Position numbers and translations under genes: made by a program
Notes under the pieces: generated by a model
The model's database searches: none
Seen by the model: only the letters and a program-made list of their open reading frames with translations
Told to the model about the DNA's origin: nothing
NCBI GenBank assembly: GCA_015068445.1
Contig: SVKN01000001.1
Span: 1 to 64,000 of the forward strand
DNA from: Oscillospiraceae bacterium
GTDB lineage: Bacteria; Bacillota; Clostridia; Oscillospirales; Butyricicoccaceae
Length of the DNA: 64,000 nucleotides
Direction: 5' to 3'
Part shown: piece after piece, positions 1-64,000 of the stretch
How positions within the stretch are numbered: the stretch's first letter is position 1
Layout of the letters: every line of letters begins with the position of its first letter

Positions 1-1074
1 ACGAGAGCTGGAAAGCGATGGAGCATCCCGGGGATATACACGATCCTCACAAATGTATGGTACACAGGAGCTTACAGGTACAATGTCCATTCAGACAGGA
101 AAGGCTATGAGCAAAGGGCTCCGGAAGACTGGATAACGATAGACGCTCATCATGAGCCTCTTATCGATGCAATAACATTTGATCGGGTTCAGCACAAGCT
201 GGCTCGTAACCGTCGAGGACAACCAGATCGCAACAGTTCACGTCAAACCAAGAATGTCCATATCTTCGCGGGATTGCTGCGGTGCGGTAACTGTGGCGCA
301 AACATGAGCGCATCTCAGGATCGTCGTAGAGTCAGCGGCTGGCGTCCATCAATATATGGTTGCTCCAACAAACGTAAGGGTGGCCTCGATTGTCAAAGCA
401 AGTATGTTTCCGACGCATATCTTGGCCCATTTGTTTTTTCTTTTATTTCAAATATCATTAAGACAAAAGGCCAGATCGGTCCAAAAACATCATTAGCGAA
501 TCTTGAAAAAATGCTTCTCGCAGGACCATATCTTGCTTGCTTACGGTTAGATGACACCGCCGTTCTTGACTTGAAAAATGCTTTGTTAGCAGGAGACACT
601 GTTGTTGAGTACACTTCGCCAATCGAACGGCACATGACGTCTGACAGAATAGCAGAGATCGAGCTTCTTCGTTCCCAAATGCAAAAGGCCGAAACCGCTA
701 TTAAGCGATTGGAAACACTGTACTTGTATTCTGATAATGGTATCTCTCAAACAGATTACGTCATCAAGCATAATTCTTTGCTGAACTCCTTATCAGAGCT
801 TGAACAGCGGCTTCATTCGGAAGAACAAGCATTAGATTCCAAAGCATATGACGAACAAGAGTTTATCGAGAAGGCATCTTACTTCGTAATGGCTTCTCGC
901 CTTTTGAGCGACGAACCTTTAGATTACTCTCAATACTTTTCCAAGATTGATCCAACAGCTCCAAAATCGTTTCTCAACGCCACAGTGAAGGAAATCGTTG
1001 TTACCGATGGAGCAGTGACATCTATAGAGTTTTTCTCCGGAATCAAATGCGTGTTCAGCAAAGTTGAGGAATAG
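1..1074 (+). CDS. Large serine site-specific recombinase, C-terminal part (5' end outside window)
   Basis: The frame is open to the left edge, so only the last 357 residues are present. Residues 1-90 read like the end of the Recombinase domain (W-S-IPGIYTILTN, then Y-TGAYRYN, then HEPLIDAITFDRVQ). A zinc ribbon follows, with CGNC at residues 94-97 and a second Cys pair at 121 and 131, then a charged, coiled-coil-prone stretch at about 215-290. This order is that of large serine integrases of phages, ICEs and spore skin elements, which join attP and attB. The catalytic resolvase domain with its serine is off the window. The gene is visibly more AT-rich than everything to its right and uses A/T-ending codons, which marks it as acquired. 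It ends intact with TAG; nothing suggests decay in the visible part. Confidence 0.93.
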   Translation, partial: TRAGKRWSIPGIYTILTNVWYTGAYRYNVHSDRKGYEQRAPEDWITIDAHHEPLIDAITFDRVQHKLARNRRGQPDRNSSRQTKNVHIFAGLLRCGNCGANMSASQDRRRVSGWRPSIYGCSNKRKGGLDCQSKYVSDAYLGPFVFSFISNIIKTKGQIGPKTSLANLEKMLLAGPYLACLRLDDTAVLDLKNALLAGDTVVEYTSPIERHMTSDRIAEIELLRSQMQKAETAIKRLETLYLYSDNGISQTDYVIKHNSLLNSLSELEQRLHSEEQALDSKAYDEQEFIEKASYFVMASRLLSDEPLDYSQYFSKIDPTAPKSFLNATVKEIVVTDGAVTSIEFFSGIKCVFSKVEE

Positions 1075-1076
1075 AG

Positions 1077-1108
1077 ATATCCCCTGCATCCTTGGGTGCA
1101 GGGGATAT
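1077..1108 (+). terminator. Strong hairpin after recombinase gene
   Basis: A perfect 12-bp inverted repeat (atatcccctgca, 1077-1088, and tgcaggggatat, 1097-1108) with an 8-base loop starts three bases behind the recombinase stop. It lacks a good T tract on either strand, so it may act as an RNA stabiliser or a weak terminator. The rest of 1109-1327 holds no gene that I can support: it is AT-rich non-coding DNA with an imperfect inverted repeat at 1160-1185. Confidence 0.5.
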
Positions 1109-1327
1109 ATAATAACCATGTCATTTCTGCATATTATGCAAAAAACATTGAATAATAATTACCGACCGTCTACTAAACATCGGTAGCAAACTTTCGTATA
1201 GGATGCTTCATTTTCCTTCCTGAATCCTTATAACGGTAGATAAAACTTCTGCTTTACCACTCGAAAAGTCCAGTATTTAAGGGGTTTCTCGGGCATTTTC
1301 GCTTATTTCTGGGAAAAAGGCGCATCC

Positions 1328-2356
1328 TTAATAAAGAAACATCGCATCGCCAAATGAGAAGAACCTATAGCGCTCCCGGACGGCTTCTTCGTAGGCTTTG
1401 AGGATGATCTCGCGGGTAGAGAAGGCGGAGACGAGCATGATCAGGGTGCTTTCCGGGAGGTGGAAGTTGGTGATCAGGCCGTCGAGGACCTTGAAGCGGT
1501 AACCGGGATAAATGAAGATGCCGGTGTCGCCCTCCCCTGCGTGGACGACGCCGTTTTCGTCGCCGATTGTCTCCAGCGTACGGCAGGAGGTGGTGCCCAC
1601 GGCGATGACGCGTCCGCCCCGGGCCTTGGCGGCGTTGATGCGCGCAGCGGCGTCTTCGGTGACGTGATAGCGCTCCACATGCATGACGTGGTCTGTAATG
1701 TTTTCTTCCTTTACAGGCCGGAACGTGCCCAGGCCCACGTGCAGCGTGACATGGACGATATCGACGCCCATGTCCTCGATCTCCCGGAGAAGCTCCTTCG
1801 TGAAGTGCAGGCCAGCCGTCGGCGCGGCGGCAGAGCCGTTTTCGCGGGAATAGACGGTCTGGTAGCGCTCGCCGTCCTCCAGACGCTCGGTGATATAGGG
1901 AGGCAGCGGCATGGTGCCGATCTTCTCCAGCAGTTCCAGGAAGATGCCCTCGTAGGTGAAGCGGACGACGCGGTTGCCGTCCGGCCTGACCTCGACGATC
2001 TCGCCCGTCAGCTGACCGTCACCGAAGGAGACGACGGCGCCCGTCTTGAGCCTGCGGCCCGGATAGACGATGCACTCCCAGTCGTCGCCTCCGACGTTTT
2101 TCAGCAGCAGCACCTCGACGTTCGCTCCCCCGCCCTGCTTGACGCCGTACAGACGGGCAGGCAGCACGCGGGTGTCGTTGATCACGAGGCAGTCGCCGGG
2201 GTTCAGGTGCTTTTTGATATCGTAAAAATGCTCGTGGGAGATCGCGCCCGTATGGCGGTCCAGCACCATCAGCCGGGAGTGGTCCCGCTGGGCGATGGGC
2301 GTCTGGGCGATGAGCTCCTTGGGCAGCTCGTAATAGAAATCGCTTGTTTTCATCAT
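1328..2356 (-). CDS. queA: S-adenosylmethionine:tRNA ribosyltransferase-isomerase
   Basis: QueA transfers and isomerises the ribosyl part of S-adenosylmethionine onto preQ1 in the tRNA anticodon, giving epoxyqueuosine at position 34. The 342-residue length is normal. Family hallmarks are visible: the N-terminal [14 protein letters not shown], the [12 protein letters not shown] segment, the central [12 protein letters not shown] and the C-terminal [15 protein letters not shown] followed by [10 protein letters not shown]. The start is the first of two adjacent ATG codons, with AAAGGAT upstream. It follows the aldo/keto reductase by 24 bases and is probably co-transcribed with it. Its 3' end is the first host gene beside the recombinase element and appears intact. 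No queuosine biosynthesis partner is visible in the window. Confidence 0.97.
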
Positions 2357-2380
2357 TTGCGTGTTTGATCCTTTGCTGTA

Positions 2381-3559
2381 TCAGAATCGGCCGAAGAGCC
2401 TCGCGCCCTTCAAAACCAGCTTGTAGACGGGGCCCTCCAGCTCCTGCGTCACCTGCTGCAGGTGCTTCCGGATCTCGATCTTCTGGGGGCAGTGCGTCTC
2501 GCACCGGCCGCAGCGGATGCACTTGGAGGCGTTCGTCGTGACGGTCTTGAGGGAGGTGCACATGATATACTCCCGCTCGCCGTTGAACCAGCCGTCAGAC
2601 TGCTTGACGTTCAGGGCGTTGAAGCAGACGGGGATATCGACCCCCTGGGGACACGGCATGCAGTAGGCGCAGCCGGTGCACGGGACAGCCATGTTCTCCT
2701 TGATCAGCTCGCGGGCGCGGTCGTAAAGCGCCAGCGTACCGTCATCCAGCGCGCCGGGCAGCGCGTCGGAGGCCGTGCCGCAGTTCTCCTCGATCTGCCC
2801 GATACTGTTCATACCGGACAGCAGGACCGTGACCTCCGGGTAATTCCACACCCAGCGCAGGCCCCATTCGGCCGGGGAGCGATGGGGCTCCGCCTTGTCC
2901 CAGAAGGCCTTGACCTTCTTCGGCAGGCCGTTTGTCAGACGCCCGCCGCGCAGCGGCTCCATGATGATGACCGGGAGTCCCTTGGAGGCGGCGTAGCGCA
3001 GGCCGGTCTCCCCTGCCTGCCCGTGCTGATCGAAGTAGTTGAACTGCATCTGGCAGAAATCGAAGGGATAGGCGTCGATGATCCTGATAAAGCCCGTAGA
3101 GCCGCCGTGGTAGGAGAAGCCGATGTTGACGATCTCCCCCTTCGCCTTCTTCTCGTCGATCCAGCGCTCGATGCCCAGATCGACGAGGCGCTGCCAGGAG
3201 TGATAGTCCGACAGCATGTGCAGCAGGTAATAATCGATATGATCGGTCTGCAGGCGTTTGAGCTCCTCGTAGAAATAGCGGTCGAAGTCCTCGTACTTCT
3301 TCGTCAGATACTGGGGCAGCTTCGTCGCCAGCTTGATCTGATCGCGGTGGCCTTTGGCCAGGAACTTGCCGACGCAGGTCTCGCTGCCCGGGTACGTCCA
3401 GGCGGTGTCGAAGTAATTGACGCCCAGGTCCAGGGCGCGCTGCATCTCGCGTTCGGCCTTTTCCTGATCGATAAAGCCGCCGCGGCGGGAAAAGCGCATA
3501 CATCCCAGTCCGAGGGCTGACAACCGATCGTCGTTTTTCGGATTGGTCCTGTACTGCAT
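2381..3559 (-). CDS. Aldo/keto reductase with C-terminal 4Fe-4S ferredoxin domain
   Basis: A two-part redox enzyme of 392 residues. Residues 1 to about 270 are an aldo/keto reductase TIM barrel with the usual catalytic set: Asp and Tyr in NYFDTAWTYPGSE, Lys in LATKLP and His in YYLLHML. The last 110 residues carry two cysteine clusters, CTGCAYCMPCP and CIRCGRCETHCP, which should hold iron-sulfur clusters. Such fusions are common in anaerobic Firmicutes; their substrates are mostly unknown, and the clusters suggest ferredoxin-linked rather than purely NADPH-linked chemistry (inference). A good AAAGGAGG ribosome site precedes the ATG. It lies between tyrS and queA on the same strand, behind a hairpin that probably ends tyrS transcripts. 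Confidence 0.92.
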   Translation of the reverse strand: MQYRTNPKNDDRLSALGLGCMRFSRRGGFIDQEKAEREMQRALDLGVNYFDTAWTYPGSETCVGKFLAKGHRDQIKLATKLPQYLTKKYEDFDRYFYEELKRLQTDHIDYYLLHMLSDYHSWQRLVDLGIERWIDEKKAKGEIVNIGFSYHGGSTGFIRIIDAYPFDFCQMQFNYFDQHGQAGETGLRYAASKGLPVIIMEPLRGGRLTNGLPKKVKAFWDKAEPHRSPAEWGLRWVWNYPEVTVLLSGMNSIGQIEENCGTASDALPGALDDGTLALYDRARELIKENMAVPCTGCAYCMPCPQGVDIPVCFNALNVKQSDGWFNGEREYIMCTSLKTVTTNASKCIRCGRCETHCPQKIEIRKHLQQVTQELEGPVYKLVLKGARLFGRF

Positions 3560-3579
3560 GGGAGCCTCCTTTCGTCAAA

Positions 3580-3606
3580 ATCTGCCGGCCGCTGGGGCCG
3601 GCAGAT
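3580..3606 (-). terminator. Hairpin between tyrS and the aldo/keto reductase gene
   Basis: An 11-bp perfect stem (3580-3590 with 3596-3606) and a 5-base loop, followed on the minus strand by TTTT. It probably terminates part of the tyrS transcripts. The run of T is short, so read-through into the next two genes is possible. Confidence 0.6.
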
Positions 3607-3623
3607 CGCGTAAAACGGTAATG

Positions 3624-4847
3624 CTATTTGCAGATGACCTTGTGGAAGGTCTTCTTGCCCTTCTTGATGACGAAGTCGCCCTTTTTGACGTCGGCCGCCG
3701 TGACGAGCTGGCTGGCGCTTGCGACCTTTTCATCGTTGATGGTGACGCCGCCCTGCTCGATGAGTCTGCGGGCGTCGCCGCGGGAACCGGCCAGCTTGCA
3801 GCGGACCATCAGCTCGGGAACGGTCATGCCGTCGCCGAAGTCGGCTTCCGCGATCTCGGTGGTGGGCATGTCGGCGGAGACGCCGCCGGCGCCGAACAGC
3901 GCCTTGCTGGCCTCCAAGGCCTTCTGTGCCTCCTCCTCGCTGTGGACGAGCTTCGTCAGCTCGAAGGCCAGGATCTCCTTCGCCTTGTTGAGCTGGCTGC
4001 CTTCCCACTTTTCCATCTCGTCGATCTGCTCCAGGGGCAGGAACGTCAGCATGCGCAGGCACTTCATGACGTCGGCGTCGCCGACGTTGCGCCAGTACTG
4101 GAAGAACTCATAGGGGCTGGTCTTCTCGGGATCGAGCCAGACGGCGTTGCCGGCGGTCTTGCCCATCTTGTTGCCCTGAGAGTCGGTCAGCAGCGTGATC
4201 GTCAGGCAGTGGGAATCCTTGCCCAGCTTCCGGCGGATCAGCTCCGTACCGCCCAGCATGTTGGACCACTGGTCGTTGCCGCCGCACTGCATATTGCAGC
4301 CGTAGTGCTGGAACATGTAGTAGAAGTCGTAGGACTGCATGATCATGTAGTTGAACTCCAGGAACGACAGACCGCGCTCCCAGCGCTGCTTGTAGCAGTC
4401 GGCGCGCAGCATGTTGTTGACCGAGAAGCAGGCGCCCACCTCGCGCAGCAGCTCCACGTAGTTGAGCTTCAGCAGCCAGTCGGCGTTGTTGAGCATCATG
4501 GCCTTGCCGTCGCCGAACTCGATGAACTTCTCCATCTGCTTTTTGAAGCAGGCGGCGTTGTGGTCGATGTCTTCCTTGGTGAGCATCTTGCGCATGTCGG
4601 TGCGGCCCGAGGGGTCGCCGATCATGGTGGTGCCGCCGCCGATCAGCGCGATGGGCTTGTTGCCCGCCGCCTGCAGGCGCTTCATCAGCGTAAGGGCCAT
4701 GAAATGGCCGGCCGTCAGGCTGTCGGCCGTGCAGTCGAAGCCGATATAGAATGTGGCCTTGCCCTCGTTGATTAGTCGGCTGACCTCTTCCTCATCGGTG
4801 ACCTGCGCCACGAGACCTCTGGCCTTCAGTTCGTCATATAACGTCAT
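3624..4847 (-). CDS. tyrS: Tyrosyl-tRNA synthetase
   Basis: Class I aminoacyl-tRNA synthetase that charges tRNA-Tyr. The nucleotide-binding motif is seen at residues 36-48 (GFDCTADSLTAGH, the HIGH equivalent), and the KMSKS loop reads KMGKT near residue 232. The Rossmann fold is followed by an anticodon-binding domain and a C-terminal S4 RNA-binding domain (about the last 65 residues). The 407-residue length fits the TyrS type of bacteria. The gene is preceded by a tyrosine-specific T-box leader with its own promoter, so its expression should rise when uncharged tRNA-Tyr accumulates. Confidence 0.98.
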   Translation of the reverse strand: MTLYDELKARGLVAQVTDEEEVSRLINEGKATFYIGFDCTADSLTAGHFMALTLMKRLQAAGNKPIALIGGGTTMIGDPSGRTDMRKMLTKEDIDHNAACFKKQMEKFIEFGDGKAMMLNNADWLLKLNYVELLREVGACFSVNNMLRADCYKQRWERGLSFLEFNYMIMQSYDFYYMFQHYGCNMQCGGNDQWSNMLGGTELIRRKLGKDSHCLTITLLTDSQGNKMGKTAGNAVWLDPEKTSPYEFFQYWRNVGDADVMKCLRMLTFLPLEQIDEMEKWEGSQLNKAKEILAFELTKLVHSEEEAQKALEASKALFGAGGVSADMPTTEIAEADFGDGMTVPELMVRCKLAGSRGDARRLIEQGGVTINDEKVASASQLVTAADVKKGDFVIKKGKKTFHKVICK

Positions 4848-4860
4848 TTTTCTCCCTCCA

Positions 4861-5128
4861 TGAATTGAAAAAGCCCTCTGCAGACGCAGAGGGCGATAAT
4901 ACTTACCGCGGTACCACCTCAGTTTATCCTTCCTTGCGAAAGGACCTCACGGGAAACCCAGGGCTGTAACGGGCCCGCCCGGATACGCCTACTGACACGG
5001 TTCAGCGCTCGGCTCGCAAATGTATTTCGGCAGTCCGTCCTGCGCGCTTGCACCGAACGCGCGCTCTCTGCAAGGATCGGAGTCTGCTTACTCCTTTTGG
5101 TCACAGCCTTTTCGATACTGAAAATAAC
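4861..5128 (-). promoter_or_regulatory. Tyrosine T-box riboswitch leader of tyrS
   Basis: Reading the minus strand, the leader contains an AGAGAG...GGUG...AA apical stem I element (about 5050-5075), a specifier loop with UAC (minus strand 5024-5022), the CAGUAGG...CGUUAC stem III region (about 4961-4996), and the T-box sequence AGGTGGTACCGCGG (4919-4906). A strong intrinsic terminator follows (4894-4873). UAC is a tyrosine codon and matches the downstream tyrS. Uncharged tRNA-Tyr should pair with the specifier and the T-box bulge to favour the antiterminator. The whole gap between recN and tyrS is accounted for by this element. Confidence 0.95.
4868..4894 (-). terminator. T-box regulated intrinsic terminator
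   Basis: Perfect 9-bp stem (4873-4881 with 4886-4894), 4-base loop, and TTTTTC on the minus strand. It lies directly behind the T-box sequence, so it is the conditional terminator of the tyrS leader. Confidence 0.93.
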
Positions 5129-5134
5129 AGTTTT

Positions 5135-5163
5135 ATCTTAGAGTATCAGCTTTGTTTTGTCAA
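5135..5163 (-). promoter_or_regulatory. Sigma-A promoter of the tyrS T-box leader
   Basis: On the minus strand TTGACA (5163-5158) is separated by 17 bases from TAAGAT (5140-5135), a near-consensus housekeeping promoter. The -35 and most of the spacer overlap the last codons of recN. Transcription should start near 5128, just ahead of T-box stem I. Confidence 0.88.
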
Positions 5164-6858
5164 GCTCTTTTTGTACTGCGCGGAGATCACCAGCATCTCC
5201 CGGGCGCTGTCGAGGCTGGCCTGCGTGATGTTGATGCCGGAGGTCAGCCGGGCCAGCTCGTCCATGCGTCCGCGCTCGTCCAGCGGCTCCACGTGGGTGT
5301 AGGTGCGCCCCGCCTCCTCCTGCTTGGAGATGCGGAAATGGTGGTCGGCGAGGCAGGCGATCTGCGGCAGATGGGTGATGCACAGCACCTGACGGCCCAT
5401 GGAGATCTCGTAGAGCTTCTGCCCCACCTTGTTGGCGGCGCGGCCGCTGACGCCGGTGTCGATCTCGTCGAAGATCGCCGTGATCACAGGCTCGTTGGCC
5501 GAGAGGACCTTCTTGAGCGCCAGCATGATGCGGGACAGCTCGCCGCCGGAGGCGACCTTGTTGAGAGGCTTGAGGCTCTCGCCGCGGTTCGTCGTCAGCA
5601 GGAACCGCACCGTGTCGATGCCCTTGCGGGTGAAGCGCACGCCCCTGGGGCCCTGCTGGCTCTCGATCTCCGCCGCCATGCGGGCGGCGGGCATATCGAG
5701 CTGGTGGAGCTCCTCGCAGACCAGGGCCGACAAGCGCTCCCCTGCCTCGCGGCGCTTTTCCGTCAGCGCCTGAGCGCGGGAAAAGACCTCGGCTCGCATG
5801 GTGGCGTACCGCTCCTTGAGCTCCTCCAGATCGTCTTCGCTGCCCTGCAGCGCGTTGAGCTCAGAGCGCAGCTCGTTCAGCAGCCTCGGCAGCTGATCGG
5901 GCTCGGTCTTGTGCTTTTCGGACAGCGCCGTGATCAGATCCAGCCGCTTTTCCGTGTCCTCCAACTGCTGGGGCGAGTACTCCATGCGGTAAAGCTCCCG
6001 CGTGACGTTGGCGGACAGGTCACCGAGCAGCGCCTCGATTTCCTTCGCCGCGGGCAGCAGCGCGGGCGATTCGCTGTCGAGCCCCGCGCACTGGGTCATG
6101 GTGCGGATCGCCTCGGAGACGAGCGTCAGCGCGCCGGAGGTGTCCTCGTCGCCGGACAGCAGCAGCATGCTCTCCTGCAGCGCCTGCCCCACCCGCTGAG
6201 AGCGCAGCAGTGTGGAGCGGAGCGCCTGCAGCTCGCGGTATTCGCCCTCTCGGACGCCTGCCTTCTCCAGCGCTCCGACCTCCTCGGTCAGCTGCGCCAC
6301 GCGGCGGTCCTTTTCGGCGTTGCTCAGGGACAGGGCGCGGATATTGCGGTTGAGCTGCAGCAGTGCGTCATAGCGATCGGAAAAGACCGCAAGCTCCGGT
6401 GCAAGCTCTGCGAAATCGTCGAGATAATCGATGTGCAGGTTTTCGTCCAGCAGATTCTGCCCGTCGTGCTGACCGTGGATGTTGACCAGCAGCACGCCCA
6501 GCTGGCGGAGCATGGCGAGAACGGCCGGGCGGCCGTTGATGCGGCAGACGTTCCGGCCGTCAGGGTACATCTGACGGCTGATGCTAAGTGTGTCGTCGCG
6601 CACCTCGAAGCCCAGATCTACCGCCAGATGGAGCGCAGTCGGCTCCACGCGGTCAAAGACCGCCATGACGGAGGCCATGGACGCGCCGGTGCGGATCAGC
6701 TCGCGGCTGACACGCTGACCGAGGATCGCGTTTATCGAGTCGATGATAATCGACTTGCCCGCGCCGGTCTCGCCGGACAGCACGGTAAAGCCGTCCTCGA
6801 AATCGATGTCGGCGCGTTCGATGACGGCGATGTTCTCGATGGAAAGCGAGCGGAGCAT
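5146..6858 (-). CDS. recN: DNA repair protein RecN
   Basis: SMC-like ATPase that acts early in double-strand break repair. Walker A is GETGAGKS at residues 29-36, the ABC signature lies in KVASGGELSR, and Walker B lies in ITAIFDEIDTGVSG; between them is a long heptad-rich coiled coil interrupted by a short hinge. The 570-residue length is normal. It is the last gene of the nusB operon, one base behind argR. Pairing of argR and recN is widespread in Firmicutes. Its 3' end carries the tyrS promoter. Confidence 0.97.
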   Translation of the reverse strand: MLRSLSIENIAVIERADIDFEDGFTVLSGETGAGKSIIIDSINAILGQRVSRELIRTGASMASVMAVFDRVEPTALHLAVDLGFEVRDDTLSISRQMYPDGRNVCRINGRPAVLAMLRQLGVLLVNIHGQHDGQNLLDENLHIDYLDDFAELAPELAVFSDRYDALLQLNRNIRALSLSNAEKDRRVAQLTEEVGALEKAGVREGEYRELQALRSTLLRSQRVGQALQESMLLLSGDEDTSGALTLVSEAIRTMTQCAGLDSESPALLPAAKEIEALLGDLSANVTRELYRMEYSPQQLEDTEKRLDLITALSEKHKTEPDQLPRLLNELRSELNALQGSEDDLEELKERYATMRAEVFSRAQALTEKRREAGERLSALVCEELHQLDMPAARMAAEIESQQGPRGVRFTRKGIDTVRFLLTTNRGESLKPLNKVASGGELSRIMLALKKVLSANEPVITAIFDEIDTGVSGRAANKVGQKLYEISMGRQVLCITHLPQIACLADHHFRISKQEEAGRTYTHVEPLDERGRMDELARLTSGINITQASLDSAREMLVISAQYKKSLTKQS

Positions 6859-6859
6859 G

Positions 6860-7312
6860 TCAGCGGATCATCTTTCCGGCCACCTCGCAGAACTGCGCGG
6901 CCTTTTCGTTGTCGGGCAGGATGACAAGGAACGTGTCGTCGCCGGCCAGCGTGCCGACGATATTGTCGATCTTCAGCTGGTCGATGGCGAAAGCAGCGGC
7001 GTTAGCCATACCGTTGATCGTGTTGATCACGACGAGGTTCTGCGCCTGCTGGATATTGATGACGCACTCGCGGAAGATGGTGCGCAGGCGCGGCAGGAAC
7101 TCGGCGTCGTCACCCTGGGCAGGCGCGGAATACTTGTAGCCGCCGGACAGGGAGCTGACCTTGATCAGCCGCAGCTCCTTGATGTCGCGGGAGATGGTGG
7201 CCTGGGTGGTGTTGAAGCCCATCTCGTTGAGCTTGGCGGACAGCTCCTCCTGCGTCTTGATATCATTCTGGGAAATGATCTGCATGATGGCCGATTGTCT
7301 GTTGAACTTCAT
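6860..7312 (-). CDS. argR: Arginine repressor
   Basis: A 150-residue ArgR/AhrC protein. Residues 1-70 are the winged helix DNA-binding domain (KFNRQSAIMQIISQNDIKTQEEL in two parts, NTTQATISRDIKELRLIKV); residues 80-150 are the oligomerisation and arginine-binding domain with GTLAGDDTFLVI. In the family, hexamers with bound arginine repress arginine synthesis and activate catabolism. No arginine genes are in this window, so its targets lie elsewhere. The ATG follows an AGAGG site and sits two bases behind the nadK stop. Confidence 0.96.
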   Translation of the reverse strand: MKFNRQSAIMQIISQNDIKTQEELSAKLNEMGFNTTQATISRDIKELRLIKVSSLSGGYKYSAPAQGDDAEFLPRLRTIFRECVINIQQAQNLVVINTINGMANAAAFAIDQLKIDNIVGTLAGDDTFLVILPDNEKAAQFCEVAGKMIR

Positions 7313-7314
7313 GA

Positions 7315-8190
7315 TTATAACCTCTCGCTTGACAGCTTTTCGTTGATTCTCTCGTAAAAACCGACGCCGCGCAGGCGGATCAGGGAGACCGTCTGCCCGG
7401 ACTGGCGGATGATGACGCTTTCACCGGGGGTCAGCTTGTGGATCTGGTAGCCGTCCACCGACAGCTGCACCGTGTTGTCCTGCACGGGCGGGCGGATCTC
7501 GATGACCCGGTCAGCAGAGACGACGAAGGATTTGATGGCCAGTGAATGGGGACATACGGGCGTGACGGCGATGCAGGTGCTGGAGGGCTCGAGGATCGGC
7601 CCGCCGGCCGACAGCGAATAGCCCGTCGATCCCGTGGGCGTGCAGACGACCGCGCCGTCCCCCGCGAAGCCCATGACACGCTTGTCGTTGACGAAGACGG
7701 CCAGCTTGACCGTCTTGGAGACGTCACCCTTGAGGATCGCCGCGTCGTTGAGCGCCGTGGCCGTGAAGGTCGTCGCGCCGCTCTGATCGACGACGCGGAC
7801 GTCCAGCAGCAGGCGGCGGTCCAGCTTGTGTCGGTCCTCCTCGATCTGCTTGAGCATTTCGAGGTCGCTGATGTCGAGCTCCGTCAAAAAGCCCAGGGTT
7901 CCAAAGTTGATGCCCAGCACGGGCTTGCCGTGGCTGGCGGCGGACGACGCGATGTGGAGGATGGTGCCGTCGCCGCCCAAAACGAGAACGAAGTCGGCGG
8001 CGCTCATACACTCCTCCGCCGACGCGTACGAAATGACCTTGTACTCCTTCCCCAGCGACTGCGCGTACATGATGTCCATATAGACGTGGAAGCCCTCGCT
8101 CAGCAGGAAATCGAGGACCTCGGGCAGCGCCTTGACGGCGTTTGCTCTCGTGGGGTTGGGATGGACGAATACCTTATTCGTATGAACCAC
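7315..8190 (-). CDS. nadK: NAD kinase
   Basis: Phosphorylates NAD to NADP. The diacylglycerol-kinase-like fold is recognised by the GGDGTIL motif around residues 72-80, the TALNDAAI segment (NE/D motif), and the glycine-rich PTGSTGYSLSAGGP region. Length is 291 residues, as usual. The start is a GTG directly behind the tlyA stop, preceded by an AAAGTAGG-type ribosome site; no better ATG exists before the first conserved strand (VFVHPNP). Confidence 0.96.
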   Translation of the reverse strand: MVHTNKVFVHPNPTRANAVKALPEVLDFLLSEGFHVYMDIMYAQSLGKEYKVISYASAEECMSAADFVLVLGGDGTILHIASSAASHGKPVLGINFGTLGFLTELDISDLEMLKQIEEDRHKLDRRLLLDVRVVDQSGATTFTATALNDAAILKGDVSKTVKLAVFVNDKRVMGFAGDGAVVCTPTGSTGYSLSAGGPILEPSSTCIAVTPVCPHSLAIKSFVVSADRVIEIRPPVQDNTVQLSVDGYQIHKLTPGESVIIRQSGQTVSLIRLRGVGFYERINEKLSSERL

Positions 8191-8988
8191 CTACTTTATC
8201 GTTTGACTGTGGGCCTCCGCCACAACGGCGGCAGGGTCGACCTCCGTGTCCTCCGTGCGGGACAGCCAGACGAGGAACTCGATGTTCCCCTCGGGCCCGC
8301 GGATCGGTGAAAAGGTCAGGCCCTTTACACCGAAACCGATGCTTTTCGCGAAGGCGATCGTCGATTCGATGACCTCGATGTGCGTGGAAGCCTCGCGGAC
8401 GACGCCCTTTTTTCCGACCTTCTCCCGTCCGGCCTCGAATTGAGGCTTGATCAGCGCCACCACCTCGGCGTTCTCCTTCAGCAGCGCCTGCACGGCGGGC
8501 AGAACGAGACGCAGAGAGATGAACGAGACGTCGATCACGGCCAGGTCCAGCTTGTCCGGCACCTGGTCGGGCGTGACATAGCGGATATTGCACCGCTCCA
8601 TGCACACGACGCGGGGATCGGTGCGCACGCTCCAGGCCAGCTGACCGTAGCCCACGTCCACGGCGTAGACCTTCTGCGCGCCGCGCTGCAGCAGGCAATC
8701 GGTAAAGCCGCCCGTGGACGCGCCGACGTCCATGACGATCTTATCCGCCGGGTCGATCCGGAACCAGTCCAGCGCCTTTTCCAGCTTAAGGCCGCCGCGG
8801 CTGACGTACTTCAGCGTATGACCGCGCACCTCGATCTGCACGTCGGTGGGATACGCCTGCCCCGCGCTGTCGGCCTTCTGATCGTTGACGTAGACGACGC
8901 CAGACATGATCAGCGCCTTGGCGCGTTCCCGGCTCTGCTCAAGTCCGCGCTCCACCATCAGGGCGTCCAGCCTTTTCTTTTCAATCAT
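8191..8988 (-). CDS. tlyA: TlyA-family rRNA 2'-O-methyltransferase
   Basis: An S4 RNA-binding domain (residues about 3-60, RLDALMVERGLEQSRERAKAL) is followed by a FtsJ-like methyltransferase domain with the SAM-binding DVGASTGGFTDCLL and the VIDVSFISL strand. Characterised TlyA proteins methylate rRNA cytidines; the older name hemolysin is misleading. It overlaps the dxs stop by eight bases and abuts nadK, the usual dxs-tlyA-nadK-argR-recN order of Firmicutes. Confidence 0.94.
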   Translation of the reverse strand: MIEKKRLDALMVERGLEQSRERAKALIMSGVVYVNDQKADSAGQAYPTDVQIEVRGHTLKYVSRGGLKLEKALDWFRIDPADKIVMDVGASTGGFTDCLLQRGAQKVYAVDVGYGQLAWSVRTDPRVVCMERCNIRYVTPDQVPDKLDLAVIDVSFISLRLVLPAVQALLKENAEVVALIKPQFEAGREKVGKKGVVREASTHIEVIESTIAFAKSIGFGVKGLTFSPIRGPEGNIEFLVWLSRTEDTEVDPAAVVAEAHSQTIK

Positions 8989-10840
8989 TGTCCATTATCT
9001 CCATTGCGCGGTCGGCGATCCCCTGCGGGTCGACGCCGTACCGCTGATATAATTCATTGACTTTGCCTTGCGGGATGAACTGCTCGCCCAGATTGACGAG
9101 CTGCAGTGCAGGCACAAGCCCGCATGCCAGCAGCCGAGCGGCGATGCGCTCGCCGAGGCAGCCGCCGCTGCAGCAGTCCTCCGCCACCACCAGACGCCCG
9201 GTGCGGGCGCAGGAATCGAACAGGACAGACAGATCAGGGTCCGTCAGCTCATTGAGCTTGACTACCTCTGCCGAAACGCCCTTCTGTGCCAGCAGGTCGG
9301 CTGCCTCCAGCAGATTGTTGATCATGATGCCGTAGCCCGCCAGCGTCAAGTCCGTTCCGGAGCGCAGGACCGTCTGGCCGGCTGTAAAGGCATTTTCCTT
9401 GTAAGCAAGCTCTCCGCCGCGGGGAAAGCGGACCGCAACAGGTCCCTTCTCGTTGTAGAGCGCCTGACGCAGCGCATGGCGCAGCTCCTCGAAGGACGCG
9501 GGCGCCAGCACCTTGATCCCGGGGACCGAAAGCAGGTACGGCACGTCGAACACGCCCTGATGAGTCTCCCCATCCGCGCCCACGAGCCCCGCGCGGTCGA
9601 CGGCGAAAACGACGTGGTTGCCCGCGATGGCGACGTCGTGGATCAGCTGATCGTAACCGCGCTGGAGGAAAGAGGAATAGACGGCGAAGACCGGTTTCAT
9701 CCCCTGCGCCGCCATACCGGCGGCCATCGTCACGGCGTGGCCCTCGGCGATGCCGACGTCGAAGAAACGGCTGGGATAGCGGCCGGAAAACTCCTTGAGC
9801 CCTGTGCCGTCCTCCATGGCGGCCGTGACGGCGCAGATGCGGTCGTCGTCCCCGGCCAACTGAGTCAGCTCCGCGCCCAGCACGTCGGAGAACGTCGATC
9901 CCTTGGGCGCGCCCTTGCCCGTGACGGGATCGAAGGGCGAAACGCCGTGATAGTCCCAGGGCGAGCTCTCCGAAGGGTAGTACCCCCTGCCCTTGACCGT
10001 CTTGAAGTGGACGACCACCGGTCCGGGCGTGCTCTTGGCCTCCTCCAGCAGCGTGATGACGGATCTGACGTTATTGCCGTCCACAGGGCCGAGATAGCGG
10101 AAGCCGAGGATCTCGAAGATGCTCTCCTTGAGGATCGCCATGCGGAGCTTCGCCTTGACGTTCGAGACGAAGCGGATGATCGCGTCGCCCTTGGGCAGGC
10201 GGGACAGGATGCGCTTCGTGCTCGTCTTCAAGTTGAGGTACCGGGGCTTTGAGCGCATATGCGACAGGCGCTTTGCGAAAGCACCGACGTTCTTGCTGAT
10301 GGACATTTCGTTGTCGTTGAACACGACGATCAGCTTTTCGCCGGACTGGCCGGCATCGTTGAGCCCCTCGTAGGCCATGCCGCCGGTCATCGCGCCGTCG
10401 CCGATGACGCAGACGACCTCGTTGTGCCGTCCCTCCAGCGTCCGCGCGCGGGCCATGCCCAGCGCGGCGGAAATGGAGTTGGAAGCGTGGCCGGAGACGA
10501 AAGCGTCATAAGGACTTTCGTCCGGGCGCTGGAAGCCGCTGAGGCCGTCCAGCTGACGCAGGGTGTCGAAACGATCCTTGCGCCCGGTGAGGATCTTATG
10601 GACGTAGGACTGGTGCCCCACGTCGAACAGGATCTGGTCGACAGGACAGTCGAAGACACGGTGCAGGCCCACGGTCAGCTCCACCGCGCCCAGATTGGAG
10701 GCCAGATGGCCGCCCGTCTTGGAAACGCGGTCGATGAGAAACTCGCGGATCTCGGCGCACAGCGGCTCGAGTCTCTCCTCGGGCAGCGCCTTTAAGTCCT
10801 CGGGAAATCGGATCCCGTCCAAGATTGCGTTTTCAGCCAT
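8981..10840 (-). CDS. dxs: 1-deoxy-D-xylulose-5-phosphate synthase
   Basis: First enzyme of the methylerythritol phosphate route to isoprenoids; it condenses pyruvate and glyceraldehyde 3-phosphate with thiamine diphosphate. The thiamine-binding GDGAMTGGMAYEGLN with a later NDN, the VGHQSYVHKILTGR segment and the transketolase-type pyrimidine domain (VGADGETHQGVFD) are all present over 619 residues. Next to it is ispA, and ispH lies at 21.8-23.7 kb, so the window covers three steps of isoprenoid supply. The start ATG lies nine bases behind ispA. Confidence 0.97.
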   Translation of the reverse strand: MAENAILDGIRFPEDLKALPEERLEPLCAEIREFLIDRVSKTGGHLASNLGAVELTVGLHRVFDCPVDQILFDVGHQSYVHKILTGRKDRFDTLRQLDGLSGFQRPDESPYDAFVSGHASNSISAALGMARARTLEGRHNEVVCVIGDGAMTGGMAYEGLNDAGQSGEKLIVVFNDNEMSISKNVGAFAKRLSHMRSKPRYLNLKTSTKRILSRLPKGDAIIRFVSNVKAKLRMAILKESIFEILGFRYLGPVDGNNVRSVITLLEEAKSTPGPVVVHFKTVKGRGYYPSESSPWDYHGVSPFDPVTGKGAPKGSTFSDVLGAELTQLAGDDDRICAVTAAMEDGTGLKEFSGRYPSRFFDVGIAEGHAVTMAAGMAAQGMKPVFAVYSSFLQRGYDQLIHDVAIAGNHVVFAVDRAGLVGADGETHQGVFDVPYLLSVPGIKVLAPASFEELRHALRQALYNEKGPVAVRFPRGGELAYKENAFTAGQTVLRSGTDLTLAGYGIMINNLLEAADLLAQKGVSAEVVKLNELTDPDLSVLFDSCARTGRLVVAEDCCSGGCLGERIAARLLACGLVPALQLVNLGEQFIPQGKVNELYQRYGVDPQGIADRAMEIMDND

Positions 10841-10849
10841 AACAGGGTA

Positions 10850-11731
10850 TCAATATTGGCGATCGGTCAGCCACAGGGCTATCTCGCGCAGCTCATCGCC
10901 GTTTGCAAAAGCCTCTGTACAGCGGATCGCCTTGTCAGTCAGTTCCGCGATCAGCTCGTTGCATTTCTCGACGCCGTACATGGAAACGAAGGTATTCTTG
11001 CCGCTTTCGCCGTCCTCGCCCACAGGCTTGCCCACCAACGCGGCGTCGCCCGTGACGTCAAGGACGTCGTCGCGGATCTGGAAGGCGAGGCCGATGGCGC
11101 GGCCGTATTCATAGGCGGCCTTCGCCGTCTCCTCGTCGGCCCCGGCCAGGCGGCATCCGCTCTCGCAGGCCCCGGCAATCATGACGGCGGTCTTCAGCTC
11201 GATCATCTTCCACAGCTGATCTTCGGTGCAGCTCTTGCCCTCCAGCGCCAGATCGATCACCTGACCGCCCACCATACCGTAGAGGCCGGAGGCTGTGGCT
11301 ACGGTGTGGAGCGCCTTCATCTGACACTTCGGATCGACGCCGGACAGCGGCTGGCTCATGATCTCGAAAGCGCGGTTCAGCAGCGCGTCGCCCGCCAGCA
11401 TGGCCGTCGAATAACCGTAGACGCGGTGGCAGGACAGCCGCCCGCGGCGGTAGTCGGAGTCGTCCATACAGGGCAGATCGTCGTGGATCAGCGAGTAGGA
11501 ATGGATCATCTCGATGCCGGAGGCGAAGTCGATGGCGCTGTCAGCGCTGCCGCCGCAGAGATGATAAAAGATCATGCACAGCGCGGGACGCAGGCGCTTG
11601 CCGCCGGCCAGCAGGCTGTAGCGGCAGGCGTCGAAGATCTCCTTCTGCAGATTGTCCTCGCAGGGCATCAGCTCGTTGAGCCGCTGCTCGGTCAGCACGG
11701 CCCAGTTGGATACGGTAGACTGTACGCTCAT
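10850..11731 (-). CDS. ispA: Farnesyl diphosphate synthase (polyprenyl synthetase family)
   Basis: A head-to-tail prenyltransferase of 293 residues that condenses isopentenyl and allylic diphosphates. The first aspartate-rich motif is DDLPCMD in LIHDDLPCMDD, the second is DDVLD in QIRDDVLDVTGD. GGKRLRPAL near residue 42 is the substrate-binding segment. The chain-length region before the first motif (MIHSYSLIHDD) has aromatic residues compatible with a C15 product, but product length cannot be fixed by eye. It overlaps xseB by four bases (ATGA). Confidence 0.94.
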   Translation of the reverse strand: MSVQSTVSNWAVLTEQRLNELMPCEDNLQKEIFDACRYSLLAGGKRLRPALCMIFYHLCGGSADSAIDFASGIEMIHSYSLIHDDLPCMDDSDYRRGRLSCHRVYGYSTAMLAGDALLNRAFEIMSQPLSGVDPKCQMKALHTVATASGLYGMVGGQVIDLALEGKSCTEDQLWKMIELKTAVMIAGACESGCRLAGADEETAKAAYEYGRAIGLAFQIRDDVLDVTGDAALVGKPVGEDGESGKNTFVSMYGVEKCNELIAELTDKAIRCTEAFANGDELREIALWLTDRQY

Positions 11732-11961
11732 TGCTCGTCCTCCCCATCAAACGGCGCGGTCACTGGACCGTCCTGCGATTTGATCAGCAGCTCGACCTTC
11801 TGCTCGGCCTTGTCGAGGGCTTCGCCGCATTTTTTGATCAGCCCTGTCCCCTCTTCAAACAGCGCCAGGCTTTCATCCAGCGGCGCGTCGCCCCTGGAGA
11901 GCAGATCGACGATCTCCTCCAGCCGCGCTACCGCCTCTTCAAAGACGAACTTCTTCGTCAT
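11728..11961 (-). CDS. xseB: Exodeoxyribonuclease VII small subunit
   Basis: A 77-residue acidic helical protein starting MTKKFVFEEAVARLEEIV and containing the family pattern LSRGDAPLDESLALFEEG and ALDKAEQKVELL. It forms the accessory part of exonuclease VII with XseA. The start ATG overlaps the xseA stop by four bases and its own stop overlaps the ispA start by four bases, which fixes both ends. The longer reading frame upstream of this ATG is only the antiphase continuation through xseA. Confidence 0.95.
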   Translation of the reverse strand: MTKKFVFEEAVARLEEIVDLLSRGDAPLDESLALFEEGTGLIKKCGEALDKAEQKVELLIKSQDGPVTAPFDGEDEQ

Positions 11962-13178
11962 GACACATTCTCCTTTTGTTCCTTTGTCACGCGCACGACC
12001 GTACAGTCGGCGCTGCCGTCGCTGAGGCGGACGGAGATCTCCCCGCCCGGCGTCAGCCGTCCGACGCTTCTGACGACGCCCCGGCCGTCCGTCACCACGG
12101 AGTATCCGCGGGACAGAACCTTGAGCGGGCTCATGGCATCGAGTCCGGCGGCAAGGCGCGCGGTCTGCGCACGTCTGCGCTCCAGCGTCAAACGCATGCT
12201 CGACGCCAGTCTGTCGCTGAGAACGTCGAGCGACAGCCTGCGGTCGGTGAAATACTGCCGCGGATCGGTCATCACGGGCGTCTGCGTCAGCCGCGCAAGG
12301 CGCGTGCGTTCCGCCTTGATGCGGTCGGTCTGGTACTTTGCCAATGTAAAAGCGAGGTCGCCCAGAGCGCGTTTCAGCTCGAACGCGTCCTTGACGGCGA
12401 TCTCCGCCGCGTTGGAGGGCGTCGATGCCCGGGCGTCGGCGACGTAATCCGAGATCGTGATATCCGGCTCGTGTCCCACGGCGGAGATCACAGGGATGTC
12501 GCTGCGATAGATCGCCTCGGCCAGCACCTCTTCGTTGAAGGCCCACAGGTCCTCCAGCGACCCGCCGCCGCGGCCCGTGATGATCAGATCGGCCAGGCGG
12601 TGATGATTGACGTAATCGAGCATGTCGGCGATCTCCTGCGCTGCGCCGTCCCCCTGCACCTTGACGGGGCAAACGAGCACGTCGCACAGCGGATAGCGGC
12701 GATTGAGGATGCGGATCATGTCGCGCACAGCGGCCCCGGTGGGCGACGTGACGACGGCGATGCGCTTCGGGTACAGCGGCAGCGCCTTTTTATGCGCAGG
12801 ATCGAAGAGACCCTTGCGGTAGAGCTTTTCTTTCAGCTGCTCGAAGGCCAGATACAGCGAGCCGATGCCGTCGGGCTGCATGGTATTCACGTAGATCTGA
12901 TACTGGCCGCTCTTGGGGTACAGGCTGACGCGTCCCGTTACGATGACCTTCATGCCGCTCTCGGGCGAAAAGCGCAGCCTTGCGGCGTCGCTGCGGAACA
13001 TGACGGCCTGCACGGCGGCGTCACTGTCCTTCAGCGTGAAATACAGATGGCCAGAGCTGTGGCGCTTGAAGTTCGACAGCTCACCCGTCACACAGACGGC
13101 AGACAGCATACGGTCCGACGCGAACAGGTTTTTGATGTATTCGTTCAGTTGTGATACAGTGATCGATCTGTCAGTCAT
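11958..13178 (-). CDS. xseA: Exodeoxyribonuclease VII large subunit
   Basis: Catalytic subunit of the single-strand exonuclease VII (406 residues). An N-terminal OB fold (residues about 5-100, with VTGELSNFKRHSSGHLYFTLKD) is followed by the nuclease domain with VVTSPTGAAVRDMI, the ITGRGGGSLEDLWAFN motif and SAVGHEPDITI. A coiled-coil C-terminus follows. It overlaps the TsaD-like gene by four bases upstream and xseB by four bases downstream, indicating translational coupling. Confidence 0.96.
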   Translation of the reverse strand: MTDRSITVSQLNEYIKNLFASDRMLSAVCVTGELSNFKRHSSGHLYFTLKDSDAAVQAVMFRSDAARLRFSPESGMKVIVTGRVSLYPKSGQYQIYVNTMQPDGIGSLYLAFEQLKEKLYRKGLFDPAHKKALPLYPKRIAVVTSPTGAAVRDMIRILNRRYPLCDVLVCPVKVQGDGAAQEIADMLDYVNHHRLADLIITGRGGGSLEDLWAFNEEVLAEAIYRSDIPVISAVGHEPDITISDYVADARASTPSNAAEIAVKDAFELKRALGDLAFTLAKYQTDRIKAERTRLARLTQTPVMTDPRQYFTDRRLSLDVLSDRLASSMRLTLERRRAQTARLAAGLDAMSPLKVLSRGYSVVTDGRGVVRSVGRLTPGGEISVRLSDGSADCTVVRVTKEQKENVS

Positions 13179-14098
13179 TTCTTCATCACCAGATGCGCCA
13201 GCAGCGCGGCGCCCAGGGCGTTGTCGCCGCCCAGACCCTTTTGAGCAAAGAAAACGTCGGGCATATCCCGGAAGAAGTCCTGCACGATGGAGCAGACAGA
13301 CACGCCGCCGGAGATCAGGATCGGCAGACCGGGGTATTTCTTTCGCGCATTGACGCTGGCCTTATGGATCGTAGAGCCGACGGAGCGCAGCGTAAAGCGG
13401 CAGATATCGCTTCTGCTCTCCCCCGCGCTCATCAGTCCCATGAACTTGTTTTCGAGACCGGAAAGGGAGAAATAGCAGTCATTCACCTTGGCTGTAAAGC
13501 AGTCTGCCTTTTCAGATAAAAGCGCCTCCTGCTCCACGTATTTGCCTGCCGGGAACATCATGCCCAGCGCGACGCCGCAGCGGTCGATGGCCTGCCCGGC
13601 GGAGATGTCCGTGGTGCCGCCGATGATGCGGGCCTTGACGAGGACATTCTCGTCCGGCTCCACCAGCAGCAGCTCAGTGGTGCCGCCCGACAGGTGCCAG
13701 GCGAGGAACGGCTGACGGATCAGGTCCAGCCGATACACTGAGAACAGCGCCGAGGCGATATGCCCCTGCTGATGGGAAAAATGGTAGACCGGCACGCCCG
13801 CGAGGCTGCCGACGCTCTGCGCGACGCTGACGCCCGCCAGGAAGCAGGGCATGTAGGAATCCTCCAGCTCCCGGGGCTTGTCGGAGCAGCCCACGGCTGT
13901 CAGGCCTTCCAGCGCGCCCAGGCGCGAGACGACCTCTGGCAGCCGCTTCACGTGCTGGAACAAAGCCTCGCTCTGCCGCAGGCCCAGCTTGCCCTGCTCC
14001 ACGTCGAGGAACCGCCCCTCCGAGCGCCACGCGCCCGTCCGCTCGTCAAAGCTGGCGGCCGAGGTCTTGTAGTTGCTGGTATCGAGTCCGAGGATCAT
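13175..14098 (-). CDS. TsaD/Kae1-like protein (second-type, O-sialoglycoprotein endopeptidase family)
   Basis: A 307-residue ASKHA-fold protein related to TsaD, which adds threonylcarbamoyl to A37 of ANN-decoding tRNAs. Visible family features: LGLDTSNYKTSAA at the N-terminus, the metal-binding H-x3-H (His109 and His113 in HFSHQQGH), WHLSGGTTELLLV, the TTDISAGQAIDRCG segment, ISGGVSVCS and GGDNALGAALLA. It differs from canonical TsaD in being shorter and in several substituted positions, for instance Cys where TsaD usually has Asn after the GGV motif. Clostridia often have this paralogue beside nusB/xseA in addition to a true tsaD. Whether it modifies tRNA or does something else is not known to me. 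Confidence 0.8.
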   Translation of the reverse strand: MILGLDTSNYKTSAASFDERTGAWRSEGRFLDVEQGKLGLRQSEALFQHVKRLPEVVSRLGALEGLTAVGCSDKPRELEDSYMPCFLAGVSVAQSVGSLAGVPVYHFSHQQGHIASALFSVYRLDLIRQPFLAWHLSGGTTELLLVEPDENVLVKARIIGGTTDISAGQAIDRCGVALGMMFPAGKYVEQEALLSEKADCFTAKVNDCYFSLSGLENKFMGLMSAGESRSDICRFTLRSVGSTIHKASVNARKKYPGLPILISGGVSVCSIVQDFFRDMPDVFFAQKGLGGDNALGAALLAHLVMKK

Positions 14099-14562
14099 CG
14101 CGCAAGCTCTTTGGCGACGAAGGCACCCAGAACGCCGTTGATGAACGCGGCTGCTTCGTCTGAGTCGTATTTCTTCGCCAGCTCCACGCCTTCGTTGATC
14201 GAGGCGCCGACGGGGATGTCCATATACAGCATCTCATACATGCACAGACGCAGGATGCAGCGCGTCAAACGCGACATGCGGCTGACGCTCCAGCCGACGG
14301 AATACTGTTCGATATAATTATTCAGTTCGGGCATATGCTCCATGATGCCGGTAAAGGCCGCGTGGATATAGCCGTCCTGGGCCTCGGCGGGAGCCTGCTG
14401 ATACAGCTCGTATTCATCGGAAAACAGGTCGAAATTGTGTCCCAGGCTGCTTTCCAGCACCTTTTCCGAGTCTTCGTTGACGAAGTCGTTGGTGAAAAGC
14501 ATATGAAGGACAAGTTCCCGTGCCATTCTTCTGCTCATAGAGAACCTCCGGTTATAGCGCAT
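14095..14562 (-). CDS. nusB: Transcription antitermination factor NusB
   Basis: A 155-residue all-helical protein that with S10 (NusE) binds boxA RNA in rRNA antitermination. The N-terminal SRRMARELVLHMLFTNDF and C-terminal RLTRCILRLCMYEMLYMDIPVGASINEGVELAKKY (in two parts) with the final FINGVLGAFV are typical. It is the first gene of the ten-gene operon ending in recN, and overlaps the next gene by four bases. A promoter lies at 14580-14608. Confidence 0.95.
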   Translation of the reverse strand: MRYNRRFSMSRRMARELVLHMLFTNDFVNEDSEKVLESSLGHNFDLFSDEYELYQQAPAEAQDGYIHAAFTGIMEHMPELNNYIEQYSVGWSVSRMSRLTRCILRLCMYEMLYMDIPVGASINEGVELAKKYDSDEAAAFINGVLGAFVAKELAR

Positions 14563-14579
14563 GTCGCTTGATCTTAAAT

Positions 14580-14608
14580 ATTATACATGAGTTTATAAAA
14601 AAAATAAA
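14580..14608 (-). promoter_or_regulatory. Putative promoter of the nusB operon
   Basis: On the minus strand TATAAT (14585-14580) is preceded at 17 bases by TTTATT (14608-14603), a weak -35. The -35 and the spacer coincide with the 3' arm and T tract of the terminator of the Asp23 gene, so the two signals share bases. Confidence 0.55.
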
Positions 14609-14629
14609 CCCCTGAACACAGAGGTTTAT
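14594..14629 (-). terminator. Terminator of the spoIIIA-Asp23 transcription unit
   Basis: 11-bp stem (14604-14614 with 14619-14629, one G-T pair), 4-base loop, followed on the minus strand by a long T tract. It separates the Asp23 gene from nusB. Confidence 0.9.
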
Positions 14630-14647
14630 CGAAAAAGATGCGATTTC

Positions 14648-15007
14648 TCACTGCTTGGGGAACGTGATGCCGGAGACGTAGACGTCCACCGACGTGACGT
14701 TCAGAGACAGGCAGCTCTCCACGGCCTGCTTGACGTTCTCCTGGACAGCCGCGGCCGTTTCGGTGATCACGTTGCCGTACAGCACGGTGATGTAGACCTT
14801 GATCCGGCAGTCCGCTTCGCCCTCGCCGCGCTCGATGACGATGCCGCGCTGGCCGACCCATTCGTTGGACGCCTCTGCGACAGAGATCCCGGTGACGCCG
14901 TCGATCTCGGCGCAGGCGCCGCGCACCTGCATGGCGACCGCCTCAAAGGAGACCTTCAGCGTGCCGCCCTCCCGCCGGAGTACGAAATACTGCTTTGTTT
15001 CACTCAT
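14648..15007 (-). CDS. Asp23/Gls24 family protein
   Basis: A 119-residue Asp23-type protein (alkaline shock/envelope stress family). It reads FVLRREGGTLKVSFEAVA, GACAEIDGVTGISVAEA, then IKVYITVLYGNVITETAAAVQENVKQAVE and a final VTSVDVYVSGITFP, the family pattern; runs given here are broken for length. In clostridia this gene regularly sits between spoIIIAH and nusB. Asp23 proteins are cytoplasmic but can associate with the membrane; the function of this clostridial branch is unclear. The ATG at 15007 is preferred over an upstream GTG because AAGGAG sits eight bases before it. It has its own promoter. Confidence 0.9.
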   Translation of the reverse strand: MSETKQYFVLRREGGTLKVSFEAVAMQVRGACAEIDGVTGISVAEASNEWVGQRGIVIERGEGEADCRIKVYITVLYGNVITETAAAVQENVKQAVESCLSLNVTSVDVYVSGITFPKQ

Positions 15008-15032
15008 CAGAATCACTCCTTATCCAAGAGTC

Positions 15033-15061
15033 ATTCTAATATATTCCAAGCGGAAGCGCAA
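15033..15061 (-). promoter_or_regulatory. Promoter of the Asp23 gene
   Basis: TTGCGC (15061-15056), 17 bases, TAGAAT (15038-15033) on the minus strand. This lets the Asp23 gene be expressed during growth, apart from the sporulation operon upstream. Confidence 0.65.
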
Positions 15062-15065
15062 GCCC

Positions 15066-15614
15066 CTAAGAGGCAGTTTCGACGATTTTTATCCGGGACG
15101 CGTCGACGCCGGACTCATCCATGACGATCTCGGTGATTCGGGCGATGTCGCTGTCCTGCAGGCCGTTCTCCTGCCGGGAGACGATGACGTTGACGCCGGA
15201 GTCGTTGACGAAGACGACGCAGTCCTCGTACCCCTTGGCCATGATCATGTTCTCGATGCGCGACTCCTGCATGGCAGACTGCGCCATCACCTGTATGGCG
15301 GCGCTGGCTTCGGCGGCTGCCTCCTCGCCCAGTTGCTCGTTGTCGATGGTTCTGTTGAGGATCGAAACGGCCTCGTCCCGCGCCTGCTGGCGGGAGAGCC
15401 GCGCCTCGGCGAAATAGTCTCCGGAAACATCTGCGCTCTCCCCCGCCGCGCCGTCCACCAGCGCTGCTTCGCCCAGCATTTTGGCGTTGTTGAACTCCGC
15501 CACCGACTGATAGCCCTCTTCCTCCTGGCGATTGTAGCTCCAGTTGAGATAGACGGCGACGCACAGCATCAGCGCGACGACCGAATAGACGGCTCCCCGC
15601 TTTTTCATAGACAT
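15066..15614 (-). CDS. spoIIIAH: Stage III sporulation protein AH
   Basis: Mother-cell membrane protein whose C-terminal EscJ/YscJ-like ring domain binds forespore SpoIIQ across the intermembrane space. The 182-residue product has an N-terminal membrane anchor (residues about 7-24, AVYSVVALMLCVAVYLNW), a linker, and the ring domain with EDCVVFVNDSGVNVIV and the final ASRIKIVE. The start MSMKKRGA at 15614 is chosen because a GGGAGGAAAGG site precedes it; the frame stays open upstream inside spoIIIAG but lacks a ribosome site. Last spoIIIA gene of the operon. Confidence 0.95.
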   Translation of the reverse strand: MSMKKRGAVYSVVALMLCVAVYLNWSYNRQEEEGYQSVAEFNNAKMLGEAALVDGAAGESADVSGDYFAEARLSRQQARDEAVSILNRTIDNEQLGEEAAAEASAAIQVMAQSAMQESRIENMIMAKGYEDCVVFVNDSGVNVIVSRQENGLQDSDIARITEIVMDESGVDASRIKIVETAS

Positions 15615-15628
15615 GAACCTTTCCTCCC

Positions 15629-16138
15629 TTATTTCATTTTGGATACCACGATGTTGTCCGAGGTGATCCCGGTCAGCGACGACACGGCTTTCGTCACCTC
15701 CAGCCGCACCAGCGCGGAATCGGCCCCCTGACATACGACGAGCGCGCCTCGGTACTCCGGCTCGTCGACGCGCACGGTCACGGGCTGCTGGATGCCGGAG
15801 GCGCCAAAAGAAACGAGCGTCGTGCGCCTGTCGGCAGAGCGCCCGGAGCCGTTGTCGCTGACGGTCTCGTCCTCGTTGAAGGCGTAGACGGACGCCCTGC
15901 TGCTTCTGGCCGTCAGGGCGACCTTCGTCTTGCCGACGCCCGCCATGCTGGACAGGATCTCCTCCAGCTCACGCTCCAGCGCCGCGGCGCTGTCGAAGGA
16001 CGCCTGCTCCGCCGTCTTCTCCTTCTGACCGCCGTTAGGCCACGCGCACAGTGCGAGACCGACAAGGCAGACGATCAGGACGTACTGATATTTATGGAGC
16101 TTCGTTTTGAGATATTCCATCCACTTTTCCCTGTCCAT
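15629..16138 (-). CDS. spoIIIAG: Stage III sporulation protein AG
   Basis: Component of the SpoIIIA-SpoIIQ channel; in the family its soluble part forms a large ring. The 169-residue product starts MDREKWMEYLKTKLHKYQY, followed by one membrane segment (about 18-35), a linker, and the ring domain with LSSMAGVGKTKVALTARSS and GALVVCQGADSALVRLEVTKA, ending in GITSDNIVVSKMK. The ATG at 16138 is preferred because GGAGG lies five bases upstream; a GTG two codons earlier is the only alternative. It overlaps the end of spoIIIAF by 47 bases. Confidence 0.93.
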   Translation of the reverse strand: MDREKWMEYLKTKLHKYQYVLIVCLVGLALCAWPNGGQKEKTAEQASFDSAAALERELEEILSSMAGVGKTKVALTARSSRASVYAFNEDETVSDNGSGRSADRRTTLVSFGASGIQQPVTVRVDEPEYRGALVVCQGADSALVRLEVTKAVSSLTGITSDNIVVSKMK

Positions 16139-16583
16139 ACTCACCTCCGATCACGATCTGTTCCGCGCTCAGTCCTGTCACCGCAGACAGTCTCGCCCGC
16201 ATCTCCTCCGTGTCGCCGCCGCTGTCCCGGATCGTGACGGACTGAACGGCGCCGCTTTCGTCCAGTGTCACTGCGACAGCTCCCTCCGGCTCGCCCAGCA
16301 GCGCTGCGAACCGCGCGGCCAGCGCCTGCGCCATGCGGTCGTTCCTCTCGGCCTGCGCATCTTCCACAGACTGCGTGATCGATCGCTCCGCCGCCTCGAT
16401 CTCCGACAGGACCTCCTGCATATCGAGGCTCTTCCCCGGCCTGAGGACGAGCAGGATCATCAGACAGGCGCAGGCGAGGCGTACGGGCTCGCTCGCCGCG
16501 CCCTTCCCCGCGGCCGCCGTGACGAGGAAGCAGAGGAACCCCCCGACGATCAGCCGCGTCAGCCAGCTCTGCAGCAGCGTCAT
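16092..16583 (-). CDS. spoIIIAF: Stage III sporulation protein AF
   Basis: 163-residue mother-cell membrane protein of the SpoIIIA complex. Two N-terminal membrane segments (about 8-25 and 33-48, LVGG-like start MTLLQSWLTRLIVGG and ACACLMILLVLRPG) precede a helical stretch and a small ring-type domain with VAVTLDESGAVQSVTI and GLSAEQIVIGGEY. It is shorter than the Bacillus protein. It starts inside the end of spoIIIAE (4-base overlap) and runs 47 bases into spoIIIAG. Confidence 0.9.
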   Translation of the reverse strand: MTLLQSWLTRLIVGGFLCFLVTAAAGKGAASEPVRLACACLMILLVLRPGKSLDMQEVLSEIEAAERSITQSVEDAQAERNDRMAQALAARFAALLGEPEGAVAVTLDESGAVQSVTIRDSGGDTEEMRARLSAVTGLSAEQIVIGGEYGQGKVDGISQNEAP

Positions 16584-17647
16584 GGCCGGATTACCGCCGC
16601 ACAGATGACGAAGGACAGGAACTGGATGGCGCAGCAGGTGCCCAGCAGCCCCAGCGCCACCCGGTAACCCTCCGCCACGCCATCAAGCAGCTTTGACAAT
16701 GCGCCGCCGCACAGCGATGACGCCACGAGCGACGTCAGCCGGAAGACGAGCATCCTTGCGCCGGCGGCGGCAAAGGGCGTCAGACAGATGGCCAGCGCGC
16801 TGAGGAACCCGAAAACGCCCACCGTATGGCGCAGCAGCATCGCGCCGCTGAGCAGCGCCTCCGACACGTCCGATATGACTGACCCCAGCATGGGCACGGA
16901 GCCGGAAATCGCCGCCTTCGCCGTCCTGACGGCCACGGCGTCCGAGCCGGAGGCGATCAGTCCGGACATGGTGATATACCCCGTGTACAGCATGAGGAAG
17001 TAGCGGAAAAACGCCAGCGTTCCCTTGCGGAACAGCTCGGATGCGCCCAGCAGGAGCCTGTTTTCCGCCAGCAGTCCTGCCGCCAGCATGAGGATGTGGA
17101 CGTGGAGCAGCGGGATCATCAGCCTGGATGCCAGCCAGATCAGCGCGTTTGAAAACAGAAGCGTCGCCGTAGATGTTGCCGCGGCGGCCATCGGACTGCC
17201 GGAGGCGGCCACTGACGCCGCGTAAACGGGGATCAGCGCCGCGGAGAAGTATCGCAGATGCTCGATGGATGCGCTGCAAGCGCCCAGAACGCCCCCTGCG
17301 CTGCCGATGCAGACCGCCGACGCGGCAGCGACCGCCGTCATGTCAGCCGTCCTTTTGAGCATGTCCACGCTCAGCGTCGGCACAAACAGAGACGCAAGGC
17401 CCGTGACCGCGCCGATGGCGAGGATCGACAGACATTCTGCCGCCGAGGAGCGCAGCCAGACGCGCACCTCGCGCAGCAGCCGCGTGCCGAGGCTCGTCGT
17501 GCTCTGCCTGACGTCCACCGCGTCGGGCTGCAGCCCGTCCGTCGCCGCCTCCTGAGGCAGCGCCTCCCGCAGACCGGACAGATCCAGCGCCCACGCGCGC
17601 CCCGCCAGGACACTGATCAGCAGGATCAGACAGACGAGCCGCTTCAT
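16580..17647 (-). CDS. spoIIIAE: Stage III sporulation protein AE
   Basis: Polytopic membrane protein of the feeding-tube complex (355 residues). An N-terminal signal peptide (MKRLVCLILLISVLAGRAWA) is followed by an extracytoplasmic segment and several hydrophobic segments between about residue 75 and the C-terminus; conserved elements such as GSVPMLGSVISDVSEALLSG in two parts and TVGVFGFLSALAIC are visible. The start MKRLV at 17647 is chosen for the signal peptide and the GGGGAG site; upstream codons belong to the antiphase frame of spoIIIAD, with which it overlaps by four bases. Confidence 0.94.
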   Translation of the reverse strand: MKRLVCLILLISVLAGRAWALDLSGLREALPQEAATDGLQPDAVDVRQSTTSLGTRLLREVRVWLRSSAAECLSILAIGAVTGLASLFVPTLSVDMLKRTADMTAVAAASAVCIGSAGGVLGACSASIEHLRYFSAALIPVYAASVAASGSPMAAAATSTATLLFSNALIWLASRLMIPLLHVHILMLAAGLLAENRLLLGASELFRKGTLAFFRYFLMLYTGYITMSGLIASGSDAVAVRTAKAAISGSVPMLGSVISDVSEALLSGAMLLRHTVGVFGFLSALAICLTPFAAAGARMLVFRLTSLVASSLCGGALSKLLDGVAEGYRVALGLLGTCCAIQFLSFVICAAVIRP

Positions 17648-18027
17648 ATGCTCCCCACCGTTTTCAGCACCTCCTCCAGCAGCGGCAGCATGCAGACCGC
17701 CGACGCCAGCACGCCGAACAGCTCCACCGCCCCGGCCGCCCAGCGGCTGCCCATGTCGCGGCACAGCTCCGCCGACAGACGCGCGCACAGCGCGATCCCC
17801 AGCACCTTGACAACCGGCGCCAGCAGCGTTCCGTCAAGACCGGCCGCCGACGTGATCCGCCGCACCCGCTCAGCCAGCTGCCCGCCCATCTCCAGCGCCC
17901 GCCACAGGACGAACCCGCCCGCAGCAGCGGCGAGCAGCGCGGCCAGCGGCTTGCTGCCCTGCGCGACGACGAGCCCCATCAGGCTGAACAGGACGCACAG
18001 CAGAGAAAGCCTGACCATTTCCTCCAT
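17644..18027 (-). CDS. spoIIIAD: Stage III sporulation protein AD
   Basis: 127-residue membrane protein with four hydrophobic stretches (residues about 5-22, 27-43, 68-80, 98-118), the usual size and pattern of SpoIIIAD, with VVKVLGIALCARLSAELC as the conserved central segment. It lies two bases behind spoIIIAC and overlaps spoIIIAE by four bases. In the family SpoIIIAC and SpoIIIAD resemble parts of secretion-system export gates. Confidence 0.92.
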   Translation of the reverse strand: MEEMVRLSLLCVLFSLMGLVVAQGSKPLAALLAAAAGGFVLWRALEMGGQLAERVRRITSAAGLDGTLLAPVVKVLGIALCARLSAELCRDMGSRWAAGAVELFGVLASAVCMLPLLEEVLKTVGSI

Positions 18028-18029
18028 GG

Positions 18030-18227
18030 TCAGAACCCGAAGGTGCTTTTGATCATCGTGAACATGCGGCTGATCTGCTCGATGACCATCATCAAAACGA
18101 CGATGAGGCCCGTCAGTGTCGTCATCATCGCCTGCTCCTCTCTGCCGGAGCGTACCAGAAGCTGGTTGAGCACCGCCACCAGGATCCCGACGGCCGCCAC
18201 CTTAAAGATCAGATCGACTTCCATCAT
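18030..18227 (-). CDS. spoIIIAC: Stage III sporulation protein AC
   Basis: 65-residue protein with two transmembrane helices (VDLIFKVAAVGILVAVLNQLL split around residue 15, and TLTGLIVVLMMVIEQI), ending in the conserved FTMIKSTFGF. Size and sequence fit SpoIIIAC exactly. It lies six bases behind spoIIIAB. Confidence 0.95.
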   Translation of the reverse strand: MMEVDLIFKVAAVGILVAVLNQLLVRSGREEQAMMTTLTGLIVVLMMVIEQISRMFTMIKSTFGF

Positions 18228-18233
18228 CGCTCC

Positions 18234-18746
18234 TCAGATCACGATCAGCGCCAGCGTGATGCCCGCCGTGACGCCGATGGCGCGGTACAGTCTGCCCTTT
18301 GACGCGCTCTCCTCCCGCAGGGCGGCCAGTGAACGCTCCAACCGGGCAACGGAGCGGTTGATCGTCTCCGCCTGTGCGGCGCCGTCGTATTTGCCCAGCA
18401 CCTGCAGCACGTCCATGATCGCGCTCTCGTCGTCCTTGTTCAGCCCCATACGGTGCAGCCTTCCCCGATGCCGGAGGGCAGACGACTGCAGCGTCATGCC
18501 CTTCTTCAGCGCCGTCTGCACGGTGAGGCGGTAGAAATCGGCGGTCCGGCCATCACAGGCGTGTTCCAGCAGCGACGCGATCTCCTGCAGCGGCGCGCGG
18601 CGAAACAGGATCTCGGTCTTGATCACCTGCAGCGCCTTGATCTGTTCCCGCAGTGCGTGCTGACGCGCCGTCATCTCCCGGCTCAGGCTCAGCCCCAGCG
18701 CCGAGCACGAACCGATGATCATCCAGACACCAAGCATCTTCAGCAT
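18234..18746 (-). CDS. spoIIIAB: Stage III sporulation protein AB
   Basis: 170-residue SpoIIIAB: an N-terminal anchor (MLKMLGVWMIIGSCSALGLSL), a helical bundle containing ALREQIKALQVIKTEILFRR and PLQEIASLLEHA, and a C-terminal hydrophobic tail (YRAIGVTAGITLALIVI). The ATG at 18746 has AAAGGGGG six bases upstream, and gives the length of the Bacillus protein; an in-frame ATG at 18764 lies six codons earlier and overlaps a TGA in the pattern ATGA. The first 194 bases are overlapped by the out-of-frame extension of spoIIIAA (see there). Confidence 0.93.
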   Translation of the reverse strand: MLKMLGVWMIIGSCSALGLSLSREMTARQHALREQIKALQVIKTEILFRRAPLQEIASLLEHACDGRTADFYRLTVQTALKKGMTLQSSALRHRGRLHRMGLNKDDESAIMDVLQVLGKYDGAAQAETINRSVARLERSLAALREESASKGRLYRAIGVTAGITLALIVI

Positions 18747-19629
18747 CGTCGTTCCCCCTTTCATACAGCTGACATGTCCTCGTTCTCCCCTGCCGCGACA
18801 AAAGCAGGACGCGCCGGAACAGGCCGCTGTCCGTCAGCGCGCGGTAAAGCGGTCGGCGCGTCAGATCGCCGATCTGTTCGCCATGGGCCGTCGCCAGAAA
18901 GCCGACGCCCGTATAGGACGCCTCCAGCATCGCCTCTGTATCGCGCTTCGACGTGATCTCATCCACCGCGATCAGCTCCGGCGACATCCCGCGCAGCAGC
19001 AGCTCGATATCCCGGTCCTTCTGCCCGCCGCGCAGGACGTCGCACCGCCCCAGATCGAAGCCGCCCAGCTCACAGCGGCAGTCGGCGACGCAGACGCGGA
19101 CGCTGCGCGACAAAACGCGGCACAGGTCGCGCAGCAGCGTCGTCTTTCCAACGCCCGGCGGCGACAGGATCAGCGTGCTTTCACCGGCGCCGCGCGACGC
19201 CAGAAAGGCGCCAAGCTCCTCGGCGATCCCCGTGAGCGGCCGCGCGATGCGCAGGTTGACCGAGGTCACATCCGTCAGCACGCTGCCGCGATCGTTTTCG
19301 CTCCATCTGCCGCAGAGACCAAGGCGGTGCCCGCCCCGGACGGTGATGAACCCCTCCCGGACCTGCTCCTCGTACCGGTGGTACGACAGCTCTGTGGCCT
19401 TCGCCGTCACCTGCTCCAGATCGTCCTTCGTGACGAGCGTGCCCGGGATCTCCTGCTGCTTTCCTGACGTCACGACGGCCATGGGCCTGCCCTGCCGCAG
19501 ACGGAACTCCTCCACCCACGGACGGTCCTCCTCCGGGATCTGAAACGCGCTGCGCCAGAGGCTCTCCGGCAGCAGTCCGGCGGCCAGGATATAGCTTTTC
19601 ATCGCTTCTCGTTCCTGTATTCGTTTCAT
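18553..19629 (-). CDS. spoIIIAA: Stage III sporulation protein AA (frame extended at the 3' end)
   Basis: Cytoplasmic secretion-type ATPase that starts the spoIIIA operon. The N-terminal domain (FRLRQGRPMAVV, GFITVRGGHRLGLCGR) is followed by the ATPase core with Walker A LSPPGVGKTTLLRD, ADCRCELGG, the Walker B region SPELIAVDEI and FLATAHG. Family members end soon after the VLLLSRQG strand (about residue 281). Here the frame runs on for almost 80 residues of low-quality sequence, antiphase over spoIIIAB. Adding one base to the G run at 18787-18790 would give the end ...SRQGENEDMSAV and a TGA at 18763-18761 overlapping an ATG of spoIIIAB as ATGA. I read this as a probable one-base deletion, real or from sequencing. 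Upstream, GGGAGG precedes the ATG and CATAAGAT is a weak sigma-E-like -10. Confidence 0.9.
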   Translation of the reverse strand: MKRIQEREAMKSYILAAGLLPESLWRSAFQIPEEDRPWVEEFRLRQGRPMAVVTSGKQQEIPGTLVTKDDLEQVTAKATELSYHRYEEQVREGFITVRGGHRLGLCGRWSENDRGSVLTDVTSVNLRIARPLTGIAEELGAFLASRGAGESTLILSPPGVGKTTLLRDLCRVLSRSVRVCVADCRCELGGFDLGRCDVLRGGQKDRDIELLLRGMSPELIAVDEITSKRDTEAMLEASYTGVGFLATAHGEQIGDLTRRPLYRALTDSGLFRRVLLLSRQGRTRTCQLYERGNDDAEDAWCLDDHRFVLGAGAEPEPGDDGASARTAGTDQGAAGDQDRDPVSPRAAAGDRVAAGTRL

Positions 19630-19680
19630 ACGGTTTGTCCTCCCGATACGATCTTATGAGAGGGCATGTCTTTTCAGAAC

Positions 19681-19714
19681 AAAAAACGGACGACCGTCGC
19701 GGTCGTCCGTTTTT
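19681..19714 (-). terminator. Terminator of ligA
   Basis: Perfect 11-bp stem (19686-19696 with 19700-19710), 3-base loop, flanked by A and T tracts on both sides so it can work in either direction. It follows the ligA stop and separates it from the spoIIIA operon. Confidence 0.93.
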
Positions 19715-19728
19715 GAAGATGTTTCAAA

Positions 19729-23719
<3,991 letters not shown>

Positions 23720-23720
23720 A

Positions 23721-24302
23721 TCACTTCACCGGCGCGAGGGCATGGACGCGGCGCATGATCTCTTCCGTGACCTCCTGATAATCCTTCGCCGTGGGCTTGC
23801 CCTCCACCTGGGGGTAATACGGCTCGCCGAAGGTCAGCGTGCAGCCCTTGAAGGCCTTCCAGCCGGGGGTGATGTACACGGGGATGATGGGGATGCTCGT
23901 GCGCAGGGCTAGCATGGCGGAACCGGCCTTGGGCTCGGACTTCATGCCGGGCTTGACTCGGGTGCCCTCCGGGAAGATGATCAGCTTTTCGCCCTTCTTG
24001 ATGGCCTTGAGAGAATACTTTATGGCGCTGAGGTCGTTCTCGCCGCGGGAGATGGGATAGGCGCCGAAGGCCTTCAGCAACTGCTTGAGGATCGGGATCT
24101 GAAACAGCTCCTTTTTCGCCATGGCGGCGTACTGCTTTTTGGGGCCGAGGGCCAGCACCACGAGGACGGAGTCAATATTGGCCGTATGATTGCCGCAGAC
24201 GATGGCGGCGCCGGGGACCAGGTTTTCCCGTCCGACGAACCTGAAGCGGTAAAACACCCACAGGACGCAGTAGACGATCCAGTAACAGATGCTAAACAAC
24301 AT
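23721..24302 (-). CDS. plsC: 1-acyl-sn-glycerol-3-phosphate acyltransferase
   Basis: 193-residue PlsC-type acyltransferase that makes phosphatidic acid at the membrane. An N-terminal hydrophobic segment (LFSICYWIVYCVLWVFY) is followed by the catalytic H-x4-D in CGNHTANIDS and the substrate-binding FPEGTR. It overlaps cmk by 11 bases, the common cmk-plsC-ispH order of clostridia. Confidence 0.95.
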   Translation of the reverse strand: MLFSICYWIVYCVLWVFYRFRFVGRENLVPGAAIVCGNHTANIDSVLVVLALGPKKQYAAMAKKELFQIPILKQLLKAFGAYPISRGENDLSAIKYSLKAIKKGEKLIIFPEGTRVKPGMKSEPKAGSAMLALRTSIPIIPVYITPGWKAFKGCTLTFGEPYYPQVEGKPTAKDYQEVTEEIMRRVHALAPVK

Positions 24303-24981
24303 AGGGCATCATCCCTTCGATGGTATCGCGGAGCAGCCTTGCCGATTCCTCCAGCCCGATGCCGGAGGTGTCCACCACGATGGCGTCCTCCGCCTGACGC
24401 AGCGGAGCGACGTCGCGGTGCATGTCGTTCCAGTCCCGCTGGCGGATATTTTCGAGGACGCTGTCGTAGTCGACCTCCTGTCCCTTTTCCCTAAGCTCCA
24501 GGAATCGGCGCATGGCGCGGTCCTCCTCGGAGGCGGTCAGGTATATCTTGATATCGGCGTCGGGCAGGATGACCGTGCCGATGTCGCGGCCGTCCATGAT
24601 GACGCTGCTGCGGGCCGCCAGGGACCGCTGCAGACCCATCAGATGCGCCCGCACCTCGGGTACGGCGGAGACGGCGGAGGCGTACTGCGAGACCTCCTCG
24701 GTGCGGATGCTGCCGGACACGTCCTCACCGTTCAGAAAGATGCGCTGAACGCCGTCCTGATAGCCGATGTCAACGGTGATCTCCGGCAGGCAGGCGACGA
24801 CAGCCGCCTTGTCGTCGGCAGCGATCCCCCTGCGCAGGACGTACAGGCCGATGGCGCGGTACATAGCGCCCGTATCGACGTAGATGTAACCCAGCTCCTG
24901 CGCCGTGCGGCGGGCCAGGGTGCTCTTGCCGGCGCCAGAGGGGCCGTCGATGGCGATGTTGATGTGCTTCAAATCAGTCAT
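24292..24981 (-). CDS. cmk: Cytidylate kinase
   Basis: Phosphorylates CMP and dCMP. The P-loop GPSGAGKSTLAR starts near residue 12, followed by YIDTGAMYRAIG-type VDTGAMYRAI and the CMP-binding MDGRDIGTVILPDADIK. 229 residues from the ATG at 24981, which overlaps the stop of the upstream flavoprotein gene. Two other starts are possible: a GTG at 24999 and a TTG at 24972; the TTG has AAAGGA nine bases before it and would remove only MTD, so it may be the true start. Confidence 0.95.
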   Translation of the reverse strand: MTDLKHINIAIDGPSGAGKSTLARRTAQELGYIYVDTGAMYRAIGLYVLRRGIAADDKAAVVACLPEITVDIGYQDGVQRIFLNGEDVSGSIRTEEVSQYASAVSAVPEVRAHLMGLQRSLAARSSVIMDGRDIGTVILPDADIKIYLTASEEDRAMRRFLELREKGQEVDYDSVLENIRQRDWNDMHRDVAPLRQAEDAIVVDTSGIGLEESARLLRDTIEGMMPYVV

Positions 24982-26203
24982 TCCTTTCTGCGGCTGCACT
25001 GCCCGCGCGGACGCCCGTGGACCAGGCGATCTGCAGGTTGAAGCCGCCTGTATAGGCGTCCACGTCCATGATCTCCCCGGCGAAGTACAGGCCGTTTACG
25101 AGCTTCGAGGCCATGGTCTTCGGGTCGATCTCCCTGACGGAGACGCCGCCCGCCGTGATGATTGCCTCGCGGAAGGGTCCGGCGGAGGTGATCTCCAGCG
25201 TGAAGTGCTTGATCAGATGAACGAAGGAGAGCCGCTCGGCGCGGGTGATCTCGTGGACCTTCCGGTCGGGGGCGATGCCGGAGCGCTCGACGATCACGGG
25301 GATCAGCTTGCTTGGAAGCAGCTTGTGCAGCGCGTTGGCGAAATCGCGGTTGAGGTTCTCCTCGAAGTCCCGGAGGACGCGCCTGTCCAGGGTCTGCTCG
25401 TCCAGCGCGGGCTTGAGATCGATGGACAGCGTGCACGGGAACTTCTGATCCCGCGCCACGTGGGCCGACGCGCTGAGGATCACGGGGCCGGAAACGCCGT
25501 TCGCGGTAAAAACCATCTCGCCGAAGTCAGTGTAAAGGCTTTTGCCTTTATAAGTGATCTCGATGGAAATATTGCGCAGAGACAATCCCTCCAGCCGTTT
25601 CGGCACGTCGCCGCCGCCCAGCAGCGGCACCAGTGAGGGCCGTGTGGGGACGATGGTGTGGCCGAGAGCCGAGGCCAGCGCATAGCCGCTGCCGTCGGAC
25701 CCGGTGCGCGGATAGGACTGCCCTCCGGCTGCGAGGATCACGCGGTCGCAGGAGTACGTGCCGCCCGCGCCCGTGACGCCCGTGACGCGGCCGTCCGTGC
25801 AGTCGATGTTCACGACCTTGTCGTGGAGCAGCCTGACACCCAGATGGCGCAGCTCCCGCTCCAGCGCGGCGGAGAGGTCCATGGCGCGGTCGCTGACGGG
25901 GAACACGCGATTGCCGCGCTCCACCTTGACCGGGATGCCAAGGGACTCGAAAAAGGCCATGGTATCCGCAGGGCCGAAGCCGCTGAAGGCGCTGTAGAGG
26001 AACCGGCCGTTGCCGGGGGTGTTGGCAATCAGAGTCTGCAGGTCACAGTCGTTCGTCAGGTTGCCCCTGCCCTTCCCCGTGATGTTCAGCTTCATCCCTG
26101 GGCGCGTGTTGCGCTCGATCAGAGTGACGTCGGCTCCCGCCCGGGCGGCCGTCACGGCAGCCATCATCCCGGCCGCGCCGGCGCCGATCACGATGATCCT
26201 CAT
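24974..26203 (-). CDS. FAD-dependent oxidoreductase, HI0933/YhiN family
   Basis: 409-residue flavoprotein. It begins with an FAD-binding Rossmann motif (VIGAGAAGMMAAVTAARAG, then LIERN) and GMKLNITGKGRGNLTN, the signature of the HI0933-like family; a second strand GGQSYPRTGSDGSGY and the C-terminal GLYFAGEIMDVDAYTGGFNLQ complete the FAD fold. Members are sometimes annotated as aminoacetone oxidase, but the substrate is not established. The gene is one base behind the RpiR-type regulator and overlaps cmk. Confidence 0.93.
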   Translation of the reverse strand: MRIIVIGAGAAGMMAAVTAARAGADVTLIERNTRPGMKLNITGKGRGNLTNDCDLQTLIANTPGNGRFLYSAFSGFGPADTMAFFESLGIPVKVERGNRVFPVSDRAMDLSAALERELRHLGVRLLHDKVVNIDCTDGRVTGVTGAGGTYSCDRVILAAGGQSYPRTGSDGSGYALASALGHTIVPTRPSLVPLLGGGDVPKRLEGLSLRNISIEITYKGKSLYTDFGEMVFTANGVSGPVILSASAHVARDQKFPCTLSIDLKPALDEQTLDRRVLRDFEENLNRDFANALHKLLPSKLIPVIVERSGIAPDRKVHEITRAERLSFVHLIKHFTLEITSAGPFREAIITAGGVSVREIDPKTMASKLVNGLYFAGEIMDVDAYTGGFNLQIAWSTGVRAGSAAAERND

Positions 26204-27046
26204 TTACTCCTCCTGCAGCACGAAGCCCGCGGCCTCGTCGGTCAGGCGCAGCCTTGCCTGGGCCTTCTCGTCGTTGCGCACCAGCAGGCTGATGATGCTT
26301 CCGCACAGGGAGATCAGCGGGGCCAGCGTGCCGTTGACGCCGTAATCGCCGTATTCTGACACGAGGTTGATGTCGGCGTAATTGGCGATCTCGGACCGCG
26401 TGCCCTCGCTGATCGTCACGACGCAGGCGTCGCGGTGGCGGGCGTAGGCGGCCAGACGGCGGGTGTTGTCCGAGTGGACCGGGAAGCTGATGATCAGCAG
26501 CAGATCGCCAGACTCGATATCGGAAATGGCGGACAGCGGCTCGATGCCCGCGTTGTTGATGTTGCAGACGTTCTGCAGCAGGATGCGCAGGTAGTAGCTG
26601 AGATACTGCGCCGCCGCGGAGGCGTAATCCTGCCCGTATATATAGACCTTCGAGCTGAAGGAAAGGCGCATGCAGAGGTTCTTGACGGCATCCACGGGGT
26701 TGAGGTCCACGTTCTTCTTGATGTTCAGCGCATCGGTCGCCGCGATGCCCTCGAAAACATCGTTGTCGTCGGGATCGTCAGACATGAGCTCGAAGCGCGA
26801 CAGCGTAGACAGGCGGTATTTCAGCTCGGTCTGCAGCGCCTCCTGAAACTCTGTGTAGCCGTTGTAGCCCAGCGCGGCCGCGAACCGGATGACCGTAGAT
26901 TGGCTGACGCCGGAGACAGAGGCCAGCTCGAAGGAGCTCATAAAGGCCGCCTTGTCGCAGTATTCCGTGACGAAGGACGCCAGCAGCCGCTGGCCCTTTG
27001 TAAAGCCCGGATACTTTTCGGAGATCGCTTCGTTGATGCGTTTCAT
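26204..27046 (-). CDS. MurR/RpiR family transcriptional regulator
   Basis: 280-residue regulator: an N-terminal helix-turn-helix (residues about 1-75, ASVSGVSQSTVIRFAAALG) and a C-terminal SIS sugar-phosphate-binding domain (about 125-260, SKVYIYGQDYASAAAQYLSYY and LLLIISFPVHSDNTRRLAAYA). Family members sense phosphorylated sugars. No sugar catabolic genes stand next to it; it is embedded between rluB and a flavoprotein gene in a housekeeping run, so its target is unclear. Confidence 0.92.
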   Translation of the reverse strand: MKRINEAISEKYPGFTKGQRLLASFVTEYCDKAAFMSSFELASVSGVSQSTVIRFAAALGYNGYTEFQEALQTELKYRLSTLSRFELMSDDPDDNDVFEGIAATDALNIKKNVDLNPVDAVKNLCMRLSFSSKVYIYGQDYASAAAQYLSYYLRILLQNVCNINNAGIEPLSAISDIESGDLLLIISFPVHSDNTRRLAAYARHRDACVVTISEGTRSEIANYADINLVSEYGDYGVNGTLAPLISLCGSIISLLVRNDEKAQARLRLTDEAAGFVLQEE

Positions 27047-27084
27047 GTCTTTTCACCCATTTCTCTGTATTGAACGCCGGGGAT

Positions 27085-27804
27085 TCACAAGGATTTCAGA
27101 TAAGACAGCTCGTCCTCGGTCAGCGCGCGCCAGCTGCCTGTTTTCAGCTCGCCCAGCTGCAGGTTGCCGACGGCGACGCGCTTGAGGCTGCGCACGGTGA
27201 GGCCGCACTGGGCGCACATGCGCCGGATCTGGCGGTTTTTGCCCTGACGGATGCTGACCGTCAGGATGCAGCCGCCTTCCGTCTCGGTGACGAAGCGGCA
27301 TCTGGCAGGCGCCAGCTTCTGCCCGTCCAGCGTCATGGGCGCGGACAGGAGGCGATCCGCGGGCTTGTCCGGCTTCTGTTCGCCGTAGCCCACGTGGACG
27401 AGATACGTTTTGTAGATCTGATGGGACGGATGGGTCAGCTTGTTGGCCAGCTCCCCGTCGTTCGTCATCAGCAGCAGGCCCTCGGAGTAAAGGTCGAGGC
27501 GGCCCACGGGATAGATGCGCTGGGGAATGTCAGCGATCAGGTCAAGGACCGTTTTGCGGCCGTTCTCGTCCGAAAGCGTCGTGACATAGCCCCGAGGCTT
27601 GTTGAGCATGATGGTGACGGACTGCTCCCGCAGGCCGATCCGCTGCCCGTGCATCGTGATCTCATCGCGCTCGACGTCGGCGCTGTCGCCCAGATTGGCT
27701 GTAATGCCATTTACCTTGACAGCGCCTTCTTTGATATATTCTTCCGCCTTCCTCCTGGAGCAGACGCCCATGGAGGAAAGGATCTTCTGCAGTCGCTCTT
27801 TCAC
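27085..27804 (-). CDS. rluB: Pseudouridine synthase, RluB/RsuA family
   Basis: 239 residues. An N-terminal S4 domain (residues 1-60, MKERLQKILSSMGVCSRRKA) is followed by the catalytic domain with the aspartate in PVGRLDLYSEGLLLMTNDGEL and RQGKNRQIRRMC. This family makes one pseudouridine in 23S rRNA (RluB) or 16S rRNA (RsuA); the position next to scpAB and dacF favours RluB, as in Bacillus. It starts three bases behind the dacF stop. Confidence 0.94.
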   Translation of the reverse strand: MKERLQKILSSMGVCSRRKAEEYIKEGAVKVNGITANLGDSADVERDEITMHGQRIGLREQSVTIMLNKPRGYVTTLSDENGRKTVLDLIADIPQRIYPVGRLDLYSEGLLLMTNDGELANKLTHPSHQIYKTYLVHVGYGEQKPDKPADRLLSAPMTLDGQKLAPARCRFVTETEGGCILTVSIRQGKNRQIRRMCAQCGLTVRSLKRVAVGNLQLGELKTGSWRALTEDELSYLKSL

Positions 27805-27807
27805 GGT

Positions 27808-28893
27808 TCACTTCCTAAAGAGAGTATCATATAAACGCGCGAGCAGACCAGGCCGTTCCGGATGCTCCGGAATGTCGGTCTGATAAAACACGTCCGCTTC
27901 ACACAGGACCTTGCCGCCCAGGGAGGCGGTGATCGTGCCGTATTGCGCCCCGGCGCGGACGGGTGCATAGGCCATCCGCGGGCCGCGGAGCGTCAGTTCC
28001 GCATGGACAGGATCGCCCGGGAACAGCAGCGACGAGGCGCCCTCCGTATAAAGGCGGCAGACGCGGGATGTCCCAGAAGCGACAGGGACCTCGCCGACGA
28101 TCCCGCCGGGGATCGTCTGACGATCCGTCAACTCGCCGAACACCTCGTCATAAAGGGCGATATGGTCGTTCCAGTCGTCGGGCGCGTTGAGCGTCACGGC
28201 GATCAGCTGACGCCCCTGACGCTCGGCGGCGCTGACCAGACATCGCCCGGCCTTCTTCGTATAGCCTGTTTTGACGCCTGACGCGCCCTCGCAGAGCGTC
28301 AGCAGACGGTTGTGGTTGCGCATACTTCGTCCCGCCGCCGTGACGGCGGCTGAAGAGACGATCTCGCGGAACAGCGGCTCCGCCATGGCAGACGCCGTCA
28401 GGCGGGCCATGTCCTCGGCCGTGCTGTGATGGTCGCCTTCGTCGAGACCGCTGGGATTTTCAAAGACCGTGTCGGTCATGCCCAGCTCCGCCGCTCTGCG
28501 GTTCATCAAGGCGATGAAATCGTCGCGGTCGCCCGTCCAGAGCCCGGCCAGCGTTTCGGAAGCGTCGTTGCCGCTCATGAGCAGCAGGCCGCACAGCAGG
28601 TCGCGCACCGTGACAGTCTCCCCTTCCCTGAGGTACATGGAGGAGCCTTCCACGTCGGTCCAGCGTTTCTCAACGGTCACGGTCCTGTCGGGTTCGTACC
28701 GCTCCAGCGATACGAGCGCCGTCATGATCTTGGTGGTGCTGGCCATGGGCATAGGGCGGCGCGGGTCTTTTGACCACAACACCGCACCGGTCAGCGGATC
28801 GAAGACGACGGCGCTCAGCGCCGAGACCTCAAGGGCACGGACGGGCGCAGACAGACAGCCAAACAGCAGCAGGACAGAAATCAGCTTGCGCAA
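27808..28893 (-). CDS. D-alanyl-D-alanine carboxypeptidase (DacF-like)
   Basis: Secreted penicillin-binding protein of 361 residues that trims stem peptides of peptidoglycan. A signal peptide (residues 1-20, LISVLLLFGCLSAPVRA) precedes the peptidase S11 domain with SxxK (STTK), SxN (SGN) and KTG (KTGYTKKAG) motifs, then a C-terminal beta domain and a final hydrophobic/basic tail (LLARLYDTLFRK) fitting an amphipathic membrane anchor. The place next to scpAB, ytfI-like and gerW genes matches dacF of Bacillus, which works in spore cortex formation, so a sporulation role is likely but not proven. Confidence 0.92.
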   Translation of the reverse strand: MRKLISVLLLFGCLSAPVRALEVSALSAVVFDPLTGAVLWSKDPRRPMPMASTTKIMTALVSLERYEPDRTVTVEKRWTDVEGSSMYLREGETVTVRDLLCGLLLMSGNDASETLAGLWTGDRDDFIALMNRRAAELGMTDTVFENPSGLDEGDHHSTAEDMARLTASAMAEPLFREIVSSAAVTAAGRSMRNHNRLLTLCEGASGVKTGYTKKAGRCLVSAAERQGRQLIAVTLNAPDDWNDHIALYDEVFGELTDRQTIPGGIVGEVPVASGTSRVCRLYTEGASSLLFPGDPVHAELTLRGPRMAYAPVRAGAQYGTITASLGGKVLCEADVFYQTDIPEHPERPGLLARLYDTLFRK

Positions 28894-28941
28894 ACGGAAT
28901 CACCTCATGGATCGATATGAGGCAACCCCCGCCGTTATGCT

Positions 28942-29325
28942 TTAATAGATCTCCTCGCCCTCCGCGGGCGCTTTCTTGCCGAGGCTGAATCGGTCCATGA
29001 TGCCGGGCACCATGTCGATCACCTTGTCGATGGAGGAATTGGTGGGCGGATCGATGTAGATCATGCGCACGTTCCCGTTGGTGATGACGATGAACGCGAT
29101 GGGTGTGATGGAGACGCCTGCGCCGCTGCCGGCGCCGAAGGCCGCCTTTTCGGCCTTCTGGGTGCCGTCGGAGCCGCCGGAGGCGAAGCCAAAGGTCACC
29201 TTGGACACGGGGATCAGCGTCGTGCCGTCGGGCGTGTTGATGGGGTTCCCGACGACAGAATTGACATCGACCAGCTCTTTCATCTTGGCCATGGTCTGAT
29301 TCATGACATCGTTTACGTTACTCAT
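28942..29325 (-). CDS. gerW: GerW family sporulation protein (YtfJ-like)
   Basis: 127-residue protein of the GerW/YtfJ family. Conserved features: VNDVMNQTMAKMKELVDVNSVVG (first part), TTLIPVSKVTFGFASGGS, FGAGSGAGVSITPIAFIVI and DKVIDMVPGIMDRF. In Bacillus the protein is needed for normal response to germinants. It overlaps the DUF2953 gene by four bases; the ytfI-ytfJ pair is conserved in spore formers. Confidence 0.93.
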   Translation of the reverse strand: MSNVNDVMNQTMAKMKELVDVNSVVGNPINTPDGTTLIPVSKVTFGFASGGSDGTQKAEKAAFGAGSGAGVSITPIAFIVITNGNVRMIYIDPPTNSSIDKVIDMVPGIMDRFSLGKKAPAEGEEIY

Positions 29326-29924
29326 TTTTGCACCGCCTTATCTCGATTGAGTTTCTTCCATTTGATAAACAGGATCAAGCCTGTGATCAGCAGCTTGATG
29401 GGTACGACCGTGACGATCACGTCGGCACTGTAGCTGTTGGAACCGTCAAAATCGGGCACCAGCTCGATGTGGCTGTCCCCCACCCGGAAGATCTTCTCCA
29501 GTTTTGGGATCGCGTTGCCCAGCACGGAGCACGCGCCGCCGTACATCAGCGCGGTCTTGGCCGCGTCGTCGTTGTGCAGTCGGGCATACAGCCGGAAGCG
29601 CCGGATATAGATGCCGCGCACGGCGCGCTTCAGCGCGTCGGCGGCAAAGGAGATATAGTCCAGGAGCTTGCCGAAGGTCAGCTTGAAGGGCTTTTTCTCC
29701 TTCTTCTTTTCCTCTTCCGGCTTAGGCTCCTTCGGTTTCTTCGGCTTTTTTGGCTTTTTCTTCTTTTTCGGGGGACGCGGGAGGATCTTGACGTTGAGGC
29801 CGAAGACGTGGGCGTAGACCGCGTAGCCGTTGTCGTCGGCCGTGGCGCGGGCGCCGACGGGCGTGATCAGCAGCAGTACGATCAGCGCCAGCAGCCCCAG
29901 CAGGACATACAGCAGCCACCTCAT
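29322..29924 (-). CDS. DUF2953 membrane-anchored protein (YtfI-like)
   Basis: 200 residues: an N-terminal membrane segment (LLYVLLGLLALIVLLLITPVG), a beta-rich region, a strikingly Lys/Pro/Glu-rich linker (about residues 52-80, repeated KKPKKP units), and the DUF2953 domain containing ALMYGGACSVLGNAIPKLEKIF and a final hydrophobic helix. Function is unknown; its partner gerW directly downstream suggests a role in spores. Overlaps scpB by four bases. Confidence 0.88.
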   Translation of the reverse strand: MRWLLYVLLGLLALIVLLLITPVGARATADDNGYAVYAHVFGLNVKILPRPPKKKKKPKKPKKPKEPKPEEEKKKEKKPFKLTFGKLLDYISFAADALKRAVRGIYIRRFRLYARLHNDDAAKTALMYGGACSVLGNAIPKLEKIFRVGDSHIELVPDFDGSNSYSADVIVTVVPIKLLITGLILFIKWKKLNRDKAVQK

Positions 29925-30490
29925 TCGCCATCCGCCTCCAGACTGTCAAGGGTCATCTGTCCGTCGGGCTCGCCGAGGTCGAAGCCCTCGATATAGGGCA
30001 GCTGCTCGACGCTCGTCAGCACGAAGGAGCGCAGGAATTTCTCACTGGTGCGGTACAGGGCAGGCCGGCCGGGGACGTCCAGGCGGCCGCAGTTCTCGAT
30101 CATGCCCTTGTCCAGCAGGGAGCTGATGGTATAGGAGCTGTCGACGCCGCGGACCTGCTCGATGTAGGCGCGGGTGACGGGCTGCTTATAGGCGATGATG
30201 GCCAGCACCTCCATAGCGGCCGGCGACAGCATGGGCGCCTTGCCGGACTCCAGCGCGGCGCGGATAAAGGCAGAATACTCAGGCCGCGAGACCATCTGCA
30301 GCTTGTCGCCCAGACGGATCAGCCTGATCCCCCGATTCATCCTGTCGTATTCGCCGGACAGCTCGAAAAACAGTTCGTCCAGCGCCGGCCGCTCGATATC
30401 CAGCGCGGCGCAGAGGCGGTCTGCAGGCACGGGGTCGCCGGAGGCGAACAGGATCGCCTCGAGGGCGTACAGCAGCTTATTCTCCTCCAT
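29921..30490 (-). CDS. scpB: Segregation and condensation protein B
   Basis: 189-residue ScpB, the winged-helix kleisin partner of the Smc complex. It begins LLYALEAILFASGDPVPADRL and carries LSPAAMEVLAIIAYKQPVTRAYIEQVRGVDS, here broken only by reading, with LLDKGMIENCGRLDVPGRPALYRT in the second wing. It overlaps scpA by 14 bases. Confidence 0.96.
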   Translation of the reverse strand: MEENKLLYALEAILFASGDPVPADRLCAALDIERPALDELFFELSGEYDRMNRGIRLIRLGDKLQMVSRPEYSAFIRAALESGKAPMLSPAAMEVLAIIAYKQPVTRAYIEQVRGVDSSYTISSLLDKGMIENCGRLDVPGRPALYRTSEKFLRSFVLTSVEQLPYIEGFDLGEPDGQMTLDSLEADGE

Positions 30491-31205
30491 CCTGCACCTC
30501 CGTCAGCACAAGGCTGTATTCCTCTCCGTCGTCCTCGATGAGCAGCTTGTTCGTTTTGGACAGCTCCAGAACGGCCAGAAAGACCGCCACGATCTCCGAG
30601 CGGCTCTTTGCCTCCAGCACGAGGGACGTGAAGCTCAGCCGCTCACGGGTGCGGAACCGCTCCAGCAGCAGCACGATCTTGTCCCCCACCGGCACGGCGC
30701 TGCCGCCGACGATGCCGCTGAAGGACTCCGCCGGGGGCGGCGTTTTGCGGCTGGCGCGCTCGAGGATGTTGTTGATGGCGCGCCTGAGCTGCTCGGCCGT
30801 GTTGCCGTAAAGCTGATCGGGATCGCGCTCCAGCGGCTCGCGGCTCTTGGTAAAGATATCCTTGCCCAGCTCGTAGCGTTCCAGCAGCATGGACCCGGCC
30901 TGCTTGACGCGCTGGTAATCCAGCAACGCCTCGATCAGGGACGCGCGGGGGTCCTCCTGCTTTTCGTCCTCGTAGACGGGCAGGAGCATTTTTGACTTGA
31001 TATACACCAGCTGCGACGCCATGGCGATGAAGTCGCCGGTGATCTCGATATCCATGCGCCGCATCTGCTCCAGATAGTCGAGATACTGCTCGAGGATTAG
31101 GGCGATGGGGATGTCCTTGATATCGATCTTGTTCTTCGTGATCAGGTGAAGCAGCAGGTCCAGGGGACCGTCGAAGACCTCCAGATGAAAGCTCATATCC
31201 TCCAT
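30477..31205 (-). CDS. scpA: Segregation and condensation protein A
   Basis: 242-residue kleisin that bridges the Smc heads and helps condense and separate chromosomes. N-terminal FHLEVFDGPLDLLLHLI is the family hallmark, followed by KIDIKDIPIALILEQYLDYL, the MASQLVYIKSKMLLP helix and a C-terminal winged helix (VVAVFLAVLELSKTNKL-like VAVFLAVLELSK). A second ATG three codons into the frame is an alternative start. Confidence 0.96.
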   Translation of the reverse strand: MEDMSFHLEVFDGPLDLLLHLITKNKIDIKDIPIALILEQYLDYLEQMRRMDIEITGDFIAMASQLVYIKSKMLLPVYEDEKQEDPRASLIEALLDYQRVKQAGSMLLERYELGKDIFTKSREPLERDPDQLYGNTAEQLRRAINNILERASRKTPPPAESFSGIVGGSAVPVGDKIVLLLERFRTRERLSFTSLVLEAKSRSEIVAVFLAVLELSKTNKLLIEDDGEEYSLVLTEVQDGGE

Positions 31206-31206
31206 G

Positions 31207-31848
31207 TCACACCAGCCCCACTGCGCCGCAGATCGACAGCGCGGCGTTGATGAACGTGCGATAGACGAAGCTCTGCCCCGTGACGATCACGTTGTTCAGC
31301 AGCCCGAAGTAGAGGCCGAGGATCAGTGCCAGCCGGATGTAGCCCTCGTATCGGTAGACCGTGAGGACCCACCTGTCCGGCAGGAACATGAAGAGGATCT
31401 TGGAGCCGTCCAGCGGCGGGACAGGCAGCAGATTGAAAACGCCGAGGCCGATGTTCAGCGTGCCCAGCACCGACAGAAAGGCGCCCAATGCCTGCAGCAC
31501 GCGGTTCTGCGCCGTCACGGCGATCAGAACGTACAGCAGCAGCGATATGAAGCCCAGCACGAAGTTGGACAGCGGCCCGGCGAATGCCGTGAGGGCCATG
31601 CCCACCTTCGGGTTTTTGAAATACCGTGGGTTGACAGGCACGGGCTTCGCCCAGCCGAAGCCGAACAGCACCATGCACAGCAGTCCCAGCGGATCCAGGT
31701 GCGAAATGGGGTTGAAGGACAGCCGCCCGGCGTTCTGCGCCGTGCGGTCGCCCAGCAGGTAGGCGCTCCAGGCGTGGCACATCTCGTGGAACGTGATGGC
31801 GATCAGCGCCGCCGGGATCACCGTGATCATCGATTGCAGACTTCTCAA
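31207..31848 (-). CDS. Site-2 protease family zinc metalloprotease (M50)
   Basis: 213-residue polytopic membrane protein with the HExxH zinc motif in ITFHEMCHAWSAYLLGD and the NLLPVPPLDGSKIL segment that provides the third ligand Asp. Five or so hydrophobic segments. It belongs to the short, PDZ-free group of M50 proteases commonly found beside scpAB in Firmicutes; substrates are unknown. Confidence 0.92.
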   Translation of the reverse strand: MRSLQSMITVIPAALIAITFHEMCHAWSAYLLGDRTAQNAGRLSFNPISHLDPLGLLCMVLFGFGWAKPVPVNPRYFKNPKVGMALTAFAGPLSNFVLGFISLLLYVLIAVTAQNRVLQALGAFLSVLGTLNIGLGVFNLLPVPPLDGSKILFMFLPDRWVLTVYRYEGYIRLALILGLYFGLLNNVIVTGQSFVYRTFINAALSICGAVGLV

Positions 31849-31866
31849 AGTTTCAGCTCCCCGGCC

Positions 31867-32453
31867 CTATCCTTCCAGGGCCTCCAGCATATCACGGACA
31901 ACGTCGTCCCGGCCGTTCCCCTTTTCGGCGGAAAACGGTATGACGAGGTCGCTGTCGTCCAGGCTGAGCGTTTCGCGGATCAGCCGGATGCAAGGCTCCA
32001 CCTGAGAGGGCTTGAGCTTGTCCAGCTTGTTGGCGATGATGGTGAAGGGCAAGTTGTAATGGCGGATGTACTCGATCATCGTCTGGTCGTCGCCTGTGGG
32101 CTTATGCCGGATATCGACGATCATGTACAGGCGGGAGATATTCTCCATGTCGGACTGAAAATAGTCCTCGATCAGCTTCGAGTAGCGGGCGCGCTCGTCC
32201 TTGGAGGTCTTGGAGTAACCATAGCCCGGCAGGTCGATGATCCACGCCTTGTCCTCCACGGAAAAGAGGTTGACGAAGACCGTCTTGCCGGGAACGGAGC
32301 TGACCTTGGCGAAGCCCTTCTTCCCCACCAGGCAATTGATGGTGGAGGACTTGCCCACGTTGGACTTGCCCGCGAAGACGAACCGGCGCATAGGCCCCGC
32401 CGGGAAGTCCTTCCGCGACGCGGCCGAGCGCACGAATACGGTTTTGAAGAGGT

Positions 32454-32457
<4 letters not shown>
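31867..32457 (-). CDS. engB: Ribosome biogenesis GTP-binding protein YsxC/EngB
   Basis: 196-residue GTPase of large-subunit assembly. G1 is AGKSNVGKSSTINCLV, G2/G3 are TVFVNLFSVEDK-DLPGYGYSK, and G4 is NKLDKL. Overlaps lon by four bases, the usual lon-ysxC pair of Firmicutes. Confidence 0.96.
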
Positions 32458-34895
<2,438 letters not shown>

Positions 34896-34994
34896 ACAAC
34901 ACTCCTCCATTCTGTTTATCGTGTATGCGGGGACGACCCGCGGATGATGACAGTGATTCACTTTGATCCACAGGCGGAGCCTGTTTGATATTGT

Positions 34995-35023
34995 ATTATA
35001 TCATATTGTGTCTCAGGTTTCAA
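34995..35023 (-). promoter_or_regulatory. Sigma-A promoter of lon
   Basis: TTGAAA (35023-35018), 17 bases, TATAAT (35000-34995) on the minus strand. I saw no CIRCE or CtsR-type repeat near it. The gap 34896-35135 otherwise holds only leaders and the divergent promoter. Confidence 0.85.
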
Positions 35024-35073
35024 GGGCAGGCGTCTGTAAAGAAAAGGGTTTCGCCTGCCTTCGACTTTTTCCG

Positions 35074-35102
35074 TTGCAAACGGCGGATGCAGCGTTTATA
35101 AT
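35074..35102 (+). promoter_or_regulatory. Sigma-A promoter of the enolase-superfamily gene
   Basis: TTGCAA (35074-35079), 17 bases, TATAAT (35097-35102). It is divergent from the lon promoter, and the start codon of the next gene lies about 34 bases downstream of the -10. Confidence 0.82.
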
Positions 35103-35135
35103 GGTACCAATCAAAGCTCGGAAAGGACATGCAAC

Positions 35136-36314
35136 ATGAAGATCACAAAAGTCGAAGTATTCCAGCTGCACACCGACGTGCGGCCCGACTGGCGGCCCAT
35201 CGGCTGCCGCATCTACACGGACGAGGGCATTTTCGGCGACGGCGAGGGCGCCATGGCCTTCGATATGGGCGCGCCCGGCGTCTACGGCATGCTGAAAGAT
35301 CTGGCCGGGATGATCATCGGCATGGACCCGCTGGAGAACGAGGTCATCTGGGAAAAGCTGTACCGCGGCTCCTTCTGGGGGCTCAACGGCGGCCCCGTCA
35401 TCTTCTCCGCCATCTCTGCCATCGATATCGCCCTGTGGGACATCCGCGGCAAGTTCTTCAATGTCCCCGTCTATACCCTGCTGGGCGGCAAGAAGCACGA
35501 CAACCTGCGCTGCTACGCCAGCCAGCTCCAGTTCGGCTGGGGCGAGGTACGCACGCCCGCACGCACGCCGGAGGATTACGCCCACTGGGCGAAGGTCGCC
35601 GTCGGCGAGGGCTACGATGCGGTCAAGTACGATTTCCTGACGTATGACGAGACGAGCGGCTTCTTCAACGACGACGAGCGCCGCGGCATCCTCGGCAAGC
35701 GCATCCTCCACATTTACGAAAAGCGTCTGGCCGCCGTGCGCGAGGCCGTCGGCCCCGACGTTGACATCCTCATCGAGCACCACGCCAACACCGACGCCGA
35801 GAGCGTCATCCAGCTGGCGAAGATCTCCGAGAAGTACGACGTCTTCTGCTTCGAGGAGCCCGCGACGCCCTATCCCCAGTCCCACAAGTACGTCCGCAGC
35901 CAGATCAACATCCCCATCGCCGCCGGCGAGCGCATCTACTCCCGCTGGGGCTACGCGCCGTATTTCATCGACAATTCGATCCAGATGATCCAGCCCGACG
36001 TGGGCAACTGCGGCGGTCTGACCGAGGCAAAGAAGATCTGCGACATGGCGTACGCCTTCGACGTGGGCGTTCAGTGCCACGCCTGCGGCAGTCCCCTGTC
36101 GAACGTCGTGGCGCTGCATCTGGAGGCGGTCATTCCCAATTTCGTCATCCACGAGCACCACGCCGTCAACCTGACGCCCTACAACAAGGCCTACTGCGAG
36201 TACGACTATCAGCCGGTGAACGGTAAGTACAAGATCCCCGAGCTGCCCGGGCTGGGCAACTCCTTCACCCGCGAGGCCATCGACCATGCGCTGTACCGCA
36301 GCGTGATCGAGTAA
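35136..36314 (+). CDS. Mandelate racemase/muconate lactonizing enzyme family protein
   Basis: 392-residue enolase-superfamily enzyme, most like sugar acid dehydratases. The N-terminal capping domain (residues 1-125) is followed by the barrel. Metal ligands appear as Glu in DILIEHHAN, Glu in CFEEPA and Glu in AAGERI; a distal His lies in VGVQCHACGSPLS after IQPDVGNCGG. The first ligand is Glu in an E-x-H pattern where D-galactonate dehydratase-like proteins have D-x-H. The substrate cannot be told. No sugar transporter or kinase is adjacent; nth follows nine bases later, perhaps by chance co-transcription. AAAGGA precedes the ATG. Confidence 0.9.
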   Translation: MKITKVEVFQLHTDVRPDWRPIGCRIYTDEGIFGDGEGAMAFDMGAPGVYGMLKDLAGMIIGMDPLENEVIWEKLYRGSFWGLNGGPVIFSAISAIDIALWDIRGKFFNVPVYTLLGGKKHDNLRCYASQLQFGWGEVRTPARTPEDYAHWAKVAVGEGYDAVKYDFLTYDETSGFFNDDERRGILGKRILHIYEKRLAAVREAVGPDVDILIEHHANTDAESVIQLAKISEKYDVFCFEEPATPYPQSHKYVRSQINIPIAAGERIYSRWGYAPYFIDNSIQMIQPDVGNCGGLTEAKKICDMAYAFDVGVQCHACGSPLSNVVALHLEAVIPNFVIHEHHAVNLTPYNKAYCEYDYQPVNGKYKIPELPGLGNSFTREAIDHALYRSVIE

Positions 36315-36323
36315 GGTGACGCC

Positions 36324-36977
36324 ATGACGAAGAAGGAAAAGGGCCGCCTGGTCGTCCAGCGGCTCAAGGAGTGTTATCCGGCCAGCTGCTCGCTGGTGGC
36401 GGAAAAGGATTATGAGCTTCTGTTCGCCACGCGCCTGTCGGCCCAGTGCACGGACGCCCGGGTTAACAAGGTGACGGAGGTTCTTTTCGCCAAATACCCG
36501 ACGCTGCAGGCGCTGGCCGACGCAGAGGAGGACGACATCGCTGAGATCATCAAGCCCTGCGGTCTCTTCCGCACCAAGGCCCACGACATCAAGCTGGGCG
36601 CCGTCAAGCTCGTCACCGACTTCGGCGGCAAGGTCCCCGACTCCATGGAGGAGCTGCTGTCCATCCCCGGCGTGGGACGCAAGACGGCCAATCTGATCCT
36701 CTCGGACATTTACGGCCATCCCGCCGTCGTCGCCGACACGCACTGCATGCGCATCGCGGGCAAGCTGGGACTGACCACCGGCGGGCGCGATCCGCTGAAG
36801 GTGGAGACAGAACTCTCGAAGCTCATCGACCCCGCGGAGCAGGCGCCCCTGTGCCACCGGTTCGTCCACTTCGGCCGCGACGTCTGCACGGCCCGCGCGC
36901 CGAAATGCGAGGTCTGTCCCCTGTCCGATCTCTGCGCGGAGCGCGCGAAGGCGCTCAAAAAGAAAAAAGACGCGTAA
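36324..36977 (+). CDS. nth: Endonuclease III
   Basis: 217-residue DNA glycosylase/AP lyase for oxidised pyrimidines. The helix-hairpin-helix with catalytic Lys is LLSIPGVGRKTANLI, the catalytic Asp lies in VVADTHCMRIAG, and the iron-sulfur cluster is bound by C-x6-C-x2-C-x5-C (CTARAPKCEVCPLSDLC). It shares the transcript of the gene before it and ends in a terminator. Confidence 0.97.
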   Translation: MTKKEKGRLVVQRLKECYPASCSLVAEKDYELLFATRLSAQCTDARVNKVTEVLFAKYPTLQALADAEEDDIAEIIKPCGLFRTKAHDIKLGAVKLVTDFGGKVPDSMEELLSIPGVGRKTANLILSDIYGHPAVVADTHCMRIAGKLGLTTGGRDPLKVETELSKLIDPAEQAPLCHRFVHFGRDVCTARAPKCEVCPLSDLCAERAKALKKKKDA

Positions 36978-36985
36978 AACATAAG

Positions 36986-37012
36986 CGCGGCCGCACGAGC
37001 GGCCGTGTTTTT
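36986..37012 (+). terminator. Terminator of nth
   Basis: 9-bp stem (36986-36994 with 36999-37007, one G-T pair), loop acga, then TTTTT. Between convergent genes. Confidence 0.88.
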
Positions 37013-37472
37013 ATCGCAGCGACAGCTGCTTGAGCTCGCAATCGTAAACGCCGTTCGTCACCGTCAGGATCGCGTAGTACTGATTGTACCGGCTCATGGT
37101 GCCGGGGTTGAGCAGCAGCAGGCCGCCGTGGTACTCGGCGTTCTGCATGTGCGTGTGGCCGTACAGCACCACCTGCGCGTCCCGGGCATAGCCCTCGGAC
37201 AGGAGCACGTCCATCGTTCGCTTGACCATGTAGCGGTGGCCGTGGGTCATGAAGATCCTCACGCCCTCCCAGACGAGCTCCCGCGTCAGCGGTTCTTTGG
37301 AGAAAAAGTCGCAGTTCCCCGCGACGAACATCGTTTTGGCGGGCAGGGTGACGCCGCCGAAATCATCGGAGCCGTCGCCGCAGAACAGCAGGCCGTCGGG
37401 CTTCTCCAGCGCCAGCAGGCGCATCAGCCCCTCACGGTTGCCGTGTGAATCGCTGCAGACACATATTTTCAA
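37011..37472 (-). CDS. YfcE/MJ0936-type metallophosphoesterase
   Basis: 153-residue calcineurin-like phosphoesterase. Metal-binding motifs: CSDSHGN, FCGDGSDDF, VAGNCD, MTHGH and YGHTH followed by LNPGTMS. Family members cleave phosphodiesters or pyrophosphates in two-metal sites; the cellular substrate is unknown. The ATG faces the start of the small-gene cluster on the other strand. Confidence 0.93.
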   Translation of the reverse strand: MKICVCSDSHGNREGLMRLLALEKPDGLLFCGDGSDDFGGVTLPAKTMFVAGNCDFFSKEPLTRELVWEGVRIFMTHGHRYMVKRTMDVLLSEGYARDAQVVLYGHTHMQNAEYHGGLLLLNPGTMSRYNQYYAILTVTNGVYDCELKQLSLR

Positions 37473-37577
37473 GTGAGGTCACTTCCTTCGGTAACGCAAC
37501 TTTTCAAAGCTGCGGCATATAGTATTGGTAAGACGGCGCGACGCCGCCGATCCATCAATCGAACGGGAGGTAGATCC

Positions 37578-37859
37578 ATGCCAGGCGAATACGATTCCAT
37601 GGCGCGGGCCTTTATGGGCACGCCCCAGGGGGCGAGGATCATCGGGTTTCTCGACCAGCTCAACCGGCTGATGCAGGGGCCGGAGGGCCGCGAGCTTTTG
37701 TCGCTGCTGGGCGGCAGCGGCGGTGAGGCGCTGAAGCGCGCCGCCCAGTCGGCAGCGGTCAGCGGACGCGACCCGGCGCGGGCGCTGCTGTCGGGGCTGC
37801 TGAGCAGTCCGGAGGGCACGGCCCTCGTGGCCAAGATCATCGAGCTTTCGGGGGTGTGA
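37578..37859 (+). CDS. Unrecognised 93-residue protein, first of a three-gene cluster
   Basis: I do not recognise the family. The product starts MPGEYDSMARAFMGTP and consists of short amphipathic helices with many Gly, Ala and Leu residues; LLSLLGGSGGEALKRAA and LLSGLLSSPEGTALVAKII look like two related Leu-rich units around a central QGPEGRELL. No signal peptide or membrane segment. The start at 37578 has GGGAGG eight bases before it; the longer frame has none. The -10-like CATATAGTA about 55 bases upstream of the start fits sigma-K-type promoters. The next gene overlaps by four bases (GTGA). Confidence 0.75.
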   Translation: MPGEYDSMARAFMGTPQGARIIGFLDQLNRLMQGPEGRELLSLLGGSGGEALKRAAQSAAVSGRDPARALLSGLLSSPEGTALVAKIIELSGV

Positions 37860-38203
37860 GCGTGCCCGCAGGTGAAAAACAGGATGCCAAAGCGCTGGCA
37901 GACCTGCTTTCAAACATACTGAAAAGCAATATCCCTTTACAGGCTAAAGAGCCTCCGGCCGGCCCGGCCGCACCCGATCCGCCTCTCGATCGCGGCAATC
38001 TCGGCCGCATTTCCGCCGTGCTGCCCGCCGTGATGCAGGCCATGTCGGGCAAGGGCGAGCTGCTGCGGCCGGAAAAGATCAACCTGATCCGCGCCTTCCG
38101 TCCCTATCTGGACGAGGAACGTCAGGGGGAGATCGACCACGCCATCCGCATGGCGAACGTGGCGCAGGCGGCCAAGACGGCGCTGAGCGCGCTGGGGCGG
38201 TGA
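37856..38203 (+). CDS. Unrecognised 115-residue protein, second of the cluster
   Basis: Family not recognised. The start is GTG, either at 37856 (overlapping the stop before it as GTGA) or at 37862. The N-terminal third is polar (KALADLLSNILKSNIPLQ), followed by a Pro/Ala-rich linker (KEPPAGPAAPDPP) and a helical C-terminal half with RISAVLPAVMQAMSGKGELL and INLIRAFRPYLDEERQGEID. It shares the Leu-rich, Gly-rich style of the first gene and might interact with it. No membrane segment. Confidence 0.72.
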   Translation: MSVPAGEKQDAKALADLLSNILKSNIPLQAKEPPAGPAAPDPPLDRGNLGRISAVLPAVMQAMSGKGELLRPEKINLIRAFRPYLDEERQGEIDHAIRMANVAQAAKTALSALGR

Positions 38204-38207
38204 GCGC

Positions 38208-38432
38208 TTGTACAACCGATACGTGCGCGCCTGCGGTCCGCCGCCCCCCTGCCCGCCGCCGGACACGGGGCCGAAGCCGCCCGGCATCCTGCCGGGCGGA
38301 CTGCGTCTGCCGAAGATCGACGCGGACACGATCCTGCTGCTGGTGATGGTCTATTTCCTCGTCCGCGACCCGGACGACCGCGGCAGCGACACGCTGCTGA
38401 TCATCGCCGCGCTGTTTCTGCTGGGCCTGTGA
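38208..38432 (+). CDS. Small Pro-rich membrane protein, third of the cluster
   Basis: 74 residues from a TTG five bases behind the previous stop. The N-terminal half is very Pro/Gly-rich (CGPPPPCPPPDTGPKPPG), followed by KIDADTILLLVMVYFLV and a second hydrophobic stretch (TLLIIAALFLLGL) at the C-terminus. Two short membrane segments are possible. Family not recognised. A hairpin follows at 38448-38471, so the three genes form one unit. Confidence 0.68.
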   Translation: MYNRYVRACGPPPPCPPPDTGPKPPGILPGGLRLPKIDADTILLLVMVYFLVRDPDDRGSDTLLIIAALFLLGL

Positions 38433-38447
38433 CCTGGCAGACAAGTT

Positions 38448-38471
38448 GAGCAGAGCCTTTTGGCTCTGCTC
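38448..38471 (+). terminator. Hairpin after the small-gene cluster
   Basis: Perfect 10-bp stem (38448-38457 with 38462-38471) and a TTTT loop; the tail atttcattt is only partly T-rich. It lies between convergent genes. Confidence 0.65.
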
Positions 38472-38478
38472 ATTTCAT

Positions 38479-39207
38479 TTATTCCGGCTGCGTTCCGTCG
38501 GGCAGCGTGAACAGGCCGCTGACGTCCTCCGGCATGTCCAGCAGGTCGCAGGACATGGCGTAGACGAGCAGATCGTTCTCGAAGCTCTGAGCGCCGATCA
38601 ACAGACCGCTGTCGACGGAGATGTAGTAAAGCACTCTGTAGCCGCTGCGGCTGTCCCGGGACTCGACGTAGATGCAGTACTGCTCGTTGTACTGGGAATA
38701 ATCCGCCGCCAGGATATCGCTCTGTGGCAGGGACAGAATACGCTCATAGGTGGGGATGAAAACGTAATCGTCCTCGGTGAAGCTGCCGAGGTTCCCCTTG
38801 TAGTAGCTCGGCTCCCCTTCCTCCCAGAGATAGACCTGCCCGTTGCTGATCAGCGCGTGGCTCTGTGGCGTGTCGCCGCGGTAGCGGATGGTGTGGCTGC
38901 GCTCGCCGTCCACATAGCTCTCGGCGGTGGCCGTCGACTGGCCGGTGGAATAGTAGATCGTGCTGTTGGCCGAGATATGATACCGGTCCGGCCGCGAGAG
39001 CGCGGCGACGACCTTTTTGATGTTGTCCTTCCCCACCGTGACGGACTGCAGCAGCTCCAGATTCGGCGCCTCGTCCGTGAGCGCCACGTCGATCTTCTCG
39101 TCGCTGTCGCCGGGCAGGACGATGTCGCCGCTGGTGCGGCTGCCGACGAAGGGCGAGCCGAACATATTGAGCAGCAGGATCACCAGCACCGCCACGGCGG
39201 CCGACAT
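38479..39207 (-). CDS. Membrane-anchored extracytoplasmic protein of unknown function
   Basis: 242 residues: an N-terminal hydrophobic anchor (AAVAVLVILLLNMFG) and a long exported, acidic, Tyr/Ser-rich domain with alternating strands (YHISANSTIYYSTGQSTATA, YRVLYYISVDSGLLIGAQSF). The pattern recalls LolA/RseB-like beta folds, but I cannot assign a family. The start is uncertain: no ribosome site precedes the ATG at 39207, and the frame continues upstream as DRIKTRSVRIW, a basic stretch that would suit the cytoplasmic side of the anchor, without a standard start codon. It directly follows wecB and tagO, so a cell-surface polysaccharide role is possible. Confidence 0.72.
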   Translation of the reverse strand: MSAAVAVLVILLLNMFGSPFVGSRTSGDIVLPGDSDEKIDVALTDEAPNLELLQSVTVGKDNIKKVVAALSRPDRYHISANSTIYYSTGQSTATAESYVDGERSHTIRYRGDTPQSHALISNGQVYLWEEGEPSYYKGNLGSFTEDDYVFIPTYERILSLPQSDILAADYSQYNEQYCIYVESRDSRSGYRVLYYISVDSGLLIGAQSFENDLLVYAMSCDLLDMPEDVSGLFTLPDGTQPE

Positions 39208-39238
39208 CCAGATGCGGACTGATCTTGTTTTGATACGA

Positions 39239-40387
39239 TCATCTCCCGAAGGGGGCGGCGGGCTCCGCCCGCCTGCCGAAGTAGTACAGCAGATCCTCGG
39301 TGATGCGCAGGCAGGCGCTGCCGTCGCCGTAGGGGTTGACGGCGCGCTTCATGCGCAGGTAATGCGCCTCGTCGTCCAGCAGGGCGCGGGCGGCGTTCAG
39401 GATGCTTTCCCGCTCGGTGCCGACGATCTCCACGGTGCCGGCCTCAACGGCCTCGGGCCGTTCTGTCTCGCGGCGCAGGACGAGCACAGGCTTGCCCAGC
39501 GCAGGCGCCTCCTCCTGCAGCCCGCCGGAGTCGGTCATGACCATGTAGACGCGGTCCATGAGATTGTGCATGTCGAAAACGCCCAGCGGCTCGATGAGCC
39601 TGACGTTGTCGAGACCCGCCAGATGCTTCTGCACGGTCTCGCGGACGTAGGGGCTCAGGTGGACGGGATAGACGAAGCAGACGTCCCGCCGCTCCCGGGC
39701 CAGCTCGGCCACAGCGCTCATGATGTTCTCCATGGGCTCGCCGTAGTTCTCCCGCCGGTGGGCGGTCAGCAGCACGACCTTCCGCGCCGCGTAGTCAAGC
39801 TCGTTGAGGATAGACTCCTCAAAGACGTAGTCTGGCCGCACCGTCGTCTTGAGGGCGTCGATGACCGTGTTGCCCGTGACATAGACGTGTTCCGTGACGC
39901 CCTCCCGGGCGAGGTTCCGGCGGTTCGACTCGGTAGGCGCGAAATGGATGTCGGCCAGCCTGCCGGTGAGGACGCGGTTCATCTCCTCCGGGAAGGGGGA
40001 AAACTTGTCGAAGCTGCGCAGGCCCGCTTCCACGTGGCCCACGCGGACGCCGCTGTAGAAGGACGCCAGCGCGGAGGCGAAGGTGGTGGTGGTATCGCCG
40101 TGAACGAGGACGATATCGGGCTTCTTCCGCGCGAACACATCCTCCAATCCGAGCAGCGCCTTGGACGTGACGGTATAGAGCGTCTGGCTCTTCTCCATGA
40201 TCGCCAGGTCAAAGGCGGGCCTAATTCCGAAGGCGGCCAACACCTGATCCAGCATCTCCCGGTGCTGGCCGGTGACGCAGACGATGGGCTCAATCTCCGG
40301 GTGCCTATGGAACTCCTTGACCAGCGGGGCCATTTTGATGGCCTCGGGCCTTGTCCCGAAAACGAGCATGACTTTTAAAGGATCCAT
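39239..40387 (-). CDS. wecB: UDP-N-acetylglucosamine 2-epimerase (non-hydrolysing)
   Basis: 382-residue GT-B fold enzyme converting UDP-GlcNAc to UDP-ManNAc. Typical segments: VMLVFGTRPEAIKMAPLVKE, VCVTGQHREML, VHGDTTTTFASALASFY, VGHVEAGLRS and TDSGGLQEEAPALGKPVLVLR. It abuts tagO with no gap, so the pair should supply ManNAc and a GlcNAc-linked lipid carrier for wall polymer or capsule synthesis. Confidence 0.96.
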   Translation of the reverse strand: MDPLKVMLVFGTRPEAIKMAPLVKEFHRHPEIEPIVCVTGQHREMLDQVLAAFGIRPAFDLAIMEKSQTLYTVTSKALLGLEDVFARKKPDIVLVHGDTTTTFASALASFYSGVRVGHVEAGLRSFDKFSPFPEEMNRVLTGRLADIHFAPTESNRRNLAREGVTEHVYVTGNTVIDALKTTVRPDYVFEESILNELDYAARKVVLLTAHRRENYGEPMENIMSAVAELARERRDVCFVYPVHLSPYVRETVQKHLAGLDNVRLIEPLGVFDMHNLMDRVYMVMTDSGGLQEEAPALGKPVLVLRRETERPEAVEAGTVEIVGTERESILNAARALLDDEAHYLRMKRAVNPYGDGSACLRITEDLLYYFGRRAEPAAPFGR

Positions 40388-41452
40388 TTATTTCTCATCC
40401 TTTTCGCTGTTGTTTTGCTGCTTTCTGCCGCCGATCCTGATGTTCATGGCCAGGAACAGGCTGATGAGCACGGCCACGGCCACGATGGCAATCTTCATCT
40501 CGCCGCTCGTGGTGAAGATGACGGCGGCCAGCCCAAGCAGGACGCTGACGGCGTAGAGGATCGCCACGGACTGCTTCTGGTCGAAGCCCATATCGACGAG
40601 ACGGTGATGGATGTGGCCGCGGTCCGCCTGCAGCGGGCTCTGGCCCTTCAGCAGGCGGCGCACGATGGCGAAGCCCGTGTCGAAGATCGGCAGGCCGAGA
40701 ATGATGAACGGGACGATGAAGGAAATGATGGCGTAAAGCTTGAACAGCCCCGTGATCGACATGGTGGCGAGGATGTAGCCGAGGAACATCGACCCCGTAT
40801 CGCCCATGAAGATCTGCGCCGGGTTGAGGTTATAGGGCAGAAAGCCGAAGCAGGCCCCGGCCAGCGCCGCCATGACGATGGCGATATACGGCTCGGACAC
40901 CAGCAGGGCAATGGTGAAAACGGTCAGAGACGCGATGGACGACACGCCGCAGGCGAGGCCGTCTAGGCCGTCGATGAAGTTGACGGCGTTCGTCATGCCG
41001 ACAATCCACAGCACCGTGATGGGCACCGACAGCCAGCCCAGACGGAAGTAGCTGTCGGTATTGAAGGGATTCGTCAGCACGGAGACGCGGACGTTGGCCA
41101 TGACCGGGATGAAGGCGGCGACGAACTGGCCGATGAACTTCGTCCCGGGCTTGAGCGCCACCACATCGTCCACGATGCCCAGCAGCACGATGACCATGGA
41201 GCCCAGCAGGATCGATTTCATATCGGCGTCGATCCGCCCGAAGACCAGCACGCTGACGAGAAAGCCGAGGAAGATCGCCAGGCCGCCCACCCGCGGGATG
41301 GGCGTTTTGTGCATGCGGCGATTGTCCTTCGGTACGTCCACGGCGCCGATCCGGTAGGCAAAGGATTTGACCACCGGCGTCAGCGCAAAGGCGATCAGCA
41401 GCGCCGCCGCAAAGGCCAGCGCCGAGGTCAGGACAACACTGTCATTAAACAT
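40388..41452 (-). CDS. tagO: Undecaprenyl-phosphate GlcNAc-1-phosphate transferase (TagO/WecA type)
   Basis: 354-residue polytopic enzyme of the MraY/WecA family. About ten or eleven membrane segments; catalytic and metal-binding motifs are visible as VDVPKDNRRMHKTPIPRVGG, NFIDGLDGLACG, MGDTGSMFLG and the DRGHIHHRLVDMG loop that marks WecA/TagO rather than MraY. It starts linkage-unit synthesis on undecaprenyl phosphate. The ATG lies 15 bases behind the trpS stop. Confidence 0.94.
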   Translation of the reverse strand: MFNDSVVLTSALAFAAALLIAFALTPVVKSFAYRIGAVDVPKDNRRMHKTPIPRVGGLAIFLGFLVSVLVFGRIDADMKSILLGSMVIVLLGIVDDVVALKPGTKFIGQFVAAFIPVMANVRVSVLTNPFNTDSYFRLGWLSVPITVLWIVGMTNAVNFIDGLDGLACGVSSIASLTVFTIALLVSEPYIAIVMAALAGACFGFLPYNLNPAQIFMGDTGSMFLGYILATMSITGLFKLYAIISFIVPFIILGLPIFDTGFAIVRRLLKGQSPLQADRGHIHHRLVDMGFDQKQSVAILYAVSVLLGLAAVIFTTSGEMKIAIVAVAVLISLFLAMNIRIGGRKQQNNSEKDEK

Positions 41453-41467
41453 GTCTTACCTTCCGTT

Positions 41468-42511
41468 TCAGTTGTGCTTTTTGACGACCAGTCCCACCTT
41501 TTTATACACCTTGTCCAGCGTCCGCTGCGCGAAGATCGAGGCGCGCTCGGCGCCTACGGCGGAGATCTGATCCAGATAGTCGCGGTTGTTCATATAGTCG
41601 TTGATCTTTTCGCGGATGGGGCGGATGCGGTCGGCGACCACCTCGCCGCAGGCCAGCTTGAAGTCTCCGTAGCCCTTGCCCTCGAACTCGCGCTCGACCT
41701 CCTCGGTACTCTTGCCCGTGACGGCCGAGTAGATGTTGATCAGGTTGTTGACGCCGTCCTTGCCCTCGCCCATGCGGACCTCGGAGCCGGAGTCGGTGAC
41801 GGCGCGCTTGAACTTCTTGATGATCTCGTTGTCGGTATCGGTGACGGTGATGATGGCGTTGACGTTGGAGTCGCTCTTGCTCATCTTCTTCGTCGGGTCG
41901 GCAAGGCTCATGATGCGCGCGCCGCTCTTGGTGATATAGGGCTCGGGCAGATTGAAGGTCTTGCCGTAGATGCCGTTGAAGCGGTTGGCGATGTCGCGGG
42001 CGATCTCCACGTGCTGCTTCTGATCCTGACCGACGGGGACGAAGTCTGTCTGGTACAGCAGGATGTCGGCGGCCATCAGTGCGGGGTACGTGAAGAGGCC
42101 GGCGTTGATATTGTCGGCGTTCTTGGCGGACTTATCCTTGAACTGCGTCATGCGCGACAGCTCGCCGAACATGGTGTAGCAGTCGAGGATCCAGCCCAGC
42201 TCCGCATGCTGATGGACGTGGCTCTGGAGAAAGACGATGCTCTTCTCGGGATCGATGCCGCAGGCCAGCAGCGTGGCCAGGCCCTGATAGATCTGCTTGC
42301 GCAGGTCGGCGGGCTCGTGGCGGACGGTCAGCGCGTGCAGATCGGCCATGGCGTACAGGCAGTTGAAATCGCCGCTGTTCTGGATCGTGACCCAGTTGGT
42401 CAGCGCGCCGAGGTAATTGCCCAGCGTGATGCTGCCGGAGGGCTGTATAAAGCTGAGAGAGATCTTCTTTTTCTCTTTTTTGACTTCGTTGTTCTGAGAA
42501 AGTTCGCTCAT
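41468..42511 (-). CDS. trpS: Tryptophanyl-tRNA synthetase
   Basis: Class I synthetase of 347 residues with the HIGH-like PSGSITLGNYLG and KKMSKSDSN loop. An N-terminal basic extension (about 18 residues, KKEKKKIS) precedes the fold. No T-box was found in its 150-base upstream region, unlike tyrS. A promoter lies at 42562-42590. Confidence 0.97.
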   Translation of the reverse strand: MSELSQNNEVKKEKKKISLSFIQPSGSITLGNYLGALTNWVTIQNSGDFNCLYAMADLHALTVRHEPADLRKQIYQGLATLLACGIDPEKSIVFLQSHVHQHAELGWILDCYTMFGELSRMTQFKDKSAKNADNINAGLFTYPALMAADILLYQTDFVPVGQDQKQHVEIARDIANRFNGIYGKTFNLPEPYITKSGARIMSLADPTKKMSKSDSNVNAIITVTDTDNEIIKKFKRAVTDSGSEVRMGEGKDGVNNLINIYSAVTGKSTEEVEREFEGKGYGDFKLACGEVVADRIRPIREKINDYMNNRDYLDQISAVGAERASIFAQRTLDKVYKKVGLVVKKHN

Positions 42512-42561
42512 TTTTTCGTTCTCCTCTATTTGGATTTCAGAATTATCCCATATTAATGATT

Positions 42562-42590
42562 ATCATATCACAATTCACGCACCGGGGCAA
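42562..42590 (-). promoter_or_regulatory. Promoter of trpS
   Basis: TTGCCC (42590-42585), 17 bases, TATGAT (42567-42562) on the minus strand. Leader of about 45 bases. Confidence 0.7.
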
Positions 42591-42663
42591 GGTCAAATCG
42601 CAATCCGGAAGGAATAATCAGACGCGCGCGGCAGACAATACCGGCAGATAAGGAGGGTCTGCC

Positions 42664-43974
42664 GTGAACCGAACCATCAACAAAACCGCCCTGTTTTTCG
42701 CGCTCGTCTCCCTGGCGCTGGCCGCCGCCACGATCTTTTACGCCTCCAAAGCGGAAGCCCGCGGCCGTGCCATGCGGTACCGGGATGAGCAGGCGATGAA
42801 CGAGCTGGTCGCCCAGCTGTCGCAGATGGACAGCGCGCTGAACAAGCTGAAGAGCGCGCCGGAGGGCCGCAGCCTGCAGACGGCCGCCGCCAAGCTGTGG
42901 CAGTGTGCCGAAACGGCCAAAAGCTGCATGTCTTCCCTCTCCCTGCCGGACGGCGCGCTGGACAAGACGCAGAAATACGTGGGTCAGACGGGCGATTTCG
43001 CCTACTATCTGCTGTTCTCCGCAGCCGGCGGGCAGCAGGTGAGCCTGGAGCACCGGCAGGCGCTGCAGAGCCTGTGCCGGGCCTCGCAGTCACTGACGGA
43101 GGAGCTGAACGCCGTTAACGGCCAGCTGGACCGGGGCCGCATGGTCTTTTCGGACGCGCGGGAGGATCAGCTGCCGCTGTCCGACGGTCTCAGCGGTGTG
43201 GAGCAGGAGTTCCCCGAATACGCCTCCCTGATCTATGACGGCCCGTTTTCCGAGCATCTGACCTACGCGCAGCCGCGCTTGCTCAGCGGATTGCCTGACG
43301 TCGATCTGCAGCAGGCGATCCGCGGTGCGGCGGCCTTCTGCGAGCTGCCGGTGACGAGTCTGTCCCTTCTTTACGAGGGCGCGGGCAGGATCCCCTGCTG
43401 GTGTCTGACGGACGGCAAGGGGATCACGGCAGAGGTCTCGAAGCAGGGCGGCATCGTTTTCGGCTACCGGAACAGCCGCTTCGTGGCGGAGGCGCAGGTC
43501 GCGCCGGAGGACGCGATCCGCAGAGCGGCGGACTTTCTCGCCCGGCGCGGCTTCAAGAACATGAAGGAGAGCTACTGGTCCCGCTATGACAACACGATCA
43601 CGGTCAACTTCGCCTATACGGAAAACGATATCACGGTCTACGGCGATCTGATCAAGGTGAGCGTCGCGCTGGACGACGGCGAGGTGGTGGGCATGGAGGC
43701 CCGGGGATATCTGATGAGCCACCGGGACCGCACGCTCCCCCGCCCCGTCCTCACGGAGTCGGAGGGCAGCGCGCAGCTGGAGGATGTGCTGACCGTCCGC
43801 TCCGGCAAGCTGGCGCTGATCCCCACCTCCGGGCAGGACGAGGTGCTGTGCCGGGAGTATATCTGTGAAAACGGCGACGGGGCGCACGTGATCTGCTACC
43901 TCAACGCGATCACGGGGCAGCAGGAGAACATGTTCCTTCTGATCGAGGACGAGAACGGGACGCTGGTCCTTTGA
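42664..43974 (+). CDS. ypeB: Germination protein YpeB
   Basis: 436-residue spore inner-membrane protein: an N-terminal signal anchor (TALFFALVSLALAAATIFYA), a helical N-terminal domain, and C-terminal PepSY-type repeats (ITAEVSKQGGIVFGYRNSR, VNFAYTENDITVYGDLIKV, MEARGYLMSHR). In Bacillus YpeB is needed to keep the cortex-lytic enzyme SleB stable in spores. sleB normally sits directly upstream; here trpS is divergent instead, so the partner must be elsewhere or absent. The start is GTG with AAGGAGG upstream. No clear sigma-G promoter was found. The stop lies just before the BirA operator. Confidence 0.92.
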   Translation: MNRTINKTALFFALVSLALAAATIFYASKAEARGRAMRYRDEQAMNELVAQLSQMDSALNKLKSAPEGRSLQTAAAKLWQCAETAKSCMSSLSLPDGALDKTQKYVGQTGDFAYYLLFSAAGGQQVSLEHRQALQSLCRASQSLTEELNAVNGQLDRGRMVFSDAREDQLPLSDGLSGVEQEFPEYASLIYDGPFSEHLTYAQPRLLSGLPDVDLQQAIRGAAAFCELPVTSLSLLYEGAGRIPCWCLTDGKGITAEVSKQGGIVFGYRNSRFVAEAQVAPEDAIRRAADFLARRGFKNMKESYWSRYDNTITVNFAYTENDITVYGDLIKVSVALDDGEVVGMEARGYLMSHRDRTLPRPVLTESEGSAQLEDVLTVRSGKLALIPTSGQDEVLCREYICENGDGAHVICYLNAITGQQENMFLLIEDENGTLVL

Positions 43975-43976
43975 CC

Positions 43977-44003
43977 GTTAACCATTTTCAAAAATCGGTT
44001 GAC
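43977..44003 (+). promoter_or_regulatory. BirA (biotin) operator
   Basis: Inverted repeat GTTAACC (43977-43983) and GGTTGAC (43997-44003), the GTTAAC-type half-sites being separated by 15 bases. This matches the known biotin operator of Firmicutes in both sequence and spacing, with one mismatch in the right half. The right half contains the -35 of the promoter of birA, so bound BirA would block transcription. Confidence 0.83.
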
Positions 44004-44027
44004 AAGCCTCTGCGCGTGTGGTATGCT
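43999..44027 (+). promoter_or_regulatory. Promoter of birA-bioY
   Basis: TTGACA (43999-44004), 17 bases, TATGCT (44022-44027). The -35 is part of the BirA operator half-site. Confidence 0.85.
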
Positions 44028-44049
44028 CACGCACGGAGGCGATTTTTTG

Positions 44050-45024
44050 ATGAACACGAAGGAAGCGCTGCTTTTCGTGTTGGAGGAGCAGCGGGGCATG
44101 TATGTGTCCGGCGAGGAGCTGGCGAAACGGCTGGGCGTCAGCCGGACGGCCGTATGGAAGGCCGTCAACAGCCTCCGGGAGGACGGCTTCGACATCGTGT
44201 CCGCCGGGAGCAGAGGCTATCGGCTGTCGGCGGAATCGGACCTGCTGTCGTCGGCTGCGGTGCAGCAGGCGCTGAAAACGCGCGTGTTCGACGTGCGCGT
44301 GGTGCCGGAGACCGGCAGCACCAACGACGACGTGAAGGCGCTGGCGGAGCGCGGTGCGCCGGAGTTCACGGTCGTGGCCTCCGAGCTGCAGACAAAGGGC
44401 AAGGGCCGTCTGGGCCGGAGCTTCTATTCCCCCCAGCGGACGGGCATTTATTTCAGCGTCCTGCTGCGGCCGAAGCTGCCCGTGACGGACGCCCTGTTCA
44501 TCACCACCTCCGCCGCCGTGGCGACAGCCTCGGCCATCGAGGGGGTCTGCGGCAGACAGGCCGGGATCAAGTGGGTCAACGACATCTACTGGCAGGACCG
44601 CAAGGTCTGCGGCATCCTGACGGAGGCGTCCCTTGATCTGGAGAACGGCAGCCTCGCCTATGCGGTGCTGGGCATCGGCATCAACGTCTCGCCGCCGGAG
44701 GGCGGCTTTCCGGAGGAGCTGAAAGCCATCGCCGGGTGCCTGTATCCCGAGGGCGGGTGTCCCGCAGGGACGCGCAGCAGACTGCTGGCGTCGCTGCTTG
44801 ACAAGTTCTACGAGCTTTACGTCCATCTTCCCGAGAAGCGCTTTCTGGACGAATACCGCCGCAGGAGCATCCTCAAGGGGCTGAACGTCAACGTCATACA
44901 GGGCGACCGCACCTATCCCGCGTCTGTCGTCGGGATCGACGACCAATGTCATCTGCTGGTTTCAAGAGACGGGCAGCTGATCGCCCTTGACAGCGGTGAG
45001 GTCAGCGTCCGGCCCATCAAATAA
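44050..45024 (+). CDS. birA: Biotin operon repressor / biotin-protein ligase
   Basis: 324-residue group II BirA. Residues 1-65 form a winged helix (VSGEELAKRLGVSRTAVWKA), followed by the ligase domain with STND, the biotinyl-AMP loop KGKGRLGRSFYSP and KWVNDIYWQDRKVCGIL, and a C-terminal SH3-like domain. It biotinylates carboxylases and, when charged, binds the operator upstream of its own gene. The start at 44050 has GGAGGC before it; the earlier in-frame ATG lies inside the promoter. bioY follows after 17 bases. Confidence 0.96.
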   Translation: MNTKEALLFVLEEQRGMYVSGEELAKRLGVSRTAVWKAVNSLREDGFDIVSAGSRGYRLSAESDLLSSAAVQQALKTRVFDVRVVPETGSTNDDVKALAERGAPEFTVVASELQTKGKGRLGRSFYSPQRTGIYFSVLLRPKLPVTDALFITTSAAVATASAIEGVCGRQAGIKWVNDIYWQDRKVCGILTEASLDLENGSLAYAVLGIGINVSPPEGGFPEELKAIAGCLYPEGGCPAGTRSRLLASLLDKFYELYVHLPEKRFLDEYRRRSILKGLNVNVIQGDRTYPASVVGIDDQCHLLVSRDGQLIALDSGEVSVRPIK

Positions 45025-45041
45025 CAAAGGAGCAAATACCC

Positions 45042-45566
45042 ATGCAAAAGCAAAACGTCAAAAATCTGGCCCTGGGCGCCGTCATGACGGCACTGATGTG
45101 CGTCCTGGCCCCCATCAGCATCCCGCTGGACCCCGTGCCCATCACCCTGAGCGTCTTCTGCGCGTTTCTGATCGGGCTGGTGCTGCCCGGCCATTACGGG
45201 CTGCTGTCCATCCTGGTCTACGTGGTGCTGGCCATCATCGGCCTGCCGGTGTGCGCCAACTACACGGGCGGCGCGGCGGTCGTCTTCGGCCCCACGGGCG
45301 GCTACATCATCGGGTATTTCTTCATCGTGCTGCTGACGGCCATGGGCAAGCACACCCGGAATACCTGGGCGCTGTTCGCCGCCATGCTGGGCGGTCTGGC
45401 GCTGTGCTACGTCTTCGGCACCGCCTGGTTCATGATCTCCACGGGCAATCCCCTGTGGATCTCCCTGAGCTGGTGCGTGCTGCCCTTTATCCCCTTCGAC
45501 GTCGCAAAGGGCGCGGCATCGCTGGCGCTTGTCAGGCTGCTGCAAATGCGCGGCGTTGCGATCTGA
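45042..45566 (+). CDS. bioY: Biotin ECF transporter S component BioY
   Basis: 174-residue membrane protein with about six hydrophobic segments and the BioY features MCVLAPISIPLDPVPITL, NYTGGAAVVFGPTGGYIIGYF and the LGGLALCYVFGTAWFM segment. It captures biotin for import, energised by EcfAT encoded elsewhere. Co-transcribed with birA, and so probably repressed when biotin is ample. No bioABDF genes are present in the window. Confidence 0.95.
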   Translation: MQKQNVKNLALGAVMTALMCVLAPISIPLDPVPITLSVFCAFLIGLVLPGHYGLLSILVYVVLAIIGLPVCANYTGGAAVVFGPTGGYIIGYFFIVLLTAMGKHTRNTWALFAAMLGGLALCYVFGTAWFMISTGNPLWISLSWCVLPFIPFDVAKGAASLALVRLLQMRGVAI

Positions 45567-45579
45567 TCACGAATATGAA

Positions 45580-45605
45580 AAAAGAGCCTCCTTCGAGGCT
45601 CTTTT
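45580..45605 (+). terminator. Bidirectional terminator between bioY and the GNAT gene
   Basis: 11-bp stem (45580-45590 with 45595-45605), 4-base loop, with A and T tracts on both sides. Serves the two convergent genes. Confidence 0.92.
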
Positions 45606-45608
45606 CTT

Positions 45609-46442
45609 TTAGTTGTAAAGGACGTTGAGATACGGGGGCAGGCCGTCCCGGAGGAACGCTTCGGCGCGGTCGGTCAGGGCGCGGGCACAGCCGGTGGAAA
45701 TATCGTTCCGCCCCGTGGGGAGTGTACGGCCCCGGCAGCTCTTCTCATCCATGGTACAGACGTACAGCAAATAATTGCAGCCGTAACCGATGACCTCGAC
45801 GGCGCGCTTGTCCTCCTCGTCCATCAGCGCGTAAGAGAGCAGCGTCCCCTGCTGATCGAAAAGGCCATAAGCATGACCCTCGTATTCCTCCAGGATCTCC
45901 GCAAAGCGCTCCTCGTCGCGGAAAACGGCGGCGCGGCCCTGAATGGCAGCGTGATACAGCGCGTAAACACTTTTGACGTCTGTTTCGTCAAGCAATCTTG
46001 CTTTACAGAGAAAAGCAGGCATGTCCGCATTTGCCGTCACCTCGGAAACGGAGAAAACGGACCGGAAGCCGAAGCGGTCGTAGAAGCGGAACAGGCTGTC
46101 GTTCTGGGTCAGCAGCACAGCCAGCTCGGTCCCTTCCCGCCGCAGGAGGTCGAAGGTGTACTCGATCATCTCGCCCATGATCCCGCGGCCGCGGCACTGA
46201 GGCCTGGTGGCGACGGCGTAGAGGTAAACGGCCTTCATTTGTTCACCGTTCTTCTCCAGCGCGGTGTCGATCAGGTCGATCATCGAGACGACGCGCCCGT
46301 CTTCCCGATACACCAGCGTCCGGTACCGGCAGCGGACGTTCTCGTGGAACCAGACGGCGTATTCGTGCTCGCCGGGAAAGCAGAGGTCGTAAAGCTCGAT
46401 CAGCTGCTCCCGGTCCTCCGGTCTCGCAAAATCGAATGTCAT
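45609..46442 (-). CDS. GNAT family N-acetyltransferase with C-terminal extension
   Basis: 277 residues. An N-terminal GNAT fold (residues 1-150) shows the acetyl-CoA loop VATRPQCRGRGIMGEMI and NDSLFRFYDRFGF; the second half (about 160-277) is a further domain resembling the two-domain Eis-like acetyltransferases, with DVKSVYALYHAAIQGRAAVF. The start MTFDFARPED at 46442 overlaps the stop of the DUF2156 gene as ATGA. Substrate unknown. Confidence 0.88.
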   Translation of the reverse strand: MTFDFARPEDREQLIELYDLCFPGEHEYAVWFHENVRCRYRTLVYREDGRVVSMIDLIDTALEKNGEQMKAVYLYAVATRPQCRGRGIMGEMIEYTFDLLRREGTELAVLLTQNDSLFRFYDRFGFRSVFSVSEVTANADMPAFLCKARLLDETDVKSVYALYHAAIQGRAAVFRDEERFAEILEEYEGHAYGLFDQQGTLLSYALMDEEDKRAVEVIGYGCNYLLYVCTMDEKSCRGRTLPTGRNDISTGCARALTDRAEAFLRDGLPPYLNVLYN

Positions 46443-47347
46443 TCCTGCACCCCGGCGGGTCGGAGCGTATACTTCTCGGTGAGGAACGCCGGATAATACG
46501 ACAGCTTCGCCGTCCGCAGGCCCTCGATGCCCAGGTCCTCCTCGCGGTTGACGTATTCGATGTCGCCGAAATTGTGGATGGCGAACTGATTGTTGATCAT
46601 CGTGTAGGCGCCGTCCAGGTCCCAGTCGGCCTTTTCGATCATCATGTCGATGACGCCGGGGCGTGTCAGCGCGCCCAGTGTGTAGCCCGCAATCTGGCCG
46701 TCCACCCACAGAATGCCGCCGCGAACGTCGAGCGCGTGGAAGTTGCTCAGCGCGCAGTCGATGGCCTCCAGCTCGTGCTTGTAATCGTCCTCGTAGCCGT
46801 CGCCGCTGCGCTGCTTGCCCCATTTGATGGTGTAGTCGTGGATGGCGTCGCGGTGGATCTCGTGGTCGATGTCCTCATAACGCCAGCGGCCGTTATAGAG
46901 GGCGTTGAACTTGTTGATATGGTTGCGCTTGCCGTGGAGCTTTTTGCCCTTGAGCGTCACAAGGTCCTCGGCGCGGTAGATGTAGTCGAAATTGTCGCGG
47001 TCCTCGGTAAAGACGTACTTGCCCGGACAGCGCTCCTCCAGCTCCTTTTTGCGCTCCGCCGTGAGCAGGACCACCTGATAGGGCCGGCCCGCGGCGTCCG
47101 CCTCCAGCTCCTGCATCGCCTGAACGATGTCGCCGGCGCCGAGAGGCATGTAGTAAAGCAGCGTGTCGCCCTGCGGGTTGCTGCGGATATACAGGAATCC
47201 GTCCTTGATGCAGTAACGGACACCGTAATGATTGCGCCAGATATACAGCGAGGCAAACGTCCTGTCTGCCATGATCGCGCCGTCGCAGTTGAGCAGCGGC
47301 TGGAGAAGCTCCTTATCGGACAGCTCCACTTCTTTGAATGTCAACAT
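46439..47347 (-). CDS. DUF2156 (phosphatidylglycerol lysyltransferase C-terminal-like) protein
   Basis: 302 residues of the DUF2156 family, a double-GNAT fold related to aminoacyl transferases such as FmhB and MprF C-terminal domains. Visible: ADRTFASLYIWRNHYGVRY, LKGKKLHGKRNHINKFNA and YTMINNQFAIHNFGDIEYVNREEDLG. It may transfer an acyl or aminoacyl group; substrate unknown. The start MLTFKEVEL at 47347 is chosen because an ATG at 47380 would leave almost no leader behind the promoter at 47395-47423; neither start has ideal ribosome spacing. Confidence 0.85.
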   Translation of the reverse strand: MLTFKEVELSDKELLQPLLNCDGAIMADRTFASLYIWRNHYGVRYCIKDGFLYIRSNPQGDTLLYYMPLGAGDIVQAMQELEADAAGRPYQVVLLTAERKKELEERCPGKYVFTEDRDNFDYIYRAEDLVTLKGKKLHGKRNHINKFNALYNGRWRYEDIDHEIHRDAIHDYTIKWGKQRSGDGYEDDYKHELEAIDCALSNFHALDVRGGILWVDGQIAGYTLGALTRPGVIDMMIEKADWDLDGAYTMINNQFAIHNFGDIEYVNREEDLGIEGLRTAKLSYYPAFLTEKYTLRPAGVQE

Positions 47348-47394
47348 AAATCGATTGACTGACCCCCTTAAAGGCTTCATATTTTGTCTTCTAT

Positions 47395-47423
47395 ATCATA
47401 CCCTAAAAGATCGGAAAAATCAA
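47395..47423 (-). promoter_or_regulatory. Promoter of the DUF2156-GNAT pair
   Basis: TTGATT (47423-47418), 17 bases, TATGAT (47400-47395) on the minus strand. Confidence 0.7.
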
Positions 47424-47452
47424 TACATACCTTTTTGGTCTGCTTTCATATG

Positions 47453-47480
47453 AAAAAAGGCATCCCCCGCGGGGGATGCC
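47453..47480 (-). terminator. Terminator of the MFS transporter gene
   Basis: 11-base arms GGCATCCCCCG/CGGGGGATGCC (47459-47480) and a TTTTTT tail on the minus strand. Confidence 0.88.
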
Positions 47481-47489
47481 TCGGAATGA

Positions 47490-48758
47490 TCACACTTTCT
47501 TTTTCTTTCTGCCAATGAGCAGGAAGGTCACGGGGATCGTGACGACGTACAGCAGGGCCGCGCCGAAATAGACCGTGCGGTAGCCGCCCAGATAGTCGGC
47601 CACCAGTCCCCAGATGGCGGCGCCCACGCCCGCGCCCAGATCGTAGGCGGCATAGTAGGTGGACGTAGCCTTCCCTCGCCTGCTGCGCGCGGCGTTGCTG
47701 ACGGCCAGCACGTTGAGCATCGGGAAGTAAAGCCCGCCGCCCATGCCGCGGATGGCCGCGGCGGCGTACATCATAAAGTTGTTCGTCATGGTGGAGATCA
47801 GGAAGAGCGCAACGACGTCAGCCAGCATGCCGCCGACGATGACCGGGAACATGCCGAAGCGGTTGGCCAGCCTGCCGGAGAAGATGCGGATGACGATCAT
47901 AAACGCCGCCTGCACCGTGAAGAACCGCCCGATGGCCGTCAGACCGATGCCGATGCCGTAAGGCGAGATGTAGTTCGTGATGGAGGTGGTGGACAGCGTG
48001 ACCATCAGCGACAGGATCGCCGCGGGGATGGCGCGCTTGTCGAAGAAGCGCCAGATGGGCGAGCGGCGGATATCCTCGGCCGCCTCGGCCTCGGCCTGCT
48101 CCTCGAAGGCCTGCTCCTCCGGCGTCAGCTCCACGCTCTGCGGGTTGCTGCCGCCGCGCTGGAAGCCCTGCTTCTTCTCGTAGTTGATCGTTACGCACAC
48201 GGCCATCGCCACGACCATCAGCGCGATGCCGAAGAGGAAGAAGCCGTCGGTGTTGCCCTTCAGCAGGAAGCTCAGACCGACGGCGGGGCCGATGGCCGTC
48301 GCCACATTGCTGAACATGCCGTAGTAGCCGAGGCCCTCCACCATGCGCTCCTTATGCAGCACGTCGGGCACCATGGTACCCTGGGCGATGGTGGCCATAG
48401 AGGAGCCGAAGCCCTGGATCAGGCGGAACAGCACGATCAGCGCCACCGTAGACGACAGGTAGAAGCCGACGATGGGCATGCCGAAAAACGCAAGGCCGAT
48501 CATGCAAATCAGCCGGCGGCCCTTCGTATCGATGAGGTTCCCGGCAAAGATCCTCATGACCATGGCGCAGATGGTGTAGCCGGAGGCGATAAAGCCCATC
48601 TGCGAGGGCGAAAAGCCGCGCTGCTGGAGGTATTGCGGAAAAGCCGACATGAACATCTGCGTGCAGATGCCCGTGACAGCCGTGATGATACCGACCCGGA
48701 TGAAAATAAAAGTCCACAAAGGCGGTTTCTTTGCGGACCTGTCCCCGTTTGCCTGCAT
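47490..48758 (-). CDS. Major facilitator superfamily transporter
   Basis: 422 residues with about twelve hydrophobic segments and a charged central loop (residues about 195-235, EQAFEEQAEAEAAEDIRRSP). The MFS signature DTKGRR follows the second segment (GNLIDTKGRRLI), and GFGSSMATIAQGTMVPD lies in the fourth to fifth segment. Drug or metabolite efflux is likely for this type, but the substrate cannot be told. GGGGAG precedes the ATG. It follows the DUF1508 gene by 27 bases. Confidence 0.9.
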   Translation of the reverse strand: MQANGDRSAKKPPLWTFIFIRVGIITAVTGICTQMFMSAFPQYLQQRGFSPSQMGFIASGYTICAMVMRIFAGNLIDTKGRRLICMIGLAFFGMPIVGFYLSSTVALIVLFRLIQGFGSSMATIAQGTMVPDVLHKERMVEGLGYYGMFSNVATAIGPAVGLSFLLKGNTDGFFLFGIALMVVAMAVCVTINYEKKQGFQRGGSNPQSVELTPEEQAFEEQAEAEAAEDIRRSPIWRFFDKRAIPAAILSLMVTLSTTSITNYISPYGIGIGLTAIGRFFTVQAAFMIVIRIFSGRLANRFGMFPVIVGGMLADVVALFLISTMTNNFMMYAAAAIRGMGGGLYFPMLNVLAVSNAARSRRGKATSTYYAAYDLGAGVGAAIWGLVADYLGGYRTVYFGAALLYVVTIPVTFLLIGRKKKKV

Positions 48759-48785
48759 GGTACTCCCCTCGTCTTTCAGTTCATA

Positions 48786-49196
48786 TCAGAATATCAGGTT
48801 TTCGCGGTAGTCTACGTCCTCGTCCGGCTCCAGCGCGTGGAGCTGGTCGATCACACGGAGGCAGTCGTCCTTTTCCTCGTAAAAGCTCCCGGCCATCAAG
48901 ACCTCGCCGAAATAGCCCTTCAGCAGGAACGTATAGCCCCAGTCGTTGGAAAAGACGTCGTAATAGCTCTTGCCGTCCACAGCTCTCTCGTGGTCCTCCT
49001 CGACGACGGCGGAGCCGAGGCTGCCCCGTGCGGCTGTCACGCCGCTGCGGCAAGCGGGCAGCGTCTCGAAAGCGTCGCTGACGGCCAGGACCTCCTCCGC
49101 TTCACTGAGCAGCTTATAGACGAACGCGTCGTCTCGCGTGCGCTCGATCACGAACTTGCCTTTCACAAACATCACCTCAACAGGATCGATTGTCAT
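48786..49196 (-). CDS. DUF1508 (YegP-like) protein
   Basis: 136 residues. The first half matches the short YegP/DUF1508 pattern (GKFVIERTRDDAFVYKLLSE, EVLAVSDAFETLPACRSGVTAARG), the second half is an acidic extension with FSNDWGYTFLLKGYFGEVLMAGSFY that may hold a degenerate second copy. Function unknown. A second possible start is the ATG at 49172 (MFVKGKFVI), closer to the domain. It leads into the MFS gene. Confidence 0.75.
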   Translation of the reverse strand: MTIDPVEVMFVKGKFVIERTRDDAFVYKLLSEAEEVLAVSDAFETLPACRSGVTAARGSLGSAVVEEDHERAVDGKSYYDVFSNDWGYTFLLKGYFGEVLMAGSFYEEKDDCLRVIDQLHALEPDEDVDYRENLIF

Positions 49197-49301
49197 AGCT
49201 CAATATATTGTATCATATTTTTCTCTATAATGAAATACTTTCATGCGAAAACGGTATCTTTTAGTTATATTCCACGAAAGGAAGTAGTAAAAATGCACGA
49301 A

Positions 49302-49327
49302 AGCGGCGTGGCATCAGCCACGCCGCT
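49302..49327 (-). terminator. Hairpin behind the anchored 206-residue protein gene
   Basis: Perfect 11-bp stem (49302-49312 with 49317-49327), loop of four, with a modest T-rich tail on the minus strand (TTTCG, then TTTTT after several bases). Confidence 0.6.
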
Positions 49328-49328
49328 T

Positions 49329-49949
49329 CTACGGTTTCAGTATGATCGCGCCGTCGGTGAAGACGATCTGCGAGAACGCTTCGCCCTCGTCCAGCAGCAG
49401 CTTGTTGAGTCCCCTTGTCACGTGGTCGAAAAGGCTCTGAGGCAGCTCGCCGAAGGCGATCGTCACGTCGCCTACCGCCGCCTCCGCGGGGGCGGCGGCG
49501 ATCAGGCGGCTGTCTTCGTCGCAGGTGCAGTCCGCCGTCAGCGACAGCGCGATCTGCCCGGGGAGCAGCCGCTCCAGAAGGCCCAGGCCTACGACGCGGT
49601 CTCCCCCGCTTTTCAGAAAGCGCAGCAGCCGCTGGCGCGGGCAGACGGCGGAGACCGTGACACGCCCGCTCTCGTGGATCGATACGGCGACGTCCCGCAG
49701 CGGCAGCGCCTGCGTCAGGTAGCCGCCCAGCTTTTCGGCAATGGCCTCCTCGTCCAGCACCGTCTGCGTCTCCCGCGCGGCCGTCTGCACAGACGACGCC
49801 GGGCGGATCGCTGGCGGCTCATAGGGCGGCACAGCCTTCTTCACGTCCGTCAGCTCGTCTGCGGCGACCCTGCCGATGAGCAGCAGACACAATACGACGC
49901 AGACGATGGTGATGAGCTTATACAGCTTTTCCTTGTTCCGTTCGTTCAT
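49329..49949 (-). CDS. Membrane-anchored protein of unknown function
   Basis: 206 residues: basic N-terminus, one membrane segment (LITIVCVVLCLLLIGRVAA), a Pro-rich linker (AVPPYEPPAIRP), and an extracytoplasmic domain containing LPLRDVAVSIHESGRVTVSAV and VTIAFGELPQSLF, ending in QIVFTDGAIILKP. The strand after the linker recalls proteins that sample peptide or lipid at the membrane, but no family is recognised. Start at 49949 with GGGAGGGG upstream. Lies between addA and the DUF1508 gene. Confidence 0.75.
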   Translation of the reverse strand: MNERNKEKLYKLITIVCVVLCLLLIGRVAADELTDVKKAVPPYEPPAIRPASSVQTAARETQTVLDEEAIAEKLGGYLTQALPLRDVAVSIHESGRVTVSAVCPRQRLLRFLKSGGDRVVGLGLLERLLPGQIALSLTADCTCDEDSRLIAAAPAEAAVGDVTIAFGELPQSLFDHVTRGLNKLLLDEGEAFSQIVFTDGAIILKP

Positions 49950-49999
49950 GCGGACCCCTCCCTCTGCCAAATCGTATGCAGAGGGCCGTCCCGCTATGA

Positions 50000-50128
50000 T
50001 CAATCTTCCAGCATATCCTCCAGCTCGCACAGCGCCTCGCTCTCGTTGTCGGCGCTTAGCACGAACTGACCCCAGCTGTCGTAGACCTCGATGTGTCCGC
50101 GTCTGTTGACGATCCTGTAATCCTGCAT
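50000..50128 (-). CDS. Small 42-residue protein
   Basis: A short gene with a clear start: AAGGCAGG about nine bases ahead of ATG (50128-50126) and TGA at 50002-50000. The product (MQDYRIVNRRGHIEVYDSWG at the start, then a Glu-rich C-terminus ALCELEDMLED) resembles small clostridial proteins with one beta hairpin and one helix. Function unknown. It stands 79 bases behind addA, with TATAAT in that gap but a poor -35, and 50 bases ahead of the anchored protein gene. Confidence 0.7.
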   Translation of the reverse strand: MQDYRIVNRRGHIEVYDSWGQFVLSADNESEALCELEDMLED

Positions 50129-50207
50129 GATCCGTACCTGCCTTTCTTTGATTTATTACAGGTAAAGAATAACAGGATATCAGTCCATTATAACGGACAG
50201 TGATCCA

Positions 50208-53200
50208 TCAAAGCGCCGCTCCTGCGCCTGTTTTCAGGAAAAAGACGATCTTTTCCCGCACGGGGAGGCAGAAGATCTTTTCTGCGGCGGAAGCGTAGAT
50301 CTCCAGCTGCAGGCGGTGACGCTCGGCGGCCTTTTCCTCCGAGCCGGGCAGGATGGAGTCGGTCTTGAAATCGACGATCGTCAGACCGTCGTCTTCAAAG
50401 ATCAGCAGGTCGATGACGCCGTTCATCAGGATCTCCTGCTCCGTATCGTCGCCGAGACGCAGTTCGGCGGGCGAAAACAGCGCCGCGAACTCATATTCGC
50501 GCACGGCGCGGCTGCTCATCGCCTTCTTGCCCCATGGGCTGCGCAGGAACGAAAGGATCATCTGCGGATCGACGGCATCCGCCTCCTGCCGGGACATGAG
50601 GCCGTCTCCGCACATGCGCTCCAGCTGCGCCTTCACCTGAGCCTCGTTGCCGCAGTCGGTCCAGTCGGCCTTCTGCAGGAATCGGTGGACGGCGCTGCCG
50701 CGCTCGGCTGCGGTCAGCCCACCGCGGCGCAGGGCAGTGATGCGGGGCGTCGGATCGACGTAGACCCCGCCCTCGGGCGTCGCGTCGATGATCCCCTCGT
50801 CCTCCAGCAGACGACGCGCGCCCGCAGGCGTCAGCTTGGACGGCAGTGCGGTGAGCGCCTCAAAGGCGTAGGGCGCGTCGCTCTTCTCCAGCAGCGCCAG
50901 CAGCGCGGGATCGACCTCCGTATCCGGCGCCGCTTCCTCCGTGACGGCTTCCCTAGCGGCGGGGCGGCGGGTGACCGCGGTGTACGGCAGGATCGTGCGG
51001 CGGACCGCGCCGCAAGGCGACTGCTCCAGTGACGCGAGGATCCACTCGGCGGCGTTGTTTTTCCCGGCCAGCCACGTGGGCGACACGCCGCCCAGCTCCA
51101 CTTCAGCTGCGAGATCGTCGAGCTTTTTGAAGGCGTTCTTCATGCCCATGATCAGGAACAGGCGCTCACGCGCGCGGGTCATGGCCACGTACAGCTTGCG
51201 CACCTCCTCCGCCGCCAGCTCCCGGCGCGAGGCGTCGGCGATGGCGCGGTGCATGGGCATGCGGTAGGACGCGCGCAGGGCGGGGATCTTGACGCGCAGG
51301 CCGAAGCCCATCTCATCGTGCATGACCACCTGCGCGTGGGTATCCTCCAGATTGAAGGTCTTGACGAGATCCGGCAGGAAGACGAAGGGGAACTCCAGAC
51401 CCTTTGACTTGTGGATGCTCATGAGGCGCACGCCTCCCGCGGGCTCGGTCTCCGGCGCCTTGTCATTCTCCATCAGCCGCTCGGCGTACTGGATGAACTC
51501 GAACAGGCTGCGCCTGCCGCCGGCCTCGCATTTGAGCGCCATGTCGTAAAACGACCGAAGGTTCTCCATGCGGCGCTCGCCGCCGTCCAGCGCGCCGAAA
51601 ACGGCCATGGCCGACGTCTCGGCGTAAATCATGCCGATCAGCTGAGAGGCCGCGCTGTCGGGCACGTAGGCGGCATAGCGGTCGATCGTCTCGAGGACGC
51701 GTTTGCAATGCTCGTCCCCTGTCTCTGCTCTGCGGCGCAGCGCGTCGAACAGAGACGCGCCACGGTCGGCAAGACGGATCTCCGCCAGCTCGTCGGCCGT
51801 GAAGAGGAAGAACGGCGAGCGCAGCAGGCCGACCAGCGGGATATCCTGCCGCCGGTTGTCCAGCACGCGGAGGAACGCCATCATGGACAGGATCTCGAGG
51901 CTTTGCCAGAAGGCCTTCTCTCCGACGCTGACGGGGATGCCCAGGCGGTCCAGCTCGCGGGCGAAGATCGGCGACTTTCCGGTGAAGGAGCTGAGCAGGA
52001 TCGCGCAGTCCTCGGGCCGCGCGGGCCGCTTCGTGCCGTTGAATGGATCGCAGACCTCGGCGGTCTCCAGCAGCTCCGCGATATGGTTGGCCGTCAAAAT
52101 CGCCTCGGCCTCGATGCGCTTGGGCGAATCCTCATCGTCGGAGGCGCCGATCATGTCGATGATCTCGAGGCTCACGGGACTTTCGCCGGAGTAGGGTGCG
52201 CCCTGATGGAGAGCCTCCTCCTCGGTGTAGTCGATGTCGCCGAAATCGCGGCTCATGACGGCACCGAACACGTGGTTGCAGGCCGCCAGGATCTCGCCCC
52301 GAGAGCGGAAGTTGACGTTGAGCTGCAGCCGCATGTTTTTCCCCTCCGCGCCGTCCTCAAAGGGCTCGTAGCGCGTATAGCGGTCCATGAAGATGCGCGG
52401 CTGGGCCATACGGAAACGATAGATGCTCTGCTTGACGTCGCCGACGAAGAAGCTGGCGCGGGAGCGGGCGGAGACGGCGCGGAAGATGGCCTCCTGGATG
52501 TCGTTCGTGTCCTGATACTCGTCGACGAGCAGCTCGTCGACGCCGCCCGATATTTCGAGGCCCAGCTCCGTGGGCTCGCCGTCAGGGCCGCGCAGCAGCG
52601 ACAGAGCGTAATGCTCCAGATCGGAAAAGTCCAGCAGCTTTCGGCTGAGCTTCAGCGCGGAATAACGGGACGCGTAGCGCGTGACCGCCAGGCGCAGTCC
52701 GCGCAGCGACGCCAGGTTTTCCTCCCGGCCGAAGCGCGCCTGCGCTTCGTCGAAGGCGATCAGACGCGAGCTGATGTAATCCACCGATTCCGTGAAATGC
52801 TTGCGGATCAGCTTCATCCGGTCGGCCAGCGCCTTGTGTTCTTCGCCCCGAATGGGCTTGAACCGGTCGGACGGGCAGCCCGCCTGCAGGACAGCGTAGG
52901 CGTCGTCCCAGCTCGTCTCCAGCGCCGCCTCCGCCTGATCCGCAAAGGCGAGCAGCGCCGCGAAGGTCGGGCCGTACTGCTTTTTGACGTAGTCGTCCGC
53001 GTCCATATACCGGACGCCCGCGCGGAGCCGCTGAGCGGCGTGCTCCATCAGACCGCGCGCTTCCTCCAGCAGATACGGCTGCCAGACATCCTGGCTCTCG
53101 GGCGACGTGAAACGCTCCAGCGTCGCCGCGGGATCGGCGTGAGCGCTGAGATGATCCAGCACACGGTCCAGCACGGCGCACAGCGTCCGATTGTCCTTTT

Positions 53201-53687
53201 CATCCGCCAGCGCGTCGCAGAGCGCGGCGAAATCAGGGTCGTTCTCGACGTAAAGCTCCTCCAGCGCGTCGTCCTGCGCCTGACGGCGCAGCTCGGCGGT
53301 GCGGGATTCGTCGGCGATGGAAAAGTCGGCGGGGACGCCGCACTCGGCGTAATGCGCCCGCACGAGATCCAGGCAGAAGGCGTGGACGGTCTGGATCCGC
53401 GCCCCGGGCAGCAGCGCCAGCTGGCGGCGCAGACGCGTGTCGCCCGGCTTCTCGACGATCCGCTTGAGCAGCGCTTCACTGATGCGCGAGCGCATCTCCG
53501 CTGCGGCCAGATTGGTGAACGTGACGACGAGCAGGCGGTCCACGTCAACGGGTGCTTTTTCGTCGGTGATCAGGCCGATGACGCGCTCCACCAGCACGGA
53601 TGTCTTGCCGGAGCCGGCTGCCGCCGAGATGATCAGCGAGCAGCCGCGGCTGTCGATGGCGCGCTGTTGGTCATTCGTGAACGGCAT
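50208..53687 (-). CDS. addA: ATP-dependent helicase/nuclease subunit A
   Basis: 1159-residue AddA, the helicase-nuclease of the AddAB complex that processes double-strand ends for RecA loading. UvrD-type motifs are seen in order: Q-motif FTNDQQRAID, Walker A ISAAAGSGKTSVL, VVTFTNLAAAEMRSRI, DEYQDTNDIQ, VGDVKQSIYRFR, MSIHKSKGLEFPFVFL and YVAMTRARERL; the C-terminal RecB-like nuclease motif is LTIVDFKTD. It overlaps addB by 17 bases. Confidence 0.97.
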   Translation of the reverse strand: MPFTNDQQRAIDSRGCSLIISAAAGSGKTSVLVERVIGLITDEKAPVDVDRLLVVTFTNLAAAEMRSRISEALLKRIVEKPGDTRLRRQLALLPGARIQTVHAFCLDLVRAHYAECGVPADFSIADESRTAELRRQAQDDALEELYVENDPDFAALCDALADEKDNRTLCAVLDRVLDHLSAHADPAATLERFTSPESQDVWQPYLLEEARGLMEHAAQRLRAGVRYMDADDYVKKQYGPTFAALLAFADQAEAALETSWDDAYAVLQAGCPSDRFKPIRGEEHKALADRMKLIRKHFTESVDYISSRLIAFDEAQARFGREENLASLRGLRLAVTRYASRYSALKLSRKLLDFSDLEHYALSLLRGPDGEPTELGLEISGGVDELLVDEYQDTNDIQEAIFRAVSARSRASFFVGDVKQSIYRFRMAQPRIFMDRYTRYEPFEDGAEGKNMRLQLNVNFRSRGEILAACNHVFGAVMSRDFGDIDYTEEEALHQGAPYSGESPVSLEIIDMIGASDDEDSPKRIEAEAILTANHIAELLETAEVCDPFNGTKRPARPEDCAILLSSFTGKSPIFARELDRLGIPVSVGEKAFWQSLEILSMMAFLRVLDNRRQDIPLVGLLRSPFFLFTADELAEIRLADRGASLFDALRRRAETGDEHCKRVLETIDRYAAYVPDSAASQLIGMIYAETSAMAVFGALDGGERRMENLRSFYDMALKCEAGGRRSLFEFIQYAERLMENDKAPETEPAGGVRLMSIHKSKGLEFPFVFLPDLVKTFNLEDTHAQVVMHDEMGFGLRVKIPALRASYRMPMHRAIADASRRELAAEEVRKLYVAMTRARERLFLIMGMKNAFKKLDDLAAEVELGGVSPTWLAGKNNAAEWILASLEQSPCGAVRRTILPYTAVTRRPAAREAVTEEAAPDTEVDPALLALLEKSDAPYAFEALTALPSKLTPAGARRLLEDEGIIDATPEGGVYVDPTPRITALRRGGLTAAERGSAVHRFLQKADWTDCGNEAQVKAQLERMCGDGLMSRQEADAVDPQMILSFLRSPWGKKAMSSRAVREYEFAALFSPAELRLGDDTEQEILMNGVIDLLIFEDDGLTIVDFKTDSILPGSEEKAAERHRLQLEIYASAAEKIFCLPVREKIVFFLKTGAGAAL

Positions 53688-56600
53688 TTGCGCTCACCTC
53701 CTCTTCCAGACGCTCGAGGACCTGATCATCCTTGAACGATCTCAAATAGCGGTAACGGTCCTTGTTCATGGTCGTGTCGAACTGGCAGGCCTCGCGGTAG
53801 GGGCACCAGTCGCAGCTGCTGCCGCTGCCCTCTTCATAGGGCGTCGTCTCGATATCGCCGTCAGCGACGGCATCGGCGATCTCCCGCAGGTTCCGCCGCG
53901 TTTTATCCAGCAGCAGCTCGATCCCTCTCTCGTCCGCCACGTTGGAAGAGGCGCTGAAGGACCCATTCTTCAGGTATTTGACGGGCAGGAAGCGGAACTC
54001 GTCGCCCTCGCGGCGCTCCAGCGCCTCGACGATCGCTTTGTCGTCCCGCACCAGTCCGAACCGTCGCACCGCCTTCTGCCGCAGCGCGGCCACGTCCTCC
54101 CCGCCGGAAGCGTCCACGTAAGGGCTCTTGACGGGGATATACAGCGCGGCGCAGGGCACGATCTCCTCCGGAGCACCGCCCAGCGTCTCCTGCGCCAGCG
54201 CCCGCAGACGGTCCCGCGGCGCGCTTTCCAGCATCAGCAGATAGATGAACATCTGCATATTGAAGCCGTCCAGCACGTCGGACAGGCTGAACGTCTTGGT
54301 GCCCGTCTTGTAGTCGGACACGCGCACCTGCAGCTGATTGCCCGCCAGGCGGGCGTCAACGCGATCGATGGACCCGTGCACCTCCATGGGCATGGCAGCT
54401 CCCTCCACTCGGTAGGGCGGCATGCTGTCTTCATGGATGCCGAAATCCATCTCATAGGCGATGGGCTTAAACGCCGAACGCCCAATCTCCTCCATGACGT
54501 CCCGGACGATCTCGACGGCGTTGCCCTCGATGCGACGGTAGTTGGCCATGAAGCGGGCGCTCTTTCCCTCCTCGCCGCCCAGACGCGTGTTCAGGAACTC
54601 CTCCATCAGCTCGCGGACCACGTCCTCCGGCACGCGGTCCGAATTGGTGAAAAGCTCCCGCACGCCCTTTTCCACGACGAAATGGACGAGCGTGCCCACG
54701 TTCGTGGCGCGGAACTCCGCGATGCGGCGCTCGGCCGCCTTGAGGCCGTAGCGCATGAAATACTGGAAGCGGCAGCCGTTGATCGCATCGGCGCGTGTGG
54801 CGGACATGTAAAGCGTCTCGCCGTAGAGGCCCGTGACTGCGTCCCTGCTGCGGATGGGGCCGCGCCCGGCGCGGTCGTAGCGGCTGAGCGTCGTCAGGCG
54901 CGCGCCCTGCTCCAGCCCGGCGTAGTGGCGCAGCGCCGCCGCGGCCTCCTTCCCCTGCCCGATGCACATGCGCTCGAAGGACGGGGCGGGCGCCAGCAGC
55001 GCGTTGCGCCGGATCGTCTCCTCCGCGGGGACCACGGGGACGTCCATCAGATCCCGCACGCGGTTCAGCAGATAGCTTCTGACGCTGTCATTGCCGTCTA
55101 CGCTTCGTTTCGAATATGTAAAGGTTATCGACTTTACTGCGCTGTCAGCTGTGAGGCTGATATTGCTCATGTACTCGAAGATGCGCTCCTCGTCGCTCTG
55201 GGTCAGCTCGATGCCCATGGTCTCCAGCATGATGCGGTCGCTTTCCCGCAGCAGACCGGTGCCGGTGACAGCGGGCGGCATCGCGCCCTCCCGCGCGCCG
55301 AGGATAATCAGATGATCGATGCGGTCGAAGGCGACGCGGCGGAAATCGGAGAACTCCACGACGTCCAGCGACACGGGGATCGTCCCAACGGTATACTGGC
55401 CCAGCATCAGCTCGAACAGCGAAAGGAACTCTCCGCGCGCCAGCTCCTCCTCCCCCATGACGGCGGCGAACTGCTCGCCCGCCCGGGTGATGATCTCCAT
55501 GATCTGGCGGTATTCGGCGGCCTCCTGCCGCCGTCCGGAGTCCTCCAGCGACTGCGCCCGGACCTCCAGCTGGCTCTCCAGCGCCAGCGCCTGCCAATGG
55601 GTTTTCAGCGCTTCGAGGAACGTTCCGGTGCCTGCGGCGGCGGGCAGAGACGAGCGCAGGGCGCGGATCGGCGCCACCAGGCGCTCACGCAGCTCGTTCA
55701 GCTCCTCCAGGACGGCGCTGTCGATCGGCGCATCGTAGCCATCGGGCGGCATGGTCCACTCGTTGAGCCACTGGCTGCCGTGGATTTGCCAGGTGTAGGC
55801 GTAATTCTCCAGGCGCTCCTGCTCGTCCCGCGTCAGGCCGGTGAGCCCCGATTTCATATAGCGCAGGACTGACGCGAAGCTGAGCCCGTCCTCGATGGCA
55901 CGGTAAGCGCCCAGCGCCGCTGCGGCCGGGGCCTTTTCCAGCAGCTGCTCCCTGCGGCTGAGATACAGCGGCAGGCCGTAGCGGGCGAAGGCCTCACAGA
56001 GGTACGTCTCGTACTTGTCGGCCTCGGAGGTGACGATGGCAATATCGCGCAGGCGCGCGCCGTCTTCGGCGGTCAGACTGCGGCAGAGCCCGGCCGCCAG
56101 CTCGCACTCCTCGTGAACGTCGCGGCATTCGTACAGCTTGACCTTGCCCTCGGCGTCCAGCTTTTCACAGGTGAAATCGAAAAGGACGCGGCCCATCCGG
56201 CGCAGCGGGTCGGTCTGCTCCGCCGGGTCGGGCGCGACGACGTCGAGCCTGCCCAGAAGACGCTCCAGGCGGCCCTTCGTTTTGATCTGCTCCGCGAAGA
56301 GCTTGCTGTCGCCGCCGATCTCCAGCGCGACGGTGACGCCGGCGCAGACGCGGTGCAGGCGCTCCAGCATATGGTATTCCGCCGCCGTGAAGCCGTCGAA
56401 GCCGTACAGCAGCAGGTCGGCGCCCACGGTGCGGCTGCTTTTCTCCACCGCGTCCAGCGCGGCCTCGAGGCGGTCGGCCCCATGGGCCGGGCGGTCGCCG
56501 CAGACGGCGCAGTAGGCGGTATAGATCAGGCTCAGGTCGCGGAGCTTTGGCGTCAGCCCCGGGATGTTCGCGGCCAGCTGCTCCGGGGAAATGCAGCAGC

Positions 56601-56979
56601 TGCGCAGCTCCGAGACCGCTTCGATCAGCCCCGTGAGGATGTCGCTGCGCAGGGCGATGCTGCGGTAATAGGTCAGCATCGGCTCCACCGACCGCACCGC
56701 CCGGTACATCATCAGCACGCGTCCGCCGCCGTCGATGGGCTGGGTGCGGACGTTCTGCTCCTCCAACGCGCGGTCCGCCAGGCGCGTGAACGTGGTCACG
56801 GACGCCATGGCGCCGATGGGGTTGCCGCCGCGGTGCAGCAGCTCCTTTTCCGCCCGGTGGGAGTGGGTCTCGGGCACGATCAACAGCTGCCTGCGGCCTT
56901 CCCGGGCGCCGCTGAGGATGCGGTCAAAGATCAGATCGCGGTTCTCCCGGCGGTCCGGCGAACAGATCAGGACAGGCAT
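53671..56979 (-). CDS. addB: ATP-dependent helicase/nuclease subunit B
   Basis: 1102-residue AddB, the Chi-recognising partner with a second RecB-like nuclease (VSDYKTGTK). Cysteines for the iron-sulfur cluster are present: one in NGCRFQYFMRYGLK and three in CDWCPYREAC near the end. A degenerate helicase fold precedes. The start MPVLICSP at 56979 has a perfect AAAGGAGG nine bases upstream; the earlier ATG has none. Gene order addB-addA as in Bacillus. Confidence 0.96.
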   Translation of the reverse strand: MPVLICSPDRRENRDLIFDRILSGAREGRRQLLIVPETHSHRAEKELLHRGGNPIGAMASVTTFTRLADRALEEQNVRTQPIDGGGRVLMMYRAVRSVEPMLTYYRSIALRSDILTGLIEAVSELRSCCISPEQLAANIPGLTPKLRDLSLIYTAYCAVCGDRPAHGADRLEAALDAVEKSSRTVGADLLLYGFDGFTAAEYHMLERLHRVCAGVTVALEIGGDSKLFAEQIKTKGRLERLLGRLDVVAPDPAEQTDPLRRMGRVLFDFTCEKLDAEGKVKLYECRDVHEECELAAGLCRSLTAEDGARLRDIAIVTSEADKYETYLCEAFARYGLPLYLSRREQLLEKAPAAAALGAYRAIEDGLSFASVLRYMKSGLTGLTRDEQERLENYAYTWQIHGSQWLNEWTMPPDGYDAPIDSAVLEELNELRERLVAPIRALRSSLPAAAGTGTFLEALKTHWQALALESQLEVRAQSLEDSGRRQEAAEYRQIMEIITRAGEQFAAVMGEEELARGEFLSLFELMLGQYTVGTIPVSLDVVEFSDFRRVAFDRIDHLIILGAREGAMPPAVTGTGLLRESDRIMLETMGIELTQSDEERIFEYMSNISLTADSAVKSITFTYSKRSVDGNDSVRSYLLNRVRDLMDVPVVPAEETIRRNALLAPAPSFERMCIGQGKEAAAALRHYAGLEQGARLTTLSRYDRAGRGPIRSRDAVTGLYGETLYMSATRADAINGCRFQYFMRYGLKAAERRIAEFRATNVGTLVHFVVEKGVRELFTNSDRVPEDVVRELMEEFLNTRLGGEEGKSARFMANYRRIEGNAVEIVRDVMEEIGRSAFKPIAYEMDFGIHEDSMPPYRVEGAAMPMEVHGSIDRVDARLAGNQLQVRVSDYKTGTKTFSLSDVLDGFNMQMFIYLLMLESAPRDRLRALAQETLGGAPEEIVPCAALYIPVKSPYVDASGGEDVAALRQKAVRRFGLVRDDKAIVEALERREGDEFRFLPVKYLKNGSFSASSNVADERGIELLLDKTRRNLREIADAVADGDIETTPYEEGSGSSCDWCPYREACQFDTTMNKDRYRYLRSFKDDQVLERLEEEVSANAVHE

Positions 56980-57027
56980 ATCGTCGCCTCCTTTGCTTCC
57001 GGAAATGCTCATATTGCAATTATACTA

Positions 57028-57056
57028 TTGAAATTGACTAAAAGCTATACTATAAT
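57028..57056 (+). promoter_or_regulatory. Promoter of the amidohydrolase gene
   Basis: TTGAAA (57028-57033), 17 bases, TATAAT (57051-57056), with an AT-rich surround. The 57013-57101 region is otherwise leader; it also contains TATAAT on the other strand that may serve addB. Confidence 0.8.
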
Positions 57057-57101
57057 GATGATATACTTTAGCAAAATAAACCTTGAAAGGCGGTAATCCC
57101 A

Positions 57102-58313
57102 TTGAAAACAGCAATCAAGTGCGGCAAGCTCTTCAACTCTCAGGACGGCACGGTTTCTGAGAACATGCTGGTCGTCATCGACGGCAAGAAGATCTGCGAC
57201 GTACTTCCCTGCCCCGAGCACATCGACCCTGAGTACAAGCTCATCGATCTGTCTGACAGCTTCGTCATGCCCGGTCTGATCGACGCTCACGTTCATCTGA
57301 GCAGCACCGGCCACAACGATCCTTACAGCGCCTCTCAGGCTCTGCTGGGTGATTTCGTCGTGCGCGCGCTGGACAACGCCAAGACCGACCTGCTGGCCGG
57401 CTTCACCACCGTCCGCGACTGCGGCAGCCAGGGCTTCGTCAACGTCTCCGTCAGGAACGCCATCGCCTCCGGCAAGTTCGTGGGCTCCCGCGTGTTCGCC
57501 AGCGGCGGCGGCATCAGCTCCACCGGCGGCCATGCCGACAACCACTTCAGCCCCTACATCTCCACCACCATCGGCTGCGGCCCTGTGGACGGCCCCTATG
57601 AGGCCCGCAAGGCTGCCCGTTACAATCTGAAATACGGCGCCGACTTCATCAAGGTCATGGCCACCGGCGGCGTCATGAGCCTCGGCACCACCGTCGGCTC
57701 TCAGCAGCTGACCCAGGACGAGCTGAACGCCATCTGCGAGATCGCCCGGATGTACGGCGTCCATACGGCCGCCCATGCCCACGGCACCGACGGCATCAAA
57801 GCCGCCGCCCGCGCGGGCATCACCTCTGTGGAGCACGGCATGATGCTGGACGACGAGGCCATCGAGCTGTTCCTGGAGCACGGCACCTATCACACCCCCA
57901 CCATCATCGCCGCCGAGCGCATCATCGTCTGCGGCCCCGAGATGGGTCTGCAGCAGTGGATGATCGACAAGGCCAAGCAGGTCTACGAGCGCCACGAGTG
58001 GGGTATCCGTGAGGGTCTGCGCCTGGGCGTCAAGCACACCTTCGGCACCGACTCCGGCACGCCGTCCAACTTCCACGGCAAGCAGGGTTATGAGTTCGAG
58101 CTGATGACCAAGTTCGGCTTCACCCCCACCCAGACCCTGGTCGCCGCCACGAAGACGAACGCCGAGCTGCTGAGCTCCTTCGACAAGTTCGGCTCCGTCG
58201 AGACCGGCAAGCTGGCCGATATCGTCGCCTTCAAGGGCAATCCCCTGGAGGATATCACCATCATGAAGAACTGCGCGTTCGTCATGAAGGAAGGCGTCGT
58301 TTACAAGAACTGA
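57102..58313 (+). CDS. Amidohydrolase family protein (imidazolonepropionase/Xaa-Pro dipeptidase-like)
   Basis: 403-residue metal-dependent hydrolase. The N-terminal composite strand domain is followed by the barrel with metal motif PGLIDAHVHL, the Lys in ADFIKVMATGG, His in VHTAAHAHG and SVEHG, and Asp in HTFGTDSGTP. This group includes proline dipeptidases and aryl hydrolases; the substrate is unknown. The start is TTG, with AAAGGCGG eight bases before it and no in-frame ATG before the first conserved strand. Codon use is very clean (C/G-ending), suggesting high expression. It has its own promoter and terminator. Confidence 0.92.
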   Translation: MKTAIKCGKLFNSQDGTVSENMLVVIDGKKICDVLPCPEHIDPEYKLIDLSDSFVMPGLIDAHVHLSSTGHNDPYSASQALLGDFVVRALDNAKTDLLAGFTTVRDCGSQGFVNVSVRNAIASGKFVGSRVFASGGGISSTGGHADNHFSPYISTTIGCGPVDGPYEARKAARYNLKYGADFIKVMATGGVMSLGTTVGSQQLTQDELNAICEIARMYGVHTAAHAHGTDGIKAAARAGITSVEHGMMLDDEAIELFLEHGTYHTPTIIAAERIIVCGPEMGLQQWMIDKAKQVYERHEWGIREGLRLGVKHTFGTDSGTPSNFHGKQGYEFELMTKFGFTPTQTLVAATKTNAELLSSFDKFGSVETGKLADIVAFKGNPLEDITIMKNCAFVMKEGVVYKN

Positions 58314-58327
58314 TCGTTTCCTGCCGC

Positions 58328-58356
58328 AAAGGGCCCCCGTCGGGGGCCCTTTTTTT
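58328..58356 (+). terminator. Terminator of the amidohydrolase gene
   Basis: 11-bp stem (58328-58338 with 58342-58352), 3-base loop, TTTTTTT tail. Confidence 0.93.
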
Positions 58357-58399
58357 ATGCCCCGGAAGATACTTTCCGCGCAGTCGAAAAAAGTAGTAA

Positions 58400-58428
58400 T
58401 TGCGTATCCCGCCGCTTTATGCTATAAT
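58400..58428 (+). promoter_or_regulatory. Promoter of the RNA helicase gene
   Basis: TTGCGT (58400-58405), 17 bases, TATAAT (58423-58428). Leader of about 40 bases. Confidence 0.8.
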
Positions 58429-58473
58429 AATTTTGTATGTGGCATATGCAATACTATTGTTTTGGAGATAAAG

Positions 58474-60039
58474 ATGAGCGAAAACTTATTCAGCAGTCTG
58501 GCTCTCGATCCCGAGATCCTGAGAGCCATCGAAGACGTCGGCTATGAGACGATGACCCCCATTCAGGAAAAGATCATCCCCGCCATTCTGGAGGGCCGCG
58601 ACGTCATCGGCCAGTCGAGCACCGGCACGGGCAAGACGGCCGCCTTTGCCATCCCCGTCATTCAGAAGACGCAGCCCTCGGAGGAGGGTCTGACACAGGT
58701 CCTGGTGCTGGCCCCCACCCGCGAGCTGGCCATCCAGATCTGCGACGAGATGCGCAAGTTCACCAAGTATAAGGAAGGGATCAAGACCGAGCCCGTCTAC
58801 GGCGGTCAGACGATCATGATCCAGATCCGCGGCCTCAAGAAGGCCGAGATCGTCGTGGGCACCCCGGGCCGCATCATCGACCACATCAAGCGCGGCACGC
58901 TGAAGCTGGACCACATCAAGACCGTGGTGCTGGACGAGGCCGACGAGATGCTCGACATGGGCTTTTACGATGACATCCGCTACATCCTGCGCTGCTGCCC
59001 CGAGGACAGGCAGACGCTTCTGTTCTCGGCCACCATGCCCAGCCAGATCCTGCGTCTGACCGAGCGGTTCCAGAAGGACCCCGAGCTCGTCAAGGGCGAC
59101 GACGGCCAGACAGCCTTCGAGCTGATCTCCCAGTATTACGTGGAGGTCCCCCAGCACAAGAAGGCCAACTCCGTGTGCCTGCTGCTGGAAAAGCTGGGCA
59201 TCAAGCGCGCGCTGGTTTTCTGCAACACGAAGCATATGGTCGACGTGCTGACGGAGCACATGGTGGAAAAGGGTCTGGCGGCCGTCGCCATCCACGGCGA
59301 TATGAAGCAGACCTTCCGCAGCCACGTGATGAAGGCCTTCAAGGAGGGTGACGTCAACATCCTCATCGCCACGGACGTGGCGGCCCGCGGCATTGACGCC
59401 GAGGGCGTGGAAGCCATCATCAACTATGACATCCCCCAGGATACCGAGTATTACGTCCACCGCATCGGCCGTACGGGCCGCGCGGGCAATCTGGGCGCGG
59501 CGTACACGATCATCGCCAACCGCGGCGAGTTCTTCAGCCTGTGCGACATCGAGGACAGCACCGACGCGCACCTGCTGCCCTTTGAGCTGGAGGGCTGCGA
59601 GGAGCTGCCCGACGACAAGGTCCGCGCCACCAACAACGCCAAGGCGTCTCACCGCCAGCGTCCGTCCTCCGGCCGCCGGAGCAGCGGCGGCGGGTCTCCC
59701 TCCCGCTATAAGGACGACGCCGAAAACGTGCTTCTGTCTGTTGACGTCGGCTCGAACCACGACATCCGGCCCAGCCACATCTCCGGCGCGATCATGAAGT
59801 ACGCCAGACTCAAGAAGCAGGACATCGGCAAGATCACCATCGGCGAGGACGAATCCTATGTGGAGCTGTCCCCCGAAAACGCCCGCCACGTGATGAAGAA
59901 GATGGTGGACGCCACGGTCAACGACTTCCTCGTGGTGTTCAAGAACGTGGACGAGAGCAAGCTGGAGCCTGCCAAGGGCGGCGCCTCCTCTTCTTCCCGC
60001 TCCTCCTCCCGCTCCCGCCGCCCGCGCCGCAGGAGATAA
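58474..60039 (+). CDS. DEAD-box RNA helicase with DbpA-type C-terminal domain
   Basis: 521-residue ATP-dependent RNA helicase of the CshA/DeaD type. Motifs in order: FSSLALDPEILRAI with the Q motif PIQEKIIP, I SSTGTGKT, Ia PTRELAIQ, TPGRIIDHI, II VLDEADEMLD, III FSATMPSQI, VI YVHRIGRTGRAG. A Ser/Arg/Gly-rich linker (about 400-420) leads to a DbpA RNA-binding domain (about 425-495), then a tail almost purely of Ser, Arg and Pro. GGAG precedes the ATG at 58474. Roles in cold adaptation, ribosome assembly and RNA turnover are known for the family. Confidence 0.95.
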   Translation: MSENLFSSLALDPEILRAIEDVGYETMTPIQEKIIPAILEGRDVIGQSSTGTGKTAAFAIPVIQKTQPSEEGLTQVLVLAPTRELAIQICDEMRKFTKYKEGIKTEPVYGGQTIMIQIRGLKKAEIVVGTPGRIIDHIKRGTLKLDHIKTVVLDEADEMLDMGFYDDIRYILRCCPEDRQTLLFSATMPSQILRLTERFQKDPELVKGDDGQTAFELISQYYVEVPQHKKANSVCLLLEKLGIKRALVFCNTKHMVDVLTEHMVEKGLAAVAIHGDMKQTFRSHVMKAFKEGDVNILIATDVAARGIDAEGVEAIINYDIPQDTEYYVHRIGRTGRAGNLGAAYTIIANRGEFFSLCDIEDSTDAHLLPFELEGCEELPDDKVRATNNAKASHRQRPSSGRRSSGGGSPSRYKDDAENVLLSVDVGSNHDIRPSHISGAIMKYARLKKQDIGKITIGEDESYVELSPENARHVMKKMVDATVNDFLVVFKNVDESKLEPAKGGASSSSRSSSRSRRPRRRR

Positions 60040-60050
60040 GGCAAACGTCA

Positions 60051-60080
60051 AAAAGGACCTCACACCTGTGAGGTCCTTTT
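60051..60080 (+). terminator. Bidirectional terminator between the helicase and aminotransferase genes
   Basis: 13-bp stem (60051-60063 with 60068-60080), 4-base loop, A and T flanks. Convergent genes on both sides. Confidence 0.94.
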
Positions 60081-60096
60081 CTTATGCTGATTGGAT

Positions 60097-61374
60097 TTAC
60101 TCGGCCAGCTTCTTCTCAACGGCGGCCAGCTTGGCGCAGACGCAGAAGACTTCCATGGCGGCCTTCAGCTCCTCGACGGGAGGATAGGAGGGCGCGATGC
60201 GCAGGTTGCGGTCCTCGGGGTCCTTGCCGTACGGATAGGTGGCGCCAGCGCCGGTCAGCACGACGCCGGCCTGCTTGGCCAGCTCGTAGATACGCTTGGC
60301 GCAGCCGGGATAGGCGTCAAAGCTGATGAAGTAGCCACCCTTGGGGCTCAGCCACTCGCCGCAACCCGTGCCGCCCAGGTTCTCCTCCAGCATGGACAGG
60401 ACCATCTGGAACTTGGGGGCCAGGATGGCCTTGTGCTTCTCCATGTGCGCGGCGACGCCGGCGGCGTTGCCGAAGAACTTGACGTGGCGGGCCTGGTTAA
60501 TCTTGTCGGGGCCGATGGCCTGGACCTTCAGCAGGTTCTTGATCCACTTCATGTTGTTGACGCTGGTGACCAGGCAGGCGACGCCGGCGCCGGGGAACGT
60601 GACCTTGGAGGTGGAGGCGAACTCGAAGACCATGTCTTCATTGCCGTACTGGGCGGCCAGCTCGATGATGTTGGGGATCTCGATCTTGTCGTCGGTCAGG
60701 TGATGCACGCAGTAAGCGTTGTCCCACATGATCTTGAAATCGGGGGCGGCATGCTTCAGCGCGGCGAAACGGCGGACGACCTCGTCGGAGTAGACGGCGC
60801 CCGTGGGGTTGGAATACTTGGGCACGCACCAGATGCCCTTGACGGAGGCGTCCTCACCGACCAGCTTCTCGACCATATCCATGTCGGGGCCGTCGGCGTT
60901 CATGGGAACATTGATCATCTCGATGCCCAGCTGCTCGCAGATGGCAAAATGCCTGTCGTAGCCGGGAACAGGGCACAGGAACTTGATCTTGCCCTGCTGG
61001 CTCCAGGGCTTGTTGCCGGCGCAGTCGCCGAAGACCCACAGGCGCATGATGTTGTCGTACATCATGGTCAGGCTGGCGTTGCCGCCGATCAGGACGTTCT
61101 CGGGCTTGACGTGGAGCATCTCGGCAAACAGCGCCTTGCAGGCGGGGATGCCGTCCAGGCCGCCGTAGTTTCTCAGGTCCAGACCCTCGTAAACGGCGTC
61201 TTCATTGGTGGAGATCACGGTCAGGATACCCTGGCTGAGATCCAACTGGTCGGCGCCGGGCTTGCCGCGCGACATGTCCAGCTTGAGGTTCTTGCTGCAG
61301 CATTCGTTGTACTGGGCCTGCAGGTCCTCGTGCAGCTTCAGCAGCTCTTCTCTTGTGGCGGTACGTACATCCAT
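60097..61374 (-). CDS. Aspartate aminotransferase-like PLP enzyme (class Ic)
   Basis: 425-residue fold type I aminotransferase. The substrate loop MSRGKPGADQLDLS is that of the Ic subgroup (often annotated as putative aspartate aminotransferase). The PLP lysine lies in FASTSKVTFPGAG, the cofactor-binding Asn/Asp/Tyr set in KYSNPTGAVYS and MWDNAYCVHH, and the carboxylate-binding Arg in RIAPSYPP. It likely links aspartate and 2-oxoglutarate pools. The ATG has an AAGGAG-type site upstream. It follows coaW by 17 bases. Confidence 0.92.
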   Translation of the reverse strand: MDVRTATREELLKLHEDLQAQYNECCSKNLKLDMSRGKPGADQLDLSQGILTVISTNEDAVYEGLDLRNYGGLDGIPACKALFAEMLHVKPENVLIGGNASLTMMYDNIMRLWVFGDCAGNKPWSQQGKIKFLCPVPGYDRHFAICEQLGIEMINVPMNADGPDMDMVEKLVGEDASVKGIWCVPKYSNPTGAVYSDEVVRRFAALKHAAPDFKIMWDNAYCVHHLTDDKIEIPNIIELAAQYGNEDMVFEFASTSKVTFPGAGVACLVTSVNNMKWIKNLLKVQAIGPDKINQARHVKFFGNAAGVAAHMEKHKAILAPKFQMVLSMLEENLGGTGCGEWLSPKGGYFISFDAYPGCAKRIYELAKQAGVVLTGAGATYPYGKDPEDRNLRIAPSYPPVEELKAAMEVFCVCAKLAAVEKKLAE

Positions 61375-61391
61375 GAGATTCTCTCTCCTTC

Positions 61392-62207
61392 TTATTTTCC
61401 TTTTCCATATATTGCAGCGCCGATGGCGGTAGCAAAATCTGAGTTGTCCGGGATGATGAATTGCGCGTCGTACAGCATGGCGATATCGTCGAAGACCTCG
61501 CGCACCAGCGGCATGCGGGACAGGTTGCCCGTCAGGACGATGCGCTTGAGACCTCTGGCGCGGCCCGCCAGCGCGGCGACGATGCCGATGGTCTGAAAGA
61601 CCATGTTGATGACGCCCAGAGCCAGGTCGGCGGGCGTCGCCAGATCGGACACGTTGCCGAAGTTCGACGCGGTGATGTTGGCCGTCATGTTGGAGATCTT
61701 CTCCGAGGAGATGTCTCCGATGGACAGGTCCACCTTGCTCAGGTCGCCCTGCAGTGCGAGCTCGATGATGTGGTCGATGCTGCGCACGCCCAGCAGCTTG
61801 TCGCAGATGCCGAGGATCGTGCCGCCGCCCACGGCAGTGCCGCCGATGTGGGCGATGTCGCTCCCCTGCACGCCGATGACGGCGGTGCCGGTGCCCATGC
61901 TGACGACGACCAGGTCGTCGATGCCCGACAGCTGCCGCCCGCCGAGGCCCACAGCCGTGATCTCGTCCACCTTGGTGGTCTCGATGCCGTAGATATCGCG
62001 GTCGAGAAACGACGAGCCGACGCCCGTCACCATGATCCTGCTGACGTCCTTAAGTTCAAGGCCGTTTTCCAGCAGGAACTTGCCGAAGGCACCGTATGCC
62101 GAGGTGCGGGGATCGCTGGCCTTGACCATGATGGGAGACACGATCCTCTCCCCGTCCACGCCGACGATCTTGGTGGTGCTGCCGCCGATATCAATGCCGA
62201 CTATCAT
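61392..62207 (-). CDS. coaW: Type II pantothenate kinase
   Basis: 271-residue ASKHA kinase for the first step of coenzyme A synthesis. It begins GIDIGGSTTKIVGVDG, with MVTGVGSSFLD, VSMGTGTAVIGVQG and HIGGTAVGGGTILGICDKLLG, the type II pattern, and FATAIGAAIYG at the end. Type II enzymes are typically less sensitive to feedback. It lies 14 bases behind the ECF S component gene, which supports pantothenate as the imported vitamin. Confidence 0.93.
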   Translation of the reverse strand: MIVGIDIGGSTTKIVGVDGERIVSPIMVKASDPRTSAYGAFGKFLLENGLELKDVSRIMVTGVGSSFLDRDIYGIETTKVDEITAVGLGGRQLSGIDDLVVVSMGTGTAVIGVQGSDIAHIGGTAVGGGTILGICDKLLGVRSIDHIIELALQGDLSKVDLSIGDISSEKISNMTANITASNFGNVSDLATPADLALGVINMVFQTIGIVAALAGRARGLKRIVLTGNLSRMPLVREVFDDIAMLYDAQFIIPDNSDFATAIGAAIYGKGK

Positions 62208-62221
62208 GTCTGATGACCTCG

Positions 62222-62833
62222 TCAGTTAAAGTATTTGTTCAGCTTACTGGAGACGAAGATGCCCGTCAGCGCGCTGATGACGGCTTCGGGGATGCCGCTG
62301 GTCAGGACCGTCGTCCAGATGAGCCCCAGCAGCAGCTCGAACCCGACGCCCAGCGCCTCGGCATAGCTGCGGCCGAAGAACACGTAGATGCCGCCCATGA
62401 CGAATATGGTGTTCATCATGCTGCCCAGGAAGCCCGACACGCCATAGGAGATGACGTTGGGCTTGTGCCTGAGCGCCTGATAGACCGCGGCCGCCACCAC
62501 GCCCACCAGGATCCTGGGGACGAAGCAGATCAGCAGACTGCGGACGCCGCCGGACACGCCTGCAAAGCTGTAAAGCGGCGTGAACACGAAGGCAAGCGCG
62601 GGGTTAGGCGGCATGAAGCTCCAGACGATGAAGCTGAACAGGCCGGCGAAGAAGCCCATGAGCCCGCCGGCCCTGACGCCCATGGTGTGGGCCGTGACGA
62701 CGACGGGGATCATGGCGAGGGTCGCTACGATCGGCCCGATGGCGGGCAGCGATCCGAGGGGGGTAAAGCAGAAGACGGCCTCGATGGCCAGAAGAATGGC
62801 AAAGCGGGTAAAGTTTTTCGTACTTTTGTTCAT
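62222..62833 (-). CDS. ECF transporter S component, probably for pantothenate
   Basis: 203-residue membrane protein with about six hydrophobic segments. FTRFAILLAIEAVFCFTPLG at the start and AHTMGVRAGGLMGFFAGLFSF in segment three fit ECF substrate-binding subunits. The neighbour coaW suggests pantothenate uptake (PanT-like) by guilt of association; the sequence alone does not prove it. The energising EcfAT module lies outside the window. Confidence 0.85.
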   Translation of the reverse strand: MNKSTKNFTRFAILLAIEAVFCFTPLGSLPAIGPIVATLAMIPVVVTAHTMGVRAGGLMGFFAGLFSFIVWSFMPPNPALAFVFTPLYSFAGVSGGVRSLLICFVPRILVGVVAAAVYQALRHKPNVISYGVSGFLGSMMNTIFVMGGIYVFFGRSYAEALGVGFELLLGLIWTTVLTSGIPEAVISALTGIFVSSKLNKYFN

Positions 62834-62872
62834 TTTAGGTGCACTGGCTTTCCGTATAGAGTATTTGCTGTT

Positions 62873-64000
<1,128 letters not shown>

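Follow-up and report, generated by a model that had tools for sequence, protein, structure and literature searches.

A conserved trio of small genes in spore-forming clostridia, preceded by a predicted mother-cell promoter

Three tightly packed small genes, here called P1, P2 and P3 and all on the plus strand, were analysed in a window of 64,000 nucleotides (the whole stretch of DNA under analysis) from a genome of 2.28 Mb in 103 contigs. Our reading, given a probability of about 0.6, is that they form an operon transcribed with sigma-K late in the mother cell and encode small structural proteins of the spore surface, P3 serving as the membrane anchor. A small non-enzymatic spore-surface operon is the simplest reading of the data, and the products of P1, P2 and P3 are probably components of the spore shell not described before.

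Results

The initial annotation described three open reading frames with ATG, GTG and TTG starts encoding 93, 115 and 74 residues, and the sequence bears this out. P1 (37578..37859, ATG start, 93 aa) is predicted to be all-helical, P2 (37856..38203, GTG start, 115 aa) has a conserved C-terminal domain, and P3 (38208..38432, TTG start, 74 aa) has a Pro-rich linker and two short hydrophobic stretches. A ribosome-binding site, GGGAGG, was read directly from the sequence upstream of P1 (37565..37570, +). The GTGA overlap was found as described, common to the P1 stop and the P2 start (37856-37859), and the gap between P2 and P3, given earlier as five bases, is four (38204-38207). The TTG start of P3 is backed by relatives that have ATG and the same YNRY. 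The operon also has its own hairpin terminator, as had been proposed (38447..38472, +), with an 11-pair stem; the folding energy of the stretch is -25.6 kcal/mol (z = -4.5 versus shuffles), the T-run is imperfect, being interrupted, and the hairpin lies between convergent genes.

Differences among eight sequences of each gene were compared at codon positions 3 and 2. The values were 0.565 versus 0.205 for P1, 0.638 versus 0.304 for P2 and 0.585 versus 0.276 for P3, so that position 3 is about twice as variable as position 2 in all three. Because of this pattern, and because relatives occur in many genomes, P1, P2 and P3 are real, conserved genes and more than chance reading frames.

The window copies of P1, P2 and P3 gave no match of weight in Pfam, NCBIfam, PHROGs or PADLOC. 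Relatives were also scanned against Pfam, using 82 P2, 51 P1-like and 50 P3 rows (alignments A4, A5 and A6). No family matched more than 1 of the 82 P2 rows or more than 4 of the 51 P1-like rows (MgtE_N, best E 9e-4), and the 50 P3 rows were matched by none. In NCBIfam no family matched more than 1 of the 82 P2 rows and none matched any of the 50 P3 rows; for P1, the scan covered the window copy. No profile match to the known coat and sporulation families of Pfam and NCBIfam was accepted for any of the three proteins. Sequence profile searches of the PDB with P1, P2 and P3 found nothing covering a domain; rows of TAL effectors in that search were taken as repeat artefacts, since no stretch passed alone. 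Fold searches with P1 and P2 returned no Foldseek match at E ≤ 0.001, and a second look at P1 against 127 chains gave a best Z of 5.6. P2 had no match among phage or plasmid records. None of the paper titles and abstract openings screened dealt with a trio of this kind, a weak negative, as they are not searchable by sequence. The cluster had been put forward as an undescribed system, and that view stands, with none of the three assigned to a known family by profile search. A further remark, that P1 and P2 share a style, holds in that both are Leu-rich and helical; homology between them was not detectable (hhalign probability 1.2% and 8.7%).

Among 40 related genomes, relatives of P2 were found in 27 and of P1 in 27 (both E ≤ 0.01), and relatives of P3 in 29 (E ≤ 0.1). 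A set of 91 stretches (31 + 60) was then fetched around matches. Most of them were picked for a P2 match, and finding P2 in 87 of the 91 is for that reason not an independent fact. Whether the trio stays together was checked across the class, and it largely does: P3 lies just downstream of P2 in 82 of the 87 P2 loci (E < 0.01), and a P1-like gene lies just upstream in 71 (E < 0.01), the distant P1-like counts, which rest on an iterated profile of a helical, low-complexity sequence, being the weakest of those for the three proteins. The P1 alignments were built from trimmed sequences, because the longest reading frame often extends upstream and antisense frames of the phosphoesterase gene contaminated the clustering. 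Of the four stretches without P2, three (L114-L116) had been fetched for other matches; the fourth, L148, has no P2 frame with an ordinary start but has P1-like and P3-like genes flanking the spot (L300).

Variation in the composition of the locus was also observed. At L165 and L176 (family f36), a 71-77-aa frame with a hydrophobic stretch takes the place of P1, and P2 is longer. Two genomes, G275 (L194/L195) and G321 (L196/L197), each have two P2 loci; beside the second copy a P1-like gene is present and P3 is not recognisable.

P2 was matched in 34 of 299 genomes sampled from the phylum, five of the 34 belonging to the window's own class. Eleven loci from other classes (L302-L312) were inspected. 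A P3-like frame directly follows P2 in L302, L306, L307 and L308 and lies within about 1 kb of it in L303 and L305; at L304 and L309-L312, five of the eleven, no P3-like frame was found, and the short matches there may not be P2 proper. In L303, L306 and L307 one or two extra tiny P3-like hydrophobic frames of 41-60 aa occur near P2, and L310 and L312 each carry two frames of 60-83 aa with the KPYL/KPFL motif of P2.

The initial annotation had suggested a possible spore component and proposed a check for confinement to spore formers; the distribution of P2 was determined in 293 genomes sampled evenly across the window's class (≥ 90% complete). P2 was found in 154 of them, SpoIVA in 219 and SpoIIIAE in 222. 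All 154 P2-positive genomes carry SpoIVA or SpoIIIAE (SpoIVA in 147, SpoIIIAE in the other seven). P2 was thus present in 154 of 227 marker-positive genomes and in 0 of the 66 lacking both markers (Fisher p = 9e-27, a value that ignores shared ancestry). This is the distribution of a sporulation-specific gene, confined to genomes with sporulation genes, in a count uncorrected for phylogeny. P2 was not matched in 73 of the 227 genomes carrying SpoIVA or SpoIIIAE; the module is therefore not essential to sporulation generally, or some copies are too diverged for the profile. The window's own genome has spoIVA, and spoIIIAA lies in the window at 18784-19512 (-) (TIGR02858, E 3.5e-60), 18 kb from the trio. 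Confinement of the trio to spore formers is well supported by these comparisons of sequence, and together with the mother-cell promoter motif described below it favours the suggested spore component.

The 120 bases upstream of the first gene were searched at the 69 loci where a first gene had been assigned. CATATAnT occurred in 34 of 69 (1.8 expected; at most 5 in any of 200 shuffles; background over the loci 0.015 per 120 bases), and the two-part pattern MAC-N15-17-CATAnnnT in 33 of 69 (1.3 in shuffles, maximum 4). A sigma-G-type site was present upstream of one of the 69. CATATAnT was found in 19 of 21 regions from the window's family (the first 20 stretches and the window) versus 15 of 48 elsewhere, and a CATAnAnT box was missing, in the place searched, from 26 of the 69. 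In the window, the predicted sigma-K-type promoter (37497..37524, +), supported by its sequence and by the motif counts upstream of P1 relatives, consists of a -35 element CAAC (37497-37500), a 15-nt spacer and the -10 element CATATAGTA (37516-37524). That a mother-cell promoter motif precedes the trio is a prediction well supported by these counts.

According to the parts of Saujet et al. drawn on here (PMC3789822), promoters of sigma-E and sigma-K have the same -10 element and different -35 elements, ATA versus AC, and the sigma-K promoter of sigK is quoted as CATATAAT with AC. The text consulted of Eichenberger et al. (PMC517825) gives the same ATA/AC rule for Bacillus subtilis, tracing it to a glutamine/arginine change conserved among endospore formers. 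The window sequence has the sigma-K form of -10 (CATATAAT/CATAnnnTA, here CATATAGTA) and, where sigma-K calls for an AC-type rather than ATA -35 about 15-18 nt upstream, CAAC in place of the ATA of sigma-E. The spacing in the window is 15, whereas for C. difficile the part of PMC3789822 cited describes 16-18 as classical.

Among the 43 trio regions that have a CATAnAnT box, the -35 was of AC type alone in 27 and of ATA type alone in 8, and the remaining 8 had neither. As comparator promoters, spoIVA and dpaA were poor (CATA[TC]AnT in 2 of 30 and 4 of 16; spoIVA is often preceded by a LysM-type gene), and spoIIIAA, a sigma-E gene, was chosen as the reference for that reason. At spoIIIAA a box was present in only 12 of the 30 upstream regions, and the comparison rests on these; none of the 12 had AC only, 5 had ATA only, 2 both and 5 neither. 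With AC only in 27 of 43 regions versus 0 of 12, the trio looks like a sigma-K operon, and the AC-type -35 suggests that sigma-K rather than sigma-E drives it.

In the window the trio is flanked upstream by a metallophosphoesterase gene in divergent orientation (37011-37472, -; Metallophos_2, E 1e-24) and downstream by a convergent gene (38479-39207, -). The convergent gene encodes a protein of 242 aa with an N-terminal hydrophobic stretch and no Pfam match, and 15 loci from the related set have conserved it beside the trio. Near relatives keep the phosphoesterase gene and an endonuclease-III-like gene upstream; the latter we take to be nth, and another neighbour is presumably trpS, both named by sequence recognition. 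A type III pantothenate kinase gene was also found among the neighbours. In 10 of the 91 loci, all distant ones, a SleB-type cortex hydrolase (PG_binding_1 + Hydrolase_2) is encoded downstream on the same strand, and a Germane-domain gene lies near the trio in some distant loci, identities that come from one scanned member per cluster. These two kinds of neighbour are supportive of a spore role, and not decisive. Because SleB genes are usually forespore genes, a SleB neighbour alone is no argument for the mother cell.

AlphaFold2 predicted six helices and an all-helical structure for P1 (mean pLDDT 77, pTM 0.47). In P2, the N-terminal part is variable and its helix weakly conserved, and the linker is very variable in length among relatives, the window copy being among the shorter ones. 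The C-terminal helical domain was predicted with pLDDT 89-97 over about residues 71-110, and its proline P83 ('RPYL/KPFL') is invariant in 82 sequences. The anatomy of P3 was counted in 58 rows, obtained by merging alignments A2 and A6 by row name. Of these rows, 30 begin with MY and 16 with MYNRY. Two hydrophobic stretches around a loop are present in all 58 rows, with medians of 12 and 13 residues and maxima of 13 and 16; the loop has a median of 8 residues and is net negative in 55. At 12-13 residues these stretches fall short of the usual length of a membrane-spanning helix, and they may form a shallow hairpin in or on the membrane.

Discussion

If the trio is a late operon of the spore surface, sigma-K RNA polymerase would transcribe it in the mother cell, most likely at a late stage, and its products would be small non-enzymatic proteins belonging either to the coat or to the site where the coat meets the outer forespore membrane. 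P3 could be the membrane anchor that the initial annotation proposed: its two short hydrophobic stretches would place it on or in a membrane, as a shallow hairpin closed by the acidic loop, and P2 would be held by the Pro-rich arm of P3 together with its N-terminal YNRY. P2 would be an adaptor, acting through its conserved C-terminal helical domain and variable linker, and P1 a compact helical protein packing with P2 and P3. The spore-surface location of the three proteins, the membrane association of P3 and the contacts among them are what we infer from sequence and predicted structure.

The same proteins might instead form a small mother-cell membrane complex outside the coat that takes part in some late event, for example protease control, cortex synthesis or the transfer of calcium-dipicolinate, and the P3 loop would then bind calcium. 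The conserved acidity of that loop fits such a complex, as do the late mother-cell promoter and the SleB-type hydrolase or Germane-domain gene near some loci. Calcium binding is, however, hypothetical, the loop varies in length, and P1-P3 contain no catalytic motif and no known domain, and we consider this explanation unlikely.

The timing might also be earlier, with the trio a sigma-E operon of the mother cell that takes part in engulfment or basement-layer assembly rather than in the sigma-K stage. The ATA -35 found with 8 of the 43 boxes is what this would predict, but the AC element without ATA in 27, compared with none of 12 at spoIIIAA, makes it improbable.

A mother-cell lysis module, in which a holin-like P3 helps to release the mature spore, would likewise suit a late mother-cell promoter, a small protein with two hydrophobic segments and, in 10 loci, an adjacent cell-wall hydrolase gene. 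A holin has membrane-spanning helices of ordinary length, whereas the P3 segments are too short for these; P3 has no PHROGs holin match, and the hydrolase is SleB-like and near the trio in only 10 of 91 loci, which leaves this role highly improbable. That the three are ordinary housekeeping genes linked to sporulation by shared ancestry alone is scarcely credible, for although the co-occurrence statistic ignores phylogeny and several neighbours look like housekeeping genes (phosphoesterase, type III pantothenate kinase, nth, trpS), the sporulation-type promoter is independent evidence and P2 is absent from all 66 marker-negative genomes.

Taken as a late operon of the spore surface, the trio has among its closest known counterparts the sigma-K coat operons of Clostridioides difficile, namely cotA, cotE, CD0596-cotF-cotCB and CD2399-cotJB2-cotD. 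According to the part of PMC3789822 cited, these too are transcribed late in the mother cell, from promoters that combine a -10 of the CATA type with an AC-type -35. The difference is that P1, P2 and P3 match no coat family of Pfam or NCBIfam.

A similar anchoring part to that of SpoVM may be played by P3. SpoVM is one amphipathic helix, whereas P3 has 74 aa, a Pro-rich arm and two hydrophobic stretches, and the SpoVM family is not among its matches, none of the 50 P3 members matching any Pfam family. In the part of the survey drawn on here (PMC3533761), SpoVM is described as a small protein of fewer than 30 aa, bound to the forespore membrane, that recruits SpoIVA.

The same survey (Galperin et al., PMC3533761), in the part cited, notes that clostridia are without SpoVID, SafA and CotE, the coat-assembly proteins of Bacillus, and that clostridial coats probably hold unidentified proteins. 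The trio could be the clostridial answer to these missing proteins, with the coat built on P1-P3: the P3 hairpin, with its acidic and perhaps calcium-binding loop, would sit on the outer forespore membrane and anchor the adaptor P2 and the helical packing protein P1. That the trio replaces SpoVID, SafA and CotE is speculation, and we regard it as distinctly unlikely; the possible functional slot, organising the clostridial coat, is the same, but no sequence relation was found, and P1-P3 are small and not universal. As a spore-surface operon, the trio could serve metagenome studies as one more marker by which probable spore formers are recognised. It also supplies a set of genes with which to ask how clostridial spore surfaces are assembled and, with its predicted promoter and timing, a concrete candidate for the further coat proteins expected in clostridia.
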